Source of the DNA: Isoetes taiwanensis
Lineage: Eukaryota; Streptophyta; Lycopodiopsida; Isoetales; Isoetaceae
Assembly (NCBI GenBank): GCA_021234155.1
Contig: JAJEKV010000103.1
Span: 2,914,001-2,978,000 of the forward strand
Direction: 5' to 3'
DNA: 64,000 bases
A model generated the notes under the pieces. That model was not told the DNA's origin and made no database searches. It saw only the letters and a list, made by a program, of their open reading frames with translations. Numbering within the stretch: position 1 is the stretch's first letter; each line of letters begins with the position of its first letter. Both the position numbers and the translations under genes were made by a program. Below, in pieces: positions 1 through 64,000 of the stretch.

Positions 1-330
1 CCATCAGCGTTTCCAGCGCATCATGCTCTCGATTTTTCATGATTTCATGAAGGAAAATCCCTTCTTGCAAATTTTTCAAGATGACTTCTCGCCCTCTGAC
101 GTTCCATGGCTGACCATTTGGATAAAGTGGAACTTCGTCTTCCAAAAAATGTGATGAGTCAGGCATTAGTCTCAATCGAGAAATGCACCTTTTGTGTCAC
201 CTACGGTGTTACGTTAGGCCATGTTGTCGAAAAAGCGGGTATCACCACGAGATCTGCCAAAATCGATTTGTGTGCTCAAGGCTCAAGCACCGGCCAATAT
301 CAAGGAGACCACGATCTTTCACGGGTAAGG
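1..330 (+). pseudogene. Ty3/gypsy reverse transcriptase, C-terminal part
   Basis: The first 100 bases read FQRIM..IF..F and then LQIFQDDFS, which corresponds to the YxDD-containing strand of Ty3/gypsy RT (usually FxDDI/FLDD). Around 175-235 the frame reads EKCTFCVTYGVTLGHVVEKAGI, which matches the conserved K-C-x-F ... LGH-xV-x-x-xGI block just after the palm. At least two frame changes separate these pieces, and the upstream finger region is off the window. This is a fragment with no expected activity. Confidence 0.8.
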
Positions 331-490
331 TCAATTATTACTCCACCTTCATACGGACTAGCGACCATTGCGGATCCCATTCATAAACTCACGGGTGAGC
401 GAATCCACGGGCTTGGAATTCCCAGGCCGGATCTTTGCTTTTCAACGGTGAAGCTTACGCTTACTCGGGCACCGGTTCTTGTTCCTCCTC

Positions 491-838
491 AATGGGACAA
501 GCCCTTTCACGTTCATGTAGATGTCGGCGTTTGCTATTGGAGCTGTTCTTTCTCAAGAATATGATCGCGCTGCGACAAACCAAATCGCTTCGCCCGGTAG
601 AAAACTCAATTCGCTGGCGCAACTATTCGCCCGCGGGCGTGAAGCTTTGGGTCTCATTTTACGTGTCCAACGCTTCCGTCATTACCTTTTGGGCGGTCAA
701 ATCAAGTTCTTTGTGGACCACCAAGCACTCCTCTATTTGATCAACAAGTCCCGCCCACGGGCGCATTGCTCGTTGGGTCCTTCTTCTCAAGAATTTGCTC
801 CTTTTGAAATCGTTCATAAAAGGCCAAATCTCATGTAA
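491..838 (+). pseudogene. Ty3/gypsy RNase H domain, degenerate
   Basis: Two overlapping frames give the RNase H module. FHVHVDVG carries the first catalytic Asp, AIGAVLSQ follows, then the REALGLI segment with the catalytic Glu. RFRHYLLGGQIKFFVDHQAL, carrying the next Asp, and LLYLINK come last. This is the standard Ty3/gypsy RNase H spacing. A frame change near 520 joins the first part to the longer frame that runs to 838. The end (EFAPFEIVHKRP) corresponds to the link between RNase H and the integrase zinc finger. Confidence 0.85.
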
Positions 839-1129
839 TAGATCGGATTATCTTTCCGCATCCACCACGGATGATCCCTCAACCGGAGTCTCGAGGCGCC
901 TTTCACGATGCTTTCGGCTCTTTTTAGTCCGCGGCAACACCACATTGGTTCCATGATTTCCAGCGGTACCTCCTCACGGGTGCTCTTCCACCCGGAAGGC
1001 GAGGCGCTCTCTCTCACCAGCGACAATCCGTCGCCATCAATTTCTCAGGAGAGGTCCGTGACTACACCATGGTTGCGGGACATCTCTACAAAAAAGGGTA
1101 AAGACACCATCCTTCATTTGTGTTCTACC

Positions 1130-1888
1130 TCATGAAGTTCAGATATTGTTCGAGAAGCTCATCAAGGGCTAGGTGGTGGTCATTTTCATGGTGACACCAC
1201 GACGCCAAAATCCTTCTAGCTGGGTATTATTGGCCCACGCTCTTCAAAGATGCTCCGCATACGCAAGATGCGTGTGGCCGCGCCCGTAGGTGGGGGGCCT
1301 ACGGCGTGGCGGCTCTTCCCTTGCCAGCCGTTCGCCACGCCACTTCCCTTCGGCAAATGGGGAATGGACTTTGTGGGACCTATAGATCCTCTCGCGCGGC
1401 ACACGCGAGTGCAGGTTACGTCGGGTTCTCACCGACCACGCTACCAAATGGGCGGAAGCTTGTGCACTTCGGACAACCTTTGCGGCAAGCACGGCTAGGG
1501 TCCTCTATCAACAAATTATCCGCGATAGGGGCTGCCCCGCGGGCTGGTGGGTGGCAAGTGGTGTCCATTTCATCAATCATACTATCAAGGAGCTGTGGCC
1601 GGATTATCTCGATACATCATCACAAGAGCACACCTTACTATCCTCAAGGTAATGGTTTCAAGAGAAAGCACCAACAAAACTCGGTCACCATTCTCAAGAA
1701 AATTTGTGGCAGCTTCCATACGCATTGGCGAGACAAAACTTCCCTCTTGTTCTTTGGGCCTACAATACTTGTTTCAAGATTGCTACCGGTCACCTCCTTT
1801 TAAATTGGTTTATGAAATTGAGGGGAAGCTCTCATGCCGTTTGAATACATCCTTCCAACACTCCGTTTTCAAGCGGCTCTGCTCATAA
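1130..1888 (+). pseudogene. Ty3/gypsy integrase, zinc-binding and core domains, degenerate
   Basis: The zinc-binding part is seen as a His/Cys-containing stretch with GHF and the GYYWPTLFKD motif around 1165-1265. The catalytic core follows: PFGKWGMDFVGPI at about 1345-1385 (first Asp of the D,D35E triad) and then a stretch resembling the ATKWAEA..T..FL region. STPYYPQGNG at 1630-1660 is the usual block ahead of the catalytic Glu. Several frameshifts are present. The order and motif identity make the call secure, but no intact enzyme is encoded. Confidence 0.82.
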
Positions 1889-2029
1889 TCCCTGGCGCAC
1901 TCAAAGAAAGAGTCTATCAATTTAGAACGGTTGGATGAACTTGAAGGGATGCTTATATTAGGTGTTCTTCATGGACAAGTTGCAAAAATCTTTACATGAC
2001 AAGCGTCACGAAGACAAAAACATTTAAAG

Positions 2030-2235
2030 AAGGCGATTTGGTTCTTCTTTATGATTCGGTACAAAAATTTTCGGGTAAACTCAAGTTTTAGTTGGCTTGG
2101 CCCTTATCAAATTGTTCAAGTGGTTAGACCCGGCGTTTTTCCAAGCGAGTTAGATGGCACTCCATTACCTACCTTGGTTAATGGTTTTCGTCTCAAAACA
2201 TTTCATCACCTGGCGAAAATCAACAAGCGGTCTGA
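2030..2235 (+). pseudogene. Ty3/gypsy integrase C-terminal tail
   Basis: One frame reads SWLGPYQIVQVVRPGVF and then ELDGTPLPTLVNGFRLKTFH. It matches the small C-terminal beta-barrel of plant Ty3/gypsy integrases, where W-x-GPY-x-I and N-x-x-RLK are conserved. It lies in the expected place, about 150 bp past the core. Immediately after it, HHLAKINK ends the recognisable pol product. No chromodomain is visible. Confidence 0.7.
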
Positions 2236-2240
2236 GTTCA

Positions 2241-4012
2241 AGAAGCAAACACCACAGAAAGTGACTAGAAAGGCGGCATATTATATTATAGTGGAGATTT
2301 TTACAAAATGTGGTAGGCGACCCGGCTATTTCATATGGGCTATGGGCCCTATATACAAAAGCGGGGCTCGAGCCCTATCTACTACGTCCTAAGAAGAAAA
2401 ACCCTCTACTCGGGTTTGGGCGAGAGGTGATGCGAGGAGGTGGTAGAGGTTCTGCTTTCGGGATCCCGAAGGTGCGAGAACCACCTCCATCCCGTTGGTC
2501 TTGGTCGGGATGTTGACCATCCCGGCACACCGGCCGTCCATTCTCGCGCCCACGATTGTGGCGGCGCCCGAAGGTCGGACAATTCATCTTGCGGGTAATC
2601 CACTCGGCGGTTCGTGGGCATAGTGCGGTCCTCGTTCAAACCCCCCGGCGGCCATCTTTGGCGCCATCGGATACGCCGTTACTCGGTTAGTCGTCTTATA
2701 TAGCCAAGCGAGGAACTCCTTGTCGGCGTGGACCAATCACACAAATCGCCAGCGTGTTTTGCAATGCAAAATTTGTTTCTAAAATGAGAATCTTTTCTCC
2801 GTAGCATATCTAGCCATGGTACCTTCGACACATTCCTTTTAATGATATCCCACCGAGTTACCCGGCATTGAATGCCATTTCTTCTTTTCACGCGCCGTCG
2901 GACATTAATGTGTGTCCTTTGCTCTCTGTCAACTCTCAACTCTCTGCTTCTCTTTGGGATCGTTGGTGTCAAGCTCTTGATCCGTCTTGTCGATCAATCG
3001 GGGGACCGGCTCGGCAACCGCCCACGGGCATGGTTCCTTCTCCCTATGCTTCCAGGCGTACCTCCCGCCCGGGTTCTGACTTCGATTGGCGCCTCCCTTT
3101 TTGGACCAAGGTCATGGATGGTCATGCTTGGGATGGACTCCACCTCGGATCTCGGCGGATCTCGGTGGGATCCGCGTTTTGTTAAAGCTCACATTGGGAA
3201 GAAGGTGCCACTCACGGATACCACCACGAATTGGATCTATATTGCTAATGATCGTGGTTGGTGCTTGGCCCGTGGATGCGCTTCATGGTCTTGACACCTT
3301 CTTTGCGAGAATGCCACCACCTCACGATCCTTGATCCATCTTCAAAAGCGAGGTTTTGTCTTTGCTCTCAAATGCATTTTGCTAAGCTCCTTAAATGGCG
3401 GCGTCCATTTTTTCTTTCCAATCCGAATGCGGTTGTCGATTGCCTTTGGCCTCAGAGACTGTCTCCTCATGGAATGTCGGTACATTTCTTGAGGGCGCCC
3501 ATCTTTGCCTTTGAAGACATGGTGCGATCTACGCTTTCTTATTGATCTGCGAGATCACGCCCTTGGCCAAAAAAACACTCCTCCTGCTCTTCAAACACGC
3601 CCGGGGATCTCATTAGCGATTACCATAATGGTGCCCGTCCTCCTCGGTGAGGATCACTTTCGAAGCAGAGATGGCTTCAGCCCTCAGAAACCCTTCCTCC
3701 CTTTTCTTCACTCGAGTGTCGTTTGGTGGGGAGTGTTAGTCTGTGCCTCCAGTGCAGGACTATTCATGCATCTCTGACAGACGAGGTCAAGCTCAAGGAT
3801 CCTCGGTCGACCCCGGATTGACCATCAAAGGCTCAGAAGACCAGCGGCGGACCACGCACTTGATCAAAACTGCGTCCGAGTCAACAAAGCGCCCGCTTCA
3901 GACAAGTGATGATGATCCCGCTTGAGTGTCGGCGTCGGCGTGATTCTAGGCATTTAAAGAGGCACCGCCAACATTCCCCAAATCGGGCCTCCTTCGAGGA
4001 GTCGACCGCAGA
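2241..4012. other. Unassigned sequence between gypsy pol and LTR fragment
   Basis: About 1.8 kb with only short, conflicting frames on both strands. A plus-strand frame at 2872-3294 (140 codons) is the longest, and I recognise no domain in it. The position, between a gypsy integrase and an LTR fragment on the same strand, suggests the 3' non-coding or extra-ORF part of the same retrotransposon. That is inference only. Confidence 0.4.
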
Positions 4013-4312
4013 ATCGGTCGAGTGTCTATATTGGGCCCAAAGGCCATTGTACTATATATATGAGTAGAGCTAGCATATGATGGCTAGATGAGTTTTGAGT
4101 CTTGTCTCCTTTCAGTTTTTCTCTCTATTGCGAGAGCTCATGTATGTTCATCATTGATATCAAGGAAGCTTATCGTTTTCCTCTCATTTGTTCTGTTTTC
4201 TTCTTCTTCTTCTCTTCTTGCAAATCCGTGACATAGTCCCGGGACTCTCTGTTAGATCCACGGGTCCTCCACGGAGGGTTGTCTTCCGGGGAGTTCGAAC
4301 GGACCCCAAACA
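4013..4312 (+). repeat. LTR fragment with TATA-like core (copy 1)
   Basis: This ~300 bp stretch is nearly identical to the reverse complement of 63687-64000, and its 3' part recurs at 20871-21108. It contains a TATA-like run at about 4052-4062, then pyrimidine-rich sequence with TTCTTCTTC repeats. A conserved stretch around GTGACATAGTCCC and an ACCCCAAACAC end complete it. TATA followed ~100 bp later by a pyrimidine-rich leader is what an LTR U3-R boundary looks like. Homology to the 63.7 kb copy stops at about 4312, where CACTA-side sequence begins, so the LTR is truncated here. Confidence 0.65.
4052..4062 (+). promoter_or_regulatory. TATA-like box of the LTR fragment
   Basis: The run ACTATATATAT is kept in the inverted copy near 63952-63964 but is missing from the copy at 20871, which starts downstream of it. 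Conservation between the two longer LTR copies and its place upstream of the pyrimidine-rich leader support a Pol II core promoter of the retrotransposon. Confidence 0.45.
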
Positions 4313-4459
4313 CACGCGCCAATTTGCTGGATGTGATGCGACTAATCAAGCTATGTTCAAGTGTTTTGAGGTATGCGATTTTTAGGTTGTTACACAAAAC
4401 TTGCTTTCGGATTTTAGGTTGCTTTCGAGCGGCATAGGTATACATAAATTTCATAGCAG

Positions 4460-4765
4460 GCAAATGTCACGACAAATGTCACGACTAATGTCACGACAAA
4501 TGTCGGGGCGTCGCATGCGGCGTCATGTGACGTCTGAGAACCTAAGACTGCGTCGATGCGTGCTTGCCACGTGTCTTTTGCCGGTCGCATGTGACTGGAT
4601 TTTGGCCAGATTGACTATCGTCGCATGCGGCGTGGTCTACACGACGTATGACTGCGTGCATGCGTACTTGCCGGTGTGCTTGCCAAGTCGTAGGTGACCT
4701 GGCATGTGGCCAGATTGACACTCACGTCGCCGGCGGCGTCGCGTCGCATCGCGGCGTTTCTGATT
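4460..4765. repeat. CACTA sub-terminal repeat cluster, CGTC/GACG-rich
   Basis: Four tandem copies of an ATGTCACGACAA-like 12-mer sit at 4463-4504, followed by many CGTC, GACG and CGCATGCGGCG motifs in both orientations. The matching region of copy 2 is 21255-21545. A similar but longer CGTC-rich stretch occurs at 41650-42180. Such dense short direct and inverted repeats are typical of transposase-binding sub-terminal regions. Calling them binding sites is inference. Confidence 0.5.
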
Positions 4766-5064
4766 TCTATATAAACAACTTTTTTTCGGCCTTCATTGTT
4801 ATTTTCTTTCGCTCCTCTTCCGACCCTAAGCGCCTTTGGTGTTCTTCTTTTTAACCATATCTTATACTTGTTCTGCCCTACATGGATCGCCATGGTCATC
4901 GGCATGATCGGCCTTTGGAGATGGCGGAGGCAGTTGATGTTGTCTTACCACCGGGGATTTGGATATCTTGTCACATGTAAATTCGCGATTCTTGTATTTA
5001 GTAGCCTAGACATATATAAACTAGGAGAGGGCGTTAATGCTGCGGTAGTAAAAAGCGGGTGTTT

Positions 5065-5350
5065 TTGGTCAAGGTGCGGGTCGCCTCCACCTTGAGTGGT
5101 GGAGGGATCGGGGTGTGCGGGGCCCAAACTCACCTTCATACCTTACTAAGTACAATGTAGATTACAAAATTGAGGTGTCGGCGTAGTCAAGGTCATATGT
5201 GGAGCTTCACCTTGAGTGGAGGGACTCTATGTATATCGGGGGCTGGCGTCTCCAAAAGATCTTTATTGAAATTGAAACTTATATAAGGGTGCATTACTCG
5301 GGGAAAGGGCATGGTTGGCTTCACCTTGAGTGGAAGGGACTACGATGTCG
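5065..5350 (+). repeat. Three-copy CACCTTGAGTGG repeat
   Basis: The motif CACCTTGAGTGG occurs at about 5088, 5209 and 5319, each followed by a GGGAC/GGGATC stretch. Spacing is about 110-120 bp. The same motif recurs in copy 2 (from about 21870) and, as CCACCTAGAGTGG/CCACCTTGCGTGG, four times at 35900-36290. This ties the block starting at 34.7 kb to the same transposon family. Confidence 0.55.
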
Positions 5351-5734
5351 AGGCCCAATTAGGGTCCATTTAGGATTTAGGGGTTTAGGGTTTATACTAC
5401 CATATATTGTATATCCACGGTAGTTCAAACTATTTATGATTATATAGTACTTACCTTTGTGTATTGGCGAGGAGGGACAAAATAGTTTTCGCGATTGTAA
5501 AAGATGTATGGGGCTGAAGAGGCGACTTAGAAGCGGTTGTTGAAGACCATCGATAAGATTTGGTACATTTGAACAACCCACGGATCGATGCTCGTCATGG
5601 ATATCGAGGTTGGTATACAATTATTATTTGTTTTTTTTTTTTTTTAAGAGTATCTCTCTCGGTTCAAGTATATATTCAAGATGTTTATGATATCTAAATA
5701 TGTAGGTAGATGATCTTTGATGTCTCCTCCAAAC

Positions 5735-6523
5735 TAGATGTGGATTTTTGGTTTAATGTTGTCCATAGAGGCATATGGCGAAGCAATAACCCGATTCATC
5801 AATAATGTGGATGGGTGCGGCTCAGCGGTGAGTGTTCCCCTGGCGGTGAAAAGAACACGAAGGGCTACAATCATGAGAACATTGCATGTGTAAGCACATT
5901 TCCCAAGAGCGGCTTGGCCTCGCCTCGGCGTGAAATTCTGAAAAATTGCAAAGATTAGTCCAGGCCCTTTGTTAGGCACCGCCAAGACATTTGGCTTGTG
6001 GCGATGGGCTACCTATCCTATGGATCAAGAATTTGCTTATTGGGGAAGAAGATACATCATTATCTTGCCGCGCATTTGTCAATTTGGATTCGCCTTATCT
6101 CCTCGACTTAGCGTATAGAAGTGGGGCGAGATACCCACATTCCATTAATGCCATATCACGGGTCAGAATGCGATTGGAAAACTTGGCAAACTTTGACTAA
6201 ATATGCTTGGCGTATGAGGATTTATGGAATGAATTCAATCTTTTGCGTCGATAGCTGTGGGGGCATGTGATGAGGAGTTGAAGTTTATTGATGGTCGGCG
6301 GGGGTTCATGGCAATATTGCGGGGTTCATCAACAGTTCTATTGACAGCCGTGGCGATACAATTGTGAATTTTTAGAGTGTCAAGGAGGGAGGAAGATTTT
6401 TTTACAAGATCTGTAAAAGCGGATATATCATGGTGTGTGCTATTAAAAGCATAAACATTGGAGATGAGTTATTTATCAACTATCGCTATGATAGACCTCT
6501 CCCATTTGAGATGGAACAATAGT
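5735..6523 (+). pseudogene. SET-domain-like protein gene inside the CACTA-like element, copy 1
   Basis: SET domains are lysine methyltransferases using S-adenosylmethionine. The last ~50 codons (about 6405-6523) are intact in one frame and read SGYIMVCAIKSINIGDELFINY, then RYDRPLPFEMEQ and a stop. GDELFINY matches the conserved GEEL-x-x-DY block at the end of SET domains. About 60 codons upstream a frame reads HGNIAGFINSS, at the place of the usual NHS/INxS cofactor-binding block. The upstream part (5740-6230) is broken here by frameshifts. The same ORF is present in copy 2, where more of it can be read. It precedes the transposase on the same strand, so it appears to be carried by the element. 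No pre-SET cysteines were recognised. Confidence is moderate because the pieces are in different frames. Confidence 0.5.
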
Positions 6524-6899
6524 ATTGTTGTACTAAAAAAAAGGAATAAAGAGGTTTTTTTTTTTTTTTAATATGTTTTTGTCATTAGGTGAGTCTATAC
6601 AAATGGTTGTATGTATTTTATACTTATTACATTATTTGACATGATGGTTATCGTTACTCTCGTTTAATGAACTCATTTAGAAGGCGGTCTCCATCCCGAT
6701 CCATTAGTTCTAAGATTACGGGCAAAAGGAAACCTATCGTAAAATTGAATTTCAAGCGAGGCGCACCAATATGAAGATATTGCGTACGATCAATATGAAG
6801 AAGGATGAAACTATTGGCGAACACGAAGCGAAGTCTTTCGTGGCGAGCGATGCTTCGATATGTTGCCGCGCTCTTCAAGAATTACGATATTGATTTAGA

Positions 6900-9330
6900 T
6901 GATGTCGAGGATGGGGTGGAGAGGATATGGTAGAAGATGTTGGATACCCGCCGAGGATTGGTCGTCTCGGCGATGACCCTATTGTTATCGGGCGGCTTGA
7001 TTATTTCTGCGTCTCGAACCTCGTTTGTCGGCGTGCACGCTAATTCTCAATCTCCAAACCAAGTTCAAAGTGGAGCAATGCAAGTGTCTACGCTCTATTG
7101 AGGTGACATACTTATCAAGTCTTTCTATCTTACCACCATCTCCATCTTTTTATCTTACCACTCTTAGATCATGAGGTTATTGCGAGAAGATCCTTCGGAA
7201 AAGAACAATATGCCCCAAGCGGATCTCAAGTTAAGAAAATGATTCAAGCGACAGAGCCTTGGTTATAAAGTCATACATGCATGTCCAAATGATTGTATGA
7301 TCTTCTATCCCCTACCTTAGAGCATGAGAAGTCCACTCATTGTCTGGTATGTAATGAGCGAGATCTGGGGAATGACCTAAAGGGAAAAGCGGTACCTCGA
7401 AGGTTATTGACACTTTCCAATAATCCCAAGGTATATGCATCACCACTTCTTACAAATAGTTGTAAATTCACTTATTTTCGGTACTTATATGTTGCCTATA
7501 ATTTATTCTATAGGTTAAAAGTTGATGTTAGTTGCAAGACATTGGCTAGCCTAATGGACTTCACGGCTACACATGCATCTAGTGATGATGTGATCGCGGT
7601 CCGGCGACGGTGCGGCTTGGAAGCATGTCGATGCGACATGGCGACTTTGGAAAGAACCACGTAGCGTGCGTTTGGGCACGGCCACCGTGATGGCGTAAAC
7701 CCATATGGTACTGTCATTTGCATGGTCTACATGGCGGTGATGATAGTGAACTACAACATACCCCATGGTTGTTGATGAAGAGTGGGCACATTATGATGAC
7801 TTTATTGATACACGGGAAGAAAAAACCAAGTAATTTAGATGTGTACCTAAGAATAATTGTGGATGAGTTACTCCCTTTGTGGAACCACAATTATTTGGGT
7901 CTCGATGCCCATAAAATGGCGTTTTTAATCTTAGAGGTATACTATTGTGGACTATGCATGACTTTCACGGGTTCTTAGGAGTGTTGCGGGTTTAAGACAT
8001 GGGGCACTTCCCTTGCATGATATGTGGGGAAAAGTTGCGGCACCGTCACTCTAAGCATCTGAAGAAAGTAGTATCACGAGGGTTTTAGGAAGTATTTGCG
8101 GCTCACGCACTTCTTGAAGCGGCGTGCACAATTCGGTGGCTTGTAGACTATCTGAACCACCAAAGCGAAATTACCATACGAGAATGGGGTGGCGTTGGGA
8201 TAAGAAGGAAGAGGGGAAAATCCGCAAGGAAATCCGTGGGGGGCACACACTGCGGTGAGGAGGTCGTAGCCGACCTAGGCGATGAGGATGAGGAATTATC
8301 TGATGGTGGCGAGGAAGCAGCGGAGGAGGAAGTCTTTTCGCCAATATGAAAAGGAAGTGCGTTTTTATAGACTACCATATTGGACCGACCTATTGATTCA
8401 ACACCTTTTAGGGCAGATGCATATCTTCAAGAGCGTGGGGAAACTCTTTATGGAAGCATGTATTTGGTCAAAAGACACAACAAATGCGGGGATGGACCTT
8501 AAGGTAAGTAATACAAAGAAAAGAGGCATGGATCAGGGTGAAGGCCAACCACTTCCTCCGGCAAAATGGGTTATTGCTAGGGCTGACCATCGAGCTATTT
8601 ATGATGATTTAAGGGCCCTTAGAACACCAAGCGGTTACATGCAATCATTGCGAACCGCATTCACAAGTAGTGGGGAGCTTATTTGGTTTAAAGTCCCATG
8701 GCGGCATAAGTTCTTGCATGTAAGCAATTGAAGTCCACATATATATGCACTACTATAAAATGTAACCCATAACTTATATTTGGTGTTTGGATCATGCGGT
8801 TCTTCATGCCCACGACCTTTAGGGGAGTTTTAGACAAAGGGACCATTGGAGGCAATAAGTGCCCTATCAAAGGTCATAAGGTTGTTACCCATGTTGATTT
8901 AGTGGTCCCCGTCTATTTTATTTGTGGCTAAGTTTTTTGTTTTGGACCTCATAGGTGGATGTGTAAAAACTATCTGCAGAAAGGCGAAATTGAAGAGATG
9001 AAAGTGAAAATGGCAGAGGCATGTTGCTTGTTGGAGAAGGAGTTTCCCTCTGAGCTTTCTTGTGATCAAACCCATCTTTTGATACATCTTATTGAGGAAG
9101 TGGCTTCTGCGGGAAGCTATACATGCGGATGGATGTTTTTCTTGGAAAGGTTTATGAAGGTATTGAAGGATATGGTGCGTCAAAGAAACACGTCACGAAG
9201 GTAGTATGGAGAGGGATGGCTTGCTTGCGAAAGAGTCACTTTTCTATATGACGAGAATATATTTCCGCCCGTACATCCGGATGCACCTAAACTTATGGAG
9301 TGATGAAGGGGCGAAGATTGTGGGGGTAGT
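6900..9330 (+). pseudogene. CACTA Tnp2-like transposase, copy 1, frameshifted
   Basis: The conserved Tnp2 (Transposase_21) blocks can be followed through several frames. KVIHACPNDCMIFY is at about 7266-7306, the block just after the N-terminal region. WKEPRSVRLGTAT is at about 7645-7685. A block corresponding to the YNLPPW...LLIPG region reads LLMKSGHIMMTLLIHGKKKP, then SNLDVYLRIIVDELLPLW, at about 7765-7885. A DUF4218-like stretch follows at 8955-9290 with LLEKEFPSELSCDQTHLLIH, LIEEV and FLERFMKVLKDMVRQ. Known Tnp2 proteins cut the element ends as a DDE-type transposase. The number of frame changes (at least eight) rules out a product from this copy as written. Confidence 0.75.
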
Positions 9331-9359
9331 GGCGAGGAAGGCAATGGTATGCGAAGTCA

Positions 9360-10130
9360 TTTCGCTTTGATATGATCATTAAGGTTAATCAATTTCTTCT
9401 TTACAATTACGGCACCAATGGCAAAATGGATTGCTTTCGTTATGAGAGCATAAAGGAAGAAATGGAAGAAGAGGCATGAATGGAGCGACATAATAGAGCG
9501 AGCCCCGTACCACGATGGATATGAACCCTTAGGACAAGATGGAAAGAGAATGGGTACTCTGGGGGCTTTGGCCAGATGCATATCACAAGGGGAGTATATT
9601 ACGGACTACGGAATGGGCATACGCACAAAGGTGTCATGAAAAAGGTAGTTGCAACAAATTATGTTGATGTCGAAATCGAGTATTTTCTTTTGATGTTATT
9701 GTATCTATTGACATTAATGGTGCTTTTGGCGGTATATATCTTACTCCTCGATATGGTGGCATGGGACCCACTATCGTGTGAGTTCTCTTGACATACAGGG
9801 AAGACTTGTGGCTGCGGGTCATGGCATCATTCGATGGAGTTTCAATCAAGTGTTCTTGCGTCGTGTCGTCGGGAAGCCACGGTGATTGAATTAGGGGAGG
9901 TTAAAGACTATAATGGAGGTGGATGTTGGTGGCAATTTTAAGACCTTCATATTCGATGTCGATTGGTTTGACCTTCAATTAAGGGGCGGGGCCTACGGTA
10001 AAGTATATGATAGAACAAGTGGCTTTTTATTTGTCAACTCTAGCAAGATGTACCAGGTAGTGAGGCGCTTGTCCTTCGGACAAGCGTGTGAGCAGTACAC
10101 ACATACACATATCCACTTCAAAATTTAGAC
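9360..10130 (+). pseudogene. CACTA transposase C-terminal DUF4216-like region, copy 1
   Basis: A frame at 9913-10128 reads VDVGGNFKTFIFDVDWFDLQ, then YDRTSGFLFVNSSK. It resembles the DUF4216 module (hydrophobic strand, CDWFD-like core, G-x-x-x-VN) found at the C-terminal end of many CACTA transposase genes. The stretch between 9360 and 9800 also reads protein-like but changes frame. It follows the DUF4218-like part on the same strand, so it belongs to the same decayed gene. Confidence 0.6.
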
Positions 10131-11137
10131 CATCAATATCAATCTCCGTCCGACTTCTTTGACAGATTTTTTTTTTCTTTCTGCGTCGACAAGACCCAAC
10201 ATGGTGGTTTATCATACAAACTACAGGGGCGCCCAATATTCAAGGTGTTGTGCTAGAGGAGTCAATAGCGTCGAAGAGCCCACGGCGGATCAAGGCATTC
10301 AAACTCACGGGAAAAGCGAGCATCAGAGGTTGGACCACCGGCTCTCATGCGGCATCTTACACGAGCAATTCCACGAAATCTGATGTGCCGGGCATTTTAA
10401 TACAAATGTTGGCAATGCTAACAATGGCGACTCTAGTTAGCACCTAGAGGAGGCGATCATTAAATTCTATATGTCAAATATTATGCACATCCTCCGGTGC
10501 AATCCTTACGATAGGCTATGTCTATTGGTCTTGGTGTGCAATAAAACCCATTCAATTCAATTTTTTTTCTCCCCCCCCCCCCCTTTTGGTATACATTATA
10601 TCGGAGGAATAAAGAGCGGGTGGAACATGGGCTCAAAAAGAAGCCACATAGGCTCAAGCATTGCCTCTAGACTAGAACATGCAAAAGAGTCTTCAATGGT
10701 ATCTTAGTTACTTAGATTTTCTCTAACCTTAAACCGATTGCCACCACCAAGTTAACACGATCATTGCTTAATTTGATGCTATCCACTAGCTTTACATTTG
10801 TGGATCCTTTGCTCTATCTTTCAAGCGGATAATAATAATGGTATTTTGTAGGGTGAACAAGTCCAAATACATAGAGTGAAGCATGAGGAGCCTATAGGCG
10901 TTGAGCGTGTAGGCGTTGCATTTCCTTAGGGTCCGAACATGCTACCTAGGTTCAAACAAGCCTCTTAGGCTCAAGCATTGTCTAGGCTCAAACATGCCCG
11001 ATATCAAACATGTACACAACAAAAATAAAAATAGTTAAACCCGTCGCTATAACAAAATCGACGTCAAGACGTGTTAATGGCGACGCTTATCTGACGGACA
11101 CGGCGGCGATTTAAAACTCATTTCTTAGTTGGGTGAA

Positions 11138-14100
11138 CATGAGTGGTCTTAGGTCCACGGAACTTGGTCCCTAGGGCAAGTCGGCGTTTCTGAGTCCATT
11201 ACAAGAGCCAATCTCAGACTCAGGAGAGGGAGGGCTCGTCAGTCCCGGGGCCTTGGGAGAGGAGGCCGGAGACTGGCGGCCAGGGGGATTTTAGGGTCCG
11301 TGCTATGGTGTCAACACCCCCACCCACGTCAAGTCCGCGGCAAGGTCCGCTGAATCGACAAGGAGAGGGCCTCCAAAGCGTAAACCACGTGGGTTGCCGG
11401 GTTCTAGAAGGGTTTTGCGTTTTGGGGCCGAGACTTGGTCTGTTGAACTTGGGACTGGCCGAAGGCTGCAGTAGAGAATCTGGAACAAGGAGGCGGCGAG
11501 CTGAGTTTGGGCTGGTCCTCCTCCTCGATGTGGCAAGCAGAAGTGGGGCTTTTGTAGTGGCAAGACATTCATAAATTCGCAATTAATGCATTTATGCGAA
11601 AATAAATTCTGATTTTTTGCCATTTGGAATCTAATCCATTTCGGCCTGACCCAATTTCGAAAATTTGGAGAAGGTCTAGGTCAAAGGGTTAGCATTAGAG
11701 CGGTGAGGGGGCATCCGGATTGCGGGGCAAACCGAAAGCGGCACCCTTCCCAAGTCAAGCGAGGCGGGACCTTGGGGGATCCCTCCTGAGGGGAGAGTCC
11801 AGGACCCCAGGCGGGGATCCAAAAAGTTCGAGCAGCCCCCTTCTGGCGGCTCCCAGGGGGGCTGCGCTAATGACCACCCTCCCGGGCCGGTTCCCTATCC
11901 GGCCGTTGGATCCTCCCGTTCGGGGGGCCCCTCTTGGGGAAGGCCAAAAAGATTCAGATCGGTAGGGAGAACTTGTCAAACCGGAGAGCGTCTGGAGGCG
12001 GCCTTGTAGAAACCGCATGATGTCTTGTCGTTAGACACAGGGAGGCTCGGGAATGGCAAATCGACCACGCCAAATCATCAGGAATGGCTAAATTACCCTA
12101 GGGAGAAAGTTACAAGGTCGGTTTTGCAAAGAAAGAAACACTCACGCCCTCCACGACGGTATCCAGCATCCACATCCTAGGCCAATTGACTACGAGTGTG
12201 ATGGAAGTGAGCTACTTTGGCGCTTCTTGGAGGTCGGGTGGTCTTCCGGCCCGCGGAACTTGGTCCCCGAGGGCAAGTCGGCGTTCGAGTCCATCGGGCA
12301 GAGTCAAATCGCGATTAGGAGAGGGAGGTCGCGTCCCCTGGGGCCTTGGGGAGAGAAATTGGAGACAGCGACTAGGGGGGGATTTAGGGTCCGTGCTCTG
12401 GCGTCAACACCCCACTCCCGTCAAGTCCTGGTAAAAGGTCCTTAAATCGACAAGGAGAGGGCCTCCAAAGCGTAAACCACGGTGGGTTGCCATGTTCTAG
12501 AAGGGTTTGCGTTTTGGGGGCGAGATGATCCATTGCACGCAGGACTGGCGAGAAGCTGTAGCCCAGAATATGGAGCAAGGAGGCGGCGGGGCGGAGTTTG
12601 GGCTGTCCTCCTCCGATGTGGCAAGTAGAAGTCGGGGGCTTTGCGATGGCAAGACATTCATAAATTTCGCAATTAATGCATTGTAGGAAAATAAATTCTG
12701 ATTTTTTGCATTTGGAATCCTAATCCATTTCGACCTGACCCAATTTTGAAATTTGAGGAGAAGGTCTAGGTCAAAGGGTTAGCATTAGAGCGGGAAGGGG
12801 GCGGTTTGCGGGGGGCAACCGGTGGCACCCTTCCCCAAGTCAAGCGAGGCCGGGACCTTGCGGGGATCCCTCACAAGAGGGAGAGTGGGACCCCAAGGGC
12901 GGGGATCAAAAAGTTCGAGGCAGCCCTTCTGGCGGCTCTCCGGGGGGCTGCACGCTAATGACCACCCTCCGGGCCGGTTCCCCTATCGGCCGTTGGATCC
13001 TCCGTTCGGGGCCCCTCTTGCCGGGAAGGCCCAAAAGATTCAGTCGGTCGGAGAACTTGTCAAACCCGCGGGCGTCCCGAGGTCGGCCTTGTAGAAAACA
13101 TTGTCTTGTCGTTTGAGACGCAGGAGGCTCCGGAATGGCAAATCGACCACTGCCAAATCGTCAGGAATGGCGAAATTACCCTAGGGAGCAAGTTACAAGG
13201 TCGGTTTTGCAAAAGAAAAAACACTCCGCCCTCCCAGATCCCGGTATCCATCCACATCCTAGGCCAATTGACTACGAGGTGTGATGGAAGTGAGCTACTT
13301 TGGCTTCTTGGAGGTGAGATTGGTCTTAAGGCCGGAACTTGGTCCCAGGGGGCAATGTCGGCGTTAAGGTCCATTGGCGAGTCAAATCGCGATTCCAGGA
13401 GGGAGGTCGCCCGTCAGTCCCGGGGGCCTGGGGGAGGGAATTTGGGCAAAAGCAGCCAGGGGGATTTTAGAATTAGTGCTCTGGCGTCAACACCCCCCAC
13501 TCCGCGTCAAGTCACGGCGCAAAGGTCCCTTGAGAATCGACAAGGAGAGGGCCTCCAAAGCGTAAACCCGTGGGTTGCCAGGTTCTAGAAGGGTTTTGCG
13601 TTTTGGGGGGCGAGACTTGGTCATTGCACTTGGGACCTGGCGAGAAGGCTGCGGTAGGAATATGGAGCAAGGAGGCCCGGCGGGGCGGAGTTTGGGCCTG
13701 TCCTCCTCGATGTGGCAAGTAGAAGTCGAGCTTTTGCGATGGCAAGACATTCATAAATTAGCAATTAATGCATTGTAGGAAAATAAATTACGATTTTTGC
13801 CCGGTGGAATCCTAATCCATTTCCATCCACCTGACCCAATTTTGAAATTTTAGGAGAAGGTCTAGGTCAAAGGGTTAGCATTAGAGCGGTCGGGGCGGCG
13901 GGTTGCGGGGAAAGCCCAGAGTGGCACCCTTCCCCAAGTCAAGCGAGGCCGGGACCTTGCGGGGATCCCTCACAAGAGGGGAGAGTCAGGACCCCAAGAG
14001 GCGGGGATCCAAAAAGTTCGAGGCAGCCCTTCTGGCGGCTCCCAGGGGCTGCGCTAATGACCACCCTCCGGGCCGGTTCCCCTATCGGCCGTTGGATCCT

Positions 14101-17100
14101 CCGTTCGGGGGCCCCTCTTGGGGAAGGCCCAAAGATTCGGATCGGTGCGGGAGAACTTGTCAAAGCGGAAGCGTCTTGAGGTCGGCCTTGTAGAAACATG
14201 AGTGTCTTGTCGTTCGGAACGCAGGGGAGGCTCGGGAATGGCAAATCGACCACCTGCCAAATCGTCCGGAATGGCGAAATTACCCTAGGGAGCAAGTTAC
14301 AAGGTCGGTTTTGCAAAGAAAGAAAACACTCCGCCCTCCGCAGCCGGTACATCCATCCTAGGCCAATTGACTCACGAGTGTGATGGAAGTGAGCTACTTT
14401 GGCGCTTCTTGGAGGTCGGGTGGTCTTCGGCCCGCGGAACTTGGTCCCCGAGGGCAAGCGTCGGCGTTCCCGAGTCCATTGGCGCGAGTCAAATCGCGAT
14501 TCCAGGAGAGGGAGGTCGCCCGTCCGTCCCGGGGGCCTTGGGGAGAGAAGAGGGGGACAGCGGCTTAGGGGGATTTTAGGGTCCGTGCTCACGGCGTCAA
14601 CACCCCCACTCCCGTCAAGTCACGGCGCAAGGTCCCGCCGAATCGACAAGGAGGAGGGGCCTCCAAAGCGTAAACCACAGTGGGTTGCGAGGGTTCTAGA
14701 AGGGTTTGCGTTTTGAAGTAGAGACTTGGTACATTGCACTTGGGACTGGTAGAAGAAGCTGCAGCCGAGAATCTGGAACAAGAGGCTGGCCGGGCGGAGT
14801 TTGGGCCTGTCCTCCTCCCGATGTGGCAAGTAGAAGTCGAGCAGCTTTGCGATGCAAGAACATTCATAAATTCGCAATTAATGCATTATGCGAAAATAAA
14901 TTCTGATTTTTTTGCGGTGGAATCCTAATCCATTTCGGCACACAGCCCAATTTTGAAATTTTGGAGAAGGTCTAGGTCAAAGGGTTAGCATTAGAGCGGT
15001 CGGGGCGGCGGGTTGCAGGGCAACAGGAGGCTGGCACCCTTCCCCAAGTCAAGCGAGGCGGGGACCTTGCGGGGATCCCTCACAAGAGGGGAGAGTCCAG
15101 GACCCCAAGAGGCGGGATCCAAAAAGTTCGAGGCAGCCCTTCTGGCGGCTCAGGGGGGGCAGCTAATGACCACCCTCCGGGCGGTTCCCCTATCCGGCCA
15201 GTTGGATCCTCCGGATTCAGGGGCCCCTCGCCGGGGAAGGCCCAAAAGATTCAGATCGGTCAGGGAGAACTTGTCAAACCCGAGGCGTCGAAGGTCGGCC
15301 TTGTAGAAACATGATGTCTTGTCGTTAGAGACGCAGGGAGGCTCGGAATAGCAAATCGACCTGCCAAATCGTCAGGAATGGCGAAATTACCCTAGGGAGC
15401 AAGTTACAAAGGTCGGTTTTGCAAAAAAAAAAACACTCCGCCCCTCCGCGGCGGTATCAGCATCCACATCCTAGGCCAATTGACTACGAGTGTGATGGAA
15501 GTGAGCTACTTTGGCGCTTCTTGGAGGTCGGGTGGTCTTACGGCCCCGGAACTTGGTCCCGGGGGCAGCGTCGGCGTTCTGAGTCCATTGGCGAGTCAAA
15601 TCGCGATTCCAGGAGGGGAGGTCGCCCGTCAAGTCCCCAGGGCCTTGGGAGAGGAAGTCCGGGGGCAAGCGGCTTCCGGGGGATTTTAGGGTCCGTGCTC
15701 GGCGTCAACACCCCCACTCCCCCGTCAAGTCGCGGCGCAAAGGTCAGAATCGACAAGGAGAGGGCCTCCCAAAGCGTAAACCACGTGGGTTGCGGGTTCT
15801 AGAAGGGTTTGCGTTTTGGGGCGAGACTTGTCTGTTGCACGCAGGACTGGCGAGAAGGCTGCGGCCAGAAATCTGGAGCAAGGAGGCCCGGCGGGGCGGA
15901 GTTTGGGCCTGTCCTCCCTCCCGATGTGGCAAGTAGAAGTCGAGGCTTTTGCGGTGGCAAGACATTCATAAATTCGCAATTAATGCATTGTGCGAAAATA
16001 AATTCTGATTTTTGCCGGCTGGAATCTAATCCATTTCGGCCTACGGCCCAATTTTGAAATTTTAGGAGAAGGTCTAGGTCAAAGGGTTAGCATTAGAGCG
16101 GTCGGGGCAGCCCGTTTGCGGGAACAGCCAGAGTGGCACCCTTCCCCAAGTCAAAGAGGGCGGGACCTTGCGGGGATCCCTCACAAGAGGGAGAGTCCAG
16201 GACCCCAAGCCCGGGATCAAAAAAAGTTCAGGGCAGCCCTTCTGGCAGCTCGGGGGGGCTGCGCTAATGACCACCCTCCGGGCCGGTTCCCCTATCCGGC
16301 CGTTGGATCCTCCGTTCAGGGGCCCCTCTTCGGGAAGGCCCAAAAGATTCAGATCGGTCAGGAGAACTTGTCAAACAAAAGGGCGTCAGGAATCGGCCTT
16401 GTAGAAACCGCATTGTCTTGTCGTTCGGACACGGGGAGGCTCGGAATGGCAAATCGACCACTGCCAAATCGTCAGGAATGGCCGAAATTACCCTAGGGAG
16501 CAAGTTACAAGGTCGGTTTTGCAAAGAAGAAAACACTCCGCCCTCCACGCCGGTATCGCATCCACATCCTAGGCCAATTGACTCACGAGTGTGATGGAAG
16601 TGAGCTACTTTGGTGCTTCTTGGAGGTCGGGTGGTCTTCTGGCCCGCGGAACTTGGTCCCCGAGGCAGCGTCGGCGTTGAGTCCATTGGCGAGAGTCAAA
16701 TCGCGATCCAGGAGAGGGGGAGGTCGCCGTCAGTCCCGGGGGCCAGGGGGAGAGGAAATTCAGGGCAAGCGGCTTCAGGGGGGATTTTAGAATTCGTGCT
16801 CTCTGGCGTCAACACCCCCACTCCCGTCAAGTCCGAGCGCAAGGTCCCGCCGAATCGACAGGAGGGGGCCTCCAAAGCGTAAACCACGTGGGTTGCGAGG
16901 GTTCTAGAAGGGTTTGCGTTTTGGGGGCGAGACTTGATACATTGCACTTGGGACTGGCGAGAAAGGCAGCGAGAATATGGAACAAGGGCCTGGCGGGACC
17001 GGAGTTTGGGCACATCCTCCTCCCGATGTGGCAAGTAGAAGTCGGGCGCTTTTGCGGTGGCAAGACATTCATAAATTCGCAATTAATGCATTTATGCGAA

Positions 17101-20100
17101 AATAAATTCTGATTTTTTGCAATTTGGAATCCTAATCCATTCCGGCCTACGACCCAATTTTGAAATTTTTAGGAGAAGGTCTAGGTCAAAGGGTTAGCAT
17201 TAGAGCGGTCGAGGGGCAGCCCGGTTGCGGGGGAACAGAGGTGGCACCCTTCCCCAAGTCAAGCGAGGCGGGGACCTTGCGGGGATCCCCTCACAAGAGG
17301 GAGAGTCCGGGACCCAAGAGGCGGGATCAAAAAGTTCGAGGCAGCCCTTCTGGCGGCGCTCCCGGGGGCTGCGCTAAAACCACCCTCCGGGCCGGTTCCC
17401 CTATCCGGCCGTTGGATCCTCCGTTCGGGGCCCCTCTTCGGGGAAGGCCCAAAAGATTCAGATCGGTCAGGAGAACTTGTCAAACCGCGGGCGTCACGAG
17501 GTCGGCCTTGTAGAAACCATGTTGTCTTGTCGTTCGAGACGCAGGGGAGGCTCGGGAATGGCAAATCGACCTGCCAAATCGTAGGAAGGAATGGCCGAAA
17601 TTACCCTAGGGAGCAAGTTACAAGGTCGGTTTTGCAAAGAAAAAAAACACTCCGCCCTCCCGCGGCGGTATCGCATCCACATCCTAGGCCAATTGACTAC
17701 GAGTGTGATGGAAGTGAGCTACTTTGGGCTTCTTGGAGGTCGGGTGGTCTTACAGCCCACGGAACTTGGTCCCGAGGGCAATGTCGGCGTTGAGTCCATT
17801 GCGAGAGCCAAATCGCGGTCAGGAGGGAGGTGGCCCGTCGAGTCCCAGGGGCCTTGGGAGAGGAATTCGGGGCCAGCGGCTTAGGGGGGATTTTAGGGTC
17901 CGTGCTTCTGGCGTCAACACCCCCACTCCCGCGTCAAGTCCGGCGCAAAGGTCCGGCTGAATCGACAAGGAGAGGGCCTCAAAAGCGTAAACCACGTGGG
18001 TTGCGGGTTCTAGAAGGGTTTGCGTTTTGGGGGCGAGACTTGGTCTGTTACACTTGGGACTGGCCAGAAACAGCCGAGAATATGGAACAAGAGGCCCGGC
18101 GGGCGGAGTTTGGGCTGTCCTCCTCCGATGTGGCAAGTAGAAATTAGGCTTTTTTGTGTGGCAAGACATTCATAAATTCGCAATTAATGCATTGTCACGA
18201 AAATAAATTCTGATTTTTTGCGCTGGAATCTAATCCATTTCCGGCACATGACCCAATTTTGAAATTTTTGGAGAAGGTCTAGGTCAAAGGGTTAGCATTA
18301 GAGCGGTCGGGGCAGCCGGTTGCGGGGGGGCAAGCTGGCACCCTTCCCAAGTCAAGCGAGGCGGGACCTTGCGGGGATCCCTCACAAGAGGGAGAGTCAG
18401 GGGACCCCAAGAGGCGGGATCAAAAAGTTCGAGGCAGCCCTTCTGGCGGCGCTCCCGGCTGCGCTAATGACCACCCTCGGGGCCGGTTCCCTATCCGGCC
18501 CGTTGGATCCTCCGTTCGGGGCCCCTCGCCGGGGAAGGCCCAAAAGATTCCAGTGGTCAGGAGAACTTGTCAAACCCCTTGGAGATCTGAGGTCGGCCTT
18601 GTAAACGCGGTGTCTTGTCGTTAGGCCTTAGGAGGCTCGGAATAGCAAATCGACGACCACCAAATCGTGGAGGAATGGCGAAATTACCCTAGGGAGCAAG
18701 TTACAAGGTGGTTTTGCAAAAGAAAACACTCCGCCCTCCACGGCCGGTATCGCATCCCACATCCTAGGCCAATTGACTACGAGTGTGATGGAAGTGAGCT
18801 ACTTTGGCTTCTTGGAGGTCGGGTGGTCTTACGCCCGGAACTTGGTCCCAAGGGCAATGTCGGCGTTGAGTCCATTAGGCGAGTCAAATCCAGCGATTCA
18901 GGAGAGGGAGGTAAGCCCGTCCAGGTCCCAGGGCCTTGGGAGAGAGGAAATTGGAGGCAAAGCGGCTTAGGGATTTTAGGGTCCGTGCTGCGGCGTCAAC
19001 ACCCCCACTCCGCGTCAAGTCCGCGGTTGCAAGGTCCCGCCCGAATCGACAAGGAGAGGGGCCTCAAGCGTAAACCACAGTGGGTTGCGGGGTTCTAGAA
19101 AGGGTTTTGCGTTTTGGGGGCGAGACTTGATGCATTGCACTGGGACTGGCGAGAGGCTGCTGGTAGAGAATCTGAGCAAGGGGAGCCCGGCGGAGTTTGG
19201 AGTTTGGGCCTCCTCCTCCCGATGTGGCAAGTAGAAGTCGGAGGCTTTGGGTGGCAAGACATTCATAAATTCTTAATTAATGCATTGTGCGAAAATAAAT
19301 TCTGATTTTTGCCATTTGGAATCCTAATCCATTTCAGCACCACTGACCCAATTTTGAAAATTTTACCGGAGAAAGGTCTAGGTCAAAGGGTTAGCATTAG
19401 AGCGGTCGGGGCAGCCGTTGCGGGGGGGCAAGCAGAGCTGGCACCCTTCCCAAGTCAAAGCGAGGCCGGGACCTTGCGGGGATCCCTCCTGAGGGAGAGT
19501 CAGGACCCCAGGCGGGATCCAAAAAGTTCGAGGCGACCCTTCTGGCGGCTCCCGGGGGGCTGCGCTAAGCAACCACCCTCCGGGGCCCGGTTCCCCTATC
19601 CGGCCGTTGGATCCTCCGTTCGGGGCCCCTCTTGGGGAAGGCCCAAAAGATTCAGTCGGTCAGGAGAACTTGTCAAACAGCGGGCGTCACGAGGTCGGCC
19701 TTGTAAAAGCCGCGATGTCTTGTCGTTAGACGCAGGGGGAGGCTCGGGAAACCGTCGACCCTGCAAATCGTCAGGAATGGCGAAATTACCCTAGGGGAGC
19801 AAGTTACAAAGGTCGGTTTTGCAAAGAAAAAAACACTCCGCCCTCCGCGGCATTATCGCATCCACATCTAGGCCAATTGACTCACGAGTGTGATGGGAAG
19901 TGAGCTACTTTGGCTTCTTGGAGGTCAGGTGGTCTTACAGCCCCGCGAACTTGGTCCCGGGGAACGCGTCGGCGTTCTGAGTCCATTGGCAGAGTCAAAT
20001 GTGCAATTCGAGAGGGAGAGTCGCCCGTCAAGGCCTTGGGGAGAGAAACGGGGAGACAGCGACTTAGGGGGGATTTTAGGGTCAGTGCTCTGGCGTCAAC

Positions 20101-20463
20101 ACCCCCACTCCGCGTCAAGTCCGCGGCATAAAGGTCCCAGAATCGACAAGAGGGCCTCCAAAGCGGCGTTTGTGGGTTTGCGGGTTCTAGAAGGGTTTTG
20201 CGTTTTGGGGGCGAGACTTGGTCATTGCACGCAGGACTGGCCAGGCCCTGCGGCCGAGAACAAGCAAAAGGCGCGGGCCGGAGTTTGGGCCTGTCCTCCT
20301 CCCGATGTAGCAGAAGTAGAAGTCCGGAGGCTTTTGCGGTGGCAAGACATTCATAAATTCGCGAATTAATGCATTGTCGCGAAAATAAATTCTGATTTTT
20401 GCCGGCTGGATTCCTAACCCATCTCCGGCCTACGACCCAATTTACGAGGAAATTTTGAGGAGA
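11138..20463 (+). repeat. Tandem satellite array 1, ~1.1 kb unit, about 8.5 copies
   Basis: A landmark beginning GGTCTAGGTCAAAGGGTTAG recurs at 11673, 12763, 13859, 14969, 16071, 17178, 18276, 19375 and 20464, spaced 1089-1110 bp. Every unit also has GTGGTCTT plus AACTTGGTCCC, a TTCTAGAAGGGTTTTGCG stretch, ATTCATAAATTCGCAATTAA and CTAATGACCACCCTCC. The array starts mid-unit at about 11138, right after the CACTA copy. No unit has a long conserved reading frame, and the many short frames differ between units. It is not rDNA or 5S DNA by any feature I can see. Units differ mainly by small indels at GC-rich sites. Confidence 0.9.
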
Positions 20464-20872
20464 AGGTCTAGGTCAAAAGGGTTAGCTAAGGTCAAAGGAA
20501 TGGAGTTTATTAGGGATGGATTGTACTTGGGGTTGACCTTGGCTTTCATTGGACGTTATACTTGGTCTAAGATTGCATTGGGCGTAAACCACATGACTTG
20601 CAGTTCTAGAAGGGTTTTTGTTTTGGTTTTCTGCTCCCTAAAGCTATTTGACATGGATGGCATAACTAACTTGTAATGAAGCTGGTTTTGTTTCTCAAAA
20701 CAATTGTACCTTGATGAAAGATTTGCTTCACATAGTTTCCAAGTGAAAAATTTTTAATGTGTAAAAGCAGCCTTGTTGCCCCACTGGTCAAGACTTCGCC
20801 TTTTTGATGCACCTCTTTAGTTATGCATTTTATTGCATTTATGGTTTTATAAATTCGTAGTTAATGTCATAG
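20464..20872 (+). repeat. Diverged terminal unit of array 1
   Basis: After GGTCTAGGTCAAAAGGGTTA the sequence leaves the satellite consensus (GCTAAGGTCAAAGGAATGGAG) but rejoins its general layout. It keeps GCGTAAACCAC, a TTCTAGAAGGGTTTTTG stretch, and TTATAAATTCGTAGTTAATG at the place of the unit's ATTCATAAATTCGCAATTAATG. It is therefore a distant relative or older edge unit. The same diverged unit ends array 2 at 33877-34270. Confidence 0.75.
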
Positions 20873-21108
20873 CATATGATGGCTAGATGAGTTTTAGTCT
20901 TGTCTCCTTTTCGGTTTTCTACGTGCGAGAGCTCATGTATGTTCATCATTGATATCAAAGGAAGCTTGTCGTTTTCCTCTCATTTGTTCTGTTTTCTTCT
21001 TCTTCTTCTCTTCTTGCAAATCCAGCGTGACATAGTCCCGGACTCTCACATTAGATCCGCGGGTCCTCCGCATCTTCAGAAGGAGTTCGAATGAGACCCC
21101 AAACACCG
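20871..21108 (+). repeat. LTR fragment, copy 2, lacking its 5' part
   Basis: From GCATATGATGGCTAGATGAG onward the sequence matches 4074-4312, but the U3/TATA part present in copy 1 is absent. The left edge abuts the diverged satellite unit. That edge is the junction of the large tandem duplication. Confidence 0.7.
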
Positions 21109-22504
21109 CCAATTTGCTCGTGATCTTGACTAATCAAGCTATGTTCAAGTGTTTTGAGGGTATCGAGATTTTTAGATTTGTTACACAAAACTTGCTTTCC
21201 AGGTTACTTCGAGTTGCCTTACGACGCGGTATACATAAAATTTCATAGCAGGCAAAATGTCACGACAAATGTCACGACAAATGTCGAGGCGGCATCGCGG
21301 GCGTCATGTGACGATTGTCTGAGAACCTAAGACAACGTCAGTCGATGCCTGCATTATGTCTTGCCGGTCGCATGTGACTGGATTTTGGCCGTTGACTATC
21401 ACGATGCATGCGGCGTGGTCTACGCGACGTATGACAACGTCGTAATGCGGTATTACTACCGAGGTGTCTTGCCAGTCGGCGTGGGTGGCTGGCATGTGAC
21501 CGTTGACACTCACGTCGCCGGTGACGTCCGTCGCTTATCGCGGCGTTCTGATTCTATATAAACAACTTTTTTCGGCCTTCATTGTTATTTTCTTTGGCTC
21601 CTCTTCCGGCTAAGCGCCTTTGGTATTCTTCTTTTTAACCATATCTTATACTTGTTGCTGCCTACATGGATCGCCATGGTCGCCGGCATGATCGACGCTT
21701 CAGAGATGGCGGAGATTGATGTTGTCTTACCACTGGGGAAGTTTGGATATCGCAGGCTTATCACATATAAGTGCATTCTTGTATTTAGTAGCCTAGACGT
21801 ATATAAACTAGGAAGGACGATTAATGCCCAGTGAAGTAAAAAGCAGGTGTTTTTGGTCCAGGACCACGGTAGCCTCCACCTTAGTGGAGAGGATCGGGGT
21901 ACCGGGCCCAAACTCACCTTCATACCTTACTAGTACAATGTAGATTACAAAATTGAGGTGTGTCGTAGTCAAGGTCATATGTCGACTTCACCTTGAGTGG
22001 GGGACTCTATGTATCGGGGACTGGCGTCTCTAAAGATCTTATTGAAATTGAAACTTATATAAAGAGATTAGTTACTTTCGGGGAAAGGGGCATGGTTGGC
22101 TTCACCTTGAAGGTGGAAGGGACTCGTGTCAGGACCCAATCCTATCCATTTAGGATTTAGGGTTTAGGGTTTATACTACCATATATTGTATATCCTGTGG
22201 CCGTTCAAACTATTGTCGCGGTATATAGTACTTACCTTTTGTAATTGGCGAGGAGGACAAAATAGGTTTGCGATTGTAAAAAAAGATGTATGAAATTTGA
22301 AGAGCGACTTAGGAGCGGGTTGTTGAAGACCATCGATAAGATTTGGTACATTTGAACCAACCCACCGGATCGATGCTCGTCATGGATATCAGTTGGTATA
22401 CAATTATTATTTGTTTTTTTTTAAAATTATCTCTCGGTTCAAATTATATATTCAAGATGTTTTATGATATCTAAATATGTAGGTAGATGATCTTTGATGT
22501 CTCC

Positions 22505-23279
22505 TCAAACTAGATGTGGATTTTGGTTTTAATGTTGTCCATAGAGGCATAGGAAGCAATAGCTTGGGATTCATCAATAATGTGGATGGGTCTTGGCTCA
22601 GCGGCAGTGTTCCTGCTAGTGAAGAACCACGAAGGGCTACAATCATGAGAACATTGCATGTGTCGCATTTCCCAAGAGCGGCTTGGCCCCCCTTTGAAAA
22701 TTGAAATTCTGAAAATTGCAAAATTTAGTCCGGAGCCCTTTGTTGAGCACCTTAAGACATTTGGCTTGTGGCCATGGTTTCCACCTATCCCTATGGATCA
22801 GAATTTGCTTATTGGGGAAGAAGATACATCATTATCTTGAACGCATTTGTCGAATTTGGATTGACCTTATCTAAACAGCGTATAGAAGTGGACGAGATAC
22901 CCACATTCCATTTAATGCCATATCACGAGGTCAAATACGATTGGAAAACTTGGCAAACTTTATTCTAAATATGCTTGGCGATATGAGGATTTATGGAATG
23001 AATTCCAATCTTTGCGTCGATAAGGCTGTGGGGCATGTGATGAGAGTTGAAGTTTATTGATGGCCCGGGGGTTCATGGCAATATGCGGGGTTCATCATGG
23101 TTCTATTGACGGCGTGGCGATGCAATTGTGAATTTTAGAGTGTCGAGGGAGGAAGATTTTTTTACAAGATGCATTAGCGAGATATATCATGGTGTGTGCT
23201 ATTAAAGCATAAACATTGGAGATGAGTTATTTATCAACTATCGCTATGATAGACCTCTCCCATTTGAGATGGAACAATA
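22505..23279 (+). pseudogene. SET-domain-like protein gene inside the CACTA-like element, copy 2
   Basis: This copy reads further than copy 1. One frame gives FGFNVVHRGIGSNSLGFINN near 22516-22580, and another gives FGLTLSKQRIEVDEIPTFHL at 22850-22915. Then KYAWRYEDLWNEFQSL follows near 22968-23015 and VSREEDFFTR near 23135. The C-terminal GDELFINYRYDRP block ends at 23279. Together with AGFINSS, which reads best in copy 1, these fit the second half of a SET domain. Frame changes remain, and they fall at different sites from copy 1. That hints the progenitor was intact when duplicated, or that base-calling errors are involved. Confidence 0.5.
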
Positions 23280-23639
23280 GTATTGTTGTACTAAAAAAGG
23301 AATAAAAAGAGTTTTTTTTAATATGTTTTTTTGTCATTGTTGAGTCATACAAATGGTTGTATGTATTTTATACTTATTACATTATTTGACATGATGGATT
23401 ATCGTTACTCACGTTTAATGAACTCATTTAAATGGTCTCCATCCGTCCATTAGTTCTAAGTTACGGACAAAGAAACCTATAGATGGATTGAATTTCAAGC
23501 CGGAGCGCACCAATATGAAAGATGTGCGTCACGATCAATATGAAGAGGATGAAACTATTGCCGAACACGAGCGAAGTCTTCGTGAGCGGCCCGTCTTTCG
23601 ATATGTTGCCGCAGCTCTTCAAAATTACCTGATATTGAT

Positions 23640-26060
23640 TTAGATGATGTCGAGGATGGGGTGGAAGGGATATGGTAGAAGATGTTGGATACCCGCCGAG
23701 GATTGGTAAATGCTTGTGATGACCCTATTGTTATAGCGAAAGCGCGATTATTTCTGGCGTCGAACCTCGTTTGTCGGCGTGCTAATGAATTCTCAATCTC
23801 AAACCAAGTTCAAGTGGAGCAATGCAAGTGTCTGCTGCTCTATTGAGGTGACATACACTTATCAAGTCTTTTCTATCTTACCACCATCTCCATCTTTTAT
23901 CTTACCACCTCTTAGATCGCGGGAGGTTATTGCGAAGATCCTTCAGGAGAAGAACAATATGCCTCACAAGATGGATCTCAAGTTAAGAAATGATTCAGCG
24001 GCCGGGCCTTGGTTATAAAGGTCATACATGCATGTCCAAATGATTGTATGATCTTCTATCCTAGAGCATGAGAATCCCCTCATTGTCATTATGTAATGAA
24101 GCAGAATCTGAGGAATGACCTAAAGGAAAAAGCGATTACCAGGAAAGGTTATTGACACTTTCCAATAATCCCAAGGTATATGCATCACCACTTCTTACAA
24201 ATGAGTTGTAAATTCACTTATTTTTCGGTGCCCATATGTTGCCTATAATTTACTCTATAGGTTAAAGTTGATGTTCGTTTTTAAAGACATTGGCTAGCCT
24301 AATGGACTTCCGACTACACATGCATCTAGTGATGATGTGATCACGAGTCCGGCGGCAGTCACGGCTGGAAGCATGTCGATCACGACATGGCGACTTTGGA
24401 AAGAACCCACGTAGCGTGCGTTTGGGCTGGCCACCCGATGGCGTAAACCCATATAGTACATCAATCGCATGGTCTACATGGCCCGATGATGATAAGTGAA
24501 CTACAACATACCCCCATGGTTGTTGATGAAGAGTGGGCACATTATGATGACTTTATTGATACGGGAAGAAAAAACCAAGTAAATTTAGATGTGTACCTAG
24601 AATAATTGTGGATGAGTTACTCCCTTTGTGGAACACAGGTATTCAGATCTCCCGATGCCCATAAAAATGACGATTTTTAATCTTAGAGGTATACTATTGT
24701 GGACTATGCATGACTTTCAGGTTTTCTTAGAGTTTACGGGTTTAAGACATGGGGCACTTCCCTTACCATGATATGTGGGGAAAAGTTACCGGCACCGTCC
24801 TCTAAGCATCGAAGAAAAAGTATCACGAGGGTTTTAGGAAGTATTTGCGCTCCACGCACTTCTTGAGCGGCGTGCACAATTGGTGTAACTTGTAGACTAT
24901 CTGAGAACCACCAAGCGAATTACCATCACGAGAATGGGGTGGCGTTGGGATAAGAAGGAAAGGGGGGGAAAATCCGCCAGAAATCCGTGGGGGCACAGCG
25001 GTGAGGAGGTGTGTAGCCGACCAAGGCGGTGAGGATGAGGAATTATCTGATGGTGGCGAGGAAGCGGAGGAGGAGGAAGTCTTTCTTGCCAATATGAAAG
25101 GAGAGTGCGTTTTTTTATAGACTACCATATTGGGCCGAAACCTATTGATTCAACACCTTTTAGACTGGGTGCATATCTTCAAGAGCGTGGGAAACTCTTT
25201 ATGGAAGCATGTATTTGGTCAAAAAGACACAACAAAATGCCGGGATGGACAGCAAAGGTAAGTAATACAAAGAAAGAGGCATGGATCGAGGTGAAGGCCA
25301 ACCACTTCCCTCAGAGCAAAATGGGTTATTGCTAGGGCTGACCATCGGAGCTATTTATGATGATTTAAGGGCCCATAGAACATAGCTGGTTACATGCAAT
25401 CATTGCGAACCGCATTCACAAGTATGAAGTGGGGCTGGTGGTTTAAAGTCCATGGTGGCATAAGTTCTTGCATGTAAGCAATTGAAGTCCACATATATAT
25501 GCACTACTATAAAATGTAACCCATAACTTATATTTGGTGTTTGGATCATGGGTTCTTCATGCCTGACCTTTAGGGGAGTTTTAGACAAAGGGACCATTGG
25601 AGGCAATAAGTGCCCTATCAAAGGTCATAAGGTTGTTACCATGTTGATTTAGTGGTCCCAAGTCTATTTTATTTGTGGCTAAGTTTTTGTTTTTGGACCT
25701 CATAGGTGGATGTACCAAAAAACTATAGAAAGAGCAGAGAATTGAAGAGATGAAAGTGAAAATGGCGGAGGCATGTTGCTTGTTGGAGAAGGAGTTTCCC
25801 TCTGAGCTTTCTTAATGATCAAACCCATCTTTTGGTACATCTTATTGAGGAAGTGGAGCTCGGGAATTTGTACATACCGGATGGATGTTTTCTTGGAAAA
25901 AGGTTTATGAAGGTATTATTGAAGGATATAGTGCGTCAAAACTTGCGTCGAAGGTATTAGTATGGCAGAGGGATGGCTTGCGAAAGAGTCCACTTTCTAT
26001 ATGGTGAGAATATATTTCCGTAGGTACATCGGATGCACCTCGCTTATGGAGTGATGAAGG
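23640..26060 (+). pseudogene. CACTA Tnp2-like transposase, copy 2, frameshifted
   Basis: The same conserved blocks as in copy 1 are present: KVIHACPNDCMIFY near 24016-24058, the WKEPRSVRLG-equivalent near 24395-24440, and the VYL..IIVDELLPLW block near 24585-24640. The DUF4218-like region is at about 25730-26040 (MAEACCLLEKEFPSEL). Frame breaks are at partly different places from copy 1. No intact product is encoded as written. Confidence 0.72.
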
Positions 26061-26639
26061 GGCGAAGGTGTGGGGTAGTGCTTGAGGAAGGCAATGGTAT
26101 CGAAGTCATTCACGCTGATATGATCATTAAGGTTAATCAATTTCTTCTTTACAATTCGGCACCAATAACAAAATGGATTGCTTTCGTTGTGAGAGCATAA
26201 AAGGAAGAAATGGAAAGAGAGGCATGAATGGAGGCGACATAATGAAACGAGCCGTACCACGATGGATATGAACCCTTACTTAGGACAAGATGGAAGAGAA
26301 TGGATTTTCTGAGGCTTTGACGATGCATATCCAAGGGGAGTATATTACGACTACTGGAATGGGCATGCGCAAGAGTGTCATGAAAAAGTAGTTGCAACAA
26401 ATTATGTTGATGTGAAATCGAGTATTTTCTTTTTGATGTTATTGTATCTATTGACATTAATGGTGCTTTGTGATATATATCTTACTCCCTTGATATGGTG
26501 GCATGGGACCCACTATCGTGTGAGTTCTCTTGACTGCTACGGGGAAGACTTGTGAAGCTGAGTCATGGCATCATTCACGTGATGGAGTTTCAATCAAGTG
26601 TTTAGATCATGTCGTCGAGGAAGCCACACTGTGATTGGA

Positions 26640-26870
26640 GTGGGAGGGTTAAAGAACTATAATGGAGGTGGATGTTGGTGGCAATTTTAAGACCTTCTAT
26701 TCGATGTCGATTGGTTTTGACCTTCAATTAAGGGGGGGGCCCTACGATAAGTATGATAGAACAAGTGGCTTTTTTTGTCAACTCTAGCAAGATGTACCAC
26801 GGTAGTGAGGCGGCTTGTCCTTCGGACAAGCTGTGAGCGGTACACACATACACATATCCACTTCAAAATT
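26640..26870 (+). pseudogene. CACTA DUF4216-like region, copy 2
   Basis: Equivalent of 9913-10128 in copy 1, with the VDVGGNF and FDVDWF-like core still readable in two frames. It ends near the same TACACACATACACATATCC sequence. The longer frame of copy 1 is broken here by short indels. Confidence 0.5.
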
Positions 26871-27885
26871 TAGACCATCAATATCAATCTCCGTCCGACT
26901 TCTTTGACCAGATTTTTTCTTCTCGTCGACAAGACCCAACATGGTGGTTTTATCATACAAACAAACTAGGGGCCCAATATTCAAGGTGTTGTGCTAGAGT
27001 CAATAACGTCTGAAGAGCCCTCTGGCAGATCAAGGCATTCAAACTCACCAGAAAGCGAGCATCAAGAGGGTTGGACCACAGCTCTCATCGACATCTTACC
27101 GAGGCAATTCCACGAAATCTGGATGTACTTGGGCATTTTAATACAAATGTTGGCAATGCTAACAATGGCGACTCCTAGTTAGCACCTAGAGGAGCGATCA
27201 TTAAATTCTATATGTCAAATATTATGCACATCCTCAGGTGCAATCCCCTTGATAGGCTATGTCTATTGGTCTTAGCCCGTATTGCAATAAAACCCATTCA
27301 ATTCAATTTTTTTTTTTCTCCCCCCCTCCCCCTTTTGGTATACATTATATCGGAGGAATAAAAAGCGGTTGGAACATGGGCTCAAAGAAGCCACATAGGC
27401 TCAAGCATTGCCTCCTCTAGAACTAGAACATGCAAAGAGTCTTCAATGGTATCTTAGTTACTTAGATTTTCTCTAACCTTAAACCCCGGTGCCACCACCG
27501 AGTTAACGATCATTGCTTAATTTGATGCTATCCACTAGCTTTTGTTGTGGATCTTTGCTCTATCTTTCAAACAGATAATAATAATGGTATTTTGTAGGGT
27601 GAACAAGTCCAAATACATAGAGTGAAGCATGAGGAGCCTATGGGCGTTGAGCGTGTAGGCGTTGCATTTCCAAGTCGAACATGCTACCCTAGGTTCAAAC
27701 AAGCCTCTTAGGCTCAAGCATTGTCTAGGCTCAAACATGCCGATTATCAAACATGTACACAACAAAATAAAAATAGTTAAAAAAGCGTCGCTATAACAAA
27801 TCACGTCGCATCACGACGTATTGGCAATAACTCATCTTGACGGACGGTAACGTTTAAAACTCATTCTTAGTTGGGTGAACATGGG

Positions 27886-30800
27886 TGGTCTTACAGTCTG
27901 GAACTTGGTCCCTAGGGCAAGTCGGCGTTCGGGAGATCCATTAAAGGGAAACCAAATGGCGGCTCAGGGAGGGAGGGCCCGTCGTCAGAGGGAGGCCTTG
28001 GGGAGAGGAGAAAGGGAGACGAAACCCCAGGGGGATTTTTCCAGAATTAAGATGCTAAAGCGTCAGCACCCCCCTCCCGTCAAGTCCGCATATAAAGGTC
28101 CCTTTGAATCGACAAGGAGAGGGCCTCAAAAAGCGTAAACCACGTAATGGGTTGCCGGGGTTCTAGAAGGGTTTTGCGTTTTGGGGGCGGGCGAATCTGT
28201 TGAACAGGGGACGGCGAGCCTGGCCAAGAGAATGCGGGCAAAGAGGCGGCGGGCGGAGTTTGGGCCTGTCCTCCCTCGATGTAGCAAGTAGAAGTGAGTA
28301 GCTTTTGATGTAAGACATTCATAAATTCGCGAATTAATGCATTGTCTGAAAAATAAATTCTGATTTTTTGCGGTGGAATCTAATCCATTTCGGCTACTGA
28401 CCCAATTTTTGAAAATTTGGAGAAGGTCTAGGTCAAAGGGTTAGCATTAGACCCGGTCGAGGGCAGCGTTCGCGGGGAACTTAGCAGAGCTGGCAGCACC
28501 CTCCCCAAGTCAAGCGAGGCGGGGACCTTGCGGGGATCCCCTCCCGAGGGGAGAGTCGGGACCCAAAGGCGGGATCCAAAAAGTTCGGCAGCCCTTCTGG
28601 CGGCGGCAGCTCCCGTGCAGCGTAATGACCACCCTCCAGGAGCTGGTTCCTATCCGGCCGTTGGATCCTGCATTCGGGGGCCCCTCGCCGGGAAGGCCCA
28701 AAAGATTCCCAGTCGGTCAGGGAGAACTTGTCAAGCCGAGCGTCCCCGAGTCGAGCCTTGTAAAACGCCCAGTGTCTTGTCGTTCGGGCACCGGGGAGGC
28801 TCCCGGAGAATAACAAATCGACCACTGTCAAATCAGGAATAGAAAATTACCCTAAGGGAGAAAGTTACAAAGGTCGGTTTTGCAAAAAGAAACACTCCGC
28901 CCTCCACGGCGGTATCATCATCCACATCCTAGAGGCCAATTGACTCTGAGTGTGATGGAAGTGAAGCTACTTTGGCTTCTTGGAGGTCGGGTGGTCTTCA
29001 GCCCGCGGAACTTGGTCCCAGGGCAAGTCGACGTTAGAGTCCATTGGCGAGTCAAATGCGATTCCAGGAGAGGGAGGTGGCCCGTCAGTCCCAGGGGGGC
29101 AGGGAGAAAATGCCGAGGGCAAAAGCGACTTGGGGGATTTTAGGGTCCGTGCTCTGGCGTCAACACCCCCCTCCCGTCAAGTCAGCAGCAAGGTCCGCCC
29201 AAATCGACGAGGGAGGGCCTCCAAAACGTAAACCACGTGGGTTGCCATGTTCTAGAAGGGTTTGCGTTTTGGGGGCGAGAGGATACCGTTGCACGCTGGG
29301 ACCGGGCGAGGCTGGCCGAGAATATGGAGCAAGGGGGCAGCGGGGCGGAGTTTGGGCTTGTCCTCCTCCGATGTGGCAAGTGAAATAGAGGCTTTTACTG
29401 CGATGGCAAGACATTCATAAATTACGCCAATTAATGCATTGTAGGAAAATAAATTCTGATTTTTGTCGGCTGGAATCCTAATCCATTTCCAGCCTACGAC
29501 CCAATTTTCGAAATTTTAGGAGAAGGTCTAGGTCAAAGGGTTAGCATTAGAGCGGTCGAGGGCACCCCGTTGCGGGGCAACGAGCTGGCACCCTTCCCCA
29601 AAGTCAAGCGAGGCCCGGGACCTTGCAGGGATCCCTCACAGAGGGAGAGTCCGGGACCCCAAAGGCGGGGATCAAAAAGTTCGAGGCAGCCCTTCTGGCA
29701 GCTCGGGGCTGCAGCTAATGACCACCCTCCCGGGCCGGTTCCCCTATCCGGCCAGTTGGATCCCTCCGTTCAGGGAGCCCCTCTTGGGAAGGCCCAAAAG
29801 ATTCAGATCGGTCAGGAGAACTTGTCAACCCAGCGGAGGCGTCTGAGAATTGACCTTGTAAAACATGATGTCTTGTCGTTCGGGCAGGAGAGCTCTCGAA
29901 TGGCAAATCGACTGCCAAATCGTCCAGGAATGGCGAAATTACCCTGGGGAGCAAGATTCAAGGTGGGTTTTGCAAAAGCCTCAGCCCTCCCGCGGCGTAT
30001 CGCATCCATCCCATGGAAGGCCAATTGACTACGAGTGTGATGGAAGTGAGCCTACTTTGGCTTCTTGGAGGTCGGGTGGTCTTAAGACCCCGCGGAACTT
30101 GGTCCCCGAGGGGGCAATGTCGATTCACGAGTCCATTGGCGAGTCAATCCTTGATTCGGAGAGGAGGTCGCTTGGTAATCCCGGGGCCTTGGGGAGAGAA
30201 TTGGGGCACGCCAGGGGGGGATTTTAAGGGTCCGTGCTACAGTCAACACCCCCCTCCGCGTCAAGTCCGCCAAGGTCCCACCGTCGACAAAGGGAGAGGG
30301 CCTCCAAAGCGTAAACTGTGGGTTGCCATGTTCTAGAAAGGGTTTGCGTTTTGGGATTAGAGACTTGAATCTGATACACTTGGGACTGGCCGAAAAATAC
30401 TGATAGAGAATATGGAGCAAAGGCGAACTGGCTTGAGTTTGGGCTGTCCTCCCCCAGATGTGGCAAGTAGAAGTCGGGGGGCTTTTGCGATGCAAGACAT
30501 TCATAAATTCATAATTAATGCATTGTAGGAAAATAAATTCGATTTTTTGCCGGTTTGGAATCTAATCCATTTCGGCCTACGACCCAATTTTGAAAAGGAG
30601 AAGGTCTAGGTCAAAGGGTTAGCATTAGAGCGGTCGGGGCAGCCGTTGCGGGGGAGCACCCGGTGGCACCCTTCCCAAGTCAAGCGAGGCGGGGACCTTG
30701 CGGGGATCCCTCCTGAGGGAGAGTCAGGACCCAAGAGGTGGGATCAAAAAAGTTCGGAGGCAGCCCTTCTGGCGGCTCCCGGGGCATGCTAATGACCACC

Positions 30801-33800
30801 CTCCGGGCCGGTTCCCCTATCCGGCCAGTTGGATCCTCGGATTCGGGGGCCCCTCTTGGGGGAAGGCCCAAAAGATTTCAGATCGGTTAGGGAGAACTTG
30901 TCAAACAGCAGGCGTCTTGAGAGTAAACCTTGTAGAAACGCGGTTTCTTGTCGTTGAACGCGGGGAGGCCGAATGGCAAATCGACCACCCTGCAAATCAC
31001 GTTGGAATGGCCCGAAATTACCCTAGGGGAGCAAGTTACAAAGGTCGGTTTTGCAAAGAAACACTCCACGCCCTCCAGTATCGCATCCACATCCTAGGCC
31101 AATTATTCTACGAGTGTGATGGAAGTGAGCTACTGGCGCTTCTTGGAAGTCCGGGTGGTCTTCGGCCCGCGGAACTTGGTCCCCAGAACAGCGTCGGCGT
31201 TCGGAGTCCATTGGCGAGTCAAATGGATGGGAGAGGGAGGTCGCCCGTCAGATCGGGGGGCAGGGGAGAAAGTGGGGCAGCGCTTGGGGGGATTTTAGGG
31301 TCCGTGCTCGTCCAACACCCCCTCCCGCGTCAAGTCCGGGCAAGGTCCCTTGCGAAGGTCGACAGAGAGGGGGCCTCCAAAGCGTAAGCCACAGTGGGTT
31401 GCGGGTTCTAGAAGGGTTTGCGTTTTGGGGGCGAGACTGAATTGCAGGACTGGGACTGGCCCAGAAAGGCTGCGGTAGAATCTGAGCAAGAGGCCCGTGG
31501 AGGCGGAGTTTGGGCACATCCTCCTCCCGATGTGGCAAGTAGAAGTCCGAGGCAGCTTTTGCCCGATGGCAAGACATTCATAAATTAATAATTAATGCAT
31601 TATGCGAAAATAAATTCTGATTTTTGCCGGTGGAATCTAATCCATTTCGGCCTACGACCCAATTTTTGAAATTTTTGGAGAAGGTCTAGGTCAAAGGGTT
31701 AGCATTAGAGCGGTGGGGGCAGCAGGTTCTGGAGAACAGCAACGGTGGCACCCTTCCCCAAGTCAAGCGAGGCGGGGACCTTGCGGGGGATCCCTCACAA
31801 GAGGGAGAGTCCAGGACCCCAAGAGGCGGGATCAAAAAAGTTCGGCGACCCCTTCTGGCGGCTCCCGGTACTGCGCTAATGACCACCCTCCGGGCCTGGT
31901 TCCCCTATCCGGCCGTTGGATCCTCCGTTCGAGGGGCCCCCTCTTCGGGAAGGCCCAAAGATTCAGTCGGTCAGGGAGAACTTGTCAAACGGGAGGCGTC
32001 TGAGGAGTGCGACCTTGTAGAAACATGGTGTCTTGTCGTTAGAGACGCAGGAGGCTCAGGAATGGCCGGCCGACCTGCCAAATGTCGTGGGAATGGCGAG
32101 AAATTACCTAGGGAGCAAGTTACAAAGGTCGGTTTTGCAAAGAAAGAAACACTCCGCCCTCCACGGCGGTATCCAGCATCCACATCCTAGGCCAATTGAC
32201 TCACGAGTGTGATGCAAAGTGAGCTACTTTTGGCTTCTTGGAGGTCGGGTGGTCTTAAGCCCGCGGAACTTGGTCCCCGGAACGCGTCGGCGTTGAGTCC
32301 ATTGGCGAGGAGTCAAATCGTGATTGGGAGAGGAGAGTGGCGTCAGATCCCCGGGGCCAGGGAGAGAAGTCGGGGCAATAGCGGCCACGGGGGGATTTTA
32401 TGGTCCGTGCTGCGGCATCAACACCCCCACTCCCGCGTCAAGTCCGTATGAGGCAAGGTCCCAGAATCGACAAGGAGAGGGCCTCAAAGCGTAAACCACA
32501 GTGGGTTGCCGGGTTCTAGAAGGGTTTGCGTTTTTGGGGGCGAGACTTGAGTGCATTGCACCAGGACTGGCCCAGAAAGGCTGCAATAGAGAATCTGAAC
32601 AAGGAGGCCCGGCGGGCGGAGTTTGGGCCATCCTCCTCCCGATGTGGCAAGTAGAAGTCGGAGCTTTTTTAGATGGCAAGACATTCATAAATTCACCAAT
32701 TAATGCATTATCTGAAAATAAATTCTGATTTTTTGCGGCTGGAATCCTAATCCATTTCGGCACACTGACCCAATTTTGAAATTTTGAGGAGAAGGTCTAG
32801 GTCAAAGGGTTAGCATTAGAGCGGTTCGGGGGCATGGAGTTGCGGGGGATCTGGCACCCTTCCCCAAGTCAAGCGAGGCCGGGACCTTGCGGGGATCCCT
32901 CACAAGAGGGCATCCAGGACCCCCATAGGCGGGATCAAAAAAGTTCGAAGGAAGACCCTTCTGAGGAAGCTCCCAGGGGCTGCTAGAATGACCACCCTCC
33001 GGGCCCGGTTCCCTATCCGACTAGTTGGATCCTCCGTTGAGGGGCCCCTTGTGATGCCAAAGATTTGTGTCGGGGAGAACTTGTCAAAGGCATATGGAGT
33101 CGACCTTGTTCCGCGGTGTCTTGTCGTTCTAAAACCGGAGAGCTATGGATGGCAAATCGACTTGCCAAATCGTCCAGGAATGGCGAAATTACCCAGGGGA
33201 GCAAGTTACAAGGTCGGTTTTGCAAAGAAAAAAAACACTCCGCCCTCCCGCGGCGGTATCCATCGCATCCACATCCTAGGCCAATTGCCTCACGAGTGTG
33301 ATGGAAGTGAGCTACTTTGGCTTCTTGGAGTCGGGTGGTCTTCGGCCCACAGAACTTGGTCCCGGGGACAGCGTCGGCGTTCTGAGTCCATTGGCGAAGT
33401 CAAATCATTGATTCCAGGAGAGGGAGTCGCCGTCAGTCCCCGGGGGCCTTGGGAGAGGAATTCCGGGCAAGCGGCAGACTAGGGATTTTTAGGGTCCGTG
33501 CTTTCTGGCGTCAACACCCCCTCCGCGTCAAGTCGGTGCAGGTCCCCGAATCGACAAGGAGAGGGGCCTCAAAGCGTAAACCCGGTGGGTTGCGGGTTCT
33601 AGAAGGGTTTTGCGTTTTGGGGGGAGACTTGAAGTCTGTTGCACTTGGGACTGGCGAGAAAAGGCTTTGCGGCCGAGAATCTGGAACAAGGGAGGCTGAT
33701 GGGCGGAGTTTGGGCACAATCCTCCTCCGATGTAGCAGAGTAGAAGTCGGAGGACTTTTTGCGGTGGCAGACATTCATAAATTATAATTAATGCATTTAC

Positions 33801-33876
33801 GAAAATAAATTCTGATTTTTGCGAATTTGGATTCCTAATCCATCTCCATCACACCCAATTTTGAAATTTTGGAGAA
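27886..33876 (+). repeat. Tandem satellite array 2, ~1.1 kb unit, about 5.5 copies
   Basis: The same satellite as array 1. The GGTCTAGGTCAAAGGGTTAG landmark is at 28424, 29524, 30603, 31683, 32794 and 33877, spaced 1079-1111 bp. The array starts at the same mid-unit point as array 1, directly after the CACTA right end, but has three fewer units. The copy number difference fits unequal exchange or assembly collapse after the segmental duplication. Confidence 0.9.
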
Positions 33877-34270
33877 GGTCTAGGTCAAAGGGTTAGCTAA
33901 GGTCAAAGGAATGGAGTTTGTGGGATCGTTGTGCTTGGGGTTGACCTTGGCATTTGGGCGTTATACTTGGTCTAAGATTGCATTGGGCGTAAACCACGTG
34001 ACTTGCAGATTCTAGAAGGGTTTTGTTTTGGTTTTCTGCTCCCTAAAGCTATTTGACATGGATGGCATAACTAACTTGTAATGGCTGGTTTTGTTTCTCA
34101 AAACAATTGTACCTTGATGAAAGATTGCTTCATAGTTTCCAAGTGAAAAATTTTTTAAATGTGTCCCAGCCTTATTTGCCCCCTGGTCAAAGACTACGCC
34201 TTTTTTGATGCACACTCTTTTAGTTATGCATTTTATTGCATTTATGGTTTATAAATTCGTAGTTAATGCA
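33877..34270 (+). repeat. Diverged terminal unit of array 2
   Basis: Colinear with 20464-20872, including GGTTAGCTAAGGTCAAAGGA, TTCTAGAAGGG and TATAAATTCGTAGTTAATGC. Unlike the end of array 1, the sequence then continues into flanking DNA (GGCATGGAATTAAATTATGG), so this is the original right edge of the array. Confidence 0.75.
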
Positions 34271-34675
34271 TGGCATGGAATTAAATTATGGTTTTTGTGA
34301 AATTTGGCTTCCATGGTCATCACCGACATACAGGAAAATTTCCAAAATCCCCGGATAAGGTCAGAACCAAAGCGTTGGGGTTAGAGCGGTCCGGGGCGGC
34401 GTTGTTGGGCAAGCATGACTGTTTTCCCAAGTCAAACAAAGCTGACTTTGATGGCCACCTCGGTGGGGAGAGTCCAGATCCCGGAGGCCGGACCCCAAAA
34501 GCGTGCTTTCGAAGGCGACTGTCACGCACAGCCCACAGCCTTGTTGTATGCTAATGAACACCCTCCGGCTTCGGTTCCCTATATATCTTTTAGTTGAATC
34601 CTCCGTTCAAGGATCGAGCCTCGGAATTGCATTCAAATAAGCCTAGGGACAAACTTTAATGAGCTTCACATTAAA
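34271..34675 (+). repeat. Second diverged satellite-related segment with a TATA-like box
   Basis: The layout follows the other half of the satellite unit: GGTTAGAGCGGTCCGGGGCG, GAGAGTCCAG, TGCTAATGAACACCCTCCGG, then GAATCCTCCGTTCAAGG. Where the array units read CCCCTATCCGGCCGTTGG, this copy has CCCTATATATCTTTTAGTTG (about 34577-34596), a TATA-like sequence. With 33877-34270 it makes one complete diverged unit. It may be close to the ancestral single copy. Confidence 0.6.
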
Positions 34676-34689
34676 AAAAAAAGATGCAA

Positions 34690-34800
34690 AACAAAAGCGT
34701 CGCTATAACAAAATACGTCGGCCGGGGGCGTCAAGCGCAGCGGCAGTTGAATCTTGTCGCGTCTGCGACGTGGCGACGTCTATCGCGACGCTCGTAATAT
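34690..34800. repeat. CGTC-rich transposon-end-like segment
   Basis: Contains GCGTCGCTATAACAAAATAC at 34696-34715, the sequence also found near the right ends of both CACTA copies (11042 and 27788). It is followed by clustered CGTC, GACG and CGCGACG motifs. It probably marks one end of another CACTA-family element that extends toward 42180. Confidence 0.45.
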
Positions 34801-34963
34801 TTTGAAACCGGTGGTATTGGGCTTTTCGGGAACTTCTTTTTGCCCTACTTCTTGAGGGTTCTTGGCGTCCGTGGGCGCTAGTACCCGATCTACGCAAGCA
34901 ACTATTCTAAGGTTAGTATATCATGTTTTTTTAGATTGAATAGGTTTTTGGATTGAATGGTGC

Positions 34964-35750
34964 ATGCCCAACCTTCCTTTTTTTGGTTTCCTTTCCTTCC
35001 TCTTCTTCTTTGTTCTTGATTTTTTTTCTTCCCATTCTTCCATGCCTCGTTCATTCTTCCTCCTTCTTTCTTTCTCATGCTTCATTTCTTGCTCATTCTT
35101 CCTCATGCTTCATTTCTTCCTCCTTCTTCCATGCTTCATTCTTTCCTCATTCTTTCTTCCCATATTTCTTCTTTCCTCATTTCTTTCTCATTCTTTCTTC
35201 CTCATTCTTTCTCATTTCTTTCTTCCTCATGCTTTCTCATTCTTTATTCCTCACTCTTTCTCATTCTTCCTCATTCTTTCTCATTTCTTGCTTTCTCATT
35301 TCTTTCTCATGCTTTCTCATTTGTTTCTCATTTCCATTCTTTCTCATGCTTTCTCATTCCTCATTCTTTCCCCTCCCTTCCCTCATTTCTTTCTTCTCTT
35401 CCCTTCCTTATTCTTCATTTTTTTTTCATTTCTTATTCTTCATTCTTTTTAATTTCATTTCTTCATTCTTCATTTGTTTCTTATTCTTCACATTTCTTCC
35501 TCACTTTCCATTCGATCCTTTTCTTTCCCTTCCTTATTTCTTCCTTCCATTCTATTCCCCTTTCCTTCTCTTATTTCCTCTTATTTTCTTCATTCTTTCT
35601 TGTTTCTTCTCTTATTTCTTCTCTATTCTATCCTTATTTCTTCCCTTCTATTCTCTTATTTCTTTCTCTTGTTTTATTTCTATCTCTTGTTTTTCTATCC
35701 CCTTTTTTTTCCTTTTTTTTCTTCTTGATGTTTTCTTCTTTGTTCTTATT
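34964..35750 (+). repeat. Polypyrimidine tract of ~790 bp built on CATTCTTTCTC and TTCC
   Basis: The plus strand is almost entirely C and T, with scattered A in CATT/CTCAT words. Repeated words are CATTCTTTCTCATTTCTT, CTTCCTCATTC and CTTATTTC. Three long overlapping open frames exist here only because stop codons need A or G. Their low-complexity Ser/Phe/Leu products are artefacts. Such strand-asymmetric tracts can form triplex DNA and grow by slippage. Confidence 0.85.
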
Positions 35751-35894
35751 CTTCTAATGCTTTGTTATACATTTGCGACTTTCTATTACGATTTGGACCC
35801 GACGGGGATCTTGTACACAGCGTCCTTATTTTGGTAAGTAGTTGATCGCAGTTGCATTTTTTTTTTATAGTTTTTTAAGTAGATTAAAAAATTG

Positions 35895-36290
35895 ATGGAG
35901 TGGCTTGTTCAAGGAGAACGCGGGTCGGCTCCACCTAGAGTGGGGAGGACCATGTGCAGGGTTGAGAAGTCCACTTTCACTACAATCATAAATGTTTCCT
36001 AGGTTAATGAGTGGCTTGTTCAAGGGCACGTCGGCTCCACCTAGAGTGGAGAGGACCACGTGCCGGGTTCAAGTCCACTTCGGTTCCACTTGTTATTTTT
36101 TAGGTTTAAAATAAAATTGTAGTGGCTTGTTCAAGGAACGCGGTCGGCTCCACCTTGCGTGGGAGGACTAGGTGTCGGGTCCAAGTCCACTTTTCTTCTC
36201 ATTCTTAGGTAGATGTGGCTACGGCAAGGACATAGTCGGCTCTTGCGAAAGTGGGGAGGACCGGTGTTGAACCTTAGTTCACGTTATTGT
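35895..36290 (+). repeat. Four-copy ~110 bp tandem repeat (GGCTTGTTCAAGG ... CGGCTCCACC)
   Basis: Copies start near 35901, 36011, 36122 and 36216. Each has GTGGCTTGTTCAAGG or a variant, then CGGCTCCACCTAGAGTGG or a variant, GAGGACC, and AAGTCCAC. The last copy is more diverged. The CCACCTTGAGTGG core is shared with 5065-5350 in the CACTA copies. Confidence 0.7.
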
Positions 36291-36299
36291 CGATTTTAG

Positions 36300-36690
36300 C
36301 TAGAGGTAGCTAGGGCTAGGTTAAGTTAACGATGGCTTGGATGATTCCCTTCACACCGTGCTAGTTAAAAAAAAATAGATTAGGCTAACTTAATGTAGTA
36401 CTAATTAAGCACTAAAAGCGTTGGTAAAAAAATAACAACTAATTAACTAAATTATTTGAACATGTCTAGTTAAGTTAGCCAAAAGGCATAAAAATTATAT
36501 GTACAATTAACTAAACTTAAAGTGACCTCTATAGTGCTAATTTCTAATTTAGTTAATTTTTTAGTTAATTTTGCTAACTAATCAGAACAAGGTGCGAAGA
36601 TAAGTTTAGGTAGTGTTTTTGGTTAAAAAGTTAACTAAATTTTGGGACTATCACGCTAACTAATTAACTAGTATCTGAATGTAAATTGAC
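36300..36690. repeat. AT-rich segment with GGCTAACTTA inverted repeats
   Basis: GGCTAACTTA at 36382-36391 is matched by TAAGTTAGCC at 36471-36480, and many TTAACTAAT/ATTAGTTAA words lie between and after them. The stretch could be a small MITE-like element, but no clean ends or target duplication were found. Confidence 0.35.
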
Positions 36691-39600
36691 AGGTGGGTGC
36701 GAATACCATAATCTAACCTATTTAGTTTTTCTTGTTTCTTCTTCTTTTTTTTTCTTGCTTTTGGGGGGGGGTGGATAAGGTATTAGTGTTCGCCATAGGT
36801 GTTATAAGTAATGATTATATAGTGCATACATGTTTGATATTGTCATTATTATGTTGCATTTACTTTGTGCATGCTTGGCTTTTGTATTCATTATTTTGTT
36901 TTGTTTGTAGGCATAAAAATGGCCTCAATAAGGCCGAGAGATGCTTAGTGAAATTAGGCGCATCCTCATCAATCACATATGCGCCTGAGGCCCAGGCCGA
37001 ACGACATATACAAGCTGATGATCGAATTGCTTAGTTTTGTAGCATCGGTTGAGAAAAGAATGTCGGTTACGAATTATGTGGGAGGTGGCGAGCATGAGTG
37101 CGAGTTGGAAGATATGATGAGAAAAAGAACTTAAAGTCTTGGGTTTGCAATCGAGGCGGAATTGAGGATGCTACTTAAGTATAAAGTGCCACTTATGAGC
37201 CCCTATCTTTGAGGCATCATGGGGCGATGGGCTAATTAAGTGGCGAAGTGCAAAGGTCAGGTGCTTAAAGATCACAAGATGGCGATGCTTGATCTCAATG
37301 ATGAGCGGTGAAGGAGTTAGATAGTCTTATCCATGGTGGGAGCTCTATTGGTGCGGGGGCTAGATTATCATTACATGCTCATGATAAATGTCTTTTGCAT
37401 TTATTAATGACATTCTGTGGATCTTTGTTGGAGTTATAAAAGTGCATTGGTAGTAAACAAGGCTGCCGGATATACCAAATCCGGATCTTGGGAACCACTG
37501 TACTTTAATCAAGATGATTATTATCTTGGCATTATGTGGAGAGGCCAAGATAGAGCTGCATCATGTTGTTGGTGACAAGTATATCCGTTTCAAGAGCCCC
37601 AAGTCCGGCATTGGCCCACCCCTTGGACTTGCCCACGAGGTCTTTTGTGGAGATGAGCCCACGAGGGGACCAATGGTAGTCTGCCATTCATGAATGGAGG
37701 AACCTTTGAGATTACTTGACCATCTTAGAGCCAATTCTCTTCTTATAGGAGATGGTCAAATGCAATGCATAGTGCTCCAAGAAGGGCTGATATGAAGATA
37801 AGTCTTGGTGGAAAGCCAAAATGAGACTTCGTGTATAAGTCGTCCCGAGAAATAGCTCTCGCTCTTGCGGAAGGAGTCTATGCCATCCACGCTCCAGGTT
37901 GGACACACACAAAGCTCAATTGCAAAGGGTCAAACTCCATTTTGATGACTCCCTTACAAATGTGTGGGTGGCTATTGGTGATTGGGACCACGACCCCTGT
38001 TTTTTTTTTTGCAAGGAGGCGAATGCCCAAATTGAAGAGTTATACACTACAAGATGGAGCAGTGCGATATCCTTGGTGGGGAAGAGAGTTTTTACATCAT
38101 CATCGGATGACCAAGCATCATGGGGGCATGAGATATCGACATATATTCCTGGGCTACATTTCACGAGATGCTCCTTGATTTTTGTCGGGCAATGCGGCTT
38201 ATGGGGTTGTGTGTTGAGATAAACCCAACCGGCCAGATACTCTAGCACATTGGACATCATCAACATATGAAGGTCCAAATGATGATGGATAGAGAGCTGG
38301 TGCACATGGATCGCCCATCTATTGCTCGGCGTCGTCGATGTGTTCAAAAGCAATGGGGCTTTCTTACGATATAGTTGTGAGAGAGGCGACATATGAAGTG
38401 TGGTGATCCACTTGAGATGGCTAAGCTCTTGTTAAATGCTTGCAAGAAGTGATTAATATAATTTTGTCTTCCTATTTGAGGCTTGTTGCAACCAATAAAT
38501 GTTTTTAGTCAAAATTACTAATGAAAAAAAGTAATTTATTAATCAAAAAAAATTATTATTAATGGTAAATAAATTATTAATCATAACTTGTAGATAAAGT
38601 GTAAGCTCTGGACGTCAAACCCTAGGTTTTGTGTGCTACATCATCAAACCCTAGATTGTAAATGCCATGTGGCACAATCTAGGGTTTGATGATGTCTTCT
38701 ATATACTAGGGTTTGATGACATAACACTTACTATGTTGTGGCAATAGGAAGTCGTGACGTGACACAACCTAGGGTTTGATGATGTGCCACCGCATAGCGT
38801 GGGGTTTCATGATGTGGCACTAAAAATGCCCGATGGGATAATTTAGGGTTGATTGTATGACATGATACATGGCGATAATATGGCAACCTAGAGTTCGATA
38901 TGCACCCCATACCTATATCTGAGATACTTTTCTAATATAAATAAGAAGATAAGAATATAAATTTAGGTATTTATTCAAAGACACTTGTTCAAAGATTTTC
39001 TCTCGCTAATTCTCGTTATGTTCAAATTAATATATATAGTCATGGCGGAGGCTCAATTCTTAGCGGTTTTCCTCATTGTGGCCCCTTTTCTGGCGATGCA
39101 ATATTCATGGCATTATCGTCTCCCCTCCACCCCGGTCAAGGCGGTCAAGGCTGCGATAAGTCTAGGGGCTCATTAATGGCACATTTGAACCATAAAAATA
39201 CTATTTTTCATCTCTATGGTTTGTAAGTATCATTCTATTATTGCAACCAATATCATTCATGGTTATCAAATGTTTCTCTCACAATTTCTTTTGATCTAGG
39301 TGTGCTCTTTTTCTCGGCAATGAATAGAGGTAATCATAATAAATGCGGAGAATGAGCAAGGCGAAGGTAAGTATTTATATAGTTTTTATTATCGCTTTAC
39401 CCTCTAATTAGGTATGTGAGTTTATGCATGGAGTTTTAATTTGTTGTGTAGAGGAAAGGGGCGAGTTTAGAGAAAATAGGAGGAGGACTCCACGAGGTAG
39501 GGGCAATCGTCTTTGATGTTCCTCCAAGGCGCCAACCTCCACCTATCACTACACCCGGCGGGTTTGGGTATTAAGATAGCTTTTTATAAAAATAATAAAT

Positions 39601-41460
39601 AAATGAATTGTTTTTGCATAATATTTGTGCTTATGACTCCTCCGCGCTCCCGCCTTCCTGCATAAACATGTCTCCGTAGAGAGACCAAATTGCGGCATAT
39701 TTTGCCTCTTTGACACCAGCGCCGGTTAAGCTGACCTCAGCTCCTATTCCCCAATGACATAGTGTTGATTATCGGCCTCCCGTTCTCGCGAGAATATTGA
39801 GAATGCTAGGCGTAGTATGGACTCCGTTCTAGGCAAGAGGCGGGAGCAGATTTTTCTAATGCAAGGAACTTGGAGGAAGATTTCAACGGTAAATATATAT
39901 CCACTACGCACCAAACATTTCTTTGGTTGCGGCATGTTAAAGATGCTCATTCTCTCATTACTTCGGTCAAGAAGTAGTGGAGCAGCAGACTCACAACGTT
40001 CAAGATCGCGACGATCATCACGGGGTTCGGGGATCCGAAGAACATGGTATTTCGCGACTTGGAGAGGGAAGGATCGACGACGTCCACGTGTGTCGAAGAA
40101 GAAGCGTCCATTTTCGCTTTGTTTTAGACACGTAAGTCTGCGGGTGATTTGGCCCGAATATACCCGACTATCATATTAATAATAATTTTTTGATGTAAGT
40201 TATGTGAACATATTATTTAAGATATCAACCTTAAATATTAGTACTTTGTCATCTAAATTTGTTGTTTTGTTCATTCTCTTCACTTAGAATACATTGTAAA
40301 GTGCTCAAAAGGTTCTTAATCGGGACGGGATATGTATATTGCCGGTAGACATAAACAAGCTTTTATATACCCACCATTTATGCTTACGAGGGGCGATCTT
40401 CCTAAGAAGGATGATGAGGAAGTGTCTTTTATACTACAACGAGGGGCGCAGCGGTCACAAATAATATCTCTCGTTTATGGCCTCCCAGCGGTATAGGGAG
40501 TGGCTGGCGCTTATGACCACCAATGAAATAGAGGCGTCAAAATAAAATGAAACGAGTTTCCGGAGATAGAAAAAGCAAAGGCATTTAAGCTGGAAGAAGC
40601 TCGCCGATGATGGGCGAGCTTATACGAAAAAGGAGGTACATGACCTAGTCATAGTCTTGTTTTATTATTTTGATATGGCGTTGATCTATCGATTTATGTC
40701 AAAGGCACCATGTGGTCAAGGAACTGAAGCGGACTTGCGAAAAAAAGGAGGCGATTGGTCAAAAGTCCTAAACCACTTAATCTCCACAAGGGAAGATATC
40801 AAGGTATTTTTATTTTTTTTTGTCATTCGTTCACTTTAACTTGTGATAATGTTGTGTGCCTTGCAATCGGATTGCATTGAGCGTGCAAAAGGATCGGAAA
40901 GCAAACATAGAGCTGGGACCGACAAAGCAACTAAAAGTGGCGAAAGCCGATCTCATTTGGGCTCCGTGGTCGAAAAGGGTTTCTCTATAGATTCGTAAGA
41001 GCTATATTAGTTCACATTAATTTTAATAAGAACTTTAAATGTCACTAGCTAATACTCGTTATATTGTCATAGGAACATCTATACGGGTTTAAACCTAACA
41101 AGCAGCACGTACAAGTAGCCACGGGCGTGGAGTTTGTTTATCTGTATCAACGATTATCTGACGAGGAACTCTCCCGCCGGCGGGAATGCGAAAGTGCGTT
41201 GTAGAAAATTATTATAATTCTATGAACTACATTAACGCCATATTCTTTTGGTTTTATAGGAAGCGATGGCGGATATGAATGAAGGTCTAGAGCATGACAT
41301 GGGGCTCGAGGGGCGGCGAGGATGCAAGCGTCATTTGGAGAGCCATCCAATCATAACCGTCGCGGTGGCCGGTTTGAGGCGTCCTCTACTTCACGTACTC
41401 GGATGACTACTCCACTGAATCTGAGAGAGAGTAGCTCTAGGCTAAAAGGGTGGATACTCC
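36690..41460. other. Unassigned, probably transposon-derived block
   Basis: Frames of 60-160 codons occur on both strands (36732-37034, 37831-38392, 39817-40179, 40657-40839), but I recognise no domain. Some plus-strand pieces look protein-like (for example around 37560-37720 and 40657-40800), as in a decayed gene whose introns or frameshifts hide the frame. The flanking CGTC-rich segments and the shared four-copy repeat suggest it lies inside a CACTA-family element at about 34690-42180. No transposase motif was found to confirm this. Confidence 0.3.
38612..38850. repeat. Telobox-like repeat cluster with a large hairpin
   Basis: CATCATCAAACCCTAGATTG at 38640-38659 is followed by its near-perfect inverse, ending CTAGGGTTTGATGATG, at about 38675-38694, giving ~20 bp arms. 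Three more GGGTTTGATGA-type copies follow at about 38709, 38770 and 38812, and one inverted copy precedes at 38617. AAACCCTA is the plant telobox word, here spread at irregular spacing, so this is not a true telomere tract. Confidence 0.6.
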
Positions 41461-41469
41461 TCTTAACGA

Positions 41470-41645
41470 GTCTTTTGTGATTATTTAAAAATATAAATAC
41501 AATTCACTTTTGTGATTATTTAAAAATATAAATATAAAAATAATTTTGTGACTATTTAAAAATATTAATATAAAAACACTTTTGTGATTATTTAAAAATA
41601 TTTTTATATTTATATTTTTTATATAAATATTTTTTTTTTTTTTTT
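41470..41645 (+). repeat. AT-rich tandem repeat (TTTTGTGATTATTTAAAAATA)
   Basis: Four copies of a TTTTGTGA(T/C)TATTTAAAA word lie at about 41473, 41507, 41543 and 41581, spaced 34-38 bp. They run into a poly-T stretch of about 25 bases. No gene is supported here. Confidence 0.65.
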
Positions 41646-41649
41646 TTTT

Positions 41650-42180
41650 TCCCCTACACGTCGCATGCGACGTATCCACGTGCCTTTTTTTTTTTGCCAC
41701 GTGGCTTTTCTATGCCGGATTTTTGAATTTTCCGCGTGTATATTCCACGTGTCACGTCGCATCACGGCGTCTACGCGTGGCTTTTACGCTGCGATGTATA
41801 TTCCCGTGTATATTCCCGTGTATATGCCGCGTGTATATTCCCATAATACGTTCCCGTGTCACGCCGCATGCGGCGTATACCGCGTGGCTTTTACGCACGC
41901 TGGCGTGGATTTTGGTGATATTCCACGTGTATATTCCCCGTGTATATTCCCGTGTATATTTCGCGTGTCACGTGCCATGCGACGTCTGGCGGCGTGACGT
42001 CGTGTCTCGTCTGGCGGCGTGCGTGTCGCGTCGGCGGCGACGCCGCGGCGCTCTCCGCCGACGCCGCATGCGGCGCGACGTCGCATCGCGGCGATGTGCA
42101 TAACAACGTCTGACGGCGTCACGGCGCTTGGGCCGTCCGGGCGTGTAGAGGCGTCGCTATTGGCGTCGCTAAATGACCCT
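41650..42180. repeat. CGTC-rich sub-terminal-like region with CGTGTATATTCC minisatellite
   Basis: Many CGTC/GACG and CGCATGCGGCG motifs occur in both orientations, with at least seven CGTGTATATTCC-like copies between 41735 and 41965. It ends with GGCGTCGCTATTGGCGTCGC near 42150-42170. The composition matches 4460-4765 and suggests the right end of a CACTA-family element. The short frames here are not genes. Confidence 0.5.
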
Positions 42181-42539
42181 TTTTCTTGTTGTGGCCCGCA
42201 ATGGACCTCCGGGAACACAACCTTCCCGTAATCAATGGTTTGATGCGAGTGCAAGGAACACAAGCGGCGGCTCGCCAAGTCCACGGAACCACGCTTTACG
42301 TACATGCGGTCAAACAAGTCAAGATCTTCCTTAAAGCTAAGAAAGCCGGTACATTCGCGGCGCATCAAAGGGAAATGTTTTACCTCACGGGCGTCATCCC
42401 GGGACAGCCGGCGAAGGGTTCTTAGAAAGCCAAGTCTGACCCACGGGGAATATCACTCCGGCGGTGGAGACAATACTTACCGCGGCTATATGATCCTCGG
42501 GGTGCACATGCGGCATTACCCTTGCAAGAAGGCCCAGTC

Positions 42540-43990
42540 TTTGGAAATCCACCAGTTCGGACGTGGAACAAGGCTTGCAGCGTCTTGCCAATGGGAAAGC
42601 CCCGGACTTGGATGGTATGCGCGGAAATTGCTTAAGTGGGCGCGGCCGCCCATAATACCGATCTTGGCCTTGTTCAACAAGGCATTACGGGGAAGGTTTC
42701 CATTGCGATGGACCAATAGCGTAGCTGTTCCCATATATAAAGGCGGTGACCCACTTTGCCCGACCAATTATCGAACAATCATGGTCGGGTTCGGTGTTTG
42801 CAAAATTGCTTATTTGAGATTCTCGGCGGCGATTGTGGTGGCGAGGCGGGAGAAGATGCGAGGCCCTCACCGAGGCGGGGATTGGACCGGCACTCAACCA
42901 TTGACCACATCTTCCGTTGCGAACTTCGATTGAAGGCGGCGGGAACCGCCGTCGGGATCTATATTGTTGCTTTGTGGATTTTCGCGAAGGCGTTTGACAC
43001 GTGCCTGGGGGAAAAACTATGGGCAAAGGCGCAGCGGTAGGGGTTCCTGTGAGATTTGCGGGGAATCAACGATTACGAGCTATCACGAAAAGATGCTGGT
43101 CGGTTCGGCCGGACAAGCCAACCATTTGATAGCGATGTCGGGGTTCGTCGGGGATGCCCTCTCTCCCCAACATTGTTTGGGCTTTATATTGATCAATTGG
43201 AGAGCTGGCGATAATGGGGGCGATCTCTATCGGATCATCAGACGGTTAATATCTGCGATGATGTGGACCTCTAGCTTACACACCAGCGGACATGCAGCGA
43301 CATCTCGATGCCCTGGACACATTCTGCCAAGTTTAATCGATATGCGTGTCAACTTTGGCCAAGACTAAGGTGGTTTTCATATCATCTTCCGTCGGTAGGA
43401 TCCCCTCCGCCGATTCACAGAGGCCAAAATGTGGAAGTTGCATCCACATACAAATATTTGGGAGTGGAGTTTCCTTCTACTATGCCTTTGGGACACATCC
43501 ATACGACTCGACAGTGGAAGGCCGGTGGAAGGCACTATATGCAATGCAAAACAATAGTCATAGAGTGGAGTTGTATGATTGGGCCCATCGATCCGCCTTT
43601 GTTCAAGGTCTTAGTGGAGCTGTCCTTTTTATCACGGGGTGGAAGTATGGGGGCCCGGTAGTATCACTTGCTACTTGGAATGACTTGGAGCACGAAAGCC
43701 TTCTTAGAAATACGAGCACTAGGGGTGAAGTCCACGGTCCCATATCAAATTCTCTGCGGGGAGGCGGGGATTCTTGCCTCTTGAGGGCGACCCTTGATCA
43801 TCACATTGTCTATTTTCGGAAGGTGGTCAATATGGGCGATGCTCGTCTCCCTAAACTAGCTTATATCATGGCAATGGAGCCATGGCGCCTCAAGGCTCTT
43901 TGGAGGAAAAAAAGAGCTCAATGGTTGGCTAGATGGAATGTGGGAACACAGTGCATACATGTGCAAGCAGAGGTCGCCATAGCTTGAGGC
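42540..43990 (+). pseudogene. LINE reverse transcriptase, frameshifted
   Basis: Order of blocks: NGKAPDLDGM near 42590-42620, PIYKGGDP near 42730 (usual V-x-P-I-x-KG), and RHSTIDHIF near 42893. Then come AFDT near 42990, GCPLSPTLFGL near 43152-43186, and a CDDVDLL piece near 43256 at the place of the catalytic YADD. YKYLGVEFPS lies near 43449-43478, then the thumb. At least six frame changes are present, so no product is expected. Confidence 0.8.
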
Positions 43991-44288
43991 AATATCTTGG
44001 CGATTGCTTCCTCGGCAAGCTTTGGGATGCCAATGCCCTTGAGCAGTCAAGACGGACACACTACCCGGCGCCACATAAATCCCACATTGGAGCGAGGCCG
44101 CAATGCTATCTGCGTACCCACTTGCCCATGAAAAGCGGAGACTCATTGCCTCCATTCGCGCCGGGGCACATCATCTTGGTGAGGCAGGCGGATGGATTGG
44201 TGAGCCACGCCGGGGCGAGGCTCTGTCAATCGCCGCCAAATGGGAGTCATTGAGGATGAATCTCATACCCTTCAAAGTTGCCCAATGA
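43933..44288 (+). pseudogene. LINE C-terminal region
   Basis: Two overlapping frames read YLGDCFLGKLWDANALEQS, then EKRRLIASIRAGAHHLGEAG and IGEPRRGEA, ending at a stop at 44288. The same segment is found in the LINE at 54734-55144 (YLDACFLGKARDPIALEQSK). The function of this tail in the element is not known to me. Confidence 0.6.
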
Positions 44289-44580
44289 CATATGATCAAA
44301 TTCGGACCGCGATATCTTTGAGTTGGTCGGACTGGCCGGTAGTTACATGTGACATTGAGCCGCATGCATGACATGCAGTCTTTGGGATCATATCTTCAGG
44401 AGGTTATGGACGTGCGAGATCAGCTATATCCTCGGGCACACACTTGACATGTATATAAACATTGATGTATACTTGTACAGTTTGACAACATTCTTATTAC
44501 TGCCACGGTTTTTCCCTCGAAAACCCTTCGGGGCGGGGGTTTTTTAACCCGGACAGTAATAAGTTTGCTGCGCTCCTTAT

Positions 44581-44638
44581 GGGTCCCATAGGCCGATTGG
44601 CCTCAGTGGACGATAAAAAATCATTCTCATTCTCATTT
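44581..44638 (+). repeat. LINE 3' tail: hairpin GGCC-GATT-GGCC plus TCATTC repeat
   Basis: GTCCCATAGGCCGATTGGCC is followed by TCAGTGGACGATAAAAAA and then a TCATTC-type repeat. It is the same tail architecture as at 46321, 46506 (minus strand), 55409, 57939, 60514 and 60754. Confidence 0.75.
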
Positions 44639-45334
44639 GTTCCCTAAAAAGAGAAACATTATATCTATGAATGAATGGGGACCAATTTCATTGAGCAATA
44701 CTACCTATGCAGTGATTGCCAAAATGAAGCTACCATAAAGGGCGAAGGGGAATGTATGAAAGAGAGTTATGTGAACACCGAGAACCAAAATAGTGAAACA
44801 TGGCAAATGTGCACGAAGTAGAAGGAGGCGGGAAAGAAAGAACCAATGGCAACGACGTAAAAAGGAGAAAACCCTTGTGGAGGAAGCAATTGCCCAAGAA
44901 GCTAAAAAACATAAATCAAATTTTACATGTCAAAGCAAAAAAGGTGACCTGACTATCAACCACCCCAGTAAAAATATAAGAAAACATGAGGAAGAATAGC
45001 ATGAAAAATACTTGAGAAACAAACGATGTCAACTCGATCCCCTCTTCCATAGAAGGGATTCCCAAGAGGCAAATGACCAGTGTAGAATATTTAATGAGAC
45101 ATTGACATGGCAAGCAACAGCATGAAATAAAACACAGTGAATCAAAGAATTTTTTATAGTAAATTTTTGAAGAATCTGCAATCATAGGTAAAATTGACAA
45201 GAGGAATGTGATGGGCATAGGCAAATTGAGTAATAAATACCAAAGGTTTGGTATTAACAAGAGAAGCAAAGTGGTCCACGTGATGGGCCCCCCAAAGCAG
45301 ATCTAATAATTGGAAACATCAATGAGCAAGAGAA

Positions 45335-45658
45335 TTAGGGCATAAGCATGCTACACGTATCCAATTTTGGAATCTTCCAAAGTACCTACACTAGGTACTT
45401 CAGGATTGGGTACTATTTTCATTTTCTTTTTATCAAAACTAATTTAAAAGTTTAAAATAAAAGTCAAAAGCATGTTAATATTCAAAGTTAAGTAAAGACA
45501 ATACTATTGGAGGCCAAAGTGAATGCATCCAATTTAACACTTATTTATTGAGACATTTATACAAGCACCCTGTACTCAACATTGCGTACTTTTTTAGGTA
45601 GTTTTATGGTCGCTAAAGAATACTTTTTGTAGTACATAGTAGATGCTTATGCACATTA
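45335..45658. mobile_element. MITE-like element with TTA target-site duplication
   Basis: The left end TTA-GGGCATAAGCATGCTAC (45335-45354) and right end GTAGATGCTTATGCACA-TTA (45639-45658) form terminal inverted repeats, about 14 of 15 matching in GCATAAGCAT(G)CTAC. They are flanked by TTA on both sides. The element is ~320 bp, AT-rich and non-coding. Length, inverted ends and a TTA duplication fit Tourist/PIF-Harbinger MITEs. It contains the palindrome AGTACCTACACTAGGTACT at 45381-45399. Confidence 0.55.
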
Positions 45659-46320
45659 ATACATAATAAGCCCATTACTATGTAGAATTAAAATCCTTGC
45701 TTGGAGGGTTTTCGAATATTTTGACAGTAATAAGCTTACGAAATACGTAAAGGGCACAACATAAGTAGCTTGGAGGGCACAAATGTGCCCCCTAGTCAAG
45801 AACCTACAGTTATCAAGTAGATATGGAAAGGTGACTCAAATGGAGGACTCCGACTATCAAACCTAGCTTACAAATCACCATATGTTCACAATGCCTTAAA
45901 GTCTATTAAGAATATAAATGCCCACAGTCCCATATCCTATTTTCTTGCAAGAGACGAGATTTCTTTTCCCTGCAACGTGCTAGAATAAAACACATTATAC
46001 AGCTTGAGACAGATAGATGGGAGCAGCCGCAATTTCTGCAAGAAGCGAGATTATGTGTATGTTGCTAGTTACCGGTTATTGAAGATGAAAACGCTTTTGA
46101 GATGGTCAGGAATCGTTATTTGGCCTCAGTATTTCATTCCACGCTCCCACAACTTCTCAGAGCATCATTTGTGCAGGACTTGGCATTATAGATACTTGAG
46201 GTTCTAACGAAGGTCTTCAATTATTGAGCCCTTAGTAGTTATCATAGTCTACTTATTTTTCCCTGATTGTCTAGTATCATCATTGCTGCAAAGGTTTTTC
46301 CCTTTGAAAACCATTGGATG

Positions 46321-46376
46321 GGTTCCATGACCTCTTGGTCTTTGTGGACGTTAAAAAATCTATTCTATTCTATTCT
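46321..46376 (+). repeat. Retroelement 3' tail: hairpin GACC-TCTT-GGTC plus TCTAT repeat
   Basis: GGTTCCATGACCTCTTGGTC is followed by TTTGTGGACGTTAAAAAA and three to four TCTAT units. Upstream sequence from about 46260, including TTTTTCCCTTTGAAAACC, resembles the LINE 3' region at 44510 and 55330. The body of this element cannot be delimited upstream. Confidence 0.65.
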
Positions 46377-46505
46377 CAAGAAGAATCTCCAAATAGGTTG
46401 AAGAGGACAAAAGAAAAGGAGCACCCCTAATGGCAAGTTGAATCGGGCAATAGGAAAAGAAGGCTAAAGCCAATACAAGTGGACCAAAATAATTGAAGGA
46501 AAAAT

Positions 46506-46566
46506 AGAATATGATGGAATAGAATAGAATTGTTTAACGTCCACGGAGATCAATAGGCCATAAAAC
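46506..46566 (-). repeat. Retroelement 3' tail on the minus strand with TTCTA repeat
   Basis: Read on the minus strand: TATGGCCTATTGATCTCCGT, then GGACGTTAAACAA and a TTCTA-type repeat. It belongs to the tail family described at 44581. The stem here has a mismatch, so the copy is decayed. Its body would extend toward about 47150. Confidence 0.55.
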
Positions 46567-47510
46567 TATAACAGACCTAAAAAAATAAATCAAAATGCAA
46601 GGAGGTTAAGCAAGGAAAAAAAACACAGTAGAAGAAAGAAGAAAGTAAAAATAAAAGGAAAAGAAAACTTCGAAGAAATGTCAAAACACATTGAAGACGT
46701 ATCCAAAATAAATAAGACCCAAAAATCTGGTGCGATGAGAAATGCGGAAGAGACAATTTGGCCAAGCAATAAGGAGCCTGCAGACTGGAGGTTGACATGG
46801 TTTTAAGTTGGATTGCAATAGGATCATATTGGGTACATAAAAGAAAATCATTCATAGTAAAACAAATTCCGAAGTCGCGGCAAGACCGAATAACAGAGTG
46901 CATATGTTTGGTAAGCACATAGAAATACAAGAATTTAGCGTTGGCGAAGCCAGCGCGAATGGATAGGTGGATTCTTGTGGTAGAGACATATGTAAGAAGG
47001 AAAATTGTTAACAGAGCTGTATATGCATTGAGACCCAGATTCCACTAGACTGATAGGTTGTAATCTTGCTTGCAACAAATACCAAGTTCTTGGAACTAAA
47101 GTGTGGGAATTAGCATTCCACAAAAGTCGTGGTAGTTTTTAGATCGAAGTTTTCTTTAGCTTAGCTGGCAAATTTCTCTGCATTTGCCGACATCCGCAAG
47201 GCAACATCTTCCATCACAAAAAATCCTCATAACTTATTCCACCTCAACTCAAGAATTTCCACCTTGCAGTCGAATCCCAACAGCGAGTGTCAGTTGCTTA
47301 TTTGTTTCTCGTGGATTCGTCCTCATAGCAACTGCCAGCTTTAATGGAATTTGGGCCTAAGTATTAGGCAAGATGGGACCATGCTATGTCTCAAAGGAAA
47401 TGTGAATAGTTTTAAGAGATAAGACCTTAGGGATATTTAAAATAATATAATGGGTATAGGCATCAAAAATATTCTTAAAGCATTAATTTAGTTTTTAATG
47501 GTTTAAAAAA

Positions 47511-47540
47511 GGTGAGCACCCGATAAGCGGGTAGCTCACC
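47511..47540. repeat. Short strong hairpin
   Basis: GGTGAGCACCCG and CGGGTAGCTCACC form a 12 bp stem with one bulged base and the loop ATAAG. It stands alone in AT-rich DNA. It could be the end of a small inverted-repeat element or an RNA stem. Nothing nearby decides. Confidence 0.5.
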
Positions 47541-48686
47541 AACGATGGCTTGCGAACACAGGGAGGCAGTGGTAGAATCCCGGAGAAGCCGGAAGGCTGA
47601 AACGCTTCCAGGTGAATGTGAAGGAAGGAGATTGAAATTAAAAGCTTAATCAGGCTGCAACATGTTTGACGTAAGCAGATACATATGAGAAATTCAGAGG
47701 ATCAGGAAGCGGCTTTCCAAATAGAGAAAGTTTTTCAATTTTGAACTGAATTGCTTAGTTTTGAGTGCTATCAGAAAGACGGAAAGCAGCATCAAAATAT
47801 TAGTTCGCAGATCCAACAGAAATTTAAAACCCAGCTTTGACTGATTTATAACTGAACAGGGCGGAAGAAAGAACAGATAAAATCGGAGTAGAAAATCCAC
47901 ATATTCTGCGGAAAAGGACTCACAAATTTATTTAAGAAAGCCTAGGAATCTCATGAAATACTCACAAATTCATCATAAGAAATCCATGAATTTGGGGAGA
48001 AACCCTACTAATTAGACTGAGGAATCCCAAGAAACCCATGAATTTAGATGCTTGAAAACGAGGACCCACATTAAATTACATGAAGTCTGTGAATCAACTA
48101 GTTGATTTTTATGCCTGTAAAGTAAAAGCTCAGGCAGAAACAGCCTAAATCGACAGATTTCCAGTGATAATTTGGAGATCCCCCTCCCCATATGGCAACA
48201 GACTCAAAAGATACAGGCTTTTTTTGGCTGTTACCGGATAGAAAATTCTCAGACTTTAAGTTTCGGTGGATAATTTTAGACGTTTGGCAAGTGCAGCGTC
48301 CAATCCACATATTTGCCAAGAGAAGCAACATTGCTTCCATTTGGTTTTGCTAGAAACATAATGCACAGTTGTGCTGTAGAAATCTCTGGCCAAAGTCACC
48401 TGTAAATTTGTATGACTCACCTTAGCATTTTTGCCCTTTGTAAACATTTAATGGCAGATGGTTCAGAGGCAATTAATAAATTGGAATTAAACCGACCCTG
48501 TGGCTTCTTTTCCTTGAATGTGCCTCTACTCTAAATTCTATCTCTTCATTTTCTTCAAGAATTGGTCTCAGGAGCAGAACCCGTGATAAGAAATCCATGG
48601 AAGGACAACTGCTTCCCATCATGCTGCGAGGCTCGGACTCTGGTGATCAGGGCCGAGGTCTTTAGTCCTTTACTGTTTTGTTACTG

Positions 48687-48802
48687 ATTTCCGTGAGTCT
48701 GATTGATCCCTTTCAGACATGGGCATGGGCCAAAGCTGCCTCTGATTACCGTGGGTTTGATCCCTTTTAGACATCGGCATGGGCCAAAGGTGCCCTTAGA
48801 AA
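48687..48802. repeat. Two-copy ~58 bp tandem repeat downstream of the Dicer-like gene
   Basis: GATTTCCGTGAGTCTGATTG at 48687 and GATTACCGTGGGTTTGATCC at 48746 begin two similar units. Both share CAGACATGGGCATGGGCC or TAGACATCGGCATGGGCC. They lie 180-300 bp beyond the stop codon of the minus-strand gene and could be in its 3' UTR. Confidence 0.55.
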
Positions 48803-48982
48803 AAGAATGCCATTTTTTGCCAATTTCAACGTAGGTGGTCTCAATTCAGTTGGCATGATTGGTGCCATATACAATTCTTTCTTTGTATATACATAAGAGC
48901 CTGCAAAAGAATTAAAGTATCTTGTGTCTTAATCTTTGGATGCTATCATCCAAAGAAACAACTTGAATGCCCAGGCAAGGGG

Positions 48983-50989
48983 TTAGGAACATTGCCTCTT
49001 CTGTGCAAGTGCTAATAACGTTCCTGCCTTCCTCTTGATCCCTTTTTTTGAGCCCCTGAAAGCCTCAAAACCCATTGTCTGTAGTCTCCCAAGCATTTTG
49101 GTGGCCGCATCGCCTTTGGCTTTTTTCTTATCTGGCATCTGCAAACTGACTTCCTTCACATAACCTTTATCAGAATGGACAGTTACTGACATTGTGAACC
49201 ATCTTTTATGTTCTGGCCCTCCACATTCCTCCATTTGGAACATTGGTTGCTCCCATTTCCATTTTGTACACATTTCATACAAATTAGATACTGCAGCCCC
49301 ATGCCTAATGAGTGTCATAATGTCAAAAGTATTTTCAACCTGTGTGCTATCAATAATCCCTTCATCAGATGAGCTCGGCAGTATATCATGCATCTCAACT
49401 GAATCGTGGCTTCCATTTTGTATATTTACTTCTTTTATTCTTCCAGAATTTGATATGGAAGAATGCTCTAACATGGAAGAATTATCTATAATGGACTCGT
49501 CTGAAATGCCTCCACCAGAAGATTCCATTTCCATCTCTTGAGAACTCCCAAGTCTGTTGTGCATCTCATCTGGAGACTGGCTTCTTAAGTCTTCTACTAA
49601 ACCATTACAAGGATGGAAAATACCTCGCTCTGCAAGTATCTTTATAAGCTTTTCCGCAACTTCTTTCTTGGCTTGCTTTTGCTTTGCCTCTGAAGATTCT
49701 AAAATTTCTTCCTCTGGAAGTTGGACTTTACCTTTATACAGCATGAATTTGCCATCTCTTTTAATCTTCTCCCACGTAAACCCAAGTTTGTGGAAGTCAC
49801 AAATTTCCTGAATTTCTTTCACAGGATGAAGTGGTAGTGTTTCTGGTGTTACAAGAGGCGATAGCATCGGCTTGATCACCACCCAAACCCGTTCCAGGTT
49901 GAAGGATGTGTCAACAAGAATGGCACCTACCATGCTTTCAACCACATCACCTAATACCTTTGGTGCGCCAGCTCCCTTCCATCCAAAGGATGGCTTGTCC
50001 CCACAACTTGAGTGCATGCTAACAAAATCACTTATACTATCGAGAAGCTCGCTAGATGCATGTTGAATATAGCCTTGCAAATTATACTTTACAGCGACCC
50101 GTGCAAAACAACCATTGTTTACAGCAGCCTGACGCAGATCCGTCATTGTTCCAGGAGACAGACCTGGGTGTGACTCGAAAAGGTGCTTCGTAAGAAGGAA
50201 GTCCAAGGCAGCATCCCCAAGAAACTCTAATCTCTGATAACACATTTGTCCCTGCATAGATGGATGTGTTATTGCTTCTATCAAAAGGCTCTTGTTTTTA
50301 AATGTATATTTCAAAATGGACTCCAGAGACTCCACAATTGGCAACATGGTCTGCATGCTGTTAGATGACACACATGCACGCTGTTGTGCAGAATGTATCA
50401 AACTTGTATTAAATTTACACTCAATTCCAACCCAGGACATGAAATCTAAAGCACATGCACTGCCTGCCTCAGCCAAACATACTCCAATAAGGGCTTCAAC
50501 TACATCAGCAATGGTTTTTGAACACATCCAACGATGACCACTGCTACAAGTTTTTCCAATCTTAAAGACCTCAGTATCCGTTCCCTTCAATTCACAATCA
50601 TCATTTTTAACAAGATTGGACATTTCGCATCTGCATTCAACCATCTTGTGGGGATGCATCCCTGGGGCAACCCATAGTGTTGGTTGGAAAACTTCATCAC
50701 GTATATATCCTGGTAATCCACGTGAAACAGCCAGTTTATGGAGGGCTGCATTGCAGATAGCCCGGCCGCTGTATGGATAACTGTCCTTCATGGTTATTTT
50801 GAAAACAAGAAACAAATACTGACTAACTGCATACTTAAGATATGAATCTCCAAGAAGCTCAAGGCCTTCAAAAGAGAAACCTTCAAGACAACGAAGTGTG
50901 GTTAAAGCCTCCATGATATATTTTGCCGGAACAGAGGGAAATGCAGGAATTGTCTTCTTGATTTCATTGCGCGAACTCGCTTGCTGAAA
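48983..50989 (-). CDS. DCL: Dicer-like protein, C-terminal part (RNase IIIa, RNase IIIb, two dsRBDs)
   Basis: Dicer-like proteins cut double-stranded RNA into small RNAs for silencing. Numbered from the Met at 50914 (643 residues). RNase IIIa has the signature EGLELLGDSYLKY at 16-28 (the usual ERLE has Gly for Arg) and DVVEALIGV at 137-145. RNase IIIb has QRLEFLGDAALDFL at 227-240 and DVVESMVGAILVD at 323-335. The acidic residues that bind metal are present in both domains. dsRBD1 lies at about 362-432 and dsRBD2 at about 529-615, separated by an acidic, Ser-rich linker. A basic KKGIKRKAG near the C-terminus could be a nuclear localisation signal. The open frame extends upstream of that Met to 50989 and overlaps the end of the N-terminal frame, so this is the second half of one gene split by a frameshift, not a separate gene. 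No intron is seen. Two dsRBDs argue against a single-dsRBD DCL2 layout, but the subclass is not settled. Confidence 0.9.
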   Translation of the reverse strand, partial: FQQASSRNEIKKTIPAFPSVPAKYIMEALTTLRCLEGFSFEGLELLGDSYLKYAVSQYLFLVFKITMKDSYPYSGRAICNAALHKLAVSRGLPGYIRDEVFQPTLWVAPGMHPHKMVECRCEMSNLVKNDDCELKGTDTEVFKIGKTCSSGHRWMCSKTIADVVEALIGVCLAEAGSACALDFMSWVGIECKFNTSLIHSAQQRACVSSNSMQTMLPIVESLESILKYTFKNKSLLIEAITHPSMQGQMCYQRLEFLGDAALDFLLTKHLFESHPGLSPGTMTDLRQAAVNNGCFARVAVKYNLQGYIQHASSELLDSISDFVSMHSSCGDKPSFGWKGAGAPKVLGDVVESMVGAILVDTSFNLERVWVVIKPMLSPLVTPETLPLHPVKEIQEICDFHKLGFTWEKIKRDGKFMLYKGKVQLPEEEILESSEAKQKQAKKEVAEKLIKILAERGIFHPCNGLVEDLRSQSPDEMHNRLGSSQEMEMESSGGGISDESIIDNSSMLEHSSISNSGRIKEVNIQNGSHDSVEMHDILPSSSDEGIIDSTQVENTFDIMTLIRHGAAVSNLYEMCTKWKWEQPMFQMEECGGPEHKRWFTMSVTVHSDKGYVKEVSLQMPDKKKAKGDAATKMLGRLQTMGFEAFRGSKKGIKRKAGTLLALAQKRQCS

Positions 50990-53900
50990 TCATTGCCGAT
51001 AGTCGATGGATAAATGAAGGAAGCAAATATAGCGAACGAACAATTGAGTTGTCTACATCAAGAAACAAGCATAGTTCTGGAGGAATTAAGACAACACCAG
51101 TCCTGCCAGACTCAACATCCATATCCTTCTTTGATGTTATGAGAAGATTGTGCGGCTTATGTGTCTGTTTTACCATTAACAGAGGCTGTAGTGGAAACTT
51201 CAGTGCTCTTGCATGAGCCTTTTCAAAATATTCTGCATATGTTGCAAAAGATTTATCTGGGAATTCAGAGGTTGCATTTTCATCAGAAATGCCTTGTATA
51301 CAGAAGATCCTCCCAGTATGAATTGTAACAATAACACAATCCTTCATCTGAGATACGTCCACTAAGCCACCTGCTGTCTCCAGCCCCTTTTTACTTTGAT
51401 AATTTAAACTGCTTCCTCTATTGACATTGCAAATATTTTCAAATAGCCTAGTAGCTATTTCACAGCTCTTTGCTGCCTTCCAGTTAATTTCAAAGTGTTC
51501 ATGTTCAATCAAAGGAAGCACAAGATACAGATTGGACTCAGACCAAGTTTCTTTCCATCTAAATGAGCATTCAATACTTGTTGTCCCATGTTCATTCTTT
51601 TTTCGTAACAACATTTTGCTAAACATTCCATTGAAGAGGACTTCGTGAAATGCCTTAGCAGCAGAGAGGTCATATGGACTGATTTGAAGTTCTCCGAGAC
51701 ATGATAACTTGGCTTTAACCATCCTGTGCACACCTAAGGATAGATCAACTTCAATGTTGGCTACATCATCATCAAGTTTCGCATCAATCAGAATCGCAAA
51801 TTTACAATAACTGCCATTGTCCAAGTTTTGGGAGAGAAAGGCAAGCTGGTATGCATGTAGGGTGGCTTCACCTTTGTTTATCCAGCGTCCTTGGAATGCA
51901 GATGGCCTTACTGATGGATGCAATTCCTTCCATTTAGTTGTGCCTGATCCAGAAGTCAGTTCATGGCTAAGATTCGATAAATGTTCATCTTCAACAAGCT
52001 GGTCATTAAGGACCCCCATAGAATGCAGCCTTTTGCAGGCCTCTATACATGCTGATTCTTTTGCAAGCTGTTTGCTACAATGTGTCAAACCTGTTACTGT
52101 GTTCATTGGTGCATTTGGGGGAAAGTAAATTGTGCATTTAAATAAGTCCATTTCTTTCTCCATTCTTTCAACTCTTTCAATGTTAAATGCTGGCCTTGGA
52201 ATGTAAAACTGATCATGTGGGAGCTTTGAACAGTAGCGATATATGAAACCAATACTTGACCCAGAGAAAATTGTAGCCCCCTTCGATTCACCTCCATATT
52301 TATCCTGAGATTCATTGTCATCACAGTCTGAAAAAAGTGGGATGTCGCTTCTGATTTTTGCCTGCTCTCTCATGCTTTTTTCACTTTTCACCAATTCCCA
52401 CAGAAGGTCCTCTTGTTTCTTATTACCTCTTTCTACATATAGAATGTATTCAGACTCACTGTGACGAGCTCGGCCACGGGACTGAATGTAACCACGCACT
52501 GTACAGGATAAATCAAACCTTATTACACAGCTACAGGAGGTGATGTCAAGACCCTCTTCTGCCACAGATGTAGCTATCAAAACATTCAACTTGCCTGAAT
52601 GGAACATCTGCAAAGTGTCATGCTGCTGTCTAGAAGTTTTTGAATGGTGATCAGTATTAAGACCTGTCATATAGTCACACTTCACATTTGGCATATGTTT
52701 CATATGGTTTACCAATCTGGATAAGACAATGGAGACCACAACCCGGTCTACAAATACAATGCATCGCATGTCTTCCTTATTTCTAAAACGCATAAGATCT
52801 TGCAATAATAACTGAACCTTTGGAGTAATTAAGTTCTGCATAATAACAGGGTCCATATTTGTCATATTTGCTTCTTTACCAAGGTTTTCCTTGTAACCAG
52901 ATGTGGCATCCTCCAGTAAATTTATAACCTCCTCTAGAAAAGGATGTCTGGACTTATGTAAGAGTTTCTTGTCTGATTCTTCGAATTCGCCTTCCTCATT
53001 TAAAAAGAAATGGGCTGCCTCCAATGCACACCATATTCCAAGATCAAAGAGGCAGTGATCCAATGCATTGTGTAGGTTTCTGATTTCTTTGTCAGCCTTG
53101 AGTTTCGTCTTTTCCAAATCTGCAAATCCCGTTGCACATTTCTTGTCGCAACCAAGAAACTTGTCCCTCAAATCCCTGAGCTTCTGCCTTACAGATTCAA
53201 AAGACCGTGAACTTCCATAAAATCGCGTCCGTTGCAGTGGGATTGGCACAAATTCTTGTAACTTTGTGCGATCTTTGATGGCATACACCTTGGAATCTAA
53301 CATCATCTCCAATTTCCTTATTTGTTTTGCACAATCAGCACTAGAAGCAACACCCTTTTGTTGCACTGGTGAAGCTGTCATGCCAAAGATTTTAGGCTTC
53401 CTTCCCAATTGGCTATGGTAATAATTTTTCATTATCTCAGCATATGGATGTTTCTTCTGTGCATGATGGCATTCATCAAAAATAATAATCTCAACGATGT
53501 CCATTTTGAGGGATGAAAACCCTAGAGCATCAAGAAAAATTTGGGGTGTCATGACAAAAATTTCATGACTCTCAACTTCTTTTTGCCACTGTGATTTACT
53601 CCATGCATCAATTGCTTTTTCACCATAATAAATACCCACCTTGAGATCTGTATGTGTGGCCAAAACATGAGCTTGCTGGATCACAAGTTGGATTGTTGGA
53701 GCAAGAAATACTCCTATGCGCTTCCCGACTCTTAATTTATACGCAAAGGAAAGTAAAATTAAAACTGCTATGAACGTTTTGCCAGAACCTGTATCAAGGT
53801 AAGCAATTGTGTTTTCCTTAAGCGCCTGCTGCAAGACTTCGTTTTGATAGCTTCGAGCTGCCATAGCCGGAACATGCGTTGGTAAAAGTTGCGCTGTTGG

Positions 53901-54002
53901 GTCCTCTACTAAGTTCGTTACAACGGTTGATCTGTTGTGGACAGGAAGCTTAGGACATGCAACAATCTGGGCCCGGCGTTTCACTCGCAAAGGATCGCCC
54001 AT
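50964..54002 (-). CDS. DCL: Dicer-like protein, N-terminal part (DExH helicase, DUF283, PAZ)
   Basis: A 1012-residue frame starting at ATG 54000-54002. The helicase has Walker A TGSGKT at 71-76, DECH at 176-179, the TASPV motif at 209-213, LIATSVAEEGLDI at 475-487 and YIQSRGRARH at 505-514. DUF283 follows at about 585-690. The C-terminal half of the PAZ domain is clear at 890-980, with TIHTGRIFCIQGI, SFATYAEYF, FPLQPLLMVKQTHKPHNLL and LIPPELC. The frame ends in a premature TGA at 50964 right after LLPSFIHRL, where plant DCLs lead into RNase IIIa. With the C-terminal half the protein would be about 1.67 thousand residues, in the plant DCL range. Plant DCL genes normally have twenty or so introns; this has none. 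The start is supported by stop-rich, TATA-like sequence just upstream. Confidence 0.92.
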   Translation of the reverse strand: MGDPLRVKRRAQIVACPKLPVHNRSTVVTNLVEDPTAQLLPTHVPAMAARSYQNEVLQQALKENTIAYLDTGSGKTFIAVLILLSFAYKLRVGKRIGVFLAPTIQLVIQQAHVLATHTDLKVGIYYGEKAIDAWSKSQWQKEVESHEIFVMTPQIFLDALGFSSLKMDIVEIIIFDECHHAQKKHPYAEIMKNYYHSQLGRKPKIFGMTASPVQQKGVASSADCAKQIRKLEMMLDSKVYAIKDRTKLQEFVPIPLQRTRFYGSSRSFESVRQKLRDLRDKFLGCDKKCATGFADLEKTKLKADKEIRNLHNALDHCLFDLGIWCALEAAHFFLNEEGEFEESDKKLLHKSRHPFLEEVINLLEDATSGYKENLGKEANMTNMDPVIMQNLITPKVQLLLQDLMRFRNKEDMRCIVFVDRVVVSIVLSRLVNHMKHMPNVKCDYMTGLNTDHHSKTSRQQHDTLQMFHSGKLNVLIATSVAEEGLDITSCSCVIRFDLSCTVRGYIQSRGRARHSESEYILYVERGNKKQEDLLWELVKSEKSMREQAKIRSDIPLFSDCDDNESQDKYGGESKGATIFSGSSIGFIYRYCSKLPHDQFYIPRPAFNIERVERMEKEMDLFKCTIYFPPNAPMNTVTGLTHCSKQLAKESACIEACKRLHSMGVLNDQLVEDEHLSNLSHELTSGSGTTKWKELHPSVRPSAFQGRWINKGEATLHAYQLAFLSQNLDNGSYCKFAILIDAKLDDDVANIEVDLSLGVHRMVKAKLSCLGELQISPYDLSAAKAFHEVLFNGMFSKMLLRKKNEHGTTSIECSFRWKETWSESNLYLVLPLIEHEHFEINWKAAKSCEIATRLFENICNVNRGSSLNYQSKKGLETAGGLVDVSQMKDCVIVTIHTGRIFCIQGISDENATSEFPDKSFATYAEYFEKAHARALKFPLQPLLMVKQTHKPHNLLITSKKDMDVESGRTGVVLIPPELCLFLDVDNSIVRSLYLLPSFIHRLSAMISASEFAQ
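50967..50989 (-). other. Frameshift site splitting the Dicer-like gene
   Basis: The N-terminal frame is open down to 50967 and the C-terminal frame is open from 50989, so the shift must lie in this 23-base overlap. The overlap contains GCGCGAACTCGC (plus strand), the densest CG cluster nearby. No GT-AG intron of workable size fits. It is either a real inactivating indel or a base-calling error. The domains continue correctly on both sides. Confidence 0.8.
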
Positions 54003-54043
54003 ATCTATATCTATCTATACATTATAACGTTCTATCTTCCGTC

Positions 54044-54055
54044 ACTTATAAAGCA
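54044..54055 (-). promoter_or_regulatory. TATA-like box upstream of the Dicer-like gene
   Basis: On the minus strand the sequence reads CTTTATAAGTG about 45 bases before the ATG. If it is the core promoter the 5' UTR would be very short, about 15-20 bases, so it may be chance. The LINE on the other side starts near 54110, leaving only about 100 bp of private upstream DNA. Confidence 0.3.
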
Positions 54056-54611
54056 TAGGACCTTTCCCAAATGTGCCTTTTTCATTTTTGCCAGCCTACG
54101 TATACCCTCTAGACACATTTTGTCGCTTCTGACATCTTGGCGTCATCTGGCGAACACCGGGGTGGTTCTCATATCTCTTCACGTCACCCCATACCTCCCT
54201 GCACTCACATATGGGGGGGACTGTGGGCGTCACGCCCACCTACAAGTACCTAGGGGTGGAGTTCCCCTCGCCTCGGGGGGGGGGGCGTCTATCCGCTTAT
54301 GGGTGGTGCCAGGGCCGGAAAGCGCTTTTATGCAATCTAAGAACAGGTCACCAGCGAGCTATATGATTGGGGCCATCAGTCACATCATTCAGGGCACCTT
54401 GGGTCGAGCCCTTTGTCCTTCATGCGGGGGGTCGAGGTTTGGGGAACGCGTCTCTTTGGCGACTGGAATGACTTGGAGCAGTCGAGTGAAGGCATTTTTG
54501 GCACGGGCACTGGGGTGAAACCTTGATCCCCTATCGGATTCTCGGGCCGCGTAAAACGGATTCTTAAAGCCCGGTGACGGCCCTTGATAGACACATCGCC
54601 TATTTTCGAAA

Positions 54612-55148
54612 GTGGTTACTATGGGTGATGCTCGGCTCCCGCGACCGGGCTTACACTTTGTGGCCATGAGTCCGCAAATGCTTAGGGGCCTGTTGGAGGG
54701 TAAGAGAGACTGGTTCGGGGATGGAACGTCGCAGATACAGCATGCGCATACTGTTGCTAGCGTGACCGATCGTGGATACTGCATGGAGTACCTAGATGCT
54801 TGTTTCCTCGGTAAAGCTCGGGACCCCATTGCTCTAGAGCAGTCAAAATGGCCCATTACAAAGGAGCACATCAACCAGGTGTTAGCCCGGGGCCACGGCT
54901 CTACCGTTCGCGTTCCGGCCGAAAAGCGCAGCTCATTGCCTCCATTCGGCATTGTGCCCACCATCTTCGCGATCGAGGCGGGCGGTGGATTGGGGAGCCC
55001 CGCCAGACAGGGCTCGGCTGCGGTCTTTGTCAAGCGGGTGCCGCTTGAGGATGAGTCTCACACTTTCAGAGTTGCCCGGTTGTTCGGTCAGTTCGGGCGA
55101 ATCGCTCCCTTAAAATGCGGTGGGCGTGCCCTTGCATTTTGCCGATGA
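54612..55148 (+). pseudogene. LINE C-terminal region, longest open piece (178 codons)
   Basis: One frame reads VTMGDARLPRPGLHFVAMS, DGTSQIQHAHTVASV and YLDACFLGKARDPIALEQSK, and ends at 55148. It aligns with 43830-44288 of the other LINE copy (VNMGDARLPKLAYIMAME, YLGDCFLGKLWDANALEQS). The N-terminal start shown is only the first Met after a frame change, not a real start. Confidence 0.65.
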
Positions 55149-55408
55149 ACACCACGGTCGATGCGTGCTTTGGGGTCATACATCCGGGAGGTCTCCCCGG
55201 ACTCGCGAGGTCACCTTTGCCCCTTGGTTTGTCCGTGACTAGGCACTACGGGGGTGGTGCATGATTGTATATATTGGGATGTTTACGCATTTTATATGAT
55301 TTACGCGGTTTGTCGGCCCGGTGATTTCGCCCCGCGGTTTTCCCTCGAAAACCCTTGGTGGGGTTTTTAATCGAGGCAAGAATCAAACTTCTTTGTCGTT
55401 TTTGTATT

Positions 55409-55475
55409 GGGTCCCATAGACCGATTGGTCTCCGTGGACGATAAAAGTAACTTCCTTCCTTCCTTCCTTCCTTCA
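55409..55475 (+). repeat. LINE 3' tail: hairpin AGACC-GATT-GGTCT plus CTTC repeat
   Basis: The stem AGACC (55418-55422) pairs with GGTCT (55427-55431) around GATT. It is followed by CCGTGGACGATAAAAG and a CTTC repeat of about six units. This is the best preserved member of the tail family. Confidence 0.8.
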
Positions 55476-57640
55476 ATTTCCTTCCAGACCCTTCATCGCG
55501 TTTTGACTTCTCTATAAATATCATGCCTTTTTTAATATTAGTTGACGAGGTCCCTATTCTAGTCTTTATTAAGGTCATGCAAGTATGTACATAGATAGAA
55601 AGATAGGTAGGTTTTTTAACAACAATTTTGAGTGTGTATTATTTTCTGGGCCCTTGGATCGTGGCATATTTGGTAGGATATTCCCCCTCCACAGATCCTG
55701 TTCGACCATCTAAGGTCTTTCTCGAGTCAAACTGGCCCTTGTTGACCCACTATGAAACCATCAACCATTGGTTAAAATAGTATTCTGGCATTTGTACAGT
55801 ACAGTGTCACATACAGTCCAATATAACTCAAACACATGAACAGGAGATCAACATGACATGAGCCTAGGAAATCGAACCCCAGTTCCAATCCAATGCTCAA
55901 GGCTTACCTGAAGCTTAAAGTACGGGCAGACCAAAGAACATAAAACAAACACATAATATCTTACAGTAGGACCAAAGGGGTTTTTCATAATTTGTACTCC
56001 TTTATGGTGCAATAGGATAATTGAACCGTGGCAAGGGGCTTGTTCAGAATGGTGGCAATGGATGGAGTCGAGTTTATCAGAGATAGTGCAAAGATAAAAA
56101 AATATATGTTTCAAACAAAATAGGCCTAGCAGTAAATACCTCCTTACAGATTTGTATTTGCACCAAACGCCAAGAAAAAATAGGCAACAGTCTCCAGCAG
56201 AAAAAAATCAATGGACTCAAATAATGATGGATTTTAAGATCCGAATGAGAATTCTAAGAATAGAAGAATAAGCAAGGTACCATGCTACCTAGAATCCGTC
56301 AGAAAATCCTGAAAGAAAAAGTAGAATCGTTCGAAATTTCAATGCCCTAAGGTGGTTTAGGGTGCTATGCAGAAGGTCGGACCATCTGCCATCGCTAGCC
56401 CCCTTCTAAAACCATCAAACATCTCTTAGTTGCTTACATAGAACTTCGAAGGCGGTGCTAGCAAGAAAAGAAAAGGAAAAAACAAATATGTCTGGCGGAT
56501 CTTGCTTGCTTGCAGAGAAAGACATTTGTAACAAACAGCAACAATTCGGCCAGCTCCCATCTTCTCCGCATGACCAACGCGACACCTGCAAGGGCCGGAA
56601 TTGGCGTCGCCCTCCCTGGGCACCATATGCCCCACCCCCACGTGAGATATTATCCGCCCCTGAACCTTGATCCCAAAAGAAATATCCCGTCTTTCCAAAA
56701 CCCATATGCCAACATCATCTTTGTACGTATTTACATATGAATACCACACTAAACATTAGAAAACCTTAAGTTATAAAAATACGACTTCTGATTGTGCAAA
56801 CATTATAGATAGGTTAGTCTAGAAATTGTATCTTTCCTTTTTCTTTGCCTTTTACATACTAATCCTTGCCCTCCACAATTGCTTCTCCCCTTAGGAGCAA
56901 CTCCTCATGAGGCTTGGTGATACCCGCCTTCCTTTTAAATGGTTATACGTAAAGACTCTCGATATGCAAAAAGCATCGTGTGCTTTCATTATGTCATATC
57001 TTCCGTTTTTACAATCTCACATGTCGAAACATGCGGTGTAACATTATAGTAGCTCATGAGAACACTAAAAGCAAAGCCAAGATGAAGCTAGAAAACTTAA
57101 GTTAGCCAATTCTAGTGTGGGTGGATAGGTTGATTAAAAAATAGATTCTAAGCAATGTGATTGGTTACAAAACTAAAAGCATACCCCTCTCTGCCTCCTC
57201 ATCTTTCTCACAGAATTTTTCTAATGCGAGTGGGAGTTGGTACAGTGCAGCCACACGAGGACAATGACCATGTGCATGAGCTGGCTTAAGAAAATTCGAG
57301 AGCATAAATCCCACGGCTTAGAAAATTAAGAAGAAAGTTTTTTCGTGGCGTACAAAATTAAAGAAAAATTTTTTTGTCTCTCTAAAATAAGACTCAAACT
57401 GGCTATTTTTTGTTGTCTGAATGCCTTTTGATTGTGATGTGCCAAATGGCATGGGGAATGGTTACCAGGAGGTCTGCTACGAGTATGATATGATAGGAGA
57501 GTCATACTAGCATTGGTCATGTCTCCATTCATTCCATTTATGAAGGACATTCACTTTCTTCGATACGATAGGAGAGTCATACTAGCATTGGTCATGTCTC
57601 CATTCATTCAATTTATGAAGGACATTCAAAAGATGTAATT
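55476..57640. other. Intergenic DNA, no gene recognised
   Basis: AT-rich sequence with frames under about 110 codons on both strands and no domain I recognise. The only clear structure is a 75 bp tandem duplication at 57492-57640. Confidence 0.55.
57492..57640. repeat. Two-copy 75 bp tandem duplication
   Basis: GATAGGAGAGTCATACTAGC begins at 57492 and again at 57567. The units continue through CATTGGTCATGTCTCCATTC and TTTATGAAGGACATTCA and differ by about one base, so the duplication is recent. Confidence 0.8.
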
Positions 57641-57938
57641 TTTCATTTGTAAGCACTTTCTTCAATTGTGTAACCGTAAGGAGGAGCTCTGCAAGGTGAG
57701 GGCAGCCCGCCTGCAAAAGAAATGGGCAGTGTACAGGGGAGGCGCAGCAATTATTCTAGATCAATGGCCTTCCAATCCTTGGATTGGCTATGTCTAGATA
57801 ATTTTAGAAGCATAAATTTATCACTAGCATTAGCATTATCTTCTTTTATTCTTGGTAGCCTTTTAATATTTGGTTATTGTATTTGGTGATGGGGCCTAGT
57901 CCCCAGGTTTTACATGGGCTGTTGCCCTTGCATGTGCC

Positions 57939-57994
57939 GTCCCATAACCCGTTGGGTTCCCGTGGATGTAAAAATTCTTATCTTATCTTATCTT
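57939..57994 (+). repeat. Retroelement 3' tail: hairpin AACCC-GTT-GGGTT plus TTATC repeat
   Basis: GTCCCATAACCCGTTGGGTT is followed by CCCGTGGATGTAAAAA and a TTATC repeat of three to four units. The stem bases differ from the other tails but still pair. The body upstream (from about 57640) is short and non-coding, so this could be a SINE-like element using the LINE tail. Confidence 0.65.
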
Positions 57995-58187
57995 TAGCGC
58001 CTTGCTCCACTTTCTCTCTCTAGTGCCTTGCTCCACTTTCTCTCTCTACTTTCTCTCTCCAGCCTTCCTTGTCCACTTTTTCTCTCTAGCGCCTTCTCCA
58101 CTTTCTCCCTCTACTTTCTCTCTCTAGCCTTCCTTGTCCACTTTATCTCTCTAGCCTTTCTCTCTCGAGCGCCTTGCTCCACTTTCC

Positions 58188-58231
<44 letters not shown>
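57995..58231 (+). repeat. Pyrimidine-rich minisatellite and CT microsatellite
   Basis: Units like AGCGCCTTGCTCCACTTTCT and CTCTCTCTAGCCTTCCTTGTCC repeat several times, then a CT dinucleotide run covers about 58190-58231. An open frame across it is an artefact of composition. Confidence 0.75.
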
Positions 58232-58235
<4 letters not shown>

Positions 58236-58292
58236 AGTTGGTTAAAGCTTTAAGCCATTACTTTAAAGACCCAGGTTCAAATCCGGCTAAGA
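58232..58292 (+). repeat. tRNA-like (Pol III A/B-box) SINE head joined to a LINE
   Basis: TCTAGTTGGTTAAAG resembles a tRNA A box, and GGTTCAAATCC about 35 bases later is a perfect B box. The remainder does not fold as a full tRNA, so it is a tRNA-derived SINE head or promoter. LINE RT sequence follows within about 25 bases, giving a tRNA-like/LINE chimera. Confidence 0.5.
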
Positions 58293-59161
58293 ACTCAACA
58301 TTTTTGGATCGTGTGGGAGTACCAATGCCACTAAGGGAAGCTGTGAAAATGCTGTATGATAAGGTGATTGTTCAACTATCTTCACCATATTTTGAATCTT
58401 CCAGAACAAAAGTACAGAGTAATATGGGAGTCAAACAAGGTTGCCCACTGTCGCCAACCTTATTTGGTATATTTATTGATGATTTGGAAAATTGGATTGT
58501 GTCATTGGGAGGGGATGGTATGGTGCTTGCTGGATATGTAATAGCATTGCTTCTCTATGCGGATGATATAGTACTGCTCTCTAGAAGCCACAAGGGCATG
58601 CAAAGACATTTAATTATCCTTGAAGCTTTCTGTGCTGTCACGGGCATGCAGGTGAATTTGAGCAAAACAAAGATAATGATCTTTGGCACTACGTTAGATG
58701 ATGGCTATGTATTCACCTATGGAGGACACTCAGTAGAGATTGTGAAGGAATATAAATATCTCGGATTGCTAGTGGATAAAAGCTACAGGTGGAATAGAAC
58801 AGTGGATCAAAGGGTAACTGGGGGGGTTAAAGCTCTCTTCGCCATGCAAAGAAGGTGTGCAAAGGGTGAGATCTATAGATTCAACCTAAAGAAAATGCTC
58901 TTCCTAGCTCTAGTCCAATCAGTGGTGTTATATGGATGTGAGGTGTGGGGACCTGGCCTGTCATTGGATGGATGGCAAAAAATTGAGAAAGTGCTAAAAA
59001 GATTTCTTCATAGTGAGTTGGGTGTGAAAACCCAAACACCCTATGAAATGCTATTAGTAGAAAGCGGTATGATTCAGCTTGAAGGGGAAGCTCTTTGTCG
59101 GTACCTTACTTATCTCAAGATGGCGGGAGAAATGCATGATAATGACTATTCTGCGCTATAA
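58238..59161 (+). pseudogene. LINE reverse transcriptase fragment (307 codons open)
   Basis: The open frame covers the second half of the RT. GVKQGCPLSPTLFGIFIDDL is at about residues 67-86, and the catalytic YADDIVLLSRS at about 107-117. GMQVNLSKTKIMIFG and YKYLGLLVDKS follow, then the thumb region. The N-terminal half of the RT and the endonuclease are missing. The first ~20 codons are translated from the tRNA-like head. A stop at 59161 precedes a frame change. It is the least damaged RT in the window but too truncated to be active. Confidence 0.85.
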
Positions 59162-59400
59162 CAAAAAGCAACCTTCTATACAGATAGGTACGCTGATGGA
59201 TTAGTTTGGATGCGCAAATGGGGGATCAGAATTGAGGATTTGGCACAAAATAAGAAGAGAATCCGAGAATGGGTTGAGGAATGCATAATGTTGCGTACTT
59301 GGCATAGTCCGGGGGCCAAAATGCAATGCTATAGGGATATCATGAATCCCACACTGCAGGCGGCAAAGTATCTCAATGCTGACATATCTTTGAGAAAGAT

Positions 59401-59893
59401 TTATAACACCACTGATTGGACTAGAGCTAGGAAGAGCATTTTCTTTAGGTTGAATCTATAGATCTCACCCTTTGCACACCTTCTTTGCATGGCGAAGAGA
59501 GCTTTAACCCCCCCACCCTTTGATCCACTGTTCTATTCCACCTGTAGCTTTTATCCACTAGCAATCCGAGATATTTATATTCCTTCACAATCTCTACTGA
59601 GTGTCCTCCATAGGTGAATACATAGCCATCATCTAACGTAGTGCCAAAGATCATTATCTTTGTTTTGCTCAAATTCACCTGCATGCCCGTGACAGCACAG
59701 AAAGCTTCAAGGATAATTAAATGTCTTTGCATGCCCTTGTGGCTTCTAGAGAGCAGTACTATATCATCCGCATAGAGAAGCAATGCTATTACATATCCAA
59801 CAAGCACCATACCATCCCCTCCCAATGACACAATCCAATTTTCCAAATCATCAATAAATATACCAAATAAGGTTGGCGACAGTGGGCAACCTT
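59401..59893 (-). repeat. Inverted copy of LINE RT segment 58438-58933
   Basis: The minus strand reads the same YADD-containing RT piece, with a one-residue difference (GMVLVGY against GMVLAGY) and a small frame difference near the thumb. The right junction with the direct duplicate shares GCAACCTT with both parents. This is the middle of a duplication-inversion-duplication structure. Confidence 0.9.
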
Positions 59894-60117
59894 CTATACA
59901 GGATGGTACGCTGATGGATTAGTTTGGATGTGCAAATGGGGGATCAGAATTGAGGATTTGGCACAAAATAAGAAGAGAATCCGAGAATGGGTTGAGGAAT
60001 GCATAATGTTGCGTACTTGGCATAGTCCGGGGGCCAAAATGCAATGCTATAGGGATATCATGAATCCCACACTGCAGGCGGCAAAGTATCTCAATGCTGA
60101 CATATCTTTGAGAAAGA
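59887..60117 (+). repeat. Direct duplicate of 59168-59397
   Basis: CAACCTTCTATACAG to TCTTTGAGAAAGA is repeated almost exactly. After 60117 the sequence continues into the LINE C-terminal region, which the first copy lacks. This is therefore the copy connected to the original downstream sequence. Confidence 0.9.
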
Positions 60118-60440
60118 GGCATGCCATTTGTAGAATGCGATTAAGTGCGCACCATTTAGATGTGGAGGTTGGCAGGTGGTATAAAATACAATGGGACTTT
60201 AGAGTGTGCAGAGTATGTGGAACCGATGAAACGGAAGATGAGACACATGCTATCCTACGGTGCCCAGCATATCAGGCTCTGTGAGATAGATATGCAATAT
60301 GCGCCCCAGACCTGGTACAATTTTTTACATTACCACCTCACATTCTAGCAGATTTTATCATTGGTATGACTGAGTTGAGAGAACAAATCATTAAACGGAA
60401 TATGTCTATGTTGGATACCATTTTTGAGGAAGGGGGAGTA
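59928..60440 (+). pseudogene. LINE C-terminal region with zinc knuckle
   Basis: The frame reads GIRIEDLAQNKKRIREW and ISLRKRHAICRMRLSAH. A C-x2-C...H-x4-C knuckle, CRVCGTDETEDETHAILRCP, then lies near 60207-60266. This Cys/His motif is common after the RT in plant LINEs. A stop in CPAYQAL* and a frame change follow, and sequence up to about 60440 still reads as the protein end. Confidence 0.75.
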
Positions 60441-60513
60441 GAGCAGTCCAATGGGAGTCATCCATTGGACTTTGATCATAATATGTTTATGTATGAATTT
60501 GTACTTGAACGAC

Positions 60514-60612
60514 CGTCTAATGGACCTGATGGTCTAAATGGACGTAATAAAATTCACTTCACTTCACTTCTCCCTCCCTCCCTCCCTCCCTCCCTCCCTC
60601 TCCCTCCCTCTG
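60514..60612 (+). repeat. LINE 3' tail: hairpin GACC-TGAT-GGTC plus ACTTC and CCCT repeats
   Basis: GTCTAATGGACCTGATGGTC is followed by TAAATGGACGTAATAAAATT, then an ACTTC repeat and a CCCT microsatellite. It is the natural 3' end of the LINE starting at 58300. Confidence 0.75.
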
Positions 60613-60753
60613 CCTCTCCATAGACATTCTTAACCATAGAGAGGTCCTGATGAAGCAACAAAAGGTGACAGAGAGTGAGATAGAGGGGCCCAGTGTGTTG
60701 TTCTCTGAGGACGCACTGGATGACTTATTTTATAATTTTGAATGCAATGTAAT

Positions 60754-60830
60754 CGTCTCATAGACCTGGCGGTCTCGAAGACGTAATAATAAAATTTCAT
60801 TTCATTTCTCTCTCTCTCTCTCCCCATCCC
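60754..60830 (+). repeat. Retroelement 3' tail: hairpin AGACC-TGGC-GGTCT plus ATTTC and CT repeats
   Basis: CGTCTCATAGACCTGGCGGT is followed by CTCGAAGACGTAATAATAAA, then ATTTC units and a CT run. Only about 140 bp separates it from the previous tail, so it ends a short SINE-like element inserted at or near the LINE's tail. Confidence 0.65.
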
Positions 60831-60934
60831 CCTCCCCATTTCCACTTTCTCTCTCTCTCTCGCCCACCTTCTCTCACCAAGACGACTGATGGCGCGCCAA
60901 GAGAATGTGCCAGGTTCTAGACACTTAAAATTCA

Positions 60935-61070
60935 TTGGGTGAGTTGTCGCCTTCTACTTGTTCCTTGTGTCCAATCCCATTCTGGGTGAGTTGCCTTCTA
61001 CTTCTTCCTTAAATTCGCTGGGTGAGTCGCCTTCTACTTCTTCCTTGTGTCCAATCCCATTCCAGCCTAT
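60935..61070. repeat. Three-copy ~40 bp repeat (GGGTGAGT..GCCTTCTACTTCTTCC)
   Basis: Units begin at about 60938, 60984 and 61020 with GGGTGAGTTGTCGCC, GGGTGAGTTGCC and GGGTGAGTCGCC. Each continues with TTCTACTT(C/G)TTCCTT, and two of them end with GTGTCCAATCCCATTC. They lie downstream of the tRNA-like head read on the minus strand. Confidence 0.75.
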
Positions 61071-61111
61071 TCCAAAAAGATTCTCCGAACCAAGCCCATC
61101 CCAAAAGAATT

Positions 61112-61195
61112 TCGACAGTAGCCGGAATCGAACCTCCCCCCCACAGGATTAAACCCCCCCAAAATCCCCCTCGTGCCAACCACTGAGGGCAGGCA
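61112..61195 (-). repeat. tRNA-like (Pol III) SINE head, minus strand
   Basis: On the minus strand TGCCCTCAGTGGTTGGCACG resembles an A box, and GGTTCGATTCC about 50 bases on is a perfect B box. A G-run lies between them. It is not a complete tRNA. It most likely starts a SINE that extends leftward across the three-copy repeat. Confidence 0.5.
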
Positions 61196-61199
61196 TCAT

Positions 61200-61590
61200 T
61201 TATGTTTATTAAACATTTCTCAATTCTTAATTAGCTCTCTAATCCCCTTCCATACCATACAACCTCATGGCCACTTCTGTAGCCCCTTGCCCAGACCCCC
61301 ATTTGGAGGGAGACATTCCCCAGCCCCAACCACCTGGGAGAACCAGGAGGAGGGACCGCCGTGAAAACGGCCCCGGTCGGATAACAAGGACAAGGGAGAA
61401 ACCTCTTCCATGAGGAGGGAGGCCCGGGCGAAGTCCAGTCTATGAGATCGACCCGGGAGACAGATGAAGGCTGATCACGCCCGAAACAGGCGCAGACGAG
61501 GGCCATGAAACAAATGAAGGAAAAAATCGAGAGCAACAGAACTTAGATTGCAGGACTGGCCGCAGAGATACAATCTTCAGCATCCCACGT
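61200..61590. other. Upstream non-coding part of the LINE
   Basis: No domain is recognised. A minus-strand frame at 61231-61536 overlaps but has no recognisable content. Position directly before the ORF1-like sequence suggests LINE 5' UTR or N-terminal ORF1 sequence. Confidence 0.35.
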
Positions 61591-62830
61591 GCTCAAAAGA
61601 CAGTTGGCAACGGAAAGGCAACGGATTGCAGATATGGGGACCCGCATGTAGCAGTTAAAAGACGGGCTTCACTTGGCACACTTTGAGAGGCAACAGGATA
61701 AGCAGGGTTTTGCTGACCTGCAAGCTCGTGTGGATTTCCTCCTCACCACCATAGAGACTATGGCACGGGACAAGCATGGTGTTGAGCAGGATACAGTGGC
61801 AACTATCTCCTGCCTCAAGTCGGTCGAGGGTCCGCCACCATAATCTGAAAACGCCCGAGCCGCCTTGAAGCCCGGCCCGAGGGAGAGCTAAGAACCCCGC
61901 AGAGTAGGGTGAGACACAAGATCACGAGATACTGTGAGCTCAGAGCAACCATTACCCAAAGAAGGCGGGGGCCTCTATGCCGAGGTCCATGAACAATTAC
62001 TGGCAGGTGCATTTTAATGAGTTGGCCAGCGCCAGAGATTTCAACAGAGCTAGGCTCTCGACTCCAGGCAGCAGAGGCCACAACATGGGGCCAGACAAGC
62101 ACACATGCCCCACAGCCCACAAGTTGCCAAACAGGCAGACAGACACCACCTGCTCCATCTCGCACACCACACCGCCCTTGTTGTGAACAGCCCACACACT
62201 CTGCACAAAGGCATCACCGCTGGGGGGCTAATGTAATGTCAGCCTCGGTGGCGCTGAGGAGAAGGAGAGTAGCGCGGCGTCATAATGTGGTGGTACATGG
62301 ACTCTCGGAGGAGGCAAGAGAGGATCTCACCAAGCGCATCCAGGATCAGATCCTATCTTGCGTGGCATTTCAGACTACAGTGCACATTGTTCGAGCAAGC
62401 CGCCTTGGGGCTCAACGCACAGATCGCCCGTGCGTTGTCACCTTCACAGTAGAAGACATGCGAGTGCATGAGGCAATTCTGCATCAGAGTAGGCAATTGA
62501 AGGGGACTACCTTGTATGTCGACCAGGATCTTACTCCGATGCAACAGGAGTCCCGACGACAGCAGCTGGCTCAAGTCAGGGACGTCCGTCGTGGAGGGGT
62601 GTTGCGGGCCCGACCCAGGGCAAGCCGTGAGATTTTTGGCGGCTACCGTTGAGGTCACCGATGCAATGCGTCAAGTTGCCGCCACTCTTGCTACTGCCAC
62701 CAGTACCCCTACTGCACCTCCTGCTCCCGCTGCTCCAACTACTCCTGCAACTGCTTCTCAGGCGCCGCACATTGCTCCCCAACCGAACCGGATCATCGAT
62801 CAGGCGCCTACATCAAATGCCAACAAATAG
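61590..62830 (+). pseudogene. LINE ORF1-like protein, frameshifted
   Basis: 61590-61842 reads as a coiled coil (heptad-like LKRQLATERQRIADMGTRM, then QLKDGLHLAHFERQQDKQGF) with an in-frame TAG at 61649-61651. The frame at 62017-62652 has the conserved part from about 62275: RRHNVVVHGLSEEAREDL, then RASRLGAQRTDRPCVVTF and LKGTTLYVDQDLT. This resembles the RNA-binding region of many non-LTR ORF1 proteins. A Pro/Ala/Thr-rich linker at 62640-62830 follows in another frame. ORF1 proteins bind the element RNA as trimers in better studied LINEs. No product is expected. Confidence 0.62.
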
Positions 62831-62842
62831 GGGCGTGCCTGG

Positions 62843-63149
62843 GATGGTATCTTGGAACTGTCGGGGCTTCCCTTGGTAGAAAGGGGAGAGTCTCAACTCT
62901 ATTGCACCAGATATGGATCTCATTTTCCTCATGGAAACATGGGAACATGCAGGGCACAGACTGCCGAACCTCCCAGGCTATCTGCATTTCTCGGTGTTCA
63001 ATGAGTGCACAGGCAAGCGAGGGCATGGCGGGGTTGCCTGCTACTATCGTGCAACCTTGGGGCACTCAGTGACAGGTACAATCGCTACTTGTGGGTGCGC
63101 GTGCAGCATGACAGTGGCAGCATTCTCTTTATAGCAGCATGCTACTTTC
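62843..63149 (+). pseudogene. LINE AP-endonuclease domain, truncated by LTR insertion
   Basis: MVSWNCRGFPW is the first conserved block of APE-type endonucleases (usual N-x-RGL). In the next frame MDLIFLMETWE holds the catalytic Glu, then LPGYLHFSVF and GHGGVACYYR. After another frame change YLWVRV and GSILFIAACYF follow. The reading is cut at 63149, exactly where an inverted LTR begins. The RT that should follow is outside the window. Confidence 0.75.
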
Positions 63150-64000
63150 TGTGACGTTCCATGTAAGTATACGATATACGTATACCGTACCTGACACGTC
63201 ATCAAAGGTATTGGGAACCATTGGAAATTAACTTAAGAGGATTATTGACATTAAACTAACCTAAGTACACTAACTAATGGTATTAGTTAGCCAAGTAGGC
63301 TAGTTAGGATGTGCCACTTGGCCTCACTCGATTGGCCAAGGGCAGGTTGCCATCTTTGGGTGGTAAATTGAGCTCCCCATCCAAATTCTACCCAAATTCG
63401 AGTTTGGGAAGAGCAGAGAAAGAAGGAAGCTGTCACAACCTAACAGCTGACCAGTTCTATGGATGTTCTTCGAGATAACGGGTCCAGCCAGGACACAGGT
63501 CAGTTTCTAGGTAGTTGTGTGTTATTCTAACCTTTGTTTGAGGTACATGGATGATTAGATTCTGTGTTATGATCTATTTATGATGATTATGGATGTTGTA
63601 TCAGATTCTGTTCTCTCTTTTTGTTCCTCCTGTGATGTATGGGTCTAGGGGGGGTAGAGACCTGAAAGCTATTTAGATTTAGTGATGTGTTTGGGGTCTG
63701 GGTTCGGGAACTCCTGCAAGACAGCCCTCTGTGAGGACCCTTGGATCTAACAGGAGAATCCGGGGGACTATGTCACGCGGGATTTGCAAGAAAAGAACAA
63801 GAAGAAGAAAACAGAACAAGAGAGAACAGTGAGAGGAAAATGATAAGCTTCCTTGATATCAATGATGAACATACATGAGCTCTCGCAATCGAGAGAAGAC
63901 TGAAGAGAGACAAGACTCAAAACTCATCTAAAAACTCATGTGCTAGCTCTACTCATATATATAGTACAATGGCCTTTGGCCCAATATAGACACTCTGACT
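63150..64000 (-). mobile_element. LTR of a retrotransposon inserted in the LINE, minus orientation, partial
   Basis: The left edge begins TGTGACGTTCC (ends ..GTCACA on the minus strand), as expected for a TG...CA LTR edge. The minus-strand sequence of 63687-64000 matches the LTR fragment at 4013-4312, including the TATA-like ACTATATATATGAG. The LTR runs off the window, so the element body is not visible. The candidate target sequence beside it is CTTTC (63145-63149). Confidence 0.65.

What the first reader, a model, noticed from the sequence alone, without database searches (positions are those of the whole stretch)
48983..54002. Intronless Dicer-like gene of ~5 kb among transposons
The frame runs through helicase, DUF283, PAZ, two RNase III domains and two dsRBDs without an intron. 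Plant DCL genes are known for many introns. Catalytic residues are kept in both RNase III domains and the helicase motifs are intact. This looks like a retrocopy kept under selection, or a very recent one. No poly(A) tract or target duplication was seen next to it, so the retrogene idea rests on the lack of introns alone. A retro-derived Dicer placed beside LINEs would be a notable addition to a silencing pathway.
Basis: partly seen in the sequence, partly recalled or inferred. Interest (0 to 1): 0.75.

Follow-up and report, generated by a model that had tools for sequence, protein, structure and literature searches.

The report
Decaying copy of ancient Dicer retrogene
This is a now-broken member of a small intronless Dicer lineage that arose long ago when a plant's spliced Dicer message was copied back into the genome, and that then evolved as a working gene for most of its life before its copies began to decay.

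Summary
The window holds an almost full-length Dicer-like sequence on the minus strand (48983-54002), but not in one frame: an extra base at about 50973 splits it into a helicase/DUF283/PAZ frame (1012 aa) and an RNase III/dsRBD frame (643 aa), and two more indels garble part of RNase IIIa. The genome, which matches the published Isoetes taiwanensis assembly in size, holds an intron-bearing relative (C1044; 23 modelled GT-AG introns, 63% aa identity). The copy lacks all 23, with no alignment indel beside any, so a spliced mRNA was copied. The event is old (dS about 1.2). The lineage stayed under purifying selection: omega is 0.22-0.24 against the parent, and its protein changed no faster than the parent's (87 vs 69 changes, p=0.17). 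It was later duplicated with its flanks. Of four near-full copies, two share three stops; the window copy is frameshifted, looks neutral and has a 1.4-kb repeat 106 bp upstream; the matching copy on C930 keeps 1564 codons but loses the last dsRBD. So this is an ancient, once-functional Dicer retrogene now decaying, not a recent retrocopy and not an intact gene. Whether any copy still works needs RNA data.

The parts
50964..54002 (-). Retrogene ORF1, 1012 aa: DEAD helicase (about 53852-53367), Helicase_C (52805-52467), Dicer dimerisation/DUF283 (52256-51993), PAZ (51350-51060)
48983..50914 (-). Retrogene ORF2, 643 aa: RNase IIIa (about 50869-50468), RNase IIIb (50236-49910), C-terminal dsRBD (about 49291-49091)
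50973..50973 (-). Extra base that breaks the frame between PAZ and RNase IIIa; absent from the three other copies
50767..50805 (-). -1/-2 indel pair that garbles about 12 residues of RNase IIIa
54109..55500 (.). 1.39-kb dispersed repeat (4739 first-look candidates, 40 of 40 scored ones matched) lying 106 bp upstream of the start codon; absent at this place from the matching copy on C930
48806..54108 (-). Gene plus close flanks shared by the four near-full copies (in L005 only to 53994). Homology resumes upstream at about 55501-57009 in all three others and downstream at 45890-46925 in L004 and L005, so the copies arose by segmental duplication and not by separate retropositions
51097..51881 (-). 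Slice of the gene that exists as older fragments elsewhere (L006, L007, L009 whole; L008 in two pieces; L010-L012 in part); all but L010 lie within about 0.55 Mb on C912 or the matching part of C930

Best explanation
An mRNA of a Dicer-like gene (the forerunner of the present C1044 gene, probably the DCL3-type gene of this plant) was reverse-transcribed and inserted long ago, giving an intronless full-length Dicer that gained expression and was kept by selection as a second Dicer beside its parent. Shown: the copy lacks all 23 modelled introns, is sister to C1044, and was long under purifying selection. Inferred: insertion by an endogenous reverse transcriptase, expression, and a dsRNA-dicing role like that of the parent. 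Later the locus was duplicated with its flanks and the copies began to decay: the neighbour copy (L004/L005) first, the window copy later. The C930 partner of the window copy still keeps helicase through RNase IIIb open but has lost the last dsRBD.
For: Parent model with 23 GT-AG introns, 1634 aligned codons, no stop; 23 of 23 introns absent from the copy with no alignment indel within four steps. Sister to C1044 with support 100 in both trees. dS 1.17-1.19 and omega 0.22-0.24 against the parent for the four copies. Substitutions without selection at 0.3 and 0.6 per site left 39 and 57 stops on average (lowest 24 and 43) in 100 runs each, yet 1564 codons are open in L003. Relative rate 87 copy vs 69 parent with C1100/DCL1 as outgroup (p=0.17), 62 vs 55 with C1030 (p=0.58). 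Against its own dead fragments the gene branch (L003) has 14, 13 and 17 changes at codon positions 1+2 where the fragments L006, L007 and L009 have 44, 43 and 39. Branch counts N/S: ancestor of window and L003 6/10, omega about 0.22, p=0.003; L003 tip 14/12, 0.43, p=0.026; window tip 20/7, 1.04; ancestor of L004/L005 44/7 plus 3 stop changes.
Against: No poly(A) run and no parental UTR match above chance level; target duplication not searched. No expression data. No copy as assembled is open from start to the last dsRBD. Polarisation rests on an outgroup at dS 1.2, 28 differences could not be polarised, and the p values are one-sided and uncorrected. The intron model is least sure in the poorly conserved linker before the last dsRBD (guide aa 1460-1546). 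Single indels (the T run in the window copy, the A run in L003) could be Nanopore errors.
Confidence: 0.86

Rival explanations
1. A processed pseudogene that never worked: inserted recently or dead on arrival.
For: The window copy is frameshifted, its tip branch looks neutral (20 N/7 S), and a repeat sits 106 bp upstream of its start. The neighbour copies share three stops.
Against: dS about 1.2 with omega 0.22-0.24, protein rate no higher than the parent's, 1564 open codons in L003, and two- to three-fold fewer changes at codon positions 1+2 than in its own dead fragments.
Confidence: 0.04
2. The window copy is intact in the plant and the indels are errors of a Nanopore-based assembly.
For: The published assembly uses Nanopore reads with Illumina reads and pilon polishing (PMC8566536, passages seen); the -1 in the window copy and the L003 tail frameshift lie at single-base runs, and the -2 removes a pair of A.
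Against: The +1 and the 6-base loss in the window copy are not in single-base runs; the window tip looks neutral; a repeat is inserted upstream.
Confidence: 0.12
3. Introns were lost by gene conversion of a duplicate with cDNA, not by retroposition to a new place.
For: No poly(A) run or parental UTR match remains; at this age the two routes look much alike.
Against: The intron-bearing gene is still there on another contig and the two are sisters; 23 of 23 modelled introns are gone, which conversion would have to remove along the whole gene.
Confidence: 0.06

Closest known systems
Intron-bearing Dicer-like gene of the same genome (C1044:4102.7-4121 kb), probably the DCL3 type by elimination
   Same: Same domain order; 63% aa identity over 1634 codons; sister with support 100
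   Different: 23 modelled introns against none; the copies now carry frameshifts or stops
Plant DCL1, DCL3 and DCL4 (solved chains 7eld, 7vg2, 9kby)
   Same: Helicase-DUF283-PAZ-RNase IIIa-RNase IIIb-dsRBD order and motifs; 45%, 46% and 41% identity over the RNase III part
   Different: Class not resolved: support around the C1044 clade is 40-70; the N part scores best with DCL4 and DCL1, the RNase III part with DCL1 and DCL3
Okra AeDCL3, reported as a single-exon DCL
   Same: A plant DCL with no intron, as stated by its authors (PMC10668803, passages seen)
   Different: There it is one of four single-copy DCLs; here the intronless gene is an extra paralogue beside an intron-bearing parent
Retrogenes in general (recalled)
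   Same: Intronless copy of an intron-rich gene kept under selection
   Different: Full length at about 5 kb, a large multi-domain RNA-silencing enzyme

Membership tests
Dicer / DCL | DExD/H helicase, DUF283, PAZ and two RNase III domains in that order | tested here: met
   window, across two frames; L003, one frame
Dicer / DCL | Single open frame able to make the whole enzyme | tested here: not met
   Window copy split; L003 open for 1564 codons but frameshifted before the last dsRBD; L004 and L005 carry stops
Dicer / DCL | Catalytic acidic residues in both RNase III domains | tested here: met
   Strings GFSFEGLELLGDS, SKTIADVVEALIG, QRLEFLGDA and LGDVVESMVGA present in the window copy and L003; which residues are catalytic is recalled
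DCL3 class | Groups with DCL3 in a tree | tested here: inconclusive
   support around the C1044 clade 40-70, human Dicer falls among the plant genes; C1100 with DCL1 at 100, C1030 with DCL4 at 51 and 55
Retrogene | Intronless copy with an intron-bearing parent elsewhere in the genome | tested here: met
Retrogene | Poly(A) tract downstream | tested here: not met
   No A-run of 7 or more in 682 nt (window) and 700 nt (L003) after the stop; at dS 1.2 one is not expected to survive
Retrogene | Target-site duplication | not tested
Retrogene | Selection on the copy after insertion | tested here: met
Retrogene | Transcription of the copy | not testable with these tools
   No RNA reads held

The most novel reading that the evidence does not exclude
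Quillworts carry an extra, retro-derived Dicer that ran as a second silencing enzyme beside its intron-bearing parent for a large part of Isoetes history. It is now segregating or freshly fractionated: one homologous segment holds a broken copy with a repeat at its promoter, the other a still-constrained Dicer without its last dsRBD, so that individual plants may differ in their small-RNA repertoire.
Probability: 0.3. Interest if true: 0.68.

Novelty: new member of a known kind. Interest (0 to 1): 0.45.

Why it matters
Dicer copy number shapes which small RNAs a plant makes. The land-plant survey that I saw in passages (PMC5569507) reports DCL1, DCL3 and DCL4 as single copies in most species studied and calls the 24-nt siRNA pathway incomplete in lycophytes especially. 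A long-lived retro-derived second Dicer in a lycophyte, now decaying, would be a natural test of what an added Dicer does and of how it is lost.

Tried and rejected
Recent retrocopy: rejected by dS of about 1.2. Separate retropositions of the four copies: rejected, they share flanks. C1071 and C1034 as closer parents: both are partial, intron-bearing copies of the helicase exons of the C1044 gene (137 of 161 and 143 of 164 residues identical to it). Class by tree: unresolved. Parental UTRs in the copy: five matches at E 0.09-0.32, the best 26 bases at 81%, taken as chance.

C912 and C930 as two haplotypes or as a recent segmental duplication: unresolved. Genes and fragments follow the same order on both, but the fragments L006 and L007 have no listed counterpart on C930. 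A piece at C912:3620000 matches C930 at 85% over its length and 93% over 826 bases, but is itself repeated on C912. A piece at C912:500000 matches the small contig C326 at 99%, and C930 is not among the 40 of 1024 candidates scored. The genome paper itself speaks of low-Ks syntenic pairs that may be recent segmental duplications. A transposon as carrier of the 785-bp fragment family: copies share flanks, but local duplication explains this as well.

Rows dropped: one search left out guide codons 1060-1085 in the pair counts, and codons with gaps or stops. One search left out the same stretch, codons not present in all four copies and 2 sites with several or conflicting states; 28 differences (13 S, 15 N) could not be polarised, which may thin the synonymous counts on the two ancestral branches. 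One search used 3 of the 7 fragment loci. L019 was fetched and not searched. One search showed 60 of 122 PDB matches; one search scored 45 of 112 candidates and 40 of 201. Paper searches that gave nothing of use: 0 papers; 197 papers, 10 listed, none opened.

Full report
Where it is. The window is C912:2914001-2978000 of a 1,658,258,908-base genome in 1110 contigs. The published Isoetes taiwanensis assembly is 1658.30 Mb in 204 scaffolds plus 909 contigs (PMC8566536, passages seen). I infer that this is that assembly, of a diploid lycophyte; no tool names it.

What is there. On the minus strand, 54002-50964 is a 1012-aa frame with DEAD, Helicase_C, Dicer_dimer and PAZ, and 50914-48983 is a 643-aa frame with two RNase III domains and a C-terminal dsRBD. 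The two are in different frames. Alignment with the three other copies shows one extra base in the window at about 50973, a -1 and a -2 that garble about 12 residues of RNase IIIa, and a 6-base loss. The finding's single open frame is therefore wrong for this copy as assembled. The frame of its counterpart on C930 (L003) is open for 1564 codons through RNase IIIb, then shifted before the last dsRBD.

Parent and introns. Protein searches of the genome find an intron-bearing relative spread over C1044:4102.7-4121 kb. At none of the 23 is there an alignment indel within four steps. Identity is 63%. In trees of the RNase III part, and of RNase III plus helicase, the intronless protein and C1044 are sisters with support 100. 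C1100 goes with DCL1 at 100 and C1030 with DCL4 at only 51-55. C1044 is thus probably DCL3 by elimination, since a survey reports DCL1, 3 and 4 but no DCL2 in the four lycophytes it studied (PMC5569507, passages seen); the trees do not resolve this.

Age and selection. Copies against the parent give dS 1.17-1.19 and omega 0.22-0.24 (NG86). For scale, the genome paper puts the Isoetes genome duplication that it finds at a Ks peak of about 1.8 and cites about 0.5 and 1.5 for two in other species (methods differ). With DCL1 as outgroup the copy has 87 own changes and the parent 69 (p=0.17), with C1030 62 and 55 (p=0.58): the intronless protein changed no faster than the intron-bearing one. In 100 simulated runs each of substitutions without selection on the parent's codons, 0.3 and 0.6 per site leave 39 and 57 stops on average, lowest 24 and 43. 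In a 785-bp slice that also exists as dead fragments, the L003 branch has 14 changes at codon positions 1+2 against 44 on fragment L006, 13 against 43 for L007 and 17 against 39 for L009, while third positions give 8 against 10, 7 against 12 and 8 against 13. The lineage therefore worked for most of its life.

Recent history. Four near-full copies exist: the window copy and L005 on C912, L003 and L004 on C930. They share flanks, so the two loci came from a segmental duplication (dS 0.04-0.05 between the pairs). L004 and L005 share stops at guide codons 134, 260 and 536. Within pairs, window-L003 gives dS 0.018 and omega 0.49, L004-L005 0.013 and 0.93. Branch counts N/S: ancestor of L004/L005 44/7 plus 3 stop changes; L004 22/10; L005 22/2; window 20/7; L003 14/12 plus 2 stop changes; ancestor of window and L003 6/10; expected neutral N/S 2.73 at the observed transition bias. 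So the window tip looks neutral, while L003 and the shared ancestor look constrained (one-sided p 0.026 and 0.003, uncorrected). I did not test the window tip against the L003 tip directly. A 1.39-kb dispersed repeat (4739 first-look candidates, a rough count) lies 106 bp upstream of the window copy's start and is absent from L003. Sequencing error cannot be excluded for single indels.

Surroundings. Of seven other long frames of the window scanned with Pfam, one matched: a reverse transcriptase (RVT_1) at 58238-59161 (+). The gene's 3' side also matches dispersed repeats (58 places listed, 40 of 201 candidates scored).

Literature. Searches for 'Dicer-like' with 'Isoetes' (1 paper), for intronless/Dicer-like/DCL/retrogene (42 papers with three of four terms, 20 listed, two opened), for Dicer-like/retroposition/intronless/plant (1 paper), for minimal Dicer-like/intronless (0) and for DCL genes/no introns/Dicer-like (2) showed me no report of a retro-derived Dicer in a lycophyte. 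Word searches for Dicer in the two Isoetes genome papers gave 0 occurrences in the main text. Okra AeDCL3 is described as single-exon by its authors (PMC10668803, passages seen). Potato DCLs are given 17-41 introns and Arabidopsis DCLs 19-24 (PMC12885295, passages seen).

Verdict. Retro-origin and long selection are well supported; 'recent' and 'intact' are not. The window copy is most likely a decaying copy of an ancient Dicer retrogene. Present function of the C930 copy is open.

Noticed in passing
L006-L012 (C912:3249-3278 kb and 3493 kb, C930:3404 kb and 3537 kb, C1067:7087 kb): Older fragments of the intronless Dicer, four loci with the same ends (window 51097-51881), some sharing flanks with each other; one lies on another contig at 96% identity over 237 bp. 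Local duplication or capture by a transposon.
   Followed up: partly
L016 (C1071:1757 kb) and L017 (C1034:15765 kb): Partial intron-bearing copies of the helicase exons of the C1044 Dicer gene.
   Followed up: partly
L015 (C1042:9700491-9701408): A divergent short Dicer-like locus with both RNase III domains in one 334-aa frame, 33-34% identical to the intronless copy and C1044 over that part.
   Followed up: partly
window 35025-35711: Degenerate pyrimidine-rich tandem arrays (TTCTTCCTCATT-like units), with strong skew over 34-36 kb.
   Followed up: partly
L004 and L005, between guide aa about 60 and 89: An insertion of about 1.6-1.9 kb in the helicase part of the neighbour copies.
   Followed up: no
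C912:500000 and C326:9674: 99% match over 1.5 kb between C912 and another contig, which hints at haplotype contigs left in the assembly.
   Followed up: no
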